From Protonemura montana (taxonomy: Eukaryota > Arthropoda > Insecta > Plecoptera > Nemouridae): a stretch of 64,000 nucleotides of DNA. The translations under genes and the position numbers were made by a program. This document shows, piece after piece, positions 1 to 64,000 of this stretch. Numbering within the stretch: position 1 is the stretch's first letter; each line of letters begins with the position of its first letter. Under the pieces are notes generated by a model. It was not told the origin of the DNA. It worked only from the letters and a program-made list of their open reading frames with translations, and ran no database searches. The stretch is from contig OX387603.1 in NCBI GenBank assembly GCA_947568835.1, positions 18,624,651-18,688,650 on the forward strand, written 5' to 3'.

Positions 1-324
1 GGGCCAAGTCGTTTTCCGGTATAGACTGTAATGTTCGCAGGCTATTTTAAAATATGGAATTCCCGAAGAAAATGAAAAAGTTCGCTGTCTTCACCAGACA
101 AGACTATATCTGGATCAATGGCTAGACTTTTCTTTTATATGCACAAGCGCTAGCTATAGAATTATGCAAGTACTTTTGTGTCCCTAGTAAACTTGTGGCC
201 TCAAAAAGCCAATGGCAGAACTATCGTGTAATTCATTCACGTATAAGCCCGCAAAAACCGCGTGATTTACTTTTGTATTTGCCTGTAATCCATTAGAAGG
301 GAACTAGATTCAGTTTTTTCTCAC
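1..324. other. No feature recognised
   Basis: AT-rich unique-looking DNA. If the minus-strand exon at 325-535 is real, this stretch is the intron that follows it. No RNA gene, repeat or convincing open frame was seen. Confidence 0.4.
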
Positions 325-535
325 CTGTGGTGCCATTGGGTCACGTTCATGCTACAAATCTTAAGGCGTTCGTTGTTTTTAACGGGACATTTAAAAGTGT
401 CTACTACAGAAACTAACAAATTGGTGTTCATGCTGTAAACGCCGTCCTCAGATCTTTTATAATTTAATAGCTTTAGAGAGATTATAAAGTGATCTTTTTT
501 TTGTGTTTGGGTGGTTTCCTCAGGGGTATCTGCAC
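325..535 (-). CDS. Candidate internal exon, unknown protein
   Basis: An open segment of about 70 codons on the minus strand is bounded by an acceptor (TTTTTTACAACCGTCAG before base 535) and a good donor (CACAG|GTGAGA after base 325). The length of 211 bases fits two bases of a split codon at each end. The encoded segment is hydrophilic and begins after the acceptor with GADTPEETTQTQKKDH. It ends with two cysteines in FKCPVKNNERLKICSM, followed by NVTQWHH, which contains an N-glycosylation sequon. That composition would suit an extracellular protein, but I recognise no domain. The neighbouring exons would lie outside the window upstream and in 1-324 or beyond downstream; none was found. It could be a chance open frame; the paired splice sites and phase are the main support. 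Confidence 0.35.
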
Positions 536-3500
536 CTGACGGTTGTAAAAAAGCGACCTTCATAGGTGCAGGTGGTTCACCCCGGAAGAATGTTCAACTT
601 GGGGTGAAAATATCCTTCCGTAAATAGATCTATACAACTTTCTTGCGCATCCCTCATTCTTGTCCCCTTCTATGTATGTAACATTCCTTTATCGGTTTTA
701 TTTATCGGAAGAAAAAACTAGCTCTTTACTGAGTACTAACTCAGCGAACCGGCTATTCACTTTTCCCTAGAAACTTAACAATCCAGCTGATGCATAAAAA
801 ATGCAATGACGATTAAATTAATCAAATACCTATTCTATGTGTGGCAGATTTTTAATTAAATATGCAATGTCATCGTCACAAGTCATGGATCAAATCTTCC
901 ACTGGTGAAGAAAACAAATAAGTTTTTTTCTTCCGAAGCAACACCCATTCCTAGCCGGATGTTTCCGGACATCCAAGTCATGTCTTTGCCAGTGCGCTGG
1001 CAGTGGCAATGGTCTGAGCAGAGTCGTTTAGCAAACAGCGCTGGCAGCCACGTATTGACCGACCCAAAATCGTTTAGCATATGGCGTCGGCGGGACTGCG
1101 AAGTCAGTGCGCCAAAGTTTTATAATAGTTTAGCCGCTGGGACTGGCTGCGATGTAGTGGCCGAGACAGCGTCGTTTAGCAAACAGCGCTGGGGATCGTT
1201 TAATTTAATGCAACGTGCATCTGCCGGCCAACGAGACGTTGACAGGTCATTAACGAGACTGATACAAGACGATCATGGTCCGTAACAATCGCTGTAAAAG
1301 TGAGAGTAATAATGGCGAGATGACAAGGGTGGAAGAAAAGAGGGAACAGAATGATCGAGCACCATGCTGAGTTTCAAATGAATGTGCAACTGATTGAACA
1401 ACGAAAGAATAGACAAGATTTTGGTGGAGTACCACGTTTCGATTAAAGATTGGCGACGACGAAACGATGGGATAGTTGCAGCGGAGTTGAGAGGTTGGAA
1501 ATATTGGAGAATAGGAAATGGAATCGGCTGTGAGGAATTCGAGATTGATGGAAATACCATAAGAGCTGGCCATATTCGTAGTTGAGCTACGATAATTGCT
1601 ATTATTATCTTGCACTGCATTTTATCTACCGGAGAGGAAAGAAACAAAATAACTTTTAAGTTTGCCATCGAGCGTCGTCCTGATTTTCTAACACCAATGC
1701 ACGACCTTGCAGCATCTGGCAGATTGAACGTCGAATTAGCCTAGAATCTGCGGTCGTTTTCGTGCGATGAGCACGTTGTCTTTCACTTAAAAGCCGCGTA
1801 CACGTGATCTACATAAACACGCAGTACACGCTCAAATTTCCAGCTCATAGAGCTCACGCCCCACCAACTATAATTCCAAATGCCGGTATTCCGCTCAAGA
1901 AATCCCGTAACAGCATTAAAATCCAATCACTGATTTTTCTATTACGAGTAATCGCCGCAAAGCATTAACTCGCATTGGATTTAATCTGGTGAGATTGTAG
2001 TTGATAACATAATCGAGAGATTTGGGGTGATGCCGATAGATTGCATTGCGATGAGGTCTGTAAATGGAGGAATTCGTTGTACTTTGTTCTACACGTACTC
2101 TACAAGCCTATGCCGGCGAGCCGAGACAGCTTGCGTTTTGTTCACGGGTGAATTGCTGTTATAGCCTGCAATCGCATCGCGAGACTCGGGCTGAGAAAGA
2201 CACAATTATTGTTGGTGGCACGATTCGAAGCAGTCGAAGGATGCGATTCACGGTCAATGACTAAAGAAGTCTGATGTTTTCGATGGAAAGGTGAGAAGGC
2301 GGGGAGAAGGTGACTGGATGCGCAATCTATTTCTTAGCACTAATGTACCGTACGCAATTCTCACGGTACAATTAGTCGCTATTGCAATGATAAGTCTCGT
2401 TCACACATTAGGTGTGCAAATTGATCTCAATCTAAAGCGTGAACGCTCTTTTGATTGGGATCGAACGTGATAAGTGATCACCGGTGGATTGGAATCCGTA
2501 CGGTGGTAGCCAATCTTTGAACCAATCATTGTGAGCTAATTGTGAACATGGATTGGCGAGAGGTCATAGATGTTACGGGCAATCACACGGACTCAACGAT
2601 GAGGCGATTTAAAACGCATCTTGTTCGACTATGAATTATGTCAGGTATACATATAGTGTTGAGTACGAACAGACGGAGTTTAGCATTAATTGGAATCTGT
2701 ATTGCAATAGGTATTCATTACAGAATGCTCACCCAATCCACGTAATATTTATCTTAATTCTCTCAGGGCTAACTCCCCGAAAGGTAGTCGCAAAAATAAA
2801 CAAAATTTTAATCTCGACTATGTTTAGAGTTGCCTCTGTTAAGTTTCCAAGTATCCGTATCCTTTTAAATAGCGGATAAACTATAGCAGAGGAATTCTTT
2901 AACAATTCGCGCGCTTTTAACTCTACCGTATCGTTTACAATTAAACGCGCGGCGTGCTGAGAAAAATAAAGGGCGAAAGAAACGTAGAGACTAGCGGCAT
3001 CGATAGGTTGACCAGTTCAACAAGTTGGACTAATTATATCATGTGGAGGCTATTGTCTTCACTTTGGTAAGACATGTCCGACATGGCTGATCACTTCTCT
3101 ACGTGATAACATCCACCAAATAGTGTACAACTTTTTCAGGTGAAACCCTGTCTTTCAGTCACTGTACGTATTCTAGTAACAAAAGGACACACTCACTAAT
3201 ACCGTTGACATTTGTATAAAAAACTGCACCAGTGGTCACCTGCATTTCCTGGTTTCGTCAACGCTGAAAGCAATGGAATTGGTCCGAGAGATGGCACGAG
3301 AGCTTTTGCTGTGAAAACGATTATCTCAAATCGGTTAACCATGATAAGTGAAACGAATTGGTCAATTCTTTCCAAGGCGATTAAAAAATTACGCTAAGAT
3401 TGCACGTGCTCAAATTAGTCAGAGTAAGTTGCTGGTCAAGATTATAATTCTGCGCTTCCCATCTCTCCTGAAAGAATTCCATTGTGATGTTGTTTTTTTT

Positions 3501-3943
3501 ACTGGTTTTTTGGTAAAAATACTCGTCTTGTGTCCGTGTGTGCGGTGTCAGTGAATACGACCAGGAGAGCGGCATGATTCTGTCAGAAGGCGAGAAAAAA
3601 ACAGAGATGCATGATTTCAATTTTGTATCAGGCGACCGCTGAAACGATGGACCAGTAATAAACAAGCAACGATGCGCTTTTTGGTGGTCACTGGACAAGC
3701 AAAAAAATTTGCACACAGGTTAAAATCATGCAGTACCACTTAAGTTTTTTATTATTTATTTTTTTAATTTTGTTTTTCAGTGACAATTCAATATTTAAAA
3801 ATTGACTCGTTTCGGTTGAGGACTTAATTTGGACCGAGTATTTTGTTGACAAGTTGACAGTATCATTTCAATCTTCTGTAGAAGTCCTGACGCTCAATTT
3901 TCTGGTCCAATATTAAAAGCAATGTTCTTCTTTCCTTTAACAG
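536..3943. other. Mostly non-coding; short uncertain open frames
   Basis: No recognisable gene. Short open frames such as 1394-1585 and 2064-2264 on the plus strand have reasonable amino-acid composition but no splice support, domain or homologous copy in the window, so they are not called. Positions 900-1260 are locally GC-rich with a short repeated motif (entered separately). The plus strand at 3212-3397 is also open without further support. Confidence 0.35.
1023..1192 (+). repeat. 22-bp direct repeat pair, 148 bp apart
   Basis: The sequence GTCGTTTAGCAAACAGCGCT followed by GG occurs exactly at 1023-1044 and at 1171-1192. Looser relatives of the CGTTTAGC core lie between them at about 1068 and 1128. 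The block is GC-richer than its surroundings. It may be a degenerate short tandem array; no function is evident. Confidence 0.6.
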
Positions 3944-4048
3944 TTTGACCGGTGTCATTGGCTTTTACCATTTTGGATGCACGTAAAGCGAAAACCATTC
4001 CACGTTGCAGATACCCTGAAAAAGCTTTACCAGCACATAATGTACTGA
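3944..4048 (+). CDS. Possible short terminal exon
   Basis: A very good acceptor (CTTCTTTCCTTTAACAG ending at 3943) is followed in phase 0 by 34 open codons and a TGA. The product contains HVADTLKKLYQHIMY at its C-terminus. Against it, the opposite strand is also open across 3894-4103 with protein-like composition, so strand and frame are ambiguous, and no poly(A) signal or upstream partner exon was identified. No protein family is recognised. Confidence 0.18.
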   Translation, partial: FDRCHWLLPFWMHVKRKPFHVADTLKKLYQHIMY

Positions 4049-7000
4049 AAACTGGAGTGTCCATGGCAATTAGATTCCATTTCGTTACCGTGTTAATTGC
4101 CAATCAAACTGCTCGCTACACTGTTGTTAATTTTTCAGAGCATGATACCTCTCGGACAAGTTATATCAGTAACACCTCATCATTGTTAAAGCGTCAAAGG
4201 GGCCCGACACCTGCGGAGCTGCATTCTAAAAACGGAATGTTATGTTGATTCAAATTTTAAACATCTAAGCAAACTCTTTATTTATCTTTTTGTGCACAAT
4301 TCTTATACTTTTTTTCCCCACACAAGCCCGAAAGTCTGCGAAATAAAATCCAAATAACTTGCAAGTCGAGAATATCTTTTTACATCCTCTACACAGAACA
4401 AGAAACTATCGTGAAATTTCTTGCATAGTATTTAATAGACCGATCTGAGACGGACGTATAATGCACATCGAACTTGAAAATACTGCTCGTGCAAGACTAA
4501 TATCACCAAGTAAAGTGACGTCAGCGAATTGCACGAGGAATTCGGAGTATTCCCAGACGGAAAAAGTAATAAAATTTAATGTAAATTCTGTTTCAATTGA
4601 CATCGCCGGTAATGAAATAGGTATACGTGTACAATAGTAATGTTGTTTGAATAATTATTGCAAATAAACTGTCTGCGTCTGGGAGTACATTTCTTATAAC
4701 CCTTCGTTGACTAGTGATTTTTTCGAGTAAAATCTATTTACGGGTTCATGAACTTTTATCAACGTGTAACGACCACGGGTCAGCATACTATATTTAAAAA
4801 AATATGTATATGAAAAAATGGTATCTCATTAGCGAAAACGAGAAAATTTCTAAGGGAAGAAAGATTCCAGCGTGGTGGAGGTTGCCATGATCGATCTTGG
4901 TCCATGGAATTGTACAAGTCCATAATTGACAAACAACATCAAATCTTTCCTGATGGCAAAAAGACTTCGCTCAAGAAATAAAACTCGACCTGACTCATCT
5001 ATGCCCTGACTCTTCAACATGAGTCTCTCCCTTCGCATTGAAGCAAATTCCAGACCAGAAAATGTCTACATATTCGTGGGGTTAGGATTTGAATCTCGTG
5101 CGAGTTGGAATGTGCATCTTAAAGTGTCCTCGTGACAGTAGAAATACATCTGAAAGAATTATTAATTCATTTTTCAACGTTTTTTCGATGCTTCTCAAAT
5201 TTTCATTGGCAACAGATATAAGAATGTCTCGCCAAACCTGGAATAGGTTATAATTCCAGGTGGAAAATCAATCCATTACGCCAGTTTTTATGAATTGATT
5301 GCTTCCTTTGATTTAAAAATGCATCCAGATTGTTTGATGTGTACATGCCATTCTCTGGCAGATGTGGATCTCTTTCAAAGACAGAACAAAATCATGAAGT
5401 AAAAAGAACAATCGAGGCACGCACGCTTGCGGCCGAGATCCCACTCACCACTCAGTAGTTAGTAGTTACACACCTCCAAGGGCATTGAGCCTATGGAATC
5501 CCGCACACTATTTCATTCATAGCATCTTCAATCTTACCGTCATCTCACATTTTTAAAATAACGACCAGTAGGTAGTGACTTCTCTTCAAATTTATAGCAG
5601 CTTGCATGTCATCATTCAAATCCTTTATCACAAAGCAAACGATGCTTTTGATAGACAATAATCTCTCTGTTTTAAAGGAAGTTAATTAAGAGGGTAGTCG
5701 TGATATTTCAGCGCCAGACTTTGTAGCTGGTCGTAGTTTCATTTTGTGGCTGGCCAGCGTGGATTCTCGATCCGTAAGGTTACTGTCCTATCCTTGCGTT
5801 CAAGTCACCAAGCCAGCGATCTTGGCTCGACCATCAAGCGCTGGTGGATTTATTTATAGCTCCTCAAGATTGCAAGGTTATTTGCGCACGGTTTTGATTT
5901 AATTCTTCATAAAAAAAAAAATGTTATTTTGCCAATTGACATGGACGGCGTACAGGAAAGCCATAAATCCACAAACGCACTTGTTAATATGGTGTTTAGC
6001 GACTCATAACTGCCGTTCTGAAGTGGTAAAAATGGCTTAACAATCACTCTCAGAAAATGGCTTCTTTTCTTTGCGATACACAAATTTCCCCTACAACTCA
6101 CTTCCTCACGATCATTACCAACAATTATCAGTTTTACTACCTTGCTAATTACTTCAAATTAAAATATATGATGATACTAGCTGTGACCATTCATTCTCAT
6201 AAAAACAACACATAAACAGTTAAATTCTGTATGCAAATATCAGCAAGCTTTCTGCATATTTTTATTCTATTTTATATTATTTTACCTGTAATATACATGT
6301 GTTTCATGTGGTACATTGTCAAATTTTCGTATCTCAAGCAATTTGGTAAAACTCCTAGCGAGGCATTGCACTTAGCTCATCATATTTAAAGTGAACGCAA
6401 TATCTGTCAATTCGCATATGTTTCTATCCAAAACCTGCCTCTACGTTTCAATGCAGTTACTGTAACGACAAGAAGAAGCCAACGCTTCTGACGTTGGACA
6501 TACGGTCAACGATGATGATTATGATTACCTACATTGACTCCTTGCGTAGCCGGTGGTGTAGACAGGAAGGAACGAGTAGGAAACTCTGAGGTTCAATTAC
6601 CTTATACTATAGAAGCATGTGTTACATGACTGTTTGTTCGTAACTTAAAAGTTTAAACGCATGCTTGTTGAGATGCCTTTTATGGTAACAAGTAACTTCA
6701 TCTCTGAAATTCAGCTGTCAGTAAGTTTGTGTGTCATGAATTTGATTTTGATTGAGGAATAGTCTAATATTCCTGTAACGATACATACATAAATCTTAAT
6801 TTTGCTTGTTAGTATTGTAATGTTAAAGTTCACATTCCGAAGATCAGATTGTGAAGTAATGTTACTTAGTATATAATGGGTCGTGCAGTGGATCTATTTA
6901 TACGTATTATTCTTTCCTGGGTTATGCCCTACCTATTGTTAAGTTCAAAAAGGCGTTTTCATTTAAATGCAATGTTTCGTGATTTATCGATCCAGACAGC

Positions 7001-8541
7001 TTAAAGCTGTTATAATTACACATGATATGACATGCTATGTAACACCCCTTCGCCTAGAGTAAGTGCATTGTGTAACTTTCATTATTGCGAACTTGAACTT
7101 CACCGTGCAACAGGATGAAAGTACCTACGATTGTGTCTGCCTGCCGGCAAGGCTGCAGCCATGAGAACATTTATGTAATTCTGTTTAGCACCGTCAAGCT
7201 TCTTTCACGTAAGACATAGAACGCAATGAACTTTGACGTACACCGAGGAGCTTTTTTTGTAAATGCGAACCAAATGAAGCGTGGCGAGCAGCAAAAGTTC
7301 CTATTTGTGAAGAGTCATATCTGTGTGGGAATTGAAAGACGAAGTGACAATTTGTTTGCTGTTTTTTTTTTGTTTTTTATTTTGAGAAACATTGGTGAAG
7401 CTTTGAGACAATGAAATACTTACACCTAAGGGAGTAGTTAATATCTTCCGGCTAAAATACTAGTTTCGATTATCAAGAAATTTGTAGAAGCTAGAGTCTA
7501 ATTGCCCATTAAATAGAAGACTGTCTGTTACTGGATTTCAGCATAGTTAATCACTCATTATGCACCTTAATTTCTGTACATTTTCTCGTGCAATTATGCT
7601 TTATGCTGTACTTTTCATCTAAGATGTGCTGCTCTCTCCATCTGTCTCTTTCTCCATCTCTTTCTCTGCGTTTATAGCCAGAGTTTAACACACACTTACG
7701 ATTCTTTTGCAATTAAGAATTTAGTGTGAATTGAAGAAACACTTTTAGGTTCTTTTAGGGCCTGGATGCAGACAGAGTCAATGAACTGTTAGGTATGGGT
7801 GCACTGAATCCACTGTCAAATTTCTGAGATTGTTGCCAGCTGGTGACAATGACAAGTTTTTTTAGAGAAGTTAAATATTATCCGCAATGGCACAGCTGAC
7901 TTTGACCAGTTATTAAATACTTGACGGTAGAAGTATATGGGATTCCTGATTTTTGCACTCTTTCGTCGAAGTCCTTATGGCGAAGTACAAGTTTATTGTA
8001 GAAAATTGCTTTAGGGTCATTACCACTAAGAAAATTCTTAGGTACCTACCTACAGCACTTAATCGGAAGTGGAAAAGAATAGTTACACGATGCGCAGCTA
8101 TTTATAAGTTTGCATGACTTGACCATTACTCTTTTGGCCGGAGTAGTGCTGTAATTTATTTTTCTGATCAATGGACCATGAATTTTAAAACGCGAAATTT
8201 TCTGATTTGTTATTTACGAACACATGAGCGTAATTGGCACATGATAATGTAACGCACAATTTCACTCCATATTTAGTTTCATGTTTGAACTTTAAGCTTT
8301 GGCCTGGAGACTTGAAAGCAAAACATCTTTATGCCATTATTTTGTAATTGATTGCGGTTATCATTTTTAGTTCGTGATTTATTTACATTTTGTTACAATA
8401 TTTCTTTGCTGTTCTATAGCTTAGGTTTAACTTAAGCCAGCAATAACCCTTGACAGTCAGACACATATCCAAAAATATTTTAAACAACACCGTAAAAACC
8501 ATAAAGGTCAAACTCCAAAACAAACAAAAAATTCCTCTTAC
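4049..8541. other. No supported feature
   Basis: AT-rich DNA with only short open frames. A weak tRNA-like stretch near 6543-6605 has an A-box-like GTAGCCGGTGGTGTAGAC and a B-box-like GAGGTTCAATTACC but no foldable arms. Poly-T and poly-A runs are frequent. A candidate donor near 6108 on the minus strand has only a very short open segment in front of it. Confidence 0.35.
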
Positions 8542-8760
8542 CGTCGTAATTCAGCAAAATCAGTCTACTCCTCGCAACACGGCGCGAGAGCTTATTGTCT
8601 TCCGTATCGGTCCTCCTGAGCTGCACCACTTTACCCAACACTAACAGTCCAAGATCGCAAAACAAGACCGCAAAACACCGGAAGTGTTGAAGCACTCGCT
8701 CGCCAGCACACTATACCGCTAGCCTTGATCTTCACCTGACAACTCACACATCTACTATGA
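8542..8760 (-). other. Candidate first (untranslated?) exon
   Basis: Downstream of the TATA/CCAAT region at 8785-8863 the minus strand runs through CpG-richer DNA and reaches a donor-like GACG|GTAAGAGG at 8542. One frame is open for roughly 50 codons up to the donor, with charged, protein-like composition (RRTDTEDNKLSRRVARSR), but it has no in-frame ATG. The simplest reading is a 5' untranslated exon; a coding exon with a non-obvious start is possible. The next exon was not located. Confidence 0.25.
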
Positions 8761-8784
8761 CCGGCACCGACCAAGCAGGCCAAG

Positions 8785-8863
8785 TTTTATAATGCCTTTG
8801 CTCTACCGAACCACCAAACGGTTCTCCATTGGCTGAGAAGAGTGTCTCAAGTTCCCTCATTGG
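8785..8863 (-). promoter_or_regulatory. Promoter-like TATA and two CCAAT boxes
   Basis: Read on the minus strand the order is CCAAT (8859-8863), CCAAT (8828-8832), then TATAAAA (8785-8791), with a CpG-richer stretch and a candidate exon following. Spacing is of the kind seen in RNA polymerase II core promoters. This is an inference from motifs that can occur by chance in AT-rich DNA. Confidence 0.3.
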
Positions 8864-10883
8864 CCACGAAAGACGGCACCGCTCAAGGTAGCATCACCAA
8901 AACGACTTTGCCGCTTCGCTCGATTTTTGTTATGTCAAAAAAGAATCCGTTTTTTCATTGTCATGGTCAATGGTTATTGTTTAAGATAGCGTATTAGATA
9001 TTGGAAGTCTTGAAACTTGTAGGCATTCATCATTACGTGATAACTGGTAGCCAATTTGTTCGATATCGAATTGGGTCAGGTGGTTTCCTATGGAATCCGT
9101 ATGTCGTCTAACTTGTGCATCCGTTACGAAACATGTATGCTCTTCTTCCGCGTCTGTATGGAAACTTCCGGTGCTTCCGCAAGGAACGACTGGAGACACA
9201 AGCCCTCTTATTGGGGCATGACATAAAATTAACATGTGAACCACAGCTCGAGGATCTCTCTGTCAAATTTAAATATAAATATATTTTTTTATTATTAGAT
9301 CTAAGGCAAGGGGAGAAGAAAATGTGGAATGAGTCAGACATACATTTAGAAAATTTGCATTGAGACTGAGATGCACGTAGTTTGATTGTTAAATTTACAC
9401 CGAGTAAACAAAATTTCCATATAAAATAGTGTCTTTCTGGCTATCATAAAATAAATTCAAATAAAAATGTAGATACACATGCCAAAATTATGCTAGCCGA
9501 AAGTATCACGAAATATTTGGGTCGCAAAGTCTGGTGAATTGATTTGATGTGTGCAATAAAGAGTTTACCTGGTGCACTCAACAGTCGCAATTCCATGTTC
9601 GGGTAATGACATTTCGATGTTCTATTAGATTGAAAGGGACCTAAATAAATTCAGTTAGTTCGCCAAGTTAACTGGACCAAAGAAGATCCTGTGATACACA
9701 ATTTCGTAATTTTTGTACAGGTAACTGTATATTTTTGACAATTATTTGCGTATTTTGCATTGAGCTTCAGTAAGTTTTTTTTATTTATCAAGTCACCTAC
9801 GACAGCATACCTTATATAATTGAATGGACAAAAAAAATGAGCCCCGCGATTTTTTCAACCAACCATTGAAATCTTTATTCTAAAGCAACCTGTCAAAATT
9901 CTGAGTGATTATCAACTTAAGTCGAACGCACGCATTGGCGAACGCAGAGCGGTACATTTTTGCATGTCAAGACTGAAGAGCAAATTGTTTTTTTTTTTGC
10001 TTTAATCGCGACGCGCAAATTGCTTGTAATTGGTACCGTCAACTCGGGGCACGTGCGATTCTTTCCAAAACGGAACCGGCAAGCCAAAGGTGTGTAATTT
10101 TTGTGTCACCGTCGAAAAGATTCCATGTATATATATTTTAAGACGATACTTAAATCCACCATCCTCCCATTATTAGCGAAGACCTGTTACATTGTATGAC
10201 TCTTCGTTGGGTGGAGCTGACAAATTAAGATTGCGCTTGTCTAATTGCTTATAAAACAACTACGTTTTGATTGTGAACGAGATAATCAGATGGCTATCAG
10301 ACGCTAACGCCAAAACACACGTATAACTGTCAATGTAAGTTCATGGACCCTTGTTTTAAGTTCGTGTAAGGGATTTGTAATTGTCTAATACTCGATAAAC
10401 GCGATCAATATTGTTAACCTATGGGTGAAATAAAGCAAATAATTCGGATAGAGCCAAAAGATTTTTGACTAAGTAGTATAATTAAAAAGTTGTTCGAACA
10501 AAGAAGAATGGAAAAGTTGGTGATAGTTAACTGGAACAAAATAAAAATTATTGCTAATTTTATAAATAGTTTTTTGTCTATAATTTTAAATTTCTATCTG
10601 TCAAATAAAAAACAATTGAATCCCAAGAGACTTTGACTTTAAAAGAAAATATACTTCAAAGTAACTCAAAAAAAAAAATTTATGTTAAGATTGCCAGAAA
10701 GTTTTTTCCAATGATACATTTTCTCATGTCTTTTCCAAAAAAATGTTCCACGTATTTAATTTCTTTCTACGCTTTTCTTTTCAAAATTATCGAAATACAC
10801 CTGATTCCAATTTGAACTTGCTCATATGCCCCAGTTTCAACATCTACCATGTCCAACGCTCTATTGCCCCCTGTCTCCCACAC
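8864..10883. other. No supported feature
   Basis: Unique-looking AT-rich DNA. Short open frames at 8981-9363 overlap on both strands and have no splice or domain support. If the exon at 10884 is a first exon, its promoter would lie in the last few hundred bases here, but no clear TATA element was seen. Confidence 0.35.
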
Positions 10884-10946
10884 ATGTCCTGCGAAGCGTC
10901 CTGGCAAATCTACCTCGCAATTGTCCTGTTACTCGTATCCTTTCAG
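10884..10946 (+). CDS. Candidate first coding exon encoding a signal peptide
   Basis: An ATG at 10884 opens a 21-codon frame that ends exactly in phase 0 at a consensus donor, TTTCAG|GTGAGT. The peptide starts MSCEASWQIYLAIVLL and continues with a further short hydrophobic stretch, which is the shape of a secretory signal peptide or signal anchor: a short polar N-region followed by about 12 hydrophobic residues. First exons that carry just the signal peptide are common in animal secreted proteins. The rest of the protein must be encoded downstream on the plus strand; the GC-rich open segment near 16486 is one weak candidate. No family can be assigned. The other two frames reaching the same donor are also open, so the frame choice rests on the signal-peptide character and the exact phase. 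Confidence 0.4.
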
Positions 10947-11461
10947 GTGAGTGGAGCGACGCTGCGCGTCTGTCGCTGCAGCCTAATTGCGTCACGTGCC
11001 CATGTTTTTGGCCGCGTTCACCTTCACGGGGAGCTAATTTTTGTACCGAAATGTGAGCGACGGCCGCACGTAGTACCTACCGTTTTTTCACGGGTCTGTA
11101 CGTCGTCAGTGATGATAAAGTTAAACGTCTGACGTTTTAATACCAGTGGCGGTCATGATCGTTGAAAAAGTTCATAGTCGGCGAAGCTGAAAAATGTCAA
11201 GTGAGGTGAGATTGTTAAAGAGCGGATTTAGTTGGTTAAAAAAAAATTTCGTTGCAAAATAAAAGAGGTTGGTTGTACCTATTGTACTGAATTATATTTT
11301 CATTTTCTTCCAAAATTGATTGCATATTTGATAACAATTGGAAAATCAATATATTAAAGTACATAAACGAACATAAAAGTAAATAAGATCATAAAATTAG
11401 GATGAAATCATAATTAAATTGCAAACGCTTGCAATGCGCGAGGTATTGTATTATTATCAAA

Positions 11462-11602
11462 ACTATAACCGTCTCAAAAAGTGATACCCAAACGGAGACC
11501 AAATGTGTCCGAATAGCTCAATGGTTTAGAGCAACACCCGCGATAGGTGGAGACCGAGGATCGAGTCCCCGTTTGGGCATCACTTTTTGAGACGGTTATA
11601 GT
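11462..11602. repeat. Foldback element enclosing a tRNA-like sequence
   Basis: Arms of 34 bases at 11462-11495 and 11569-11602 are inverted copies with a single mismatch (GTGATACCC against GTGATGCCC). The right arm contains the 3' end of a tRNA-like sequence plus its downstream T-run (CACTTTTTGAG). The left arm is therefore an inverted duplication of the tRNA 3' end and flank. Transcribed as RNA, the whole 141-base element would form a long hairpin capped by the tRNA-like body. Confidence 0.85.
11506..11579 (+). pseudogene. tRNA-like sequence (degenerate)
   Basis: The 7-bp acceptor stem is complete, counting wobble pairs (TGTCCGA with TTGGGCA). There is an A-box-like TAGCTCAATGGTTTAGAGC with a 4-bp D stem, a 4-bp anticodon stem (CACC/GGTG) and a B-box-like GGATCGAGTCCCC. 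The anticodon loop CGCGATA would read CGA but has G in place of the invariant U at position 33. It also lacks the long variable arm of a serine tRNA, and the T stem has one mismatch. I therefore call it a tRNA-derived relic rather than a functional gene. A T5 run at 11584-11588 could terminate RNA polymerase III. Confidence 0.5.
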
Positions 11603-11683
11603 GTTGATATTAATATAAAAGATCATAAAATAATGTAAAAAGTACATAAGATAAATAGATAAAGTACATAAAATACATTAATT

Positions 11684-12036
11684 TGTTGTGTTTAACGACG
11701 CACTGATTGAGAACGGGCAGATTGGCTTTGGTCTCATGGCATCGGTGATGATGAACCTAATCTAGCTTAAAATTTAGTAAGGAAACCCTGTGCCGGCAAG
11801 TAGTCTACTCCTGTTGGAGAACACTAAAGTGACCACCGTCTTAGCGTCTCTTCCGAAGGATATCACAAATAGACCAATAAGATTACTCCGATGCTGCGAG
11901 GAATTTTGTTGTCTCTACTTCAATTGCTTGAACCTCTCTTCGGAACAAAACTGGTCATAGTATATGATGGTCACCCATCCAATACCTGACTCAGCGTAGT
12001 GTTGCTTAACTTCGGTGATCTAAAGAGAACCAGCAT
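11684..12036 (-). mobile_element. 5S rRNA-derived SINE, minus copy, near full length
   Basis: On the minus strand the head (about 11960-12036) matches 5S rRNA, with GATCACCGAAGTTAAGCAAC and ATTGGATGGGTGACCATCAT-type blocks, which are the box A and box C regions of the 5S internal promoter. The body follows, and the 3' end shows the family tail GTGCGTCGTTAAAC at about 11690-11703. Related copies are at 36061, 40498, 54285, 55079 and 57502. This copy is diverged (for example CTAAAGAGAACC in the head), so probably old. Confidence 0.8.
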
Positions 12037-12094
12037 TAAAAACATTTTTGTACACATTTTGTAAAATTGTGGTTGTTCATTTAAATAATTTCAG

Positions 12095-12247
12095 ACATTC
12101 GTTAGGAAATCCCAGTCCTTCGATAAGATCACTTCAAACCCTCTGCGAAGCCGCCACTGTGAAGAGTCAATAAATTATTGGATAATTCGGATCTATTCTT
12201 CGTCCAACTGCTATCGACCGCTTAATAGATTTGCAATCTTGCGATGA
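12095..12247 (+). CDS. Possible terminal exon
   Basis: An acceptor TTTAAATAATTTCAG ends at 12094 and is followed in phase 0 by 50 open codons and TGA. The segment starts TFVRKSQSFDKITSNPLRSR. No homologous protein is recognised, and an AATAAA-like string lies inside the frame rather than after it. A 50-codon open run after an AG is not rare here, so this is only a candidate. Confidence 0.18.
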   Translation, partial: TFVRKSQSFDKITSNPLRSRHCEESINYWIIRIYSSSNCYRPLNRFAILR

Positions 12248-13229
12248 GAATCGCTTTTCAAAATGGGTCAATAAGTTCTTTTCGTGATAAATTTGACTTT
12301 GAAGTATCGAACTCGGATGAATTAAGTGCAGAAAACATGTGGCTTGATTTCAAATGAAATTAGCCTTTGTTCCGTACAACATAGTCCTAATAGATCGAAA
12401 CAGTTTGCGAGTTTTTTCACCTCTCCAGCGTCGATATACTTTTGTCACAGATAATCGAAGGAATGTTTACCCGTCTCCGCCTAACCACATGTCGCGTTTT
12501 CCGCATGCTTTTCAACGATGGCCCGACCTAAAAGTGTGCTATGAATTTACCGAGTCATCATCGACCGACAATGTTTGATTGGTACACGTATTGATGACGA
12601 TGATGACGACTCCATGGAGAGACAGATTTAAAAAATCGGCTTAATTCTAGGAAATTATAAGAGCACCAAGGAAAAAAATACATGGACGTTATGTTGTAAC
12701 TAAAAAAAAAACCGTTGAATTTCATTTGGTTCGGGCTCTCGAAATTATTTTTACTGTTTTGTGACAAATCGCGAGTATTTTTAATAAGTCGGTCTAATGT
12801 AATTTGCTGTATTGATTTCGGGTATAATCGAATACCGTTTGTTCAACTATGAATACTGGAGCGTGTAATCACGTGTTTCTTCACCATTTCTTTTGATATG
12901 AGAAGTCTAAAAATATAACGTAACATCTTTCCTGAAAGCCTAACTTTTTCGGCTGAACTCGGTTGAAAAATCAAACAAAAAAAAGAAGCGATCATGGTAC
13001 TTGACCTAGAGAAATAGGTTAAAACTATCCGCAACGACGGAGATAATAACTTAGCTGGGTGTTCTAACCATCGATTAAATATTGAGTATTGAAATACATA
13101 ATAAGTAAATGTAGGTAATCATATAGCACCTCGTCATATCATCTAGCCTTGCTATAGCTGTAATCTACTAAACGATATGAGCATGTTGTGTAAAGATCTT
13201 GAAATTAATTTTATCTTCCTTAATCACAG

Positions 13230-13301
13230 TCCTCGGTAGTATAGTGGTCAGTATCCCCGCCTGTCACGCGGGAGACCGGGGTTCGATTCCCCGCCGGGGA
13301 G
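13230..13301 (+). tRNA. tRNA-Asp (anticodon GTC)
   Basis: A 72-base sequence folds into a complete cloverleaf. The acceptor stem is TCCTCGG/CCGGGGA with G as discriminator and the A box is TAGTATAGTGGTCAG. The anticodon arm is CCCGC-CTGTCAC-GCGGG with GTC at 13263-13265. The T arm is CCGGGGTTCGATTCCCCG-like and carries an intact B box. It agrees almost base for base with the conserved eukaryotic tRNA-Asp. No intron. It is followed at once by a T5 run. It is the one feature of this window I regard as certain. Confidence 0.97.
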
Positions 13302-13303
13302 AC

Positions 13304-13308
13304 TTTTT
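13304..13308 (+). terminator. RNA polymerase III T-run terminator
   Basis: Five consecutive T residues begin two bases after the tRNA-Asp 3' end, the usual position and form of a Pol III terminator. Confidence 0.85.
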
Positions 13309-13440
13309 GCTGTCCACGTTTGTTTCACTTTGGTAATTTTTTACAATGTTTTCGTTCTGTTTCAAATATTTTCCTAAAGAAAAAAAGCTTGAGAAATTGA
13401 ATTCTATTGAAAATGTTGTTTTATTTTTTTAGAAACTGCA

Positions 13441-13446
13441 TTTATT
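13441..13446 (-). promoter_or_regulatory. Poly(A) signal AATAAA for the exon at 13518
   Basis: On the minus strand AATAAA lies 72 bases after the TAG stop of the candidate terminal exon, a normal 3' UTR distance. Confidence 0.45.
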
Positions 13447-13517
13447 CAAATAGATGGAACTAAATTGAATGATCCCACCGGAACAAGATGCTAAAAAAGG
13501 ACTTTTCTAGAATTCAG

Positions 13518-13646
13518 CTAATACCCTGTAATCTTCAACTGCGATCCGATCACGGTGCCGTACCCTTCCATGAAATCCATGTGACTCCAATATCGGATAT
13601 CGTGGAACTTTTGCGAGTACTCCATGCCCGCGCACTTCTCGTAACG
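13518..13646 (-). CDS. Candidate terminal exon, unknown conserved-looking protein
   Basis: After an acceptor GATGTGCTTACAG the minus strand is open for 42 codons and ends TAG, followed by a canonical AATAAA. The segment is GC-richer than its flanks, with a strong preference for C or G at third codon positions, unlike the surrounding DNA. The peptide is rich in aromatic residues: RYEKCAGMEYSQKFHDI, then RYWSHMDFMEGYG, ending SQLKITGY. This combination of base composition, splice site, stop and poly(A) signal makes it the most gene-like short exon in the window. Upstream exons should lie at higher coordinates on the minus strand; weak donors near 13916 and 14837 were examined but their exons are not convincing. 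I do not recognise the family. Confidence 0.5.
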   Translation of the reverse strand, partial: RYEKCAGMEYSQKFHDIRYWSHMDFMEGYGTVIGSQLKITGY

Positions 13647-16485
13647 CTGTAAGCACATCCAATCATGCAAATCAATCTGTCAGATAGAACCAAGATACCC
13701 TGCAAAAAGGCAGCGACACGCAGAAATTGATGGCCAAATCGCTTGGGCTGAATCCAGACGCCGCCGCGAAACTAAGAATGCCTTGCCATTTAACATCAGT
13801 CACTTTTGAAACAAGACAATGATACATAAGGATATAATTATACAGGGTTTGTGTTGGTCTGCATCTCCACCCTAGAGCGACGCAGAAACAAGCGTCAAGG
13901 AACGAATGCTTACCTCAAATTAAATGATTACAGTGTTTAATTAGGGCTTGTCGGTTTGATCTCGTCATCCGGGAGAGTTGCTAATTGCGAACGTTCCCGA
14001 TATTGTGTCATGTTACGATTGGATAATGCGACATTGACATTGCAGACATCCGCGAAATTGTTTATGTGGCATTGAGTTCTAGAAGGCATTGTGTGCGTCT
14101 CTGTTTTTGCTTTTCTTCAAAATTAGCATGTAATTTTTGTGTACGCATCGGACGTGTTCTGCAATGCCAATGTGGTGCAATTGTTCTGATGAGCCTCGCC
14201 TTGTTTCGCTTTTTGGCTTGCTGGTCACAAGACCCTGGGGAACAGCACATAACAAAGAGTGAAATTATGACCGAATTTCCACAAGATGTGCCCATGGGCA
14301 ACAGACAACAGAATTTTTCTTCCAACTCAGTTTTTTTATTTAATCTTATGTCATATTTATCTCATTCATCACTACACATGTTCTGATGCGTCATAATTTA
14401 TTTATTCCACAACGCAGACAACATTTTGATGATAAAATAAAATAATAAAACATGCTCGTTCCCATGCTTTTTAAAATTTCTTAAACTTTCCTGAATCACA
14501 CCCAATCTTTCTCTTTCCCCCCACGATCTATTCATTTTTGTCAGCTGCTCTATCGAAAACGATCTAAATTAATCAAACTATTTATCCCCCACATCATACA
14601 CGTTGTCAGCTTTTCCATGCTATGAGGCATTTAAGTTACCTCAAATTCCCACTCGATCCGTGAAATCCTGCAAGTCGACGAGTCCGTGAGTCAACAAAAA
14701 CAAACCTTCAAAGATTGTTACTCTTTGCCGCGGAGGCTGCGGGTTGGTTCATCGACGATGAGGTCAGGCGCATAACCCATGACAACGCCCAAGGCCTAGG
14801 GTAGCTCTGATCTTGAATTGTTTAGGATGACTTACGAGACGACACAGACTTAGTTATTCGCAAATGCAAACCGGGCAAGCCCAGGCGGCAAGCCTGTGGA
14901 TTTGCACGCACCTTCACGCATACCTTGTTCTTGGATAAAATGAGATGCCTTACGCATTGTTACAATGAACTTAGCTCTATACATATCCCTGTCTATTAAT
15001 CTTTGATTGTTGCAATTCTATGACAATTCTACGTTTGTCAATAAGGAACGTGTTAATTTAATTTTTGTTTCAACTTCTTGTTTGGCATTGACAAACATTA
15101 AGGCAAGACTAAAGAGAATTAACCGTTTTATATATATATATATTTAAATGTCGACAGTCGAGTGTACAGAGACAAGTGTTTATGAACAATGACTCACCGT
15201 TGCCCATTTTACTTGACACAAAGTCGTTCTCTTTGTTTGATATAGCCAATTAATCAGCCAATCCTTTGAAATGAAATATTTGCCATAGCTAAGTAAATAT
15301 ACACTTATGCCAATTTCTTATTTATTCTTACAGCTGTCTTCTGCCACCACCAGTATTTTATTTGCATATTGTATTTGCATATGAGTTATATAAATGTCTC
15401 CAAGACAAGCTGACTTACAATAGCCACGTTTAAGAGTCTATGAAGTAAGTGAGTGATTCCAGTTTTGTAGTTGCACAAAGCGACTGGATGAATGCATCTG
15501 GCTGTAAGTTGGCTGAGCTGTGATCTTGTGAAAATTGCAGTGATCTCTTCTGGTACGAAATTGAGTTATAATTATGTGTAGCACATTGTCGGTAATATCC
15601 GTCTTTACTTGCCATTGTAAATGTGATGAGCACCGAGAAATTGAAAGCTCAGATTTCCTGAACGTCATTTGAGGAAAGTGATAGTTGCATCCAGTGATGC
15701 ATCTCCATTGTAATCGAGGAGGTTTTCACGTTGACTCCGACTGCAGTGCAGGAATTTCCTCTTTGTTTTCTTGGTGTTGTTTTTCTTTGAGATGGGCTTT
15801 AACAACGTCACGATTCTTCATTGAACTTTGTGTGGAATTATGAATTTTTACAAATAAATCAGATGATAAATTGGCTAGATACGAGCGGCGTCGGCATCGA
15901 TGATGTTCTACCTTCTAGTTACACGTATTTTAAGTAATACTTTTAAGTCCAACTTGAATTACATCCGGATTCTAAGAATCGTGATACAATTTTACTTTTC
16001 ACAATGCTATTTTATAACAGAGAACGTTGCACCAATTCGCTTGTTAAAGAAAAAAAGATAAACACATTGAGAAGATAGATTCCGTTAAAAGTGTTTTAAA
16101 AAGTTTAGCACTTCAAGTTTCATTCCTGCGTGGACTGAAAAAAAATATATATCGCATAAAAACCTCTGACCGCGCAGTAATACAGTTCAACAAATATAAA
16201 AATACAATTTCGAAGCTAAATCTATTAATTGAAAGAAAACTGTTCGTCCGTAGGTATTTTACCACAACCAGCAGCTGAAAAATCTCGCTATATTCTCAGG
16301 AAATTCAAATTAAAAAATACAGAAACACCAACCGTCAACCGTCATTTCGTAAAGCTCATTGAAAACGACAAATCATACTCGTTGCGCCTCATTTCACAAT
16401 TGAAACTTGGCAAGGCGTACACAGCCATATCTTTGCATAGAACGGTGTCCGTCATTTTGAGTGGCATCGGGGCGCAGCTCTGGAG
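13647..16485. other. Intron-like or intergenic; no supported feature
   Basis: Probably includes an intron of the minus-strand gene ending at 13518. A short AT dinucleotide run sits at 15128-15144. An open frame at 14066-14386 on the plus strand lacks splice support. A donor-like GTAAGTC at about 14837 (minus) follows an open but unremarkable segment. Confidence 0.35.
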
Positions 16486-16640
16486 CTGGTATACTTGAAC
16501 GCGCGAGAGCAGCAGATCGAGCAGAAGCGGCCAGTGCCCTTCGGTGACGGTTGTCTGCACACGGCCTTGCAGGGTTACTCGTTGAAGCCGAGGTACATGG
16601 CACAGCCGCGGTACACAACACAAGGAGTATTTTTACCCCA
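16486..16640. other. GC-rich open segment, possible exon, strand uncertain
   Basis: This block is markedly GC-richer than its flanks and open in more than one frame. On the plus strand one frame reads LVYLNAREQQIEQKRPVPFG and on to a donor-like CCGAG|GTACAT at 16592, with mostly G or C at third positions. On the minus strand another frame ends VVYRGCAMYLGFNE and stop. The plus reading has the more ordinary composition for a soluble protein. It could be an exon of the gene beginning at 10884, but no phase test is decisive. Confidence 0.22.
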
Positions 16641-17143
16641 TGGCAAAGCGAGCAGATATAGTTCATCTTTTGGATGCGGATTGATGCTTTTTTGATTATT
16701 TTCAGGGGCTTTATGCATTACAATTTATATCTTTCTATTCTTAGTCGGTGTCGATGGAAATTTGTTTGAAATATTTTGCTAGTTTGCCGTTAAAAAAATT
16801 GCTAATGACCCTTAGGCAAAATGCAATAAATATTTATTAAATTTGTAAAATAAATTAATGTTGAACTTGATTCAGTATTTTCATTTACAAGGAAAGATTC
16901 GCTAAAGATAAAAGGATTTTTTTCTGTAATAAATGCGTTTCAAAAAATTGTGCCAAAATAATTCAAAATGCAAAATTGTCTCGGGGCACAGTTTACTGTG
17001 TATAACGTATATTTTTAAGATGGACATTGCAACGATTCCTCGATCGCGTAGTTCCTGGATAAACTATAGCTATGAAATTAGCATTTCCGTATCACGATTA
17101 CCCGAGAAGCATTATTCTTTTCTTTCCGAGATGCTAATTGTGC

Positions 17144-17350
17144 ATGGCAGGAGAAGAAGCAGACGAACCGATGTGAGCTCTCCGCTGGACCACCTCCGAC
17201 GAGAAGATACAAAGCCGTATGATGAATTTCATGCACTTGTGAAATGTCGAATTTACATTGTAAATACCATCTTTTTTTATTTCGTTAATTTGCAGGTCAA
17301 ATTTTATCGATCTTCTATCCAATCAACGAACTTACTTCTTAGAATACTAA
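17144..17350 (+). CDS. Possible two-exon micro-protein
   Basis: An ATG in good context (GTGCATGGCA) starts MAGEEADEP and reaches a donor-like AT|GTGAGC at 17173. A 123-base intron ends in a strong acceptor, TTTATTTCGTTAATTTGCAG, at 17295. Exon two starts with the single base that completes the split codon and stays open for 17 codons to TAA (NFIDLLSNQRTYFLEY at its end). The phases agree and both splice sites are good. The product would be only 27 residues, so it may be an upstream ORF, a micropeptide or coincidence. An unspliced frame across 16933-17367 is also open and competes with this reading. Confidence 0.2.
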
Positions 17351-19976
17351 AAAGTTACGACACATGAAGGTGTAATATGCAAAACAGATTCAACTTTGGA
17401 ATGCAGTAGGTATTGTAACTTTTTTTTTATCAAGCAATGTTTACCCACTTAAAAATTTCACACCTCATCTCCGAATGCATTGTAATAACCATAATTTGGC
17501 GCTTCTTTGGTCAATCGTCTAGTTTTTTTGTTATATAAAAATTATTTTCCTGAAAACGGTAACAAATAAAAACTACTATAGGTCCATCGTTTGTAACCAA
17601 ACGGTAAATACAAATAAAAAACGAGTCGGGCAGTCGCCTTCCACGTATGGCCAAAGAGAGTAATCTACGAAAAGTAGCCTGAGAATGAATTGTTTTGGTT
17701 GCTTAGGCGCACAAGAAGTTGAATGCTGCGCACGCTGCGCCTTAGTCGGGCTGCGCCATTCCTCAGTGAAAACTACTATTTATACGCTAGAATCATCAAT
17801 TGCGGTGAACAATAACAATAATAATAATAACTGACTGCAACTGGTCACTGCAATCATGTACTTAATGTATTCTGGTAAAAACACTACATTCGAACACACT
17901 TTCAGAAGATAAAGTATGATAGCTATACGTTTGTCGGACGCTGCCATAAATGAACAGATCTAATTTAAAATAATCGAATAAGAAGTAGGACTTTAATATC
18001 CGGTTAAATGTACTCTAAGTGCAACGGTACTCGAGAGTTGAGATGGACAATTGTGTCATTTTGTGCACCGTAATAGCGACTAATTTTCACTCTTTTCGCA
18101 TTGCGCGTTTTGATAGTGAATGATGCTATTGCGGCAAGGTTACAGCATTCTAGTATTGTCATTCTAGTTTTGAATAGCTTTGTCTGGCCACAATTCTGTT
18201 GGGAATTGTTCGAATTTGACAAGGATTTTCTTTAGAAAATCTCAAGTCTTGTTCAAAGTTAAACTTGTTTTTATTTTCGTGGTCTTTTTTGTACAGTTAG
18301 TTTAAATTTATCATCAAGTTAAAAAAGCTCTACCTTTTCAACAAAAATTCTATCAACATCTTTTCATTAATATTACAATTGAATTGGATTGAAGATTATC
18401 AACTCTATCGCTTCACCATCATACGTTATGGTTACTAATCTATGGTCACTTCCGCAAAATAAATGGGTCTTGGGTAGATTAACTTGTATTTCTGAAAACA
18501 TGATACGTTCATTAAATAGTTTCATAAAATACTATTTAAAAATCATTCTCTTCAACGTCGTAATGACAGTTAAAAATTAATGCTCTCTAGCAATAAATTT
18601 TACAAAACGATTTCTCATTTTCCAATACCGTTTCCTAATTTTTCTACGCGCACCGACTGACACACACTATCTTACAGTTATATTTGTGGTCCAAACATAA
18701 TAACATCACAGAGTTGTTAAACACGACCATTCTAACGTAAAAGGACGCTACAATTTCGTGCATACCGCAAGTAGTTTTTACAACTAAAAGGTACAAGCTG
18801 AAACCGCTAAACGCCTCTGTCGCGTCATCTGTCAAAACTCCACCCGCCCTCTCAACCGCTACCGTAATATATCCGCTCGACGCTCACGGGTTATGTAGCG
18901 TCTAGATTGTATAGTGTGTCCCAAAAACGCAGGTGAATCGTCTAGGTACAGAGGAACGTAGGAACATAGGTAAATATGCATCGGTGCATAGGTTTAGTGG
19001 ATCTTCAGTTCACGCATTTTTAGAAGTAAATAATTACCTTTGAAACATGTTAGCTGCCAGAATTATTTGATTGGGTTGCCTTGCCTAGCTCTTGAGCATG
19101 TATTCTAATTTTATTTCTGGTGTTTACCTGAAAGGCAAGGTCGAGGGAAGGTTCGTGAGTTGGTAAATACAGCTTAGATGGTCGAGTCGAGACGGGTTGA
19201 AATGTTGACACCAGACAAGATGAACAGGAATCAAACAAAAGACCCTCTTAAAGCCACTTGCTAACTTTATAAAATAAAAGTATTCGAGATTTTGGGATGT
19301 ACCATAGCAGATAACACGTATTTATTAGACATGATAGAATTTAGTTACTGATGGGAAGCATGTCCAGTGTGGTTGAGCTCACAGGTCTTACACAATTCAG
19401 GGCTATTCTTACACATTTTCCACGCTTGTTTTCAGAGTGGCTATAGTAGAATGTGCTTCTAACACATCACTGTAGTAGCAACATCTTGTCAGATTATGTA
19501 GATTTGTACTCAGGTTTGACTTGAATTGCGTTTTAGGAAATAAATAGACTAGCGAATCATGACCGACTCTGGCCGTAAAGTTTTGATTTGCTCTTATTCA
19601 ATGGTTGAATAATTAAAATACGTTGAATTTGAATTGCCTCATTGTGGTACGTACTCGCACAATTCGGGCGGACGGATCGCTGAAGACCACCCTCCGAAGT
19701 TCACGAAGGAAACGTAACGTTTCACGTGTCATCTTGTACGTGATTGATTGATTTTGTAATTGGTTTTTTTAATTGTCTACTAAGCCTTCTTAACTCGCCA
19801 TTTACAATTTGGAATGATACACACTGACATGATTAGATTCGTAATCTGGTGAGATGTGTGAATCTTAGTTCAATTTCAAGTATCTGTCATTTTCAGTTTC
19901 CGTTAAAGCATGTTTAGGTTACTCTCTCATAGTTTGTTTGCTTTTAATTATTCATTGGTTTGTAAAAGATACTGTC
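17351..19976. other. No supported feature
   Basis: AT-rich DNA with short overlapping open frames on both strands. The minus frame at 18644-18835 has protein-like composition but no paired splice sites. A short imperfect AGGTA/AGGAA run occurs near 18950-19000. Confidence 0.35.
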
Positions 19977-20300
19977 AAGCCCGTCAGGAGAAGATACCAG
20001 TCAGAGGACTGATCCCCAACACTGCAACCAAGTCATGGATACATTTTCAGTTATGATTTCAGAAGTAGGATTTCAAAATGAAAAGGATTCTGAAGATCGT
20101 TATAATTGGTAGCAAAAATCTTCTAATAGCTCAAAAAACTTAATAACTTGGCACGACAAAATCTTTAGAAAAAAAAATGGCGGACATCAGCTGAGATGAT
20201 TTGTAATATTTAAAAAAAATGACAGTTCGCCCGCTGTTACCCCAAAACGACCGGTGGCGCCTCTGCCGAGAAAGTATGTTCTCTCGATAAACGGCAAATA
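19977..20300 (+). repeat. Dispersed repeat R2, copy 1
   Basis: Homologous throughout to 38590-38945 in the same orientation. Shared blocks include TTTCAGTTATGATTTCAG, ATGGCGGACATCAGC and GTGGCGCCTCTGCCG followed by GAAAGTATGTTC. It has no coding potential, no visible terminal repeats and no tRNA-like head. Identity as a mobile element is inferred from the dispersal only. Confidence 0.75.
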
Positions 20301-20933
20301 TTTCTTTCAATAGCAGAGCTTTTCCTGTGTTCGAGTGTAACTAGCGCCAAGCCACGAGGTCTCTGGAGCATGATTTTTGTCCTCCTGCAGCGCTTCGACA
20401 ACGCCAACTATCTTACCGGAAGAGTGCCAACTAAAGGCTACCACCCACTGCAAGGGACAATAACTACTGTTACTCGCAAAACCGTTCGATGCTTTTAAGT
20501 AGTTCTCGCAAAGTTAAGAAGACAACGATCTCTCCAACCATTAATGAGTTTCGAGACAATTAACTAAGTGCATCTATCGGCTACACACATTTGTACATGC
20601 TGCCGTGTTAAGCGATGATTCTGTGAGGATCGACAATTGTGTTCCCATATACTTTCTGTACAATTTAAATGAGGTGTTAAATGGACAGGTATTGTCAGGA
20701 TAATTGGTAATTTTTTCTGATGGTGGTTAGACGGGACGTGGGAAAGATCTGATTACCAATAGTACGTAAAACAGACGACTGCAGATCGGTTTCTGAATTA
20801 GAAATGATAGTTTCGCTAAAAATAGCAATGAAACACCGTGGTAATTACGAGTATTCTAAAATTAATTAACGAGCGCATTTTATATTCTGTCATAAATAAT
20901 CGTACGTGCATTCTCAGCCCGATCTAGTTCGTA

Positions 20934-21239
20934 ATGCTAATTGTTATTTCAAGTGCAATAAGTGCATACCAATTAAGGACCTATACCTTTATACGTACAC
21001 GTCTGTATATGGTTACAGACTCTCATCTCAGTACACAGAGATCTTCAGAAGACACATTCGACACAAATCTGCTTCATAATTGTTTCCAGCACACATTACC
21101 ACACCACAAAATAACTTGGCTATTCGTGTGTAAGAATTCACCTGCAGAATACCTGGTGCGGATAGCAAAGAAACTGGAAACTGTACTCTTGCACGGTAGC
21201 GTCTACCCATTTACGATGAAATCATCTGCCTGCCTATAA
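20934..21239 (+). CDS. Uncharacterised open frame of 101 codons
   Basis: An ATG at 20934 gives a 101-residue frame with a mildly hydrophobic start (MLIVISSAISAYQL) and a mixed, protein-like remainder. There is no recognisable domain, no poly(A) signal nearby and no splice evidence. The length is within what chance gives in a window of this size and composition. Confidence 0.18.
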   Translation: MLIVISSAISAYQLRTYTFIRTRLYMVTDSHLSTQRSSEDTFDTNLLHNCFQHTLPHHKITWLFVCKNSPAEYLVRIAKKLETVLLHGSVYPFTMKSSACL

Positions 21240-22910
21240 AGTCAATCAAAAGTGCAGGCATATGGCATGATGAATCCAATCTTTTAATGACACGTTAGAT
21301 AACCATATAAGGTAGATTATATGGTTAGTGCATGACAACGTATTATGATACCAGAGTTTTTCTTAACATTTAATTATAACGAAATAACTGTGTGTATTCG
21401 AATGTTTACTTTTAAGAAGTTGGCATTGAAACTGAATCTATGCTATCTTGTACTGAATATTTTAGCCAATGCTGAATAAAAATCGTTCGTTGTTGGCAAC
21501 AATTTGAATAAATTAACTCTGCACATGTAGTTCAAAATGCACGTTCAAATTACAAGATATGTCATTTGCATTTCATCTGGGCTTGTCTGGGCTTGTGGTT
21601 ACTGGGCTTGTGGCTGCACTTGAGCTGCAAACTCTGAAGACGCTCTGTACGGAGGATGCTGTCGTGTGGTGTTGTCTAGCTATACTTCTTAGCCAAATGA
21701 ATGCCACAGAGCTGGCTCCGGTGGCTGGTCAATCTAGTTTCCGACCTTCCTGACCATAATCCCATCTGTCATCGCCAATCAAGATCCGTCAGGCGACCTT
21801 TTGACCTCGTTGCTTTTCATGCCAGCTCTGATTACTGCCTTTTTTTTTTTCAAACAAGTGAAATTATTGTGAAAAAGAAAGTGATCAGAAAGGTTGATCG
21901 AAGAAGTGTGAGAAAACTGATCTGATTGCGTGATTATTCCTCCAAACTCGAAACCCTTGCATTTGTCTGATTATAAAAGAAACGGGGTATTAATGGGAGT
22001 GAACGTCATAAAATATTATTTTCATACATTTATTTATTGCTTATTTTTTTCAGCTATTTTTCCAGATTTTTATTTATTTTACATACTTGCAAAATGCATT
22101 ACGAAAACGTTTCCTGTACATATCATTTAGGTATTTACATATCTTACATTACCCCAAAAAGTTTTAAAATTATAATTGATCGATGAATAACATGTAGTTT
22201 TTGTATTCATGTCGAAATTTATTAAATTCTTTTATTTACTTAATAGCAATGTAATTTATCTCAATTATGCATCAATTAAAGCTAGATCAAATCAATTTAT
22301 AGATCAACTGATCTTAGATCGTGGACGAAAAGAGTTAGTGTTCTGTCTCACCCCCTGCCTGACCCCTGCGGACATAGGTATACATATTGTGCAGTATTAC
22401 TACATCGAATCAAGAGTACCATTTGTCGGTACGCTGTATTGAAACAATAGGACATTATTTTCATTTAGGAAGATAGCGGAAACAATGTAGTGACAGAGAG
22501 ACATATCAAATATTCCACTTCGAGCATAAAATCCACTTATTCGAACTTTATTAGAGCGTCCTGGCGACGCATACAAATATCTCAAGCCAATTGTTACCAA
22601 CGATGATTTCGGTATTTCATGATAATATTATTATTACTTGCCTTTGTTTTAAAGTTTCACATCACATTTTTTTAGAAACAATCTTTTAAGGATGATTCTG
22701 TGTATGTATAGGTAGGTACTATGTAATCACCTAATGATATCACACGGATACCGCGTATCATTACAGAAGACTATTCTGTATTCTATTCATACAGAATACG
22801 ATGTGCTGATGACCGGCATGCGGAAAGCAAGTACCATTCCTGAACGTTCACCTTCTAATCTAATCTAGTACTGCTGTGGAGATCGAAATATTATTATTGT
22901 AATAAAAAAT
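21240..22910. other. No supported feature
   Basis: AT-rich DNA. A short imperfect repeat of CTGGGCTTGT occurs three times at about 21577-21618. Nothing else stands out. Confidence 0.4.
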
Positions 22911-23848
22911 TAACCTTATATAAAAGCTTTAAAATGGCGATGTTCAACTTTTTAGTTTGTATCTGACCAGCTGACCAGCTGACCAGCTGGGGTAACATTT
23001 TTCTGTACATGTTGATTTAAATTGCGAAATTTGGTTAAAAACGTGTGCAATTGGGTTATAATTGTTCAAAATTAAAATCTCTATCCTATTGTGACACTTT
23101 GAGGGTGATTTGAAAGCGTTTTTTTGGTGAAATATTGATAATTGTGTTTGAAATTTCCTGCCTAGGAAAATTGGAGCCATGTCTCACAGTTCGATTTTTA
23201 TTTGATTCAAAACTTGCCTATTACTCACCCGCAGCAGCTCGGTAATACTCTTCATGCATGCCTATGAAATTTATTGAAGAAATTGAGCACAAACGCTGTT
23301 ATTTACGTTCGCTTTAAGTGAAATAGAAATAATTTTGCAAAAAGTTTGACAGATGCATTCATTTGTTTGGTTTTTTGACCACTGCAGGGTGAACGAATTC
23401 TTAAACTTATCTTTGCGGCAGTGCATTCAGGATATTCAAACGTCAATGTCAATGTCAACGTCAATGTCAAATTCTTTTCAATATCTCTAAAACTGAAGGG
23501 AAATAAATGACAAAACTGATATATTGTTGGTGTCTTGGCTAGCAAGATTGGTAAGCCCAGATTCTAAAAGGTATTTCACAAGTTTCACTCTCTAAGAAAT
23601 ATTTCAAGAAATCATACACGGAAATCTTTTGACAGCCAACTTCGTTTGTTTTCGAAATTGTCATCGTGGTCACTTTGGAATTCACAGAGTTTCCACAATG
23701 CAGTGACCCCAAGTGAAATAAGCGGCAAATTTCAAATAAAATAAATGGGGGTACTTTTGGTTGTGGTCCCATTAGAGGCTTTACATTAAAACCAAAATGC
23801 ACAATCCCTCAAAATCTTAAGGTGCCGTTAGGCATCGGGTACTGCTAG
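22911..23848 (+). mobile_element. Tandem element unit 1, Helitron/Helentron-like
   Basis: First of three direct copies of a ~930-bp unit beginning TAACCTTATATAAAAG and ending CTAG. The 3' end carries a short hairpin (GGTGCC-GTTA-GGCATC at 23821-23836) eight bases before CTAG. T flanks the unit on both sides. A 3' hairpin a few bases before a CTRR end and insertion without target duplication are hallmarks of rolling-circle Helitrons; insertion between two T residues is reported for the Helentron branch. The unit has no transposase, so it would be non-autonomous. This copy has three GACCAGCT repeats at 22964-22990 that the other copies lack. Internally it contains a short CGTCAATGTCAATGTCAACG hexamer run. 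Confidence 0.7.
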
Positions 23849-23849
23849 T

Positions 23850-24778
23850 TAACCTTATATAAAAGCCTTAAATCTGCGATGTTCAACTTTTTAGTTTGTA
23901 TCTGGCGACCGACCAGCTGGGGTAACATTTTTCTGTACATGTTGATTTAAATTGCGAAATTTGGTTAAAAACGTGTGCAATTGGGTTATAATTGTTCAAA
24001 ATTAAAATCTCTATCCTATTGTGACACTTTGAGGGTGATTTGAAAGCGTTTTTTTGGTGAAATATTGATAATTGTGTTTGAAATTTCCTGCCTAGGAAAA
24101 TTGGAGCCATGTCTCACAGTTCGATTTTTATTTCATTCAAAACTTGCCTTTAAATGACCTGCACCAGTTTGGTAATACTGTTTATGCATGCCTATGAAAG
24201 TTATTGAAGAAATTGAGCACAAACGCTGTTATTTACGTTCGTTTTAAGTGAAATAGAAATAATTTTGCAAAAAGTTTGACAGATGCATTCATTTGTTTGG
24301 TTTTTTGACCACTGCAGGGTGAACGAATTCTTAAACTTATCTTTGCGGCAGTGCATTCAGGATATTCAAACGTCAATGTCAATGTCAACGTCAATGTCAA
24401 ATTCTTTTCAAAATCTCTGGAACTGAAGGGAAATAAATGACAGAACTGAAATATTGTTGGTGTCTTGGCTAGCAAGATTGGTAAGCCCAGATTCTAAAAG
24501 GTATTTCACAAGTTTCACTCTCAAAAAAATATTTCAAGAAATCATACACGGAAATCTTTTGACAGCCAACTTCGTTTGTTTTCGAAATTGTCATCGTGGT
24601 CACTTTGGAATTCACAGAGTTTCCACAATGCAGTGACCCCGAGTGAAATAAGCGGCAAATTTCAAATAAAATAAATGGGGGTACTTTTGGTTGTGGTCCC
24701 ATTAGAGGCTTTACATTAAAACCAAAATGCACAATCCCTCAAAATCTTAAGGTGCCGTTAGGCATCGGGTTCTGCTAG
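23850..24778 (+). mobile_element. Tandem element unit 2, Helitron/Helentron-like
   Basis: Near-identical to unit 1 along its length; differences are scattered single bases. It joins unit 1 through a single T (GCTAG-T-TAACC). Parallel minus-strand open frames of 75-87 codons exist in all units, but that reflects near identity of DNA rather than evidence of selection. Confidence 0.75.
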
Positions 24779-24779
24779 T

Positions 24780-25085
24780 TAACCTTATATAAAAGCCTTA
24801 AATCTGCGATGTTCAACTTTTTAGTTTGTATCTGGCGACCGACCAGCTGGGGTAACATTTTTCTGTACATGTTGATTTAAATTGCGAAATTTGATTAAAA
24901 ACGTGTGCAATTGGGTTATAATTGTTCAAAATTAAAATCTCTATCCTATTGTGACACTTTGAGGGTGATTTGAAAGCGTTTTTTTGGTGAAATATTGATA
25001 ATTGTGTTTGAAATTTCCTGCCTAGGAAAATTGGAGCCATGTCTCACAGTTCGATTTTTATTTCATTCAAAACTTGCCTTTAAAT
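24780..25085 (+). mobile_element. Tandem element unit 3, left part
   Basis: The first 306 bases of the third copy, nearly identical to unit 2, interrupted after TTGCCTTTAAAT by a LINE insertion. The unit resumes at 26080. Confidence 0.75.
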
Positions 25086-25111
25086 AATAATAATAATAAT
25101 AATAATAATAT
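25086..25111 (+). repeat. TAA microsatellite (LINE 3' tail)
   Basis: An AATAATAAT run at the junction between unit 3 and the LINE; on the element's own strand it is the 3' terminal TTA/ATT tail. Confidence 0.85.
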
Positions 25112-25291
25112 AATGTTTATTTCAGAGTGATCTTTTACAGATATTGAAACGTCATAATAACAATACATAATAAGTATATAACATAGTACATAAGTTAAGT
25201 ACATAACATACATAATAAGTGACATAACATACTTTTGATATACAATGCGGCTATCATTGGCATTTGTCGAATATTTACAATTTCTTAAAAA

Positions 25292-26079
25292 TTAAAAATT
25301 GGGACAGAATTCTTTAATAGTATAGAAACTTTTATCAAGTAAGAATGATTTTAATTTGCATTTGAACTCTTTGCCGGTAATACATCTGAGATAGGTGGGT
25401 AGCGCATTGTTTAGTCGTATCCCTGCCTGTATAGTATGTTGCTGAGTGGTTGACCTCAGCCGAAATTGGGTTTGTATTAGTCTTGGGTCACCTATCGTCC
25501 TTGCTCTTGTTAAAATGCCCGCACTTGACTGATTGTCTTGTGTTTTAAAACTGTCCTGGTCCCTGGCATACAAAATCACATAAAAAATGTACAAACAAGG
25601 CAGCGTTAAAATTTTCAGTTTTTTAAAATGGGTCACACAAGTATCTTTAAAAAAAACTTCCGCACAAGGATTAAAGCTAGCACCTGCCAAATATTTTACG
25701 GCACGTTTCTGCAATATAAATAGCCTTTTTGCGTGTCGCGTACTCCCCCATAGGATGACACCATATTGAAGCCTTGCTTGGATATAGCCATAGTAAAGAG
25801 TTAATGCCGTTGAAAGCTTTGAAATTTCCATGATCTTTTTGATTAGAAAACAGCCTGCTGCAATTTTTTTGGCTAACTTGTCCGTATGGGCGCCCCAGTT
25901 GAGTTCGCTGTCTATAGTGAGACCTAAGAACACCGTTTGTTCTACTATCGGCACGTTATTCCCCTTGAGTTCAATTTTCGCTGGTTCCATAATTTTCCTA
26001 AATTTCGTAGAGAACTGGATGCCGAGCGTTTTGTCAATGTTGATGAAAAGGTCATTAGACTCACAATAGTCGATCATAT
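25292..26079 (-). pseudogene. Reverse transcriptase C-terminal fragment (jockey/CR1-like)
   Basis: An uninterrupted frame of about 261 codons starts at the 5' truncation point and ends at TAA, reading MIDYCESNDLFINIDKT at its start. It shows the late reverse transcriptase block FLGLTIDSELNWGAH, then DKLAKKIAAGCFLIKKI, LYYGYIQARLQYGVILWG, LFILQKRAVKYLAG and KILTLPCLYIF. These are typical of the thumb and C-terminal region of arthropod jockey-superfamily LINEs. The palm motif with the catalytic aspartates and the endonuclease domain are missing because of the truncation, so it is dead. The open frame continues upstream into unit 3 sequence up to 26146 by chance, adding about 22 residues that do not belong to the LINE. 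The absence of stops suggests a young insertion. Confidence 0.88.
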
Positions 26080-26703
26080 GACCTGCAGCAGTTTGGTAAT
26101 ACTGTTTATGCATGCCTATGAAAGTTATTGAAGAAATTGAGCACAAACGCTGTTATTTACGTTCGTTTTAAGTGAAATAGAAATAATTTTGCAAAAAGTT
26201 TGACAGATGCATTCATTTGTTTGGTTTTTTGACCACTGCAGGGTGAACGAATTCTTAAACTTATCTTTGCGGCAGTGCATTCAGGATATTCAAACGTCAA
26301 TGTCAATGTCAACGTCAATGTCAAATTCTTTTCAAAATCTCTGGAACTGAAGGGAAATAAATGACTGAACTGAAATATTGTTGGTGTCTTGGCTTAGCAA
26401 GATTGGCTAGCCCAGATTGTAAAAGGTATTTCACAAGTTTCACTCTCTAAGAAATATTTCAAGAAATCATACACGGAAATCTTTTGACAGCCAACTTCGT
26501 TTGTTTTCGAAATTGTCATCGTGGTCAATTTGGAATTCACAGAGTTTCCACAATGCAGTGACCCCAAGTGAAATAAGCGGCAAATTTCAAATAAAATAAA
26601 TGGGGGTACTTTTGGTTGTGGTCCCATTAGAGGCTTTACATGAAAACCAAAATGCACAATCCCTCAAAATCTTATGGTGCCGTTAGGCATCGGGTTCTGC
26701 TAG
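26080..26703 (+). mobile_element. Tandem element unit 3, right part
   Basis: Resumes at GACCTGCAGCAG exactly where unit 3 was interrupted and runs to the same hairpin and GGGTTCTGCTAG end, followed by T. The hairpin here reads GGTGCCGTTAGGCATC. Confidence 0.75.
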
Positions 26704-28746
26704 TGTATACATAAACACTTGCCACGCCTTTAAAATTAAAATCACCTAGCAAAATGTAAAATTTCTCATGGATCACAACTGGTCGTTCGTTAGCGTTAAA
26801 CAATCATTGTTATTTGCCAGCTCACTTATAATTAACGAAATTTTACTTTCTTTGTTTTCTTGGCAGTTAGACGAGTATGATTTACTTTGTATCATTATAC
26901 CAACACAAAGTTGAGTACAATTTTCTCCTCGAAGAAAGTAACTGGACACTGTCGTTCATCCTCACCTGGCCAATCATTTAGCAGATAATCGCAGTGACCT
27001 TGGTCTTACTTCATAATTATAACTGTGTGCAAAGGCATACACAGGTGAATCAAACTATTACTACTCCTCATTATGCATTCACCTTCAACACGTTTCTAAG
27101 ACATGACAAGTCAAAATTTTAACAAAGATGTCATATACAAAATGCCAATGTAGTTTTTTTTTCTCTTTTATTTTTGACTGTAATTATTACAGGTATAGTC
27201 TGGTATTGTAATACAGTTACGTGTATGGGCCGTACATTCACCTTGGAAGATTATCACTTAAGTACAAGAACAGATGTCATTTTATAGCATATCTTTGCAG
27301 AAGAAATCGGTAGCTTACGTACCAAAAGGAATTCACTGGAATTAATGTGTTCCTTCGCACTTACCGTAATATGCCGTAATGTAGGACAGTTGTAAATTGT
27401 GTGGACTCACTATATGTGATGAATAGGAAACATTACTAAACTATTTTTATATCCCCGCATGGTTTGATAGATTATAATACCGTACTACCATAGCGCCAAT
27501 GTTGAACCGTATGCGTGGAAAAAAACTGTCAAATGACTGATTTACCGACAAAAATGAGATTACTCGCATTTGATCCTCATCGATTAATGTACATGTATCG
27601 ATATTTTGATTTGTAATTATTTAATCTTAGAGGTTTGTTAAAAAGAACAGACACAAGTGACATCGGGTGGCACAGCTACCACGTGTTACCGGCTCGCTTG
27701 CTTTTCAGAATGCATTGACGTTGACCCTCTCTGATTATACAAATAATCTCAATGATTAAACTTTTTTTTTATGAGATATTCCGTTACGGATATGCTGGGC
27801 CCGAAAAATTGTTTAGAAGGTTGGTTGTAATGCAAAGGACTTGCAGTACGTTTAAATTGTTGGGAATTCCGTCTCATTGTGAGTGGCGTAAGATTTTAAA
27901 CATGTTTTAAACATCGTATTGACCAAGCTCGACTTGCATAAGGAAGACTTGGTCAAAAGTAGAGTCGATGGACACTAATGGCTGCAAAAAGAAAGGAAAA
28001 GAGAGAACACATTTTCTTTTGAATGGATTTTTAGTCTGAGTTTGTTTGAGTTTATATTAATCACTTTCTATGTAAAAATACCTCTTGCTACATCTTCCCA
28101 TCTGTTATATATCCTGCAATCATTTCCAATATCGTCCCATAATTTTACATAAATTTCAACTCTAGAAGAAAAACACGAAAATTATCTATTATTTACCTTC
28201 AACGCTCAACAATTTAAACCTATTACACCATTATGCATTGCACCATAAAAATATTATATCATTTTACCAACTCACAAGATTATCCTTCGCGATAAAACAA
28301 ATCGACCTCTCGTTTGAAATGCACCAAAACGTTCAGCCACAATTACCATACCTCACAGCATGCACATTAGACCATGCAGTCCTGGAGGACACCGCACCAA
28401 AGTCACCGACTTCGCATTCAGCCGCTACCCGCCAACCAGCAAGTGTCGCTGCCTTTTTAATTGAAGGGCGTTCACCAAGATGATGTGCACAACGGACATA
28501 TTATTTCACTGTTAACTTAAACTCTCTTCCGGAATAAAAGCGAGCGTGTGCCTCCAAGATGCAACGAAGACGCCCTTGGTAATGTGACCGCGTAGTCCCC
28601 CTGATGTCTTGGCCATCTCCACTTTACCAGCAAGCTCATGCATATCTTTCTGCTATAACGTAAAGCACGTTTATAGCGTAATATTTTTATTGGTCCTTGC
28701 ACTGGTAAGTTATAATGATAGAGTATTTTCTTATGGTATGTAAGAT
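26704..28746. other. Mostly no feature; R1 copy inside
   Basis: AT-rich DNA flanking the R1 copy at 27500-27735. On the minus strand, 26944-26999 reads GHCDYLLNDWPGEDERQC, which resembles the end of an LDL-receptor class A module, but splice support is poor; see the findings. The plus frame at 28238-28483 has no support. Confidence 0.35.
27500..27735 (+). repeat. Dispersed repeat R1, copy A
   Basis: Shares with the copies at 32945, 39480, 52135 and 56738 an upstream block (ATTACTCGCATTTGA, then CATGTATCGATATTTTGA and TAATTATTTAAT) and a downstream block (CTACCACGTGTTACCGGCTC). It has no coding capacity, and terminal inverted repeats were not evident. Confidence 0.8.
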
Positions 28747-28974
28747 ATGACAGTTATACTGTCATTTTGCTTGGCGACAATCATGAGTTTGGATGATAGC
28801 GGTTTCTTCACTTTCGTGCCCCATTACATGTCTGTGTCCGATGTTGGAACGCTATACACAATTTATTCCGATGATCAATTTTACTTTTCAACTAACCATC
28901 TATTGATGCGAGATAAATTTCTGATCACCAGTTTGTCTCGGATCTTTCCTAACGGGCATGTAATCAAAACCTGA
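28747..28974 (+). CDS. Uncharacterised open frame of 75 codons
   Basis: An ATG frame beginning MTVILSFCLATIMSLDDSG, with a hydrophobic N-terminus that could be a signal peptide, then a mixed remainder (YTIYSDDQFYFSTNHLLMR). No paired splice sites, domain or poly(A) signal were found. Chance is a real alternative. Confidence 0.2.
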   Translation: MTVILSFCLATIMSLDDSGFFTFVPHYMSVSDVGTLYTIYSDDQFYFSTNHLLMRDKFLITSLSRIFPNGHVIKT

Positions 28975-31876
28975 CAAAGGACATCACATCTCTTGCATCT
29001 GGCTGTGCCTGAAGACTGATGTGCGTTAGAGAAATACTCGCAGACACCTAACGAATTCGAGTAATGTTCTCAAAAATTCGATTAATATCTTTCTTACGCT
29101 TTAATCCACGAGATCAGCTTAGTTTTTCTAGTAATTTTCTGTCCGACAAAATAAATCGAGGTGATCAATATTAAAGGAAAAGTGCCCCAAAACGTTATGT
29201 TGCCCATTGTTATAGTTTTGCTAAGTATTTACAACATGGGTGGCATACCACTTATTAAACATCTCACAATTAATCAGGGAAACGTGCTCACGCTCCCAAT
29301 TACATTCGTTTAAGTACGGCATCAGAGTTGTCGTATGTTTCCTGGTGCTCAACGTAGGTATGCTTGGTGCAGAGGACGCCCTCAGCAGGAATCTTTGCCA
29401 AGCCCCGTGAACTAATCTCGTTTTCGTACCTCCTTAAGATCTTCGCTCAAAAGTTCATCTTGATAAGAATACAATTGAAATTTCGCCAGAATCAATTGCG
29501 ACATATCATTTTATGAATCGGTGAATTGATAGTATGACTTCATACTTAAGTCTGATAGCCATACACAATAATTTTCGCTGCTGTTCCATATCATGAAAAA
29601 AACACGTCTTGAAAAGGACCTCTGTTATTCTTTGCTGAAAAGGTATCGGGATCTCGATAAGATCTGCTTTGGCAGATAGGTGAGTTTAAGAACAACAATA
29701 GCCTTAACCACACTTCGTACAAGCTATCTTTAATCTTAAATGAAAAACAAAGGATGATAAGACAAAAAAGTCATCAAAGGAAATGTAGCGGATGAATGTT
29801 AGACCTTGCCAAAGAGTAAAATCCTGCAAAAAACTCCATGTGATGGTTTCAAATCTTGAATTGATGCGGTGGAATAAGATTTGCTTCGCACGTGTCCTAG
29901 GTATTTACGTTGCGGCTATATAATACTGATTATACGCCTTGATATCGAACTATTTTCCATCGTTTGATCGAACATTTTGGTTTTGAAACCAAATTTAGAA
30001 TGCCGCAAGAATCACCATAGACTGTAGTTCCGAAACAGGTAGTTTAACTATATCTTACATCATAAGTATACATGATGATAGGCTTTCAAAAACTGCTCAG
30101 GAAGGTACCTTACCATTAAGGTCAGGTATTACGTACATCTCAGAGGTGAAGAGCAGTCTATTAATAGACCATCTTCCACACAATGCAAAGAAAATTCTTT
30201 TGACAATGTAGAAAATTTGTTAAATTATGAGATATACCGAACTTACAACAGACTAAAATAAAATGCGTTCTTGATTCCCAGAAATAGTTGAATAGTCAGA
30301 CACGAGCAATAACGGTGGTTATGAGATCTCAGCAAATAACTACTAGCTTGTCCCGTGTAAGGAAATGTCCGCTGGTTCATGAACATATTATGCAGATGCC
30401 GGCGAAAGACTAGCCACAATCAAACTAGCCAGCCTCGGATCATGATTCGCTGTCGCGCAATCAAAATTGCATTTTTAACTCGCTTTGAATTGAAATATTT
30501 GACTTTAATGGACGTTAGCTGTGTTATTTCGCCCACGTTTGAAGCACTTATCTATTTAACTTTAAGATGAATTCAAATTCGATTTTCTTTAATCAATTTG
30601 TATTGTACCAGATAAACAAACCGATACAAGTACAACAGAAAATGCACTCTAACTTTACAAATTTTAGTACCAGTGGACAAATGCAGCCGCATGCTCAATG
30701 GTAATTTAAATCTTTTAATTTTTAATGAATCTTTTTAACAAACATGTAACAAAATAAACTAAGACTTGAAACACGTATCTCATAGGGATGCTATCTTCAC
30801 CCCTTCGTGTTTACCAAAACGCATAGATTTCCTTAAAAAATAACCTCGAACTCGAAAAATATTTCTTCCCTTTCTTCCGTCTTTTGCGTAATATCCCCAC
30901 TACCTTTTGTACGCCTTTCGGCACCACCTCTGCTATCTCAAAAGGACTCAAAACCACCTCAAATCTGCAACCAAGGACCTCAAGAAAATGGTTTAGATTC
31001 AACCCTTGCCCCCTCCCCCCTCAAAACAGTACAACTGACACTAGTCGCTGCAAATTAACCACTTATCAATTACATTTTCTGCTTCGGAAATTAATTTTAT
31101 TATTTAGATTAAAATTCCCAGTAATGAAGCTCTAAAAAATATATTTAAAAAAATGAAGCTTGGTTCTCGTAGGCCTCATGCGTGCCCGTTCCTGAAATAT
31201 AGTCTCAATCTGACTAAATCGGTATTTTTCCACTTTTACCAATATTGACTCTAGACCACGAGTCCTTATTGCCATCATGCAAACAAAGTTTATTGACGAA
31301 AAGCGTTTAACAAACCCAAATTTGGACTTTGTCCGTTAAGCTATGCCCCACCACACAACTTAATTCCCGAGTTTACCACCACCAAAAACGGCACATAACA
31401 TTTCGTATGGGTACGAAGATATCCATTTTTGGGCCATCATTAAATCCTCTAAATTTAAAGACACATTAACCTAGACAATTGTACATGGGAGCAGTATTAA
31501 TTTAAAAAGCCATTTAACCGTTGAGATGAATGTAACGATATTATAGTAGCCCTACTAAACTAACCAACACACAGGCTTGCCTTACAAGGTGTAAGTTACT
31601 GCCCATTCATCAGCCGGAACTGAGATAAAACTATAAAATCCCAACTGTTCTCCGTGTCGCCTGTTCATTTCCTCATTACGCGAGAAGACAGCTAGAGTAT
31701 GTAACAGCGGCCACATCTTTGGCCCGGGTTAACATAGGAGAGCACTAATCGCAGAAATTGTGCAGGTACGCAGTACATCGTGTAATCACCGTTATACGCA
31801 CCTAGTTCAGAGCATTGTGTTCTAAAGTCTAGGTCTTTGGGCCGAGCGTTTATCGCGTTTTGGCGAACGTGAAACT
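28975..31876. other. No supported feature
   Basis: AT-rich DNA. The minus frame at 30811-31002 has a lysine- and arginine-rich, protein-like composition (VVGILRKRRKKGKKYF) but no splice support. Pyrimidine-rich stretches at 30850-31020 account for the open plus frame there. Confidence 0.35.
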
Positions 31877-31882
31877 TTATTA
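31877..31882 (-). promoter_or_regulatory. Poly(A) signal AATAAA for the exon at 31994
   Basis: AATAAA on the minus strand about 112 bases past the stop codon of the candidate terminal exon. Confidence 0.4.
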
Positions 31883-31993
31883 ATAGCGCGTTGATCTGAA
31901 GAGCATCACCTTTTTCAGCAACAAGGGTTAAACGTCAAACGTTTACTTGAAGTTTCCTATAAAATTATAACAGCATTATTTACTGGTTCACGC

Positions 31994-32311
31994 CTAATTT
32001 TGGGTGTGTTTCAAAGGCATTGGACAATGCCGTCTACATAAGTCGACCATTTTAAGGTCCCGGTTAATTTTGCTGGTATTTTTTCCTGGCATTGTTTGAG
32101 TTAGGTGGTCTAAAATAAAATAGGTATTAGGGCGTGCTGAAGAATTGTCTTTTGTAAAATCCATTTCGTGCTTAGCATCAATTTTATCACAATGAAGCGT
32201 TATATAGTCAAGATGCATTGCAATAAAACGTGCGCCATTTTCTTTCAAAGTTTTTCTCTTGCCATTTTCATCCGCGCTGATTTGCAAGCGGTTCTCACAC
32301 CTTCGGCGCGG
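31994..32311 (-). CDS. Candidate terminal exon, 105 residues, unknown protein
   Basis: A strong acceptor with a pyrimidine tract (CACTTTTCTTTGCACGCTAG) ends at 32312 and is followed in phase 0 by 105 open codons, TAG and then an AATAAA. The product is hydrophilic and balanced, for example ISADENGKRKTLKENGARF, then HLDYITLHCDKIDAKHEMDF and LTQTMPGKNTSKINRDLKM, and ends CRRHCPMPLKHTQN. Four cysteines and several charged runs suggest a soluble protein; no transmembrane segment, coiled coil or known domain is seen. Upstream exons should be at higher coordinates on the minus strand and were not found. Open length, splice site and poly(A) signal together make this better than chance. Confidence 0.45.
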   Translation of the reverse strand, partial: PRRRCENRLQISADENGKRKTLKENGARFIAMHLDYITLHCDKIDAKHEMDFTKDNSSARPNTYFILDHLTQTMPGKNTSKINRDLKMVDLCRRHCPMPLKHTQN

Positions 32312-32944
32312 CTAGCGTGCAAAGAAAAGTGAATTATCGTAATTGCAAATTTACGAACAAGCCCATTTTTTTCGTTGAAACTCAATTGGTATACTGCACG
32401 AACTCATCGTCGAAGCTCAATAGTCACTATTTCGCTCAGGATTTCGATCGCCATAGGGAAAGATCAAATCCAGACGATCCGAATTTCATTGCCATGGTGT
32501 CCAACGCATGTTAACAACATCCGAGCGGCAAACAAAATAATTCGTTTCAAACCGATTTGCTAACCCAGAACACACGTTTTAAACAAAAGTCGTCAAATGT
32601 AAATCTTAATACAGTTTTATATTTGTTTCTATAAGATCGTTTGTTTCACATTTCTTTACAACCAACTAACTAACGTTTATATCTTCAAATTACCACAACC
32701 AACACCAAAAACGCAATCAACATCATGAACAAATGACTAAGAAAGCTATAGCGGTATATTTTTTCCAGAAAGACTACAAATATAATTTATTGCATTAATG
32801 AAAAAGAGTAAATAACGTACAAACCAATGAACTGCCAATCCGTATCAATTTAACTCACCACTATAATCTCTTCATCTTAACGCTTAAAACCGTGCCACCT
32901 TAACGCTTATGTTAAACTGTCTTCGCAAAAAAATTGCCGCCAAA

Positions 32945-33270
32945 TGACTACTTTACCAAAAAGATGGAGGATGCTTCTAGGTGGAGTCACCTTAGTTTTC
33001 AGTGCTAGGAAATTTAATTTCGTTATTACTCACATATAACTAGTATTTGAGACTGATTTACTCTCATTAAATCTTTAGTATTAGGTACTAACCTCAACGA
33101 TTGATAAACATGTATCGATATTTTGAGTCGTAATTATTTAATTGTAGCGTTTTTTTTTTTTTTAATAACGGCTTCAAGCGCCATCAGGTGACACCTATCG
33201 TTGCCACGTGTTGTCGGCTCGTTTCCTCAGCAAAAACTTTAACATTAACGCTGGCACTCTGACCATCTCT
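32945..33270 (+). repeat. Dispersed repeat R1, copy B
   Basis: The most complete R1 copy. It begins near ATGGAGGATGCTTCTAGGTG followed by GAGTCACC, passes CATGTATCGATATTTTGA and a long T run, and ends in GTTGCCACGTGTTGTCGGCT and AACATTAACGCTGGC. Confidence 0.8.
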
Positions 33271-34850
33271 GAAAATACCTATGAACTCAATGCTATAACC
33301 AATGCACGTATTTGCAACAATAACAACCCAATCAAAACGTGAACAGTGCATCAGTGATTGCTCTGCACACTATTACCCCATGCCAAGCCGATCGCCCGCC
33401 CATCTTCCTTTTCTTAGACGTCCTCGTCATCTTCTTTCCCATGATCGCGCGCAGTCAAGTACACCTCATTTGCTAGCCCGTGGTCGGTCTCACGCACGGG
33501 TCGCATCTTTTGATGCCCCGCGTCTTCTCAACGCTGCCTTTGTTTCCTTGCTCACCGGCCGGCTTGACCACTCACCTATCAACTATGACCGGTGACCGGT
33601 GACCGCGGTCACTCTTGGCACAATGAACCGGTCAGCGGTCCCGTCACAAAGCAAGACCGGATGGTACGCGTTAGCTCTCAGATTGCAAGGGAATCGCGTC
33701 CCAATTATTGTCTAAAGTCTGTTCGTCTTTGAGATTAAAACTATTTTTCATGTCGAATCTCAAGAAATTTGAGGCAAGACTTTGAATACTGCAGTCAATT
33801 ATTGTCATTTCGCACTCACAAGTAGTTGATTATGTCTAGAACTAGTATTCACCTTTTTTTTTTTTGCCGGTGACATCTAAGTCTTGATCGATGTCTGCAA
33901 TTGTTGTCGATGATTGCAATCGGAACAAATGCAAGTGTATCGACCGACAACCATCAACCATCTGAAATTCTCCCCACTTGTCTAACGAAGCATGACCTAA
34001 TGCATCTCAACGATAAACGCACTATATACGTTCTGTAAGAGCTTGAACTGGGCGCCACATGGAGTGATGTAGAAATTGTGTGGTCCGTTGTAATTGGTGG
34101 ACTAATCGGCCGTTTAATATTGTTGTGTAACATGCATTTATTGAGTAAATTGGTTGTTTAGCATGGGCTGTACTTCGGAGGATTGTCTGCACGTGAAGGT
34201 GGGTCTTGGCGGATGGGCACACTTTGATCCGGTTTCAAGTGTTTTCATGGGCGGCTATAGAAGTCTTGTTCTGTCCGTTGGACTGGCTAATTAGTGAGTA
34301 AGGGTATTTATCAATCACTGTTGTACTTAACGCTCTTGCAGGATTCATTTGAATTCGATCAGAGAAGGTACCTTTGCAGTTGCATGCAATAAAATAGGTA
34401 ATAATTATAATATATTTTAGATGTTTAGCTCGATGATAAGATTTTACAATCAAATCATTATAGTAGAAGTATTTGACTTGTTAAGCATCTTAACAGTTGT
34501 TTTGCCTACGAGGTATAATTCATGGCACAGTCCAGGCTAAATTTTGTTAACTTTCCGAGTCTTTTCCTTCTCCTAAAGAGTCCTAATAACCAAATTGTTC
34601 CTCAAATCTTTGGTGCACTCATGAAACCAATGTCCAATCTAATTTCATTCAGTTACTTACTGTATTTCTCTTTTATAAATGGTAATTCGTTTGATTTTGG
34701 TAAATTCACCCATTTCCGGGTACCAATTCCCATCTTCGAAATCGCCGTGCGTTCAAATCACCCTGCATGCTCGTGCGCCTTTAACTCTGCACTATGGAGA
34801 TCGTAATTCCATCCTCCAAAACAATGCAGCTTCTCTAACCGAACGATTTC
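33271..34850. other. No supported feature
   Basis: Contains short CpG-richer DNA at 33400-33620 with a small GACCGGTGACCGGTGACC repeat near 33588-33606. A plus frame at 34522-34806 (MAQSRLNFVNFPSLFLLL) may belong to the gene that follows but no splice join was established. Confidence 0.3.
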
Positions 34851-35055
34851 ATGAATAACAATCAAACTTGTTTCGAAACGTCTCCTCCTCGATCAGCTCA
34901 TCAAAATTACACGAATCAATGCCCAGATCCGCATTTCTTTACGTCCCGCATAGAGGTACTTAATTGGCATCGCCGCTTAAATAATATGCTACATGCTAAT
35001 TTTATTCGGAATTCGCTTTTCAACGCAGAAAATGGAAAGTGGTGGTGCGTAGACG
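34851..35055 (+). CDS. Candidate gene model exon 1 of 3
   Basis: Starts at an ATG (MNNNQTCFETSPPRSAHQNY) and ends at a consensus donor GACG|GTGAGT with one base of a split codon left over. The 68 codons are followed in phase by the next candidate exon at 35248. The segment is Asn-, His- and aromatic-rich (RIEVLNWHRRLNNMLHANF, then GKWWCVD). There is no hydrophobic signal at the N-terminus. The ATG context is poor, so the true start could be farther upstream. No domain is recognised. Confidence 0.35.
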
Positions 35056-35247
35056 GTGAGTGGCGATCTGAAACTAATTTCAAAGCGTTTCTCCGTCGAG
35101 TTTAAAATAGTCCAAGGCATCAGTTGAACTCTTTCAGAGTTCTTCTCCGCTCTTCTTTTGTGCATTGCGGTTGTCGACCGATCTGTCCAGATCCAGACTT
35201 TTTCTTTTTCAATGCATTTCCGAATTACGAATAATTATTCGTGAAAG

Positions 35248-35428
35248 ACTTCGTGATCTCCAGTGAAGTGAACTTTGATTGCAGTTGCCAATCCGCCGGA
35301 CAATCTAAGTCCGCGTCCAAATTTGCATCGTGGTTAATTCTAAATCGACAACAAGCTGCTCTCTTTCAAGAGACGCAGCGCGTGAAATCCATCATTGGCC
35401 ACATAATTGACTGTACAAAATCAATATT
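35248..35428 (+). CDS. Candidate gene model exon 2 of 3
   Basis: A 181-base open segment preceded by GTGAAAG (a modest acceptor, with a pyrimidine-rich tract about 30 bases upstream) and followed by donor ATATT|GTGAGA. It takes up the one base left by exon 1 and leaves two bases for exon 3, so the phases agree at both joins. It reads DFVISSEVNFDCSCQSAG, then SKFASWLILNRQQAALFQ and KSIIGHIIDCTKSI. The 143-base intron behind it (35429-35571) runs from GTGAGA to TTTTTTCAG. An alternative acceptor ending in CTCCAG at 35263 breaks the phase with exon 1. Confidence 0.4.
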
Positions 35429-35571
35429 GTGAGAAACAGGGAAGTAAAATTGAAAGTTAATTTGTAAATTGCTGTGGCTAATTCTCAGTAACTTTATCTT
35501 CCATGTAGGTAACTCGCCTCTCGGATGCTTGGCGACGCATTCTTAACTTTTTTCTGTGCTTGTTTTTTCAG

Positions 35572-35830
35572 CTATACAATTCGTGTAGAAAATGCAATTT
35601 TTATCGTGACTCGAGCTTCGAAAGGATATAATAACGCGCGTATGATGCGTAAGTGGAAATTAGATTCATATTTCGAGTCGCAAAGGATGGCCAGTTACTC
35701 GGAGGAAGAGTTATTCTTGTTCTATTCATTGTGCATAATGCTAGCTTATATCACCAAAACTCTGCAACGCATTTTAATATCGCTATATAAAGGTGTGCCA
35801 TTATTCATTGCCAGAGTAAAGATATTTTAA
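35572..35830 (+). CDS. Candidate gene model exon 3 of 3 (terminal)
   Basis: Preceded by the best acceptor in the window, CTGTGCTTGTTTTTTCAG. The first base completes the split codon of exon 2, and 85 codons run to TAA. It reads YTIRVENAIFIVTRASKGY, then MMRKWKLDSYFESQRMAS, a short hydrophobic stretch LFLFYSLCIMLAY, and ends KGVPLFIARVKIF. The hydrophobic stretch is too short and polar at its edges to be called a membrane segment with confidence. With exons 1 and 2 the protein would be about 214 residues. No family is recognised, and no AATAAA follows within 100 bases. Confidence 0.45.
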
Positions 35831-36060
35831 ATATTATACACTTACGTCTATACGTGCTTAAAAATGGTTGAATAGCATTATATTCTATGTAGCACTCCTA
35901 TAGCGAACGGACTTTCTCAATTATTTAATATTTTAGAAATATATTGCTTCGTGGCATACCGTGTTTCTATATTGTGTAGGTGCCAGCGTAAATTTATGTT
36001 GGGTGCCTCAGAATCCGTCGACATGCTCATTGTTGTTCTCACTTATTTACACTTATAATC

Positions 36061-36465
36061 GTACGGTTTGGCGTGTAGGAAACACCGGCTCTCGTGAGAT
36101 CACCGAGGTTAAGCAACACAGCGCTGGGTCCGATATTGGATGGGTGACCTTTCTGTTTGGGAGAGAGGTTGGAGGGATCAAAGTTAGTACATCAGCGTCA
36201 TTTGCCATGTTTATCAACCTCTCGACAGCATAGATTTGTGTAGGAACCGGTAGCTCCCACTGTACCGTCATTCGGAAGGGACGCTAAGCTGGTAGTTTCC
36301 TTGTCAGGAAACACTACGTGCCGGCACCAGGTTTCCATTCCTGCCTTTTAGGTTAGGTTAGGTTCATCTTAATCCTCATCATCACTCATTCACCGACGCC
36401 TAGTCTCACAGGCCCCTTTTTCAAAACAGTACGTCGTTGAGCCCCCCGAATAAATCAATCAATTT
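36061..36465 (+). mobile_element. 5S rRNA-derived SINE, full-length copy
   Basis: The head at about 36063-36149 is clearly 5S rRNA-derived (ACACCGGCTCTCGTGAGATC, ACCGAGGTTAAGCAACAC, ATTGGATGGGTGACC), so it contains the 5S internal promoter blocks. The ~290-base body follows and the 3' end is GTCGTTGAGC with AATAAATCAATCAATT repeats, typical of a LINE-mobilised SINE tail. It includes a short TTAGGTTAGGTTAGG run whose counterpart in the copy at 40498 is a different short repeat. Confidence 0.9.
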
Positions 36466-36599
36466 TTAACCAATCTCAAATATACTTTTTTTGCTTAATC
36501 AACTAGCTGATCTTTTTCCCACTGTGCGAATACACAAACCGCTTTAAACAAGAATGTGGCTCACTCACTACGAAGACGTTCCCGTGATTCACCCACGTT

Positions 36600-36797
36600 G
36601 CGTATACGTGCGTATTCGTGCGTAGAGGCACGTGTCGATATCCGCATAATAATCGTTGCATAACCTCACTAATTACGATTCCAGTCGACGCCGACGATAT
36701 CGTGACACATCCTGGCTCGTCGCCGCCGTATAATCACGCATGTGCAGCGTGTGAGCGGTGCGTAGAGCATAGACAGTGCGTGGAGGAAGCGCGTATG
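36600..36797 (+). other. CpG-rich stretch with ATG at a donor site
   Basis: Locally CpG-rich DNA ends with GCGTATG|GTGAGTGAATG, that is, an ATG directly followed by a consensus donor. It could be a 5' exon in which only the start codon is coding. There is no TATA element at a fixed distance and no partner exon, so this is a weak call. Confidence 0.2.
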
Positions 36798-38589
36798 GTG
36801 AGTGAATGTGACACGTTTTTTGTTTATTTTTTATTTTTTTGTCGTCAATTGGCAAAAACTGAGCCAGTAATCAAGTAGGGACGACAGTAGCGCACCTTCT
36901 GAGTGAATTGTTTGTGAATTGAGAACGAAACAGAAGAGTTTTGATTTGGGTTTTGTTCGGTCCTCGCAACGTTCGCCACTGACACAAGATTTGTCAGTTT
37001 GCTCGCCATTTTTTAAGAAAAAAAAATAAATTTTGAATCCTTTTGCTAAAAACTTAAAAAAAAAGTCCCATGGTCTAATATACGTTTAACGATAATTTTA
37101 TATTAAAGAATAAACACATCTAGGAGTGCCATGATGAAAATATATAGTAATTGACAAATGAGATGTCAAAAAATCTCAATATGATCATGTAAGGACCAAT
37201 CAGCTCGTATAATTCTTCACATCCTCTTATGGATTGTCGGTAACTTACATTCTCCAAATTACCCGACATTTTCCAGGTCTTTGCAATTTTAACGCCGTTT
37301 AAGTGAACATTTCAAATAAGTTTCCCATGTCGGTCAGATATCCTAATTTAAAAATTACATGGTCAAGTTTATCGAGGCTCGAAATTCCGGAGTAAACGGC
37401 GAAGGAATTGGAAAACCATTTCTTCATGGCGGAGACCTTTCAATGAGGTCCAGTATTACATTTTTCCTAACTCGTAGATAAAGTGGAAGTATAATCAAGT
37501 GCCATGGCAACATCCAATCACAGGCAGTGAAATTCATCAATTTCTGAGAGTTAGGAGCTTAACTTTAAGTTAAAAAATATTGTAATACCGAGCCTAAGAA
37601 AACATGGTAGACTCGAGCCACCGTCCTTCTTCGTCCTGCGTCAAACCTTGGTCCTGCGTATTCCTGCACCGTCCTACATAGTCCTGCTTTGTTCCCTTTA
37701 ATATGCTAAATACCATCACATCCTTGCAAACCGCACTTGCAGTGTAATTGTAACTGCACATTGGTAATGCAAGGATGTAAAAGGGTAATAAACAAATAGT
37801 AAGACTTGGTGAGACATGATTGGGCAATAAAATCCTCTTCATGGTAATCACTGGCAAGAGCCCGTTTTTTAATCAAGGGATGATTTACTACAAAATACAG
37901 ATGAATTATGCCATTACTACAAAATTCGTTCAAATGCATTTATGCGGTTAACTTCTTGACACTTATTGCAATCCCCGAGTATCTTTGACTCACACGACCG
38001 TAATTGGTTGAATGCTTCTGGTAGTAAAAATAATAATAATAATAATAATAATACTAAATTATATATTTTACAAGCTATTGTTATACGGCTGTTTATTTTG
38101 TTATTTACATTCTTTGTTATTGCCGTTTAACAAAATGTCTGCTGGATATGCTTCATAAAGTGTTTAAAGTTTTAAATGTATACAGTAATTTAAATGTGCG
38201 TATTATTATGTGAATTTATAATCATATTAAATTCTGAAGGTAGGATAACGAATGGCGCACAGAGTTCTGAATAAATGATAATTCGCAATAAAAAATAAAA
38301 AATAAACAAATGTAAAGGGAAATCTCGACTGCAATCCAACCAAATCTTTCGCAGTAGTTTTAAAAGTGCTGCGGTTATATGGACATTTCAAGTCGGCAAT
38401 TCGCCAATTTGGTGGACGCTCAATTTCAATTGCTTTCAATATGTAACTAGAGTGCAAAATTGAGCCACAGCTGACAACTTCTCTGCACCCTTAAATTGCT
38501 TTAGTGAGTGCCGAACTCTAATAATTATTTTTCCACAAAGAGTTTCAATGTGTACAACGAATTTATATTTTAGAACTAGATGCTGGCGT
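36798..38589. other. No supported feature; small repeats
   Basis: Holds a degenerate tandem of GTCCTGCGT-like units near 37618-37695 and a TAA/ATA microsatellite at 38030-38053. Open frames at 37594-37939 and 38227-38457 on the minus strand have no support. Confidence 0.4.
38030..38053 (+). repeat. AAT microsatellite
   Basis: Eight tandem AAT triplets in an AT-rich setting. Confidence 0.9.
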
Positions 38590-38945
38590 AGATAGTCTAG
38601 CCCGTGAGAGAAGATAACAGCACAAGGACCACCCCTGAATTACTCTCAACCCATGAATAGAATTTCAGTTATGATTTCAGGAGTATGATTTTAAAATAGT
38701 AATTATACCTGCAAAAGAATTTCGAAGATTGTTAGAACTGGTAGAAACAAATCTTCCATTAGCTCGAAAAGCAAAGTACCATAGCACAAAAAAATCTTTC
38801 GAGTAAAAGCAACATGGCGGACATCAGCGCAGATAATATTTGGTGTATTTTTTTTTTAAATGACAGTTGGCCCGCATGTCTCCCCAAACCGACCAGTGGC
38901 GCCTCTGCCGGGAAAGTATGTTCGCTCGCTGAACGGAGTATAGCA
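38590..38945 (+). repeat. Dispersed repeat R2, copy 2
   Basis: Homologous to 19977-20300 in the same orientation. Shared blocks are TTTCAGTTATGATTTCAG, ATGGCGGACATCAGC and AGTGGCGCCTCTGCCGGGAA. It is interrupted by small indels. Confidence 0.75.
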
Positions 38946-39479
38946 CACCCACAAAGATTACAGCCTCTGGACTCCGAAGATAGATGACAGGAGAATTGTC
39001 TCTCAGCCGATTGCTATCACGGATATGCACGACTCATATGTACGATTATAAATGATGTACAAGATCTTCTGCCATGTTCTACCTATTTTTAATGGTTGTA
39101 CATTTTATTATTGCAACACTGTGCTCATGAGGAAGAAACACAGTGCATGAAATCAAGTGCATTTGGCATGGCACAAAGTTGCTGGGAACTAAATGTTTTT
39201 CAAGGCACCATATGAATATATCTACCTTTATGTATCGTATAGAGATGCGCGGATCTAACATTTACCAAATAGAAACAAATTTTTGTGGTAAATTCACCTT
39301 TGTATGCATAAAGTATTGGTTTAAAGTTTGTTTCGCTTTCAAAAAAAAAAAAAATATGTATTCTATTAAACAGTATGTGAAATACGACAGGTATATTCTC
39401 TAGCATCTTAAAAAATCCCATACAATGAATGCAAATGGTGCCTTTTTGTTACTTAGTCAAAGGGCCAGCTTTAATCTTA

Positions 39480-39775
39480 AACTCTCTGCTGAGCAAACGA
39501 GCCGGCAACACGTGGTAACGGTACGTGCGACCCGATGGCGCACACGGTCGCCCTATTAAACTAACGTCTATAATTAAACGATTACAACTAAAAACATAGA
39601 TACATGTATATCAATCGTCGAGATTAACATAAATAATAATTAAATAAGCGTGAACCAGTCTTTAATGCTAGTAATCTGCGAGAAATAAGTAACGACATTT
39701 CGTAACACTCCAAACGACGGTGACTCCACCTAGAAGCATTCTCCATTTTTGTCGCTAAAGAAGTTATATGGCAGC
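39480..39775 (-). repeat. Dispersed repeat R1, copy C
   Basis: Inverse orientation relative to copies A, B and D. On the minus strand it runs from the GGTGGAGTCACC block to the CCGTTACCACGTGTTGCCGG block and CTCAGCAGAGAGTTTAAG. Confidence 0.8.
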
Positions 39776-40497
39776 CATTTTTCTCAAAACTGTAAGGTTC
39801 GCAAGTAAGCTACCTGCGTATCCTCCACTCATCGCAGTTTTTATTCTTAGCCCTAAGTAATTGAAACATATTCTACCGTAGCATCGTCTTTGTCTGTTTG
39901 TTTTTTTTTGTTTATTTTTACTTTGCTCAGATTATTTTGCAAGCAGACTGTCGCACAAGTACCCAGCATGCACCTCTTTATAAATATATATTGTCTCAAC
40001 TTACACGACACGAATGCAAAGATACCTCCCGCACATGTCTTCAGAGTTTACCTCTCTGCACGAGAGGATTTATTTTCGTTTTGTTTCACGCTACCTCCTT
40101 CGATAAGGTCGAAAGTTTGTTCCTGAAAAACGCTCGCGCTCGATCTTCGTGCTAGTAGCATAAGCAAGCAAGGTAACGTGCGATCGCAGGGAATATTCAA
40201 AACAATGTGACGATAATATCTGTATTCCCGTCACGCTCCCCGACCAGCCAACATATGAGACGGTATTCGCGAGTCCCATGGGAGAGTTTTTATTTTGCGA
40301 TGCGCAACGACTTTATATGAACGTTAATCAATTCATGGTGCAATGTTATAGCAACTACCGAGATGGACATTCGGGTTTATACATTTCCTGTTGTGTTTTC
40401 TACCAAAATAAACTTACCTTGCAAGCTCCAGATTTACACATTAATTGAAACCACGCTAAAAAACCATTTTTAAATCGCTTTACAATACATGATCCCG

Positions 40498-40795
40498 ATC
40501 CATGCTGCTCGGGAGAGAGGTTGGAGGAATGAAAGTTAGTACAGCAACTTCATTTGCCTCGCTTATCAACCTGTCGACATCATGGGTTTGTGGAGGAATC
40601 CTGCTGTTAGCTTTGTACCGTCCTTCGGAAGGGACGTTCGGCCGGTGGTCCCTTTGGTGCTCTTCGACAGAAGTCAGGATATAGGATATAGGATATCATC
40701 AACATCCTCATCATCATCCACTCACGCACCGAAGGCATGAGACCAGTGTCACAGAGCTCGTTGTTAAAACAGTGCGTCGTTAAACACATTTTTTA
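40498..40795 (+). mobile_element. 5S-derived SINE, 5'-truncated copy
   Basis: Lacks the 5S head and begins in the body at CGGGAGAGAGGTTGGAGGA. It matches the 36061 copy through to the tail AACAGTGCGTCGTTAAAC. A short GATATAGGATATAGG run occupies the position held by TTAGG repeats in the 36061 copy. Confidence 0.85.
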
Positions 40796-40800
40796 AATCG

Positions 40801-40848
40801 CTATACATTATCGGATACAAAATCTAATCGCATTTCTGTGATGACATA
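40801..40848 (-). CDS. Possible short terminal exon
   Basis: An acceptor CACGTACCTTTCAG is followed in phase 0 by YVITEMRLDFVSDNV and TAG. The exon at 41043 ends in phase 0, so the join is possible. With only 16 codons and a SINE starting right after the stop, it is weak on its own. Confidence 0.18.
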   Translation of the reverse strand, partial: YVITEMRLDFVSDNV

Positions 40849-41042
40849 CTGAAAGGTACGTGCTACAATTGGGCCAAATTCATTAATCGATCACAATTTC
40901 AATGTTTGCGTTAGATCGAGGACAACAATGTTAAGTAATCGTGCTTGATGATTACATGCGAACGGGACGTTATTTTAAGTGCACGTGACCTATTCAAGTC
41001 TTGTCGTGATTGCTTTTACAGTCACAACCGTCAAATTTTTAC

Positions 41043-41195
41043 CTGACAAGAACAAGCAATAATAGTTTTAGTCTGTTGATCTTGACGACTGCAGACTGAA
41101 ATGTCTTGTAACAATATTGTTACAGCGGTCACTGCATCTCTGAGCGCTTTCATGTTTACTTCGTGAACTTTGTGACATAACTCAAAAATTGCTTC
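41043..41195 (-). CDS. Candidate internal exon, helical protein
   Basis: Exactly 51 codons in phase 0 at both ends lie between a good acceptor (GTTTTGAAATTACAG before 41195) and a good donor (TGTCAG|GTAAAA after 41043). The peptide reads EAIFELCHKVHEVNMKALRD, then AVTAVTILLQDISVCSRQDQ and QTKTIIACSC, with a heptad-like alternation that suggests alpha helix. No family is recognised. It lies between an acceptor-led open segment at 41317-41509 and a possible terminal exon at 40801-40848 on the same strand, so the three may be one gene. Confidence 0.38.
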
Positions 41196-41316
41196 CTGTA
41201 ATTTCAAAACATTTAACATGAGCTGTCACAGATATTATAAGAAGTTAAACGCACGTCAAAAGGATCGGTACACGAAGTTGTGTCAATAGGAGTTTAATTT
41301 GGCTTCGATCACGGTG

Positions 41317-41509
41317 CTATTTGAAGCATTCTAAAAAATAACTATCATCTGACAAGAATATAACAATGGAAATTATATTCTTGTCATAGGTATGGTATAA
41401 GTATGCATTTCTCAATGCATTCCTAGCAATGTGAAATGTGTACCCATCATAACTACATAACTTTACAGATTGCACGTAACAGGTATCATTTATCAAAACT
41501 TCTTGCCAT
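41317..41509 (-). CDS. Candidate exon on the minus strand
   Basis: A very strong acceptor (TTTTGTGCTTCGTTTCAG ending at 41510) opens a frame WQEVLINDTCYVQSVKLC that stays open to a TAG at 41317. If it is an internal exon, a donor TCT|GTAAAG after VQS would join it in phase 0 to the exon at 41043. If it is a terminal exon it would give 63 residues ending FLECFK. The acceptor is convincing; the 3' boundary is not. Confidence 0.25.
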
Positions 41510-42159
41510 CTGAAACGAAGCACAAAATTGCATAATCCATACAGGTAATCAGGTCTTACAAGATATCTTCTGTATGACAGTAACCGCAATAAAATTCTAT
41601 ATCGTAAAACCAATTAAACTCGTGTTTTGAAAACATATCGTCCATGTAAAGTGTACTGCGGTCACTGCTGGCTCCGCTTCCTTACTTTTCGCTTTGGAGA
41701 TTGTGGAAAGCCGGACTCTGAGGCTAGGAGATGAATTCCTGGGTGATATCCAAGTGTCGAGTTGACTATCAAAAGTTGTGGGATTAACTTCGGCGACTAA
41801 TTACTTGAATTATCTGTCGCATGGCATCACAGCACCGGCTAGCGAACGGAGAGCGGTAGTCAAATTAATGAAACCACTTTAATATGTGCCTAGATGGCAA
41901 TAAATTAAATTTTTTCCATAACACAATCAAGACCCGAGGGCGGCTTGTCCTCAAAGCTAGACACGGTTCATCGTTTCATTATTCTGATGGCGCTACGTCG
42001 CTTTACGAGTTTTTACAATTACATTTTTATTCGGTACTTAATTAGAAGTTTTTGAAGCAAGTCGCTCATAAAAGCAAAGGAGAGAGGTAATTTGAATAAT
42101 TTCTTGGCGTTGCTTTAGCAATCACGGTGCGTAGCCCCCAAAAAGCACTCCAATTTTAG

Positions 42160-42552
42160 TTATCAGGGCAAACTTCCGCAAATCATGCCCATGAAGGACT
42201 TTTGACACCGATGCCAAGTGGAATGCCATGCCTTACTGAATGGTGCGAAGCGATTATATCCAAATTTAGCGAATCAGAAAATGAAATAGAGTTCAACGAC
42301 GAATACCTGAGTTATTGTCATGCAAGAAATGAATGGCTTGCTGATTGTTGCACGTTGCAACAGCATTGCAGTGCACATTGCTGTGTAGCTCGTCGAAAAA
42401 ACAATTGCAAGAAGACGATCGACAAGATACGTGCAAATTACTTCTCGTCGCCTCCTCGAATAAGTCGGATCGATTTAAATCACTTTCAACTAGCATATTT
42501 TTTTGCTCTTTCCGTATCATTAATTAGTTTCTTTTTGCTGTGCACAATATGA
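42160..42552 (+). CDS. Cys-rich protein, terminal exon with hydrophobic C-terminus
   Basis: After an acceptor AAGCACTCCAATTTTAG the frame is open for 130 codons to TGA, the longest plus-strand candidate with ordinary protein composition. Residues 29-80 (from the exon start) carry eleven cysteines, in MPCLTEWC, SYCHARNEWLADCCTLQQHC and SAHCCVARRKNNC. This is followed by a basic segment and a C-terminal hydrophobic stretch, LAYFFALSVSLISFFLL, three residues from the end. That architecture (Cys-rich ectodomain then a hydrophobic tail right at the C-terminus) suits a GPI-anchored or tail-anchored cell-surface protein. The cysteine spacing is loosely reminiscent of GDNF-receptor-like domains, but I would not assign it. 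An internal ATG (MPSGMPCLTEWC) could also start it. No AATAAA was seen nearby. Confidence 0.45.
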   Translation, partial: LSGQTSANHAHEGLLTPMPSGMPCLTEWCEAIISKFSESENEIEFNDEYLSYCHARNEWLADCCTLQQHCSAHCCVARRKNNCKKTIDKIRANYFSSPPRISRIDLNHFQLAYFFALSVSLISFFLLCTI

Positions 42553-42740
42553 TAATGTCGTCTAGCCCCGGCCGCGACCGCCGCGCGTAGGAAGCTGCCA
42601 CGGGAGGACTTGTACTGCAAGCACCCTTTGTGTTCGCCATCTCGCCCGTCGTTCGGATACCCTGATTAGCCGCGGTACTTGCACGATAATGAGATCGCTC
42701 CCAAGGCCACGCAGATGACATGTGCCTTCAGCTTCCAACA
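42553..42740 (-). other. GC- and CpG-rich island
   Basis: Markedly GC-rich relative to the window. On the minus strand an ATG in good context at 42640 (GCGAGATGGCG) starts MANTKGACSTSPPVAASYAR, but no donor follows before the stop at 42524. It could be a promoter or first exon, or simply the 3' end of the Cys-rich exon's gene on the other strand. Confidence 0.25.
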
Positions 42741-45700
42741 ATGCAGAAAAAACGCCGTCGATGGCGATAATTATAAAAATCGGATGAAATTGGTTTCAAT
42801 TCACATTTAAATTGCAAAATGTTACACAGATAGGGCGACGACTTACACTAGTCAACACATACCATAAGAAGGTTTCATGTAAGAAAGTCGCAAAGTGTAT
42901 AAAATCGCGTCAAAACTGTTTTCATGGAATTGATTGGGCATTGATTTTCACACTCGGTTGACGCGGCAAGCATGTCTGTGCTCGTATATATGAGTACGGT
43001 GATGACGAGACTATGACGCCGCTGATGTTAATGATGATGATTCAGCCAATGAACCTTGAATGCCGCGATGGGGTCCTTGCGTGGTCAATGGCCCTTACCG
43101 TTCTTCGGCGGATGGTCAGTGTGGTTGTCGACAATGTCCATTGACCATGTAAATGGCACCCAGCGACTGTCAATCTCATGTCGAACGATTCGTTGTGCAA
43201 ATCCTGGTGCAGGCAAATTGCATGTGCCCATAAGAAGATACCGCTTGGTCATTTTATGCAGATGCCTGGTAATTTTCCTGCATACGGTATTTCACGTCGG
43301 ATGCTTTGGTGCAAAACGGTTAGGAAGATAGACGTGTATGCGGGTGAATTGTTAGTCAGGTGATGGGATGTGTGGAAACCAGAAGCTGCCAAAAGATGAC
43401 TGCGTGGTAGCAAATGTAACAAAATTTCGACTTTTACTATCATGGCGATATTAAATTTTCATGATGTAATGGAATTTAAAATAAAGCCAAACTTATGTTT
43501 TAAGTATGCTAAGTTATGGTAAGCTGAAAAATAGTTTCTGACCTGAAGTATAAAAAGTGTTAACGATAATCCTTTTACACGAAATATTTTTGCTTTTTTC
43601 GTGGGACTATAGTTCTGGCGACTTCCACACACGAATTTATTGGCTTCTGTGCACGAAATAATTGAGGGAGTAGACCCGGCTTTAAAAACAACATACGCCA
43701 TTTCTTTTCCAATAAAAAAATATTCGGAATGCTATAGTCTGAGACGTATTTCTTCGCACACCACAACAGTCACATCGTGTTGAATGTCACGGAAATCTAT
43801 GAAACGTCAATTTCCACATTAGCGAAAATCGTGTGGTGCGAAAAAGTGTCTTGGTTGTAATTGACTATTTTGCCGCACTCCATGTGAACGTGTGGGTCGC
43901 GTATTCGTGCGACCACTGATAGAAAAGTGACCTTCAAGTCTATGGTGGGGCAGAAAAATTCGGCTCCGGTATTCCTCGATGAGTGGTCAATTTCTTTCAA
44001 TATTTTACAGAAGATCCCGTTGGGTAAATATGCTGGCTTTGCCACGGCGCCGTGTATCTAGCGTGTCAACGGCGTTCTTGAGTTCGCATCAGTCACGATA
44101 AAAAATTGCACGCAATTGAGTTTCTGAAGGAATAACACGAAATTGCAGATAACTGCAAAAAGTCTCATCGTTTTCACGGGAAGGATGATACAGATCAAAG
44201 CGTGCTAGGTGGTAGTCTGAGGAGAAAAAGTTCTAAACTCATCTAGACAACATTTCTTTGCTGGTAAAATCGGAAAATTTTAGAATTGTCGTCCTCCATC
44301 CCTTGGATTGAACATCGTAACTCTGTGATCCTAGGCTCCGGAATCTTAAGTTTTGAGTTTAAGTATGAGTTTAAGCTCTAATACATTTGGGGGGTAAAAT
44401 GTTACCACCATGGTAACAACCACTGAAAAACTGGAAACCACATCTGTGATTGGCTGACCATCTTTAACCTTTGAGAGTTAATTTAAGCTCTACTTTGTGG
44501 ATCCGGCCTCTGGTTTATTCACCTTGTTTTACCTTTGCTTTACTGTATGTTACATTAGGGTTCTTGACCGTTCGAGTATCAGGTGTGGGATTGACGGTTG
44601 ATGGCAGTGCCACATTCGATCGCTATTCGAACGAACTGGCAATTTTTTCCGAATTAGAGCGTGAATGGCCGCTTCCTATCACACGTGTTGTTGTTTTTTT
44701 TGCATCCTGGCGCATTGCATTTCGGCAGACAGGTTATGTCATCAACCGGCCTTGTTGATTACGATTGAAGACAATTATGATGAAAGGCTTGCCTGGCCTG
44801 GCAACGGGAAGTGAATCAGGCTCTCTGGTTCCAACACTTCTGATACCTTATCTCGGTTAGGGGTTGAAATGCAATGATCTTAGCTCTCATTGCAACAGAA
44901 TTTCGCTGCTTTCCTTTAAATTTCCCCATCCGTAAATAAATTGTGGTCGACATGCATGTACGTTTTTATTTCAGGAGGAAAATTGATAACTCACAAGAAC
45001 GATTGAAGAAAGGAACTTATAAATGTGCCCCCAAATAACATATTCATAGAATCTATTTTTGGGAAAATCTGTGAAAAGAGCGACGATTCGAAGTTTAATT
45101 TTAGCCGTGGGTAAACTGGAGTGAATGAAAGATTCGCCCCATGATATGATCGATACAAGGGGTGAGGGGAAGGTCATTGTACCACTGCTCTTCCTGTTCT
45201 GTACATGCAACACAGGGTGACCAAAACGGGCCACCACCTGTACCATCCACCGCGGAATTTTAATAAATATCGGTGATCAGAATTTGGGTGTATCCTCATA
45301 GTTTCAAGGCGCTGTACCAATTTGTTAAAGGTTCGATTGATGTAAGTCTTTCAATTCTGTGGTCTCATGTCCAGTGGTTTTAATGTTCGCCTGCACAAAA
45401 CCTCTTCCAGAACATCTTAGACCTAAAGGATGACACCTGAAAGTGAATCGTTCCATAACCCCGAGTTTTTTTTTCGGTCTGAAATATGTGGCGTCTTAAT
45501 CTTTGATTAGATTGAGAAAAGCAATGTAGCTCTCGGTTTTCACTTTTTCAAGGCATGTTCAGGAAATGAGGTTACACTACATTACATCATGACATATTTT
45601 GCGGTGCAAAATTTTGAAGACTTGATGCTAAGAAATTAATCTGAGAGTGAATCCGATACTATTACAAGTTAAAATTCTTTGTGGTGTCACAATTGGTGGT

Positions 45701-47181
45701 TGTACAGATTGGGAATCAAAAAGCTGACATGATACTTCCTCGAGTTTGCGGTGTGGGCAGGCGCAGGATTTGTGTGAATCATGTGCCATGCCATTAGCAG
45801 TGTCGCGTTGAAGGATGAGCGTTTTGAGAGGCAATCCCATCCTTTAAAGAGTGCGCGACAAACATGAATTCCTTAAAGCGTGGTTAAGACATTTCATGAG
45901 TAATGACATTTTCATTTAAATTGCAGATGCTTGCAATGGGCATATTTTATTTTTAGAAACGCTAATAACCTGCGACTAATCGCTCGCTCTATGGGACGAT
46001 CGGGGTTCGTGTTCTCTGTTGGACACCAATTTTTGTGAGGTTATTAGTGGTTTTAGTTATTAGTGATTTAGTGTCCTGAAAAGTCCATTTAATATCCATG
46101 ACCGAATTTTGGTCAGTAGTGATCAAACAAATACAAGGAAACAAAACATTTCGTATTTTTTCCCCAAAGTAGTTGCCAAATCAGTTCAATTTTGTATTTT
46201 ATTAACAGAAAAACTAATAACCTCCCAAAATTTGGGTCTGTAATTCACAGCCGCATGGTTCTACTCCTTGGGGATCAGTCATTCTTATCAAATGCATTAC
46301 AATCCTCTCAATAAGACCAAGCTCATCCAAAAAAATGTTTTACGTTTCTTTAGTATGAAAATGCTAACAATAATAATGCATTACTGAATCAATACTCCTT
46401 GCGGTACAAACAAAGAAGAATTTTGTAGGCAAAAATAGCTCTAGCCGATCTCAGTGCCCCGTTCCAGGAAATGGACAGACGACGCATCATTGCATGGATT
46501 TGTGGTTATCTGAAAGCAGTAAATCTCCCTCGCTTTCATGTTTGAATCTTTTTCACGACATTCGCGAGTACGTTCGTTTTTTCCCGGCGACTCTGTACCC
46601 AACAATGCACGACTCCTATTTTCAACGCGATTCAAGTGAAGTGAGACAGACCCCTTCACCGCACTTAATGTTTGTCTACTAACTGTTGCATGACCAGAGT
46701 GCAGGATTTAATGGCTTCGAGGAAACAGCCATCGCAAAACGCTCCGCTGACTGAAAAAATAAATTGCTATTTCGGGTATTTCAATTAGATTTCCACCGAG
46801 CTATAGTATTTAACGCCTGCAAAAAAAATATTTAAATTTCACGTTTGGTAATTAAAGTGTTTGAAAGAATGACCCGGCTTCGTTTTTACCAATTCTTACA
46901 TTCGAACGGTAGAAATTGAAAAGAAATGTAGTTTTTTCTCATATTTGGTAAGAATCGCCATGCCAGACGGTACTATTTTGATTTGATTGATTGTCAATGA
47001 GCATCTTACATAAAACATTTTATGATGACTGGGTATAAGTACAAAGAAACATCTTGATGTGTAGTGAACAATAATAATCATACTAAAACTAGTTATACAA
47101 ATATGCATATGAATATATGTAAATAATACAAGCACAAATTACTTATATTAATAATGTCAATAATTTTATTATGTGTGTTCT
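42741..47181. other. No supported feature
   Basis: Unique-looking DNA with short open frames in both strands, for example 43056-43331 and 46441-46659. None has paired splice sites, a domain or a second copy. No RNA gene was seen. Confidence 0.4.
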
Positions 47182-47270
47182 AGTTTTGCACTGCTGGGAC
47201 GAGGTTTGTGGCCCTAGAAGACGTCAGACCCTTTCTAGGGCCACAAACCTCGTCCCAACGGAGCAAAACT
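47182..47270. repeat. Foldback hairpin, 38-bp arms, 13-base loop
   Basis: Arms at 47182-47219 and 47233-47270 are inverted copies with 35 of 38 positions paired. The inner 25 bases (GGGACGAGGTTTGTGGCCCT and on) are perfect. The outer part AGTTTTGC is also perfect. The element could be a small foldback transposon or encode a structured RNA. No target duplication is obvious. Confidence 0.85.
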
Positions 47271-50200
47271 GGAAAACATATCGTAAAATCAAACCATGGC
47301 TCTGAAAACATCCACTCAACCAATGTCAATAGTAATTTACTTTCCGTCAAGAGCAATCGAGTCAAAAGCAGCTTCTAGGAAATTCGCATCCAGTCTTTAG
47401 AATTGCTTCTTTTTTAAATCTACAGACTTTTCTCACAGATATCTGCACTAATTGCCCTGTACTCCAACACAATGATGCCCCTTGCACACTGACATTGCGT
47501 GTGTATTCACACCCAAAAACCGCTACAATCAAGTAATGCAATTGCACTACATAGAATATCATATCAAAACAATACACATCTAACTTTTAATCATATACTA
47601 TACAATTATAAATTATCATAACATGCAAGTTCGCTATTAAATGTATTTATTTATAAATAAGTGTAATAACAGATCAAAGATTTCAGTATATAATGAAACC
47701 TAACTGCATTTTCCTGTTCCCCTTTTTTTCTGCCAAGTGGTTCTACCATAAGAAGTTGGCTTCTGAATATATAAGAAAACTGAATATGTGCCGCATGAGC
47801 CTTGCATTACCATTCAATACCGCGTCGGACCCATATGTTAAGCATACATCAAGGATGTAATGTACATGTGCAACAGGTTTCACATGCGTGGGCCTGGCAT
47901 CGAACTGCTGACCCATTAACACAGAGCTGTTCGCACCTCAGATGTGTGCACGTCTGTGTGAGTGTGTGCTAGAGTAACATGCTTCTTTCGAGCATCTGGC
48001 ATATGTGTTCTCGCGGAACCCAAGTAGGTATGTTGGGTCTTTGCCCCTATGTAAGGAGTCGCAGCGTTCGGCGGCACCGAGCGTTCAACGGAGAGTGCAT
48101 TCGTTTGCACAGCGCAATTCGAACGGTTAATTAAAATTAAAATTGCTACCGTGCAAACAGAATAATAATTTTGCTACGTGTTTACAATCGAATTGAAGAG
48201 GTTTCTATTTTTATTCGTGTTTATGTGTTTAATAACGCGTGGATAAATCAAAATTCTTGGTGCTAATGATATTTTAAAATTGTAATGCGGTTAGCTGGTA
48301 GTTGGGTAAATTGGTTTCACTCTAATGGGAAGGGAGTAAATAATTATATGAGTGGTAGAGTTAGGAACAATACCATTTTTAGATCCCATAGACCCAAATT
48401 CACACGGTTGCTGGGTGGGGGTGGGGGGTAAGAAAGGACTAATTTCAAATTGATTGCTTTTTAATTTCGTCCCATAAATATTATTCGTCTATTTTTCAGT
48501 CTCTCTGCTTAGTCTTTGACATGTTGAGTCAAAATCTGACGATCTGATTCCTGTCTATGAGTTAGTGAGGATCCAAATAAAGCGGCGACACTCCCAGTAG
48601 CGATCGACAGCTATCTTTTTTAATTACGTTTTGATTAAAGACAATTCATGATAGTGCAGATATTGAAAGCACGTGGTCTAACTGTTATTGAGGTTTTATG
48701 TTACGACAGATGGTAGCCATTGACTTCTGTGATTTATTTATTGCGTACTAGGCGCTTGACATAGCAACCCACGTGGAAAATGCCGTGGTAGGTAGTTAAG
48801 GACAATGCGGATGAAGCTCAGAAATTGACAAGTTGCATTATTAACACATTGGTTTGATAAATGATGTTATGTTTTGAGAATACATCTCTGATTAGGTGTC
48901 GCTGCTCCCGGTTTAAGAAGAAATATGAAGCGGGTTTATAAAAGTTCAATTTATGATTGTCTATCGTAAGTCAATATACAAATGGAAGTCACCTTGACTT
49001 TTTAGTCCCAATTGAAAAATTGAGATAGCGATCTGAGATTTTGACCCCAAGAAACGGCGCACTAATGAGTTGCCTTGTCCCACAGGAACAACCCAACCCT
49101 TTTGGTGACGTGAATTTGATAGATTGTTGACAACATTGGTAATATTCGTCGTGTTATTGTGATTCAACTCAACAACATTTCAGCATTTAAACATCATGAA
49201 TAAAAGCATGTAAATCAAGTGGATTTAAGCCAAATTAAAATAGTTGGATATTACCGCTGCCCATTACGGAAAAGGAATAAATAATATTTATTGCCTTTGG
49301 TAAAGTTAAGCTTTCGGTTGCGATTTCTTCATATAAAACCACTGTAAAAAAGTACTTTAAATGTTTGCAATCTTAATTTTGATTTGTTCCGCTTCTAATT
49401 CCCCATATTATATTTCAGTTGTTATTCTTTGGATGCGTATTGCTTGTATTACTTATATTACTCGTATTACTTGCATTCTAACTATTTGGTAAATTTGCGT
49501 TTATAGAAAAACATCTTGATACACATTTAAAAAAGTACGATTCAAACGCAAAAAAAATCTTGACTAAAATTAAAAAAATCACATGTCAATTAAAAAAAAA
49601 TTTAAACAAAAAATTTAAACAAAATCGCCGGTTCTGATGTCCACACACTTTGTCCAACCCAAAATTAGTTTTCACTCGTCAAACTCTTGCGTATATCAAA
49701 TTACAATCCATACAACATAATCAAACAGTCTTGTATACCTATGCTAATTACATTAACAGTACTACACGTGAACTCATAGGGTCATTGAAATAAAATGTAC
49801 AGGTCAGAGCTAGCACAACTCATATGTGTGTGTATGTGTGGTATTATAAGTATAACGATAGTTGTAGGTTGCAACTTTGCCTATTTGCTAGATACGTATA
49901 TTTCAACTATAATTACTTAATACCTGTGGTTTATGATAAACTTGATTTGCATAACGGTTTTATGGTATTGGCACAAATATGTGCAAGAAAAAACTGACCT
50001 ACAAAACATCACGGTAACACTATCAAGTGAATTTCATTATAGAAATACACACCGAGGTCTAGCGACAAGCGAGGCGGGGGAATTTTACTAATTTGTCTAC
50101 CTGACTGTGTCACCAGTGTCAAGGAAGTGTCAGGTGACAATGCTTCGTATGAAAAACACGTTTTTACCTGGGAGACATTTTTCACACATTTAGCTAACTT

Positions 50201-51780
50201 TGTGAATGTGAATCACGCAGGAGTAACAACATTATAACACAACAATGACATTTAGTTAACAATTAGCTAAATTAGCTAATTATCTAGTCCAGCAGCAACA
50301 CTCTCTTTTCACTAAATAATTTTCTTGCAAAAATTAGTTTGTTATTTTAGCAATTTTAACTTCAAATAATGCATTAGTGGTATTATTTGAAACTGTGTCG
50401 ACTTTGCTGGTTGATGAATTTTGCAATGTTTTATTTTAAATGTGCCCCGAAGCAGCGAGGCATTGTAATACAGTTGCACTGTACTTTAACGTCGCTAAGG
50501 CACCAATTTAAAATTATTTAAGCTTGGTTAAAAATAAATTGAGTTGTGCTCCAAATAGTGAACGTATTTCAATCAATCAAAACATTTTCGTTTTGCCAAT
50601 ACCATCACACAACACAACAATGATAATTAGCACACTTTTCATACAATGAAAACTATTTTAAATGAATTAATCAACGTGGGGATCCGTTGAGCCATGAGTC
50701 ATAAAATTATCAAGTATTTGACGAGCTATGCTCAAAATTACTCTCTATTATAATAATGCGCACCGAGTATAACGATGTCGTTGCTTGCCGTTGGGGAGAA
50801 CGTGAGGTCAATATCTAATAAGTTCCCAAGAAAAAAATGTGTCTAATTCACTTACTAGCTGCCTTTATTTGAGCAGCTTATCTGAATCTTTGCCAAGCGC
50901 AGCTTCTTGAATTTTGATGGCAGGCCGGTGACTCTTTACAAAAGCTCCATGGAAGTTCAGAGAAGCTACATTAGTTTGTATTGTGTAGCTGGGCACGACA
51001 ACCGATCCTTGCAATTTCTTGGAAAAATTGTTTCCGGACGACCCCACATTTTTTTTATTCTATGCTATTTTTTCCAGAAAATTTAGTTTGTTTAATTTTC
51101 TTTAATTTCTGTTTCCGTTTTCTTCTCCAATTCAAACTAGATTATCGATTAGCCCCACAAATAAACCGTAATAATTTGGAAAACTTCAACTTCGACTTGA
51201 ACACTTCAAGTCGACTTTGCCCAGATCGCAGATTTTTAATTTCAACGTCTTATTCCTCTTTTTGAGTTGGAGATATGCATTTAAAACTCTTTCAAATGCC
51301 ACTCTTATCTTAGCAACCTAGACTGCGAAAAAAAATGCAATGAAAACTGAAAAGTCACTTATATATCGTTTCTCCGATTGTTGAGGAACAATTTTAAAGA
51401 CTAACTTACCCCCGTTCAGAGACTGTCTTCCTCCTTCACCCCCCGCCCCCCTTTCGATGTCAACTGCCCGTCCTCCCTTACGGCTGCAGAGGGTCACAGC
51501 CCTCTCAGCTGAAACCGCCTGGTTACAGGACAGGTAGCCTAGACGGAAACGTCACAAGGAATATGGAAAAGTGGGAGGTGGGAGCTCTGGTACCATAGAA
51601 AAGTCTCCGATGCTGACATTGACAAACAAATTATAGAAACACAACCCGGAAAACACCACTAACTTAAGATGTTCATTGTTACATAACTTAAGAAAACGGC
51701 TTCTTCGGGTAAGAATGCATGTCTAACATGTTGCGAGCTGTACAATACGTATAACTATAATGCACAATAGATCTGTAGTA
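47271..51780. other. No supported feature
   Basis: AT-rich DNA. A weak B-box-like CAGCAGTTCGATGCC lies on the minus strand near 47890 but has no tRNA-like body. A pyrimidine-rich, C-rich patch occurs at 51425-51480. Confidence 0.4.
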
Positions 51781-51975
51781 ATGCCCAGGGTCGACGCTGA
51801 AGAACAATGTGGCTTTGGTGAATATATTAGAGGTGAATGTGAGAAAATGTACTCTCTCATTACGCGCGGTGTTTATCGTGGTTTCGAGTCCGTTGACTTG
51901 CGCGATGGGAACTGCATCGGCCAAAAGCGTATACCTATTTTAAACGAGCAAATTGAACAAGTGCAACAATTTTAG
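51781..51975 (+). CDS. Small open frame of 64 codons, uncertain
   Basis: An ATG frame reading MPRVDAEEQCGFGEYIRGEC and ending ILNEQIEQVQQF has balanced composition. The minus strand over the same region is also open and has an acceptor-like pyrimidine tract, so the coding strand is undecided. No family is recognised. Confidence 0.18.
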   Translation: MPRVDAEEQCGFGEYIRGECEKMYSLITRGVYRGFESVDLRDGNCIGQKRIPILNEQIEQVQQF

Positions 51976-52134
51976 TGGCAGCAAAACGTCAAAGGGATAT
52001 AAACAATTTGTAAAAAATGCCGTCTTGCAAATCTCTATAGTTGCCATGGACTAAAAACTCTATAGTATATAAAGAGTTGTCCTACCATAGCTCTAGTATT
52101 GAACTCTTTTCCCGAAAAATAACCGACAAAACTA

Positions 52135-52420
52135 CAACCGACAAAAATTAAGGGTGTTAATAGATGGAGTCACTGTCGTTTCGAGTGTTAAGAAATTAAA
52201 TTGTGTTATTTTTCGCAGATTACTCGCATTTTAGACTGGCTTGCGCTTAATTGATCTTAGTTCGATACACATGTATTGAAGGTTTCAATCGTTATCATTT
52301 AATTTTAGAAGTTTGACAAAATGGGCTGTTGGAAGAGTCATCGGATGGCACATATCGTTACCATTTGTTGCCGGCTCATTTTCTCAGCAGAAAGTTCAAC
52401 ATTAACGCTAGACCCTCTGA
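52135..52420 (+). repeat. Dispersed repeat R1, copy D
   Basis: Begins near TAGATGGAGTCACTGTC and ends with GTTGCCGGCTCATTTTCTCA and AACATTAACGC. This copy has CCATTTGTT in place of the CCACGTGTT of the other copies. Confidence 0.75.
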
Positions 52421-52517
52421 TCAACAAATGCATAACGATTGACAATTCTGATGAAAGTCTGATCGCCAAGGTCAAATTCTTCTACCACCACTAAATAATT
52501 GTTAAAGCCTACCCAAC

Positions 52518-52718
52518 ATGTTGACCACCGTGGTGTTGCACGCGAAACAAGTCCGAAAATCAGTACGGCAGCTGATCTCTCATCCTGCTTACAGGTCTCC
52601 ACTTTCAACGGCCATAGGCATGGCGTCGGCGTCGGCGTCGATAGCACCGAGTACCCGGCATCCAGAGTGTCTACAATGCATTGACGGAAACCCCTGTGCT
52701 TCGAAATTTTTCTGTCAG
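52518..52718 (+). CDS. Candidate first exon with mitochondrial-type N-terminus
   Basis: An ATG at 52518 opens 67 codons ending in phase 0 at a donor TGTCAG|GTTTGG. The first 49 residues contain no acidic residue and several arginines and lysines (MLTTVVLHAKQVRKSVRQLI), then Ser, Ala and Thr-rich sequence, which is the composition of a mitochondrial targeting presequence. It then turns cysteine-bearing (CLQCIDGNPC). A repeated GCGTCG triplet encodes a short ASASAS run. The protein itself is not identified. An acceptor-like CTTACAG inside (about 52590) allows other gene models. Confidence 0.3.
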
Positions 52719-53957
52719 GTTTGGGGTTGAAATGGGTTAGGGACGCCGCGTTTAAATTTTTTTCAAATATTAAGGTTTTTTCAAATAATTTTCAAATATC
52801 TGTCGAAAAGGAGACCAGAGTTTGCACTCGTTACAGGTTGGTTTCCATGTTTTTATAGCCCTGACACCTAATTTTCGGACCAATGCTCGTTAAAAATGTA
52901 CAGGTACTGCGGTTAGTGACAAAATCCATTACAAAGCAAAGAGACGCTAAGTAAGTGTATTCTATTTCTTTCCCTTCCCACAATTTTTTTAAGATTCGCT
53001 CATGTTTAAAACAAAGGGCTAGTTGACCTAATTCCAATTCCTTTTTTTAGACCCCAATGAGTATTAGTGCTTGGGTTCAATTTCGTAGGGTGTTTCATCT
53101 CTCTTCGTTTTATGTCTTGATGAAGAGTGAGCCTGCAGGTTACGATATCTTGCGTTCTGACATGTATCACAAGTTGCCTATCCCCCAGCAGAAAGGAAAC
53201 GATATTTGTTAGTCGTTCAGTGAGATGGGCTTTAACACCCAAAGTTTTGTTTAATTAACAAAATCAATGGATTTATTCTGCAAGCGGTGCCAAAAGTGTA
53301 GTGAATGGTCTAAGAACAGGTTGCGTTTGTTTAATAGGAAATGAGACAGTGATATATTTGTAATTGTGTATAGATCGTATCAATTATTTGACTGTTTTAT
53401 ATTGTACAAACAATGTATGGAAGTGTTGATACATTTTGCCTAAGCTGACACATATTCTTTCTATTCAGAAATGTGACGATAAATACAGATTTGGTGAAGC
53501 TGGTACAATTTGAAAATTGTGGCTTGATATTAAAATGTTCCTGTCGGAAAACGGTTTGTTGTTTTATTTTGTTCATGTTAACCAAACCATACTCTTCCAT
53601 GCGGACATGCCTAGATTAATGCGTAAGTCAGTCGGCATACGCTCAGGCCCTGTATTACAATTGTCCTAACTCCTAGATAAGTTGGGAGTAAAATTAATTG
53701 CCGTGGAAACAAATAACCACAGGCAAAGAAAATCAGCTATTTCTACGAGTAACCTGGTGCTGCAATGAATTTCCCCAAATTTTAGTTGCCCGGTTGTGAA
53801 AGTACTTCGATAGTAACTGGTAAATAAGAAGGTCCAGGACCGAATAACCCTTGAGCCATGCAGTTGTTGCCATAGTGACAGATTTAACGAGTAGCTGGCA
53901 TCGTAGCAGTGAGTGACAACAATTCACATGTCACAATCAATCACCGCTATACATAAT
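52719..53957. other. No supported feature
   Basis: AT-rich DNA. If the exon at 52518 is real this would begin its first intron. Confidence 0.4.
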
Positions 53958-54030
53958 CTTATTCGTGGTCGAGGGGTTATAAAAGGCTGTCCGTTTGCAG
54001 GAGATCCCGGGTTTTATACCAGTTCAAGCC
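53958..54030 (+). pseudogene. tRNA-like relic
   Basis: Has an A-box-like GTGGTCGAGGGGTTATAAAA and a B-box-like GATCCCGGGTTTTATACC about 45 bases apart, with GTCCGTTTGCAGG in the anticodon-arm position. Acceptor stem pairing is poor. It may be the head of an old tRNA-derived SINE. Confidence 0.35.
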
Positions 54031-54077
54031 TTGGAAGTACCGACGGTAAAATATTAACATTCTTAACATGTACTGTA

Positions 54078-54262
54078 CTAGCAGTACCCGCTGCCTACGG
54101 CCGCTTGAGATTTTGAGAAAGTGGGCATTTTGGTTTCAAATGTTAAGCCTTTCATGGGGCCACAACCAAAAGTACCATGCAATACCATGCAGTACCCCCG
54201 TTTATTTTGTTTGAAATTTGCCGCTGATGTCTCTCGGGGTAACTGCATTGTGGAAGACAATG
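54078..54262 (-). mobile_element. Diverged 3' end of the tandem element
   Basis: On the minus strand it matches the last ~185 bases of the 930-bp units (CCACAATGCAGTTACCCC, ATGGTACTTTTGGTTGTGGC, CCATGAAAGGCTTAACATTT). It ends in a hairpin GCGGCC-GTA-GGCAGC followed by GGGTACTGCTAG and then T. The hairpin sequence differs from the units but keeps most of its pairing, and the CTAG-T end is retained. Confidence 0.7.
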
Positions 54263-54284
54263 AACAATGAAGACTGATGCATTG

Positions 54285-54368
54285 TGGGTCACTGCACTAT
54301 TAGACCAGTGCCACATTGTCCGTTGTCAAAAAAGTGCGTCGTTAAACGTCAATAATCAATCAATCAAT
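54285..54368 (+). mobile_element. 5S-derived SINE, 3' tail fragment
   Basis: Carries the conserved 3' end AAAAGTGCGTCGTTAAACGT and the ATCAATCAATCAATC tail of the SINE family; head and most of the body are missing. Confidence 0.7.
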
Positions 54369-54455
54369 CTGTAAGATCACAATACAACGCAGAATATATC
54401 GTATCTTGTAAAGATTTGCAACATGTTTTGCAACAAAAGTCAGAATATCACATAT

Positions 54456-55481
54456 TTTTATCTCCCGATCGGTCCTATTTTGAGGCGTTGCCTATGCCTA
54501 AAATTCAAAGCTATATTTCATAAAATTGTGTCAAGTAGCTGTGAACAAATGACGTTGTCAGGAAATTTAGTTTGCCTGTGAAAACTTTGAAGCAAGTCGT
54601 GGTACGCGTGAGTGCCACGGGACTGCCTATACGTACGGTTAATCCAACCATGACAAGTTTCAACTGAAATAATCGTCTAAAACGAGGCGAAAATTTGTCT
54701 CATCGTACTAGGCGAGTAGCCGACAGAAGAGTATCGCCTGAAACCTACTGCATCGCTGTGCAAGTGACGTCACAACACGTGCTCGATCGACCCCGCCTCG
54801 AACATTCGATCAACTGAAGCTCGGCTCCCATTAGCTGACCGGTTTTCGAAGTGGATTAAGGTGATAACAGCAATGGCGTCCACGGCTGCTATCACAGACC
54901 AAACGTTTTCCAGGCATGCAGATGCTAAAGAACTTCCAATTCTCGTACTTTAATTGCGGATGTTTAATTAGATTAATTTTAACTATGTTAGCATTTGTTA
55001 GATGTGAGAGTTCTTGACCAAATCAAGTACCACAGCAGGTCCAATTGCTTACGAGCCCTCCTAGAATCGTCTCACCGAACGGTTTGGCGTGCTGAAAACA
55101 CCAGTTCTCGTCAGATCACCGACGTTAAGCAACAATGCGCTGGGTCAGGTATTGGATGGGTGACCATCATACACATGATTAGTTATGTTCGGGAGAGAGG
55201 TTAGATGAATGAAAGTTAGTACAGCAACTTCATTAGCCTTGCTTATCAAACACTCGACTGCATGGATTTGTGGAGGAATCCTGCTGTTCGAGTTACACCT
55301 TCCTGAAAGCCTTCCTGAAAAATACCTAAATTTCAGCCGAACTTCTCCATTTCTATTCTCACCGTTTTCACAATGCTAAATGCCAGTTAAATAAGCAGGT
55401 TAAGATGAAAACAGAAGTATCTGATTAGGTTTAACCATGGGGATGAGTCTCATAAGTTAAGTTGGACATATTAAAACTGCC
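54456..55481 (+). repeat. Left arm of a large inverted repeat
   Basis: About 1,026 bases whose reverse complement is at 57098-58123. The outer end is TTTTATCTCCCGATCGGTCC and the inner end TTGGACATATTAAAACTGCC. It contains a 5S-derived SINE head and body. The arms differ at scattered positions and small indels, so they are not an exact artefactual copy. Confidence 0.9.
55079..55300 (+). mobile_element. 5S-derived SINE within left arm
   Basis: 5S-like head (CACCAGTTCTCGTCAGATCA, CGACGTTAAGCAAC, ATTGGATGGGTGACCATCAT) and body; its 3' tail is absent, replaced by the TTCCTGAAAGCCTTCCTGAA region of the arm. Confidence 0.85.
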
Positions 55482-56737
55482 TGTTGGAAGAAATTTTGCC
55501 CAAAGTTGTATATGCACTTCCAAGTAAATGCCATAAAGGAAAGAAATAAGATTTACAGTTTTGTCAAAGGTTGACAAACAAACCGTTTCCAAACTTTTAA
55601 CTCTTGTTTATTTTTATCTTTTTTAGTTGATGGGTTTAATGCTTGTTGAATGGCAAACACTATAATACTTGTAGGCAATTTTTATCACCAACTCTCCCAT
55701 CCCGATGGGGTGGTAATACAATTCTACCATGTAGCAAGCGTGTTTACCTTATTCAGTGCGAAAAGATAAGATCTGCTTCAAAAAGTTTTAATGACGGAAA
55801 AAAATTAGATACAATAATTTAAATTCAATATGAACATAATATAAAATTCTTGTGTTGTAGACATAAATAAACAAAATAAAATAACGACGGGTCGTCTTCT
55901 GGACGCTACGTCGTTATCATTGCGCGATTAAAGTGCTCAATTACACTAGTTTACCCCGAAGTTCTTAATTCACTGAGGTCTGCCACCCATTTCTCTTGTA
56001 TTTATAGCAAAATTACATTGTTTCATCATCAAAAGTCACCTTTAAATTCACTGCCATCCAAAAATAAACCGTCGTCAAAATGAATTTCTGTTCATTTGGT
56101 TTTATCAAGTGTGGCTTTAGCACCTAGTCACTGACAGTCCCATTGGGTGATACATCTCAGTCACAAAGATCAAAATAATTCTCACAATGCTTTACTTTTT
56201 TAAACAACTTTCAACCCTCGTATGGACCATGCAGTACTCATAGTGCATGGTGGGATAAGGGCAAATTACCACCCTTTTTTATGACTAGAACCCGTAATAA
56301 TTATGAACATACTGTTTGAAAGCTCAGAAATGGTAGTAGATATATCAGCTTAGCTAAAAATTCATTTGTATTCAAAAGTTAAAGCGCACATGCATCGGTA
56401 TGCCCTCAAAGACAGCGAGCGAGCGAACTGATTATTGTGGTGTAATAATATGTAGCTTCTTTTACCGCCAATTCACAAATATAAGCGCAAGCAATTTGAG
56501 GTATGCGTAAGTTTTACCGCCCTTGGAATCGGCAGAAAAAAATCCAGAAATGGTGGTTATGGTGTCTTACCACATGTGTTACCAACTTACCACCATGCCT
56601 CTTAGAGTTAGCAAACAAAAAACATTTTCTTATTAGCAGTTGCCAACACTGCAAAATCGGCTCTTATATTGAAGAGTTAAAGGATATATTCATAAAGTAG
56701 ATTCATATGATAGTATAGCTGTCAGAGCCGTACTGTT

Positions 56738-56800
56738 AAACTGTCTGCTGAGCAAACGAGCCGGCAACACGTGGTAACGGCAGGTGCCACACGATAACAC
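56738..56800 (-). repeat. Dispersed repeat R1, fragment E
   Basis: Only the 3' block is present: GCTGAGCAAACGAGCCGGCA then ACACGTGGTAACGGCAGGTG on the plus strand. Confidence 0.75.
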
Positions 56801-56807
56801 TTGCGGC

Positions 56808-56862
56808 CATGGGCGTCCGGAGGGGGGTGCAAGGGGGGTGCGCTTGCATCCCCCTGGAAATC
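56808..56862 (+). mobile_element. hAT-like element fragment
   Basis: CATGGGCGTCCGGAGGGGGG and TGCGCTTGCATCCCCCTGGA match the longer relatives at 58155-58330 and 63702-63885. Only the terminal ~55 bases are here. Confidence 0.55.
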
Positions 56863-57097
56863 TTCAAACATTAAAAAATAAACACTCTATTAAGGCTTTG
56901 TTATTTTATCTTTCAAAGGGCAATTACACATATTCTCTCATTTAATTGATCAAAATAGTGTCATTTAAATGGAAAACGCTACATTTGTATTGCATTCTAG
57001 AGAGGAAAGGTGGGTGACCATCCAACCTTTCTAGCGAAAAAATCGCGGCGTAATTCTATGAAACTGGGATCCTATAAGAGTTGTTACGGGGAGTACG

Positions 57098-58123
57098 GGC
57101 AGTTTTAATATGTCCAACTTAATTTATGAGACTCATCCCCATGGTTATACTTAATCAGATACTTCTGTTTTCATCTTAACCTGCTTATTTATCTGGCATT
57201 TAGCATTGTGAAAACGGTGAGAATAGAAATGGAGAAGTTCGGCTGAAATTTAGGTATTTTTCAGGAAGGCTTTCAGGAAGGTGCAACTCGAACAGCAGCA
57301 TTCCTCCACAAATCCATGCAGTCGAGTGTTTGATAACCAAGGCTTATGAAGTTGCTGTACTAACTTTCATTCATCTAACCTCTCTCCCGAACATAACTAA
57401 TCATATGTATGATGGTCACCCATCCAATACCTGACCCAGCGCAGTGTTGCTTAACGTCGGTGATCTCACGAGAACCAGTGTTTCCAGCACGCCAAACCGT
57501 TCGGTGTGACGATTCGAGGAGGGCTCGTAAGCAATTGGACCCGCTGTGTGACTTGATTTGGTCAAGAACATTCACATCTAACAAATGCTAACATAGTTAA
57601 AATTAATCTAATTAAACATCCGCAATCAAGTACGAGAATTTGCAGTTCTTTAGCATCTGCATGCCTGGAAAACGTTTGGTCTGTGATAGCAGCCGTGGAC
57701 GCCATTGCTGTTATCACCTAGATCCACTTCGAAAACCGGTCAGCCAATGGGAGCCGAGCTTCAGTCGATCGAAAGTACGAGGTGGGGTCGATCGAGCACG
57801 TGTTGTGACGTCACTTGAACAGCGATGCAGTAGGTTTCAGGCGATACTCTTCTGTCGGCTACTCGCCTGGTACGATGAGACAAATTTTCGCCTCGTTTTA
57901 GACGGTTATTTCAGTTAAAATGTGTCATGGTTGGATTAACCGTACGTATAGGCAGTCCCGTGGCACTCACGCGTACCACGACTTGCTTCAAAGTTTTCAC
58001 AGGCAAACTAAATTTCCTGACAACGTCATTCGTTCACAGCTACTTGACACAATTTTATGAAATATAGCTTTGAATTTTAGGCATAGGCAACGCCTCAAAA
58101 TAGGACCGATCGGGAGATAAAAT
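57098..58123 (-). repeat. Right arm of a large inverted repeat
   Basis: Reverse complement of 54456-55481 with scattered differences. Outer end CCGATCGGGAGATAAAA. Open frames on it (for example 57640-57918) are not conserved in the left arm and are not called. Confidence 0.9.
57270..57502 (-). mobile_element. 5S-derived SINE within right arm
   Basis: The inverted counterpart of the SINE at 55079-55300, with GATCACCGACGTTAAGCAAC and TTGGATGGGTGACCATCAT on the minus strand. It was duplicated with the arm rather than inserted separately, since the flanks match too. Confidence 0.85.
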
Positions 58124-58154
58124 TCTTCAAATTCTTAAAATAAAATTCTTTTGA

Positions 58155-58330
58155 AATAAGGGACCTGGACCAATACTTTGTTCGCTGCCAACAAAAACTA
58201 AAAATTGATTTCGTTGCGTGGAGCGAAACAAGCACCCTGTTACGGAATGTCCTTCACAGAGGCGACAGCGAATGTTATTTCCAGGGGGGTGCAAGCGCAC
58301 CTCCTTGCACCGCCCTACGGACGCCCATGC
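58155..58330 (-). mobile_element. hAT-like element fragment
   Basis: Inverse of the 63702-63885 fragment: GGGCGTCCGTAGGG, TGCACCCCCCTGGAAATAAC, GACATTCCGTAACAGGGTGC and TGGCAGCGAACAAAGTATTG in order on the minus strand. The order and wording are similar to what encodes the C-terminal region of ZMYM1-like hAT relatives, but here it is too short and broken to translate. Confidence 0.55.
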
Positions 58331-58513
58331 CTACTTCCCCAAAATTCTCCCTCGTGATTCCGATTCCGCGAACAGAATTTTACACTTAATGAAGTTTTAG
58401 TTTTCCTACCGTTCGAACCTAACTTTACGTAAGTCAGTTATGTTTCGGGAGCGAATCTAGTAGGGTGGTTTGTTAGCCCGAGCGTTTTTGTTCAGTGTGT
58501 TGATTGTGGGAGT

Positions 58514-58924
58514 ATGGATCTACGCAAATTTTTTAGTGCGAGTGTGAAGAGAAAGGCGAACGATGACGCGCGTGAAATTTCGGACAGTCATGGCAACAGC
58601 GTTCGCAGTATTGAAAGTGCATGTGCATCTACATCGACGACTGCGTATTCCGAAAATCCAATGCCAGACTTTGAAACTGAATGTGATCTAGGTCCTCAAG
58701 CTGCTTTGGATATTGGCCACTTCGTAAATCAGGACCTAACCGACAAACTGAGACACACGCTGGTGACAAAACCATGGTCTCCGAGTGCATACAAAGCTGA
58801 CGTGCAGTGTCGGACTGGCCAGGGCAGCCAGGCGGCAAATACCGCCGGGGCCTCCAGCCGGCCGGGGCCCCTGGGGCCCCCATTTACAATAAGGAAGTTT
58901 TTTAAAACATTTTTTAATTTATAG
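58514..58924 (+). pseudogene. hAT-type transposase N-terminal fragment
   Basis: An ATG frame begins MDLRKFFSASVKRKANDDAR, a start typical of hAT-superfamily transposases of the ZMYM1/TTF-type zinc-finger group. It continues to DIGHFVNQDLTDKLRHTL and TKPWSPSAYKADV, which matches the beginning of the TTF-type domain (D-I-G, then the P-W-x-P block). After about residue 97 the frame leaves the family and enters GC-rich sequence starting CAGTGTCGGACTGGCC at 58805, which looks like the terminus of a second transposon. The zinc ligands, catalytic core and hAT dimerisation region are missing, so it is a dead fragment. The frame after the junction is meaningless. Confidence 0.65.
58805..58890 (+). mobile_element. 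Terminus of a second DNA transposon
   Basis: CAGTGTCGGACTGGCCAGGG begins abruptly inside the hAT frame, followed by GC-rich GGGGCCTCCAGCCGG sequence. CAGTG-type starts are common hAT termini. The other end was not found nearby, so either it is truncated or the element extends into the AT-rich DNA to the right. Confidence 0.5.
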
Positions 58925-59137
58925 TCATTTAATTATGTTGTCTTAATGTTGCAAATAGCCAGTGCTTGTTATCATTGAGCCACGCTGCCCTGATGGCAAC
59001 AGGTTGGTGGAAGTCGTATATAAACACTTGATTTTAGACTTGGTAAAAAAAATCATGAAAGTTATATTTCGGATCATCTCTCCCCATCCCTTCACTTGAT
59101 CCATGTTCCAGGTGAAGGGCTTTGAAAGACAAAAATA

Positions 59138-59210
59138 GGAGGCGCCGTGAAGCGAACTGCGGACCTCACGCATTGGAAGTCACGACCATCCCACTGCGCT
59201 ACGAAGGACA
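59138..59210 (-). pseudogene. tRNA-like element T1
   Basis: Minus strand: A-box-like CGTAGCGCAGTGGGATGG, then B-box-like GGTCCGCAGTTCGCTTC. Stems are only partly paired. Upstream on its strand lies a block at 59247-59279 shared with T8 (ATAAAACAAGAT and AAATCACTTCTAG). Confidence 0.5.
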
Positions 59211-59619
59211 CGTACGCTGTTATTGATTTGTTATCAACATGCAAGTCAATAAAACAAGATGTGAATAAATCACTTCTAGCAGTAATATTTATGTGTGAAT
59301 CCTGATGGGTAGGCCACTCATCGTACACGTGTGCACTGACGTCGTGTTTACAGTCCAGGCGTTGGGTGTGCAGTCACTTCAATTTCTACTCAAGAAATAT
59401 TGAAAAATTAATGGACGTTTTTTACGTTTCTTACGTTTATTCTTGATTTTTGAAGATTCGCCCATACTGTGGTCTATGGGGTAGTTTGCACCCCCGAACA
59501 CGATGGGCTATTATGGGCACGATTCCGTTATTTTATAGCTTCAAGGTTGGCAGCTCAGCAAGGTGGGTACACGGGTTACCGACCGATGGCCGTGATTTAT
59601 CGACATTTTAATTGATCAA

Positions 59620-59875
59620 GTACATTTGATATCCAACAGATTGCGTTTGCGTTCCCTGTGTGCTTTAACTCGACTGCTGGTTCGGTGATACTTGTTTGGT
59701 ATGGTTGACCAGGGGACCTGTCTGCGAGCAACGGGGTTCGACTGGCGTTCCTCCAGTCGGAATTCAAGGCTTGCATTTTCGCGTTAGATCGTGGCAACTG
59801 GTGAAAGCCCATTTTTTGGAGTGGCCGCGTGCCTCAGCACTGCTTGGTGTTGGGGTCCGGTCCGGCATTTACACA
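59620..59875 (+). repeat. Dispersed repeat R3, copy 1
   Basis: Homologous to 62925-63180 (same strand) and 61810-61955 (opposite strand). Shared blocks include GGCGTTCCTCCAGTCGG, GATCGTGGCAACTGGTGAAA and GCCCATTTTTTGGAGTGGCC. It may be part of a SINE body, since GGGGTTCGACTGG resembles a B box. Confidence 0.75.
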
Positions 59876-59917
59876 TTGTGTAAGAGCGAAGCCTTCTTTC
59901 TCTGTTAGCGCATGGTT

Positions 59918-59953
59918 GATGTGGTGGTGGTGGTGGTGGTGGTGGTGGTGGTG
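59918..59953 (+). repeat. GTG microsatellite
   Basis: A run of GTG triplets that decays to the right into GATGGT and GTTGGT units over the next 60 bases. Confidence 0.95.
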
Positions 59954-60371
59954 ATGGTAACGTTGATGTTGGTGATGTTGGGATTGATATGGGTAATGTT
60001 GGTGGTTTTCGTGCTGTTCGTGGTAGTAATGTACGTTAGCTTCGTTATATTACTTGTCGTGATGTTTATTAATATCTGTATACATATCGCATGATGATAT
60101 ACTTTACTTTTAATTCCGAATAACTCGTGTATATATTAATACTTCCTCCTTTTCCTACTTCTTCTGATATAATTACTTTATGTAATTTTTCGTACTTAAG
60201 TTACATTTTCTTTTAGTAACAGTAGCCAACTTTTCATTTAGCGTTTCCCACCATGGCCAATATTGTTTCGTCGATGCTATCACCCCCTGGTAGCCAGGCT
60301 AGGAACTAAAACATAATTTGAAATTTTGTTTCTTGCCCTGGAGGATGAGTGGTGTGATTAAAAAAAGATGT

Positions 60372-60450
60372 AGGCAACGAGGATCGAACGCAGGACGTTT
60401 GATACCTGATGCACCCACATAAAACGCTCGACCACAAGACCCGCTCTCCA
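60372..60450 (-). pseudogene. tRNA-like element T2
   Basis: Minus strand: A-box-like TTGTGGTCGAGCG and B-box-like GCGTTCGATCC, followed by a T7 run that could stop Pol III. The region between the boxes is long and does not fold into a clean anticodon arm. Confidence 0.5.
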
Positions 60451-60729
60451 TGATACGTTTTTTTGGGATACACAAACTGTTTAACTGTGACAACTCCGTC
60501 AAATAATCCGAAAAAAATCTCAAACACTGCCTCCATGATTTTCAATAAAAGATATTTCGACGAAGCATTATAAACATCAGCTTCAGTATTGCCGATCATC
60601 GTACAAAATAAAAAATACGTTCGAAGTCTTGTACAGTTTACTCATACTGGATCTTTCACTATGTATGAACAGACTGTCGTCCAACACCCCTTGGACACCC
60701 AGGACGACGGTGCCTTACTCTGGCGCTGG

Positions 60730-61024
60730 TCCTTATGTCTAGCATCAAGCGTATAGGAACGATTATAATGAGTGTTACGCATCATCAGCGCCACCTGTTG
60801 ACAGGATTTTGTACTACACTTTGGACAAATATGTTGATATTTTCCTGCTGTATTTCCAAGTTATTTTCCGACTAGTTAATCAATTAGATTAAAAATCAGA
60901 CTTGGCAAATGTCTTCAATTTTTACAAGTCCAGAGTATAGTACAAAATCCTGCCAACAGGTGGCGCTGATGATGCTTAACACTCATTCACACTCGTTCCT
61001 ATATACTTGATGCTAGACGTAGGA
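60730..61024. repeat. Inverted repeat with 97-bp arms
   Basis: Arms at 60730-60826 and 60928-61024 are inverted copies with scattered mismatches (shared: GTCTAGCATCAAG, GCATCATCAGCGCCACCTGT, CAGGATTTTGTACTA). The spacer is about 101 bases of AT-rich DNA. It ends 28 bases before the palindrome array. Confidence 0.9.
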
Positions 61025-61052
61025 GTCAACGCGGGACACGGGTGGCACGCCC

Positions 61053-61282
61053 GGGTGCGTGAGCGACTGGCGCTTCGCGCCAGTCGCTCACGCACCCTGC
61101 TGGACCCTGGCGCTTCGCGCCAGGGTCCAGCAGGGTGCCGGTGCGCCCGTGCACCTGAGCGCGCTTCGCGCGCTCAGGTGCACGGGCGCACCGGTGGGCG
61201 TCCAAGCGCGCGGAGCGCGCTTGGACGCTACAAATTTGCGGAGCGCGACTGGCGCGAAGCGCCAGTCGCGCTCCGCAAATTT
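61053..61282. repeat. Array of five perfect GC-rich palindromes
   Basis: Five hairpins follow each other almost without spacing, each a perfect stem with a 3-base loop. H1 is 61053-61097 (21-bp stem, loop TTC). H2 is 61092-61138 (22 bp, TTC; its stem overlaps the end of H1 by six bases). H3 is 61138-61194 (27 bp, TTC). H4 is 61198-61228 (14 bp, GGA). H5 is 61232-61282 (24 bp, GAA). Every centre is GCGC-NNN-GCGC. The stem sequences differ from each other except for a shared GACTGGCGC in H1 and H5. The block is extremely GC-rich in an AT-rich region. Open frames through it are a by-product of composition and are not called. Confidence 0.97.
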
Positions 61283-61344
61283 CCTGGTGTCTACACTACG
61301 CGCTCAAAAAAAAAAAATAAGGGGTGTGAAACTGCAGTAGTTTA

Positions 61345-61430
61345 GCGGACGGGATTCGAACCCGGGACCCCGGCAATCTCATGATTAATCACAAGAGGTA
61401 GTGCCTTGTACCGCACGACCTCGCGGACAT
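61345..61430 (-). pseudogene. tRNA-like element T3
   Basis: Minus strand: A-box-like GAGGTCGTGCGGTACAAGGC and a perfect B box GGGTTCGAATCCC. Acceptor-stem partners do not pair (GTCCGC occurs on both sides), so it is not a functional tRNA as it stands. Confidence 0.55.
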
Positions 61431-61530
61431 CTAGCTTCCTAGGCATTTTTATGGCATATAATTTCTTCAGACTGCAGCTACCATGTGTGAATAATTTGAA
61501 TGTCGTATTCCAATAGCAAAAATATCCTGT

Positions 61531-61617
61531 CGGTGAGCGGGATCGAACCCAGGTCACAATATAGCTTCATCGTTCCGAAGTAACGACATGTCCATTGTGC
61601 TACGCAGACGGTCGCCC
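61531..61617 (-). pseudogene. tRNA-like element T4
   Basis: Minus strand: A-box-like GCGTAGCACAATGGACA, an anticodon-like arm TCGTT-ACTTCGG-AACGA (loop reading TTC but with C where U33 should be), and B-box GGGTTCGATCCC. The intervening region is longer than in a tRNA. Confidence 0.55.
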
Positions 61618-61809
61618 CTGTTATGGTTAAGTGAATATATTTAATTTCATATTTGATGTCCCTGTTTACCGGGTTGACTATAGGCACATGTCACTGACGG
61701 CACTCAATGTATACTACGGTTCGGAGTCGCATTCTTCTTTGCGTTTCAGTGAACCATCATTTAAGAAATTCAAGATATTATGACCGACTATGACCGACTT
61801 ACGCAGCGA

Positions 61810-61955
61810 GCAAGAACTGGACCTGACCCCCGCACCAAGTAATGCAGGGGCAATCGTCCACTCCAAAGATACGGGCTACCACCAGTTGCCGCGATCTAGC
61901 GTGAAATTGTCAGCTGATAGCGCCCTCTGCAGGGACGCGAGCCACACCCAGTTGC
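61810..61955 (-). repeat. Dispersed repeat R3, copy 2 (inverted)
   Basis: Minus strand reads GATCGCGGCAACTGGTGGTA, TTTGGAGTGGACGATTGCCC and CTTGGTGCGGGGGTCAGGTC, matching copy 1. The open plus-strand frame across 61790-62263 only reflects this repeat and T5. Confidence 0.7.
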
Positions 61956-61989
61956 TGGTTTGTCGTTCTTTTTTTTTTTTGCCTTCTTA

Positions 61990-62168
61990 TCCGACCCCGG
62001 CAGCATGGAGATCGCTTCACACTACATCGCCTCTGCCATGCACTATCAAAGATTGTGCAAGCTATGTCGTGAAGAACAAAAAGCGGAGCGGACAGGACTC
62101 GAACGCGGTCACATCCGGATTGCGCTTCCGAGGAGCGACTTTTCCAACCGGCCATCGAGACGAGATGG
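61990..62168 (-). mobile_element. tRNA-derived SINE with head T5
   Basis: Minus strand: A-box-like CTCGATGGCCGGTTGG, an anticodon-like arm CGCT-CCTCGGA-AGCG, B-box GCGTTCGAGTCC, then a T5 run and a tail GGCAGAGGCGATGTAGTGTG plus AAGCGAT. The same tail appears on the plus strand at 63440-63500, which supports a mobile unit made of a tRNA-like head and a fixed tail. Confidence 0.6.
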
Positions 62169-62329
62169 TTATCGATGGAACAAAGAGATATATGAATAGC
62201 AGAAGACGACTACAGTGTAATAATGAAAAGAGTCAAAAATACTTTGAGAGTTTCGATGGATGAACGAGCGATGCAATATTTGCAGCATTCAATGAATGCC
62301 AGTCGCCACTTGATGAAGAACAAAATGAG

Positions 62330-62412
62330 GATCGGGCAGAATTCGAACTCGAGACATTTACGCAGTGTCCCCATTAAGAAGCGGCCGTACCTCACGGCCA
62401 CTGAGACGGTTT
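62330..62412 (-). pseudogene. tRNA-like element T6
   Basis: Minus strand: A-box-like CTCAGTGGCCGTGAGGTA and B-box GAGTTCGAATTC. Past the B box it shares TTTTGTTCTTCA with T5, which suggests a common origin for the two. Confidence 0.5.
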
Positions 62413-62542
62413 GCTATACCAGAGGAAATAACATATACTTGAATAGCAACTGGCGGGGATCACGGTACACCATCGAGAAGAGATGTTAGTTTTCTCTGTA
62501 AAGATTAATACATATCCAGCAGTTTTACACACATGTGACTTA

Positions 62543-62636
62543 CCCGCTTCGAACCAGCGACCCTCTGCACCCTGGCGCTGAGCACGAGAGCGATCTTCAC
62601 TCGCCGCCGAATGGACGCTACGAAGACCGGCGAGAG
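62543..62636 (-). pseudogene. tRNA-like element T7
   Basis: Minus strand: A-box-like TCGTAGCGTCCATTC and B-box GGTCGCTGGTTCGAAGCG, with an expanded, GC-rich middle. Confidence 0.45.
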
Positions 62637-62694
62637 TTGCATGACAATACTTTAACAATCTTGGTAGGTGATTGATTCTTAGTTAAAAATAGTG

Positions 62695-62755
62695 CACCAA
62701 GCGGGATACGAACCCGGCCCCGTTTATCCTCCGTTCCACTTTCATCTACCTTTTG
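62695..62755 (-). pseudogene. tRNA-like element T8 (partial)
   Basis: B-box GCCGGGTTCGTATCCC on the minus strand; the 5' part is not tRNA-like. The block at 62765-62796 just upstream matches the block upstream of T1, so T1 and T8 share a flank. Confidence 0.4.
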
Positions 62756-62924
62756 CAGGAAGTAAATAAAACAAGATATAAAGAAATCACTTCTAGGCCA
62801 CAGTGCCCCTATTTACTCTTATTTATAGAGTTTATATCAAATGTATTATGCTATAGTCCGAGTATTATATTTTCGTTTACTCATAGTAAATATTCGTATC
62901 CAAAATAATATTTATAAATATCAT

Positions 62925-63180
62925 AATATCTAACAGATCGCGTCAGTGTGCTTGGAGTCAAGAGAACCTGGAAGCCCTCCTTCAGGCAACGGAGTTTGTC
63001 TGACGTTCCTCCGGTCGGGCTGTAAAACTTGTATCATCGCGTTCGTCTTGCTTTAATTAAGTAGAAAGCTGGTGAAAGCCCATATTCATGGAGTGGCTGG
63101 GCGCCGCTCGTCTTTTCAACCCTGGTGTTTCCTTCACCTTGCAGCCTACTGCAAATACAATGTTTAGGCATTCACGTGAT
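62925..63180 (+). repeat. Dispersed repeat R3, copy 3
   Basis: Same orientation as copy 1: ATATCTAACAGATCGCGTC, GACGTTCCTCCGGTCGG, AGCTGGTGAAAGCCCATATT and ATGGAGTGGCTGGGCG. Confidence 0.75.
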
Positions 63181-63439
63181 CCGATCCCAGTAACTACCGC
63201 ACGTGGATCGCTTAGCCTCACCAAACGACCACATGAGCCTGCGTGACTAATGACTACTTTTTTGAAGATAAGAATTTCTAGGTGTTGTTAGATGTTGAAG
63301 AAACGATTTTGTCACTTTTTAAAGGCTAGCGCCACCTGTTAGCAATAAAAAAAAATATTTTGACGGCGCTTTTCCGCATTGCATGAATCCTTGCATGTCC
63401 GCACATCAGATGTTCCTGTTGCTTGCAATGGGCTCCATA

Positions 63440-63500
63440 ATCTCTGATAGTGTAAGGCAGAGGCGATGTAGTGTGAAGCGATCGCCATTATGCCGGATGA
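63440..63500 (+). mobile_element. SINE tail fragment related to T5 element
   Basis: TCTCTGATAGTGTAAGGCAG and AGGCGATGTAGTGTGAAGCG match the inverted tail at 61999-62055. No tRNA-like head precedes it. Confidence 0.65.
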
Positions 63501-63701
63501 TGCATGATGCATGATTCGACGGATGGGGGGCTGGGCAAAAAAAATTACGACCTTATCACGTCACGAGATAAGCGCACCGGTTTGATGCACTCGTAAAAAT
63601 CCTCGGGGATGCCATTCACGGCATCCTCAGAGATGGTACATTGCAGACAGCACCGCACCACGCCAGACACCATAGCCAATGAGAGGGCTGACTTGACAGG
63701 G

Positions 63702-63885
63702 ATGGGTGTCCGGAGGGGGGTGCAAGGAGGTGCGCTAGCACCCCCTGGAAATATCGTTCGCCGTCGCATCAGTGCAGGACATTCCGTAACAGGGTGCTTG
63801 TATCGCTCCACGCTCCGCAATCAATTTTTTGTTTTTGCTGGCAGCGAACAAAGTATTGGTCCAGGTTCCTTATTTCAAAAGAATC
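63702..63885 (+). mobile_element. hAT-like element fragment
   Basis: GATGGGTGTCCGGAGGGGGG, then TAGCACCCCCTGGAAATATC, GACATTCCGTAACAGGGTGC and CTGGCAGCGAACAAAGTATT. Same order as 58155-58330 on the other strand; longest of the three copies. It continues to about 63885, with no element end identified before the window closes. Confidence 0.6.
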
Positions 63886-64000
63886 AGTAAGCTCACTCCT
63901 TGTTTTTGACGGCTATCTTACAGACACGAAACTCCGCGCCCATCCAAAGCCGAATTACTCATTTCGCTGTAGTGCTGGTCACCGAGAAACAAGTCCACTG

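Follow-up and report, generated by a model that had tools for sequence, protein, structure and literature searches.

Drosophila hairpin-RNA or endo-siRNA loci such as CG4068 give rise to tandem hairpins from one locus, and fold-back transposable elements are dispersed, palindromic sequences with terminal hairpins. As excerpts of two papers describe it, template switching in yeast homogenises the arms of inverted repeats and inverts their spacers, including TTC to GAA (Abraham and Hazkani-Covo 2021, PMC8604942), and RNA genes show patterns that fit template switching, with stems created and repaired, loops inverted and multiple compensatory changes brought about (Monttinen and Loytynoja 2022, PMC8794818). 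In this study, we report an array of hairpins with 3-base loops, located in a dispersed non-coding repeat of the stonefly Protonemura montana. The array exists in many copies, which show changes made on both arms of a stem and inverted loops, and some of which have decayed. We consider it probable that the hairpin of a commoner, single-hairpin module was multiplied, turned into palindromes and maintained by template switching.

Methods

The window is the whole stretch of 64,000 nucleotides that was analysed. Its segment 61033-61300 was used as query against the genome of the same species (258 Mb, 34 contigs), giving 287 first-look candidates, 40 of which were scored. The detailed comparison was performed on 31 copies, namely those with the 30 best BLAST scores and locus L064, and this choice makes the sample favour intact arrays. 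The flank tree of the 31 copies was based on 1995 columns and was star-like, with a mean distance of 0.098. Locus L010 entered the 3.2-kb comparison of the carrier repeat in the wrong orientation. Counts of G-U and A-C pairs omit loci L025 and L032 at hairpin P3.

Thirty-six single-hairpin modules were read and the identity profile was made on 21 distinct ones. Pair counts were made on 21 of the 36, the others being dropped as degenerate or variant by choice (six), as untabulated loci (five) or as near-duplicates (four). The yardstick for U1/U2 promoters comprised nine genes taken from 7 strong U1 and 10 strong U2 matches, with duplicates and others omitted.

Results and discussion

Five perfect hairpins in the window

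The hairpin block and the segment behind it consist of the following features.

61053..61097, no strand: hairpin P1, perfect, stem 21 bp, loop TTC
61092..61138, no strand: hairpin P2, perfect, stem 22 bp, loop TTC
61138..61194, no strand: hairpin P3, perfect, stem 27 bp, loop TTC
61198..61228, no strand: hairpin P4, perfect, stem 14 bp, loop GGA
61232..61282, no strand: hairpin P6 (the last), perfect, stem 24 bp, loop GAA
61283..61317, + strand: post-hairpin segment and A-run; many of the listed copies have an A-rich run behind the hairpin

The window belongs to a subgroup without P5, and its last hairpin is therefore numbered P6. An earlier sequence-only reading of this DNA had described five perfect hairpins at 61053-61282, and its stem lengths, its loops, the identical GCGC-NNN-GCGC centres of all five and the overlap of two of them were confirmed (P1 and P2 overlap by 6 bases; P2 and P3 have 1 base in common). 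The block is also GC-richer than its surroundings, as that reading had stated (0.72 against 0.45 in the flanking 200 bases per side). These five hairpins are the only perfect stems of 14 bp or more with a 3-base loop in the window. Chance palindromes were ruled out by shuffling the block 2000 times, which gave at most one perfect loop-3 stem of 10 bp or more against the five observed. The block was likewise unusually stable when folded as RNA (z = -21.4) or as DNA (z = -23.0), with none of 200 shuffles as stable in either case. The stems had been thought mostly unrelated in sequence, which is partly so; P1 and P6 have in common a 25-base apex in inverted orientation, and 17 of those bases are also present in P2.

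The absence of the block from any named repeat class was borne out, since an Rfam scan of the window at cut-off returned one tRNA and two 5S matches, none of them within the block. Below the cut-off the block hairpins resemble microRNA precursors, for example mir-9198 with 33.9 bits against a cut-off of 92; such sub-threshold matches appeared only at lax E-values, and a known RNA family was rejected as the identity of the array. Literature searches, including three with sequence words, found nothing on this element. The array is thus a repeat with no earlier description in the databases or papers searched, whose proposed mechanism is already known. The SINE relics suggested around the block were not established: B-box-like words do lie nearby on the minus strand, for example at 61362, and a search of 57000-64000 for an Rfam tRNA at E up to 5 yielded none, only a 15-base tmRNA piece of 12.4 bits. 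A relaxed ARAGORN run, in which tRNA-like arrays were considered, made 109 calls on 5 sequences and was useless as evidence.

Both 5S rRNA matches (55074-55194, + strand, 53.7 bits; 57385-57505, - strand, 52.1 bits) lie inside an inverted duplicate of about 1 kb (54456-55484 and 57095-58122, 96%), a third copy of which is located just outside the window. Elsewhere in the window, a 286-aa open frame on the minus strand (25292-26152) resembles the final part of a non-LTR reverse transcriptase.

Copies of the array across the genome

All 40 scored candidates matched the array, some of them partially, so that it is present at no fewer than 40 loci, the window included; the number is a lower bound because only 40 candidates were scored. 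The proposal that the same geometry had been made five times at this locus is contradicted by these loci, which have the array in whole or in part, and five independent events at the window locus were ruled out on the same ground. Identity to the window block was 95-97% at six other loci, 91% at L012 and 76-84% at most of the others, a few of which are partial. Five hairpins are found in the window and in seven other copies (L005-L012), and the sixth hairpin, P5, is readable in 22 of the 31 compared copies. The core pattern of P3 occurred at 36 loci when up to 3 mismatches were allowed, and at none in the reversed control.

The sequence-only reading had also directed attention to GCGC-NNN-GCGC palindromes across the whole assembly. 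Two forms are clearly in excess over the reversed control, GCGC-GAA-GCGC with 652 sites against 119 and GCGC-GGA-GCGC with 253 against 64, whereas the motif in general shows a mild excess (2962 against 2397). In one copy, L094 (C1:16009540-16009920), P5 is rearranged, with GC-rich reiterated GCGCGCTC and GCGCGCGAA steps, a growth that is possibly a template-switch expansion.

The single-hairpin module

A commoner module, different from the array, accounts for most of the remaining GCGC-GAA-GCGC sites that were read (L036-L063); in it a promoter-like block is followed by the body CACACGGGGTATAGGTGGGGTTTGGGGTCGTGGGAAC, one hairpin with 26-base arms and often an A-run. Its conserved body of 37 bases is found at 683 genome sites with up to 3 mismatches (reversed control 0), which makes the module a strongly conserved repeat that has no Rfam name; one module compared with Rfam, L042, reached 19.4 bits at best against a cut-off of 94. 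Among the 21 distinct modules, pairwise identity was highest in the body (0.92-0.95), reached 0.85 in the hairpin and dropped to 0.27-0.40 past +160 and to 0.37 upstream of -110, where the flanks are unrelated. The body also occurs in tandem arrays with steady periods, of 1752 bp at C1:30872630-30886646 and of about 818 and 976 bp elsewhere. The foreign origin that had been suggested for the block is unsupported, as the module body had no exact match in the prokaryotic or viral contigs searched, other sources being possible; the P3 core had no match in the viral contigs searched.

In the 21 copies counted, 98.3% of the pairs in the module hairpin are standard ones. Changes on both sides were seen at 7 of 23 pairs, a number reached by none of 500 shuffles of these chosen copies, and sliding the partner by 1-3 columns left 0-1 such pairs. 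A GA/GA internal mismatch (columns 67-68 and 86-87 of alignment A1) is present in all 21 hairpins, though not in every dropped copy, and is constant although the neighbouring pair covaries. Constant mismatches beside covarying pairs occur in protein-binding RNA motifs. The single-hairpin module therefore keeps specific imperfections.

The array stands behind the same promoter-like block and in the same position as the module's single hairpin, its last hairpin (P6) matches that hairpin, and the GA/GA mismatch is present at P6 in 3 of the 30 array copies scored (L024, L028 and L032). For these reasons we regard the array as the module hairpin in multiplied form, turned into palindromes, the direction of change presumably being from single hairpin to array.

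Promoter-like blocks

Two promoter-like blocks lie head-to-head upstream of the hairpins in the window, and this pair was found in many other copies.

60928..61025, + strand: promoter-like block upstream of the hairpins, conserved in the single-hairpin identity profile
60723..60826, - strand: second promoter-like block, head-to-head with the first and facing left (inverted repeats I1 and I2)

The right-facing block comprises CCAACAGGTGGCGCT, which we take to be CTCF-like, a PSEA-like CACTCATTCACACTCG at 60980-60995 and CTTGATGCTAGACGTAGGAG at 61006-61025; the last of these has 890 genome sites with at most 2 mismatches, and none in the reversed control. The left-facing block leads into a different conserved sequence beside the arrays (CCAGCGCC..., CCAGCGCCAGAGTA...).

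In the genome's own U1 and U2 genes, ACT is present at -59/-58 in all nine examined. The share of units in which a PSEA motif built from U1/U2 outscored mononucleotide shuffles (p<0.05) was 20 of 36 for single modules, 13 of 31 for arrays and 3 of 34 for other units; the median scores were 8.8, 6.3 and 6.3, respectively, as compared with 10.3-15.9 for left-out U1/U2 genes. By hand count, U1/U2-like spacing would put the start in the window at about 61040, roughly a dozen bases before P1. In six-hairpin copies such a start falls inside P1, which counts against an snRNA-like start. Identity with the genome's own U2 promoter was ruled out, as none of the six U2 loci read has the module motif. On the PSEA scores an snRNA-like promoter for the module is plausible, and the module may be transcribed from it. 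For U2, 23 matches above the cut-off were listed in the genome, ten of which reach 150 bits or more, and weak U2 snRNA-like copies cluster at C2:27.97-28.06 Mb. The U1 and U6 of this genome resemble those of arthropods.

Paired changes in the stem arms

In fixed windows, 69 of the 3416 arm pairs of the 31 copies were mismatched (P1 8/589, P2 8/589, P3 30/806, P4 3/434, P5 9/308 and P6 11/690), and a gapped alignment of the same copies gave 56 of 3411; 14 of the 30 P3 mismatches are in L025 and L032, nearly all due to an indel shift. The terminal branches of the flank tree predict about 252 mismatches against the 69 observed, or 163 against 59 without three long-branch copies, and in the remaining 28 copies the number of mismatches does not rise with branch length (r = -0.23). 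Between copies, the stem arms differ by 0.02-0.08 in five hairpins and by 0.13 in P5, against the flank mean of 0.098. Since the stems mostly diverge less than the flanks, a lower mutation rate or selection could explain part of the deficit of mismatches; the low divergence itself may reflect fewer mutations, selection or conversion.

The flank tree calls for a minimum of 31 changes on both arms and 58 on a single arm; with the 14 nodes of support below 0.95 collapsed and resolved for the fewest changes, the minima were 26 and 55. Adjacent bases were changed on both arms in P3 of L012 and in P4 of L101 and L102.

In the nine scored loci outside the detailed comparison, mismatches affected 39 of 760 pairs and gaps another 275; four of these loci (L095-L098) have broken or missing hairpins, and L094 with its rearranged P5 is also among the nine. 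Given such decay, correction does not rescue all copies and perfection is not permanent.

Loops are inverted in three hairpins

In the 31 copies the loops were distributed as follows: P1, TCC 27, TTC 3, TCA 1; P2, GGA 13, TCC 7, TTC 6, GAA 5; P3, TTC 22, GAA 9; P4, TCC 12, GAA 11, GGA 4, TTC 3, CAA 1; and P6 (30 copies), GAA 28, GGA 2. The middle base of the loop rarely changes, and a change from TTC to GAA is for this reason taken as a flip and not as three substitutions. The full flank tree requires at least 19 flips between TTC and GAA or TCC and GGA (P2 9, P3 5, P4 5), and at least 13 remain with weak nodes collapsed (P2 6, P3 3, P4 4). A sixth change in the P4 loop, to CAA in L013, is not a flip. 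Among the 31 copies no flip was found in P1, P5 or P6, and the single P6 flip is in the decayed copy L097, outside this sample. The loop is flipped between identical stems in L005 and L006 at P2 and in L006 and L008 at P3, while L025 and L032 differ by a P2 flip and one stem mismatch.

Loop orientation in P2 is near random on the flank tree (9 changes, shuffled mean 10.2), and the P4 loop states need 6 changes, the one to CAA included, where the minimum of 500 shuffles was 7. Conversion between copies could have spread flipped loops and would likewise give the P2 pattern. Plain template switching does not account for the lack of flips in P1 and P5 and the single one in P6.

What maintains the array

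The same changes on both arms, and spacer inversion with unchanged arms, are the signs by which template switching is recognised, and both were found. Both-arm changes together with loop flips favour templated copying, and fold-back or template-switch synthesis, the former among the origins that the sequence-only reading had put forward, is the best account of the perfect arms.

Selection at the RNA level is an unlikely alternative, in which the array would be the precursor of several hairpin RNAs and its stems would be kept by compensatory evolution. The constraint on the single-hairpin module, with its body identity, its both-side changes and its invariable GA/GA mismatch in the counted copies, is in keeping with such selection. 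In the array itself, compensatory substitution cannot invert loops, and the adjacent bases altered on both arms also speak against it. Broken pairs were G-U in 18 cells, A-C in 13 and of other types in 24; counted as distinct events, G-U arose 14 times and A-C 11 times. Wobble selection is thus not seen, and with so slight an excess of G-U over A-C the upkeep of the stems can be explained without RNA selection.

A second alternative is a fold-back or single-strand-DNA transposon, with the hairpins as the ends recognised by its enzyme. The evidence bearing on it comes from the repeat that carries the array.

58882..62795, + strand: dispersed non-coding repeat E, about 3.9 kb, which carries the array and is co-linear with the copy at C1:17.02 Mb

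Repeat E matches that copy at 91-93%. When L005, L013, L017 and L025 were used as queries, most of 30 loci aligned over much or all of 3.2 kb, and some were shortened or interrupted. The left end is visible in the window, L088, L090 and the C1 copy; the right end reads ...ATCAC(A/T)TCTA and is followed by several differing sequences among the copies read. A GC-rich piece of 77 bp (window 58805-58881), which begins CAGTGTCGGACTGG and which we assume to be hAT-TIR-like, lies left of repeat E in the window and L088; in L014, L025, L027 and L029 the start of this piece stands right of repeat E, in direct orientation. A clear target-site duplication at the ends of repeat E was not seen by eye. A 136-aa open reading frame (window 58514-58924, + strand), in our view resembling the start of hAT-type zinc-finger proteins, runs into repeat E.

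Dispersed copies, sharp in their ends in several cases, and the presence of GAA and GGA triloops would suit a transposon of this kind, d(GCGAAGC) being an extraordinarily stable mini-hairpin. Against it, about 2.1 kb of repeat E lies on one side of the hairpins and about 1.5 kb on the other, an internal position that also tells against the fold-back mobile element proposed earlier; repeat E has no ORF longer than 157 aa with ATG, GTG or TTG starts; and the single-hairpin modules share the block and hairpin within unrelated flanks. We therefore hold this explanation to be quite improbable. An assembly or library artefact is very improbable, for while polymerase fold-back during amplification would produce perfect palindromes and flipped loops, the array stands at 40 scored loci with differing stem and loop states, decayed copies exist, and the P4 loop states track the flank tree closer than any of the 500 shuffles.

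In the account that we prefer, the one hairpin of the module would have been multiplied to five or six, with its characteristic mismatches mostly lost and the stems turned into perfect palindromes. Template switching would then maintain the array: during DNA replication, the nascent strand would take the opposite arm or the sister strand as its template, one arm would be rewritten from the other and the same change would appear on both; such a switch would sometimes invert the 3-base loop.

A broader reading, offered tentatively, is that the module represents an undescribed family of structured-RNA genes, with some 680 body sites and snRNA-like promoters, one branch of which has become a self-copying palindrome array. 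Its hairpins would be rewritten from their own other arm, and the array could stay perfect and its loops toggle with no dedicated enzyme.

Although perfect palindromes would be expected to lack stability, arrays of five to six hairpins have persisted in dozens of copies. If template switching is the cause, the array would be a natural recorder of switching at replication, and since one genome holds many scorable copies, its rate and direction would become measurable in an animal. The copies could also serve to separate compensatory evolution by selection from templated repair.

Comparison with known systems

Both the CG4068-type loci and the array consist of tandem hairpins; those of the array have stems of 14-28 bp and 3-base loops. 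Fold-back elements are dispersed and palindromic, as the array is, but the hairpins of the array are internal. With snRNA-type genes, represented by the genome's own U1, U2 and U6, the module has in common a PSEA-like word upstream and a terminal GC hairpin, and by eye ATATACTT is common to the module and the U6 upstream region. Unlike those genes, the module has no Rfam match at cut-off and its PSEA scores are below those of U1/U2.

The closest likeness is to template-switch hairpins, which, in the excerpted accounts, share with the array the homogenisation of arms, multiple compensatory changes and inversion of the loop or spacer. The published examples in these excerpts are located in rRNA, microRNA or yeast coding genes (PMC8794818, PMC8604942), whereas here five to six hairpins stand in a row, at up to 40 loci, with flips mainly in P2, P3 and P4. 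We regard the array as a genuine and uncommon example, present in many copies, of a mutational mechanism that is already known.
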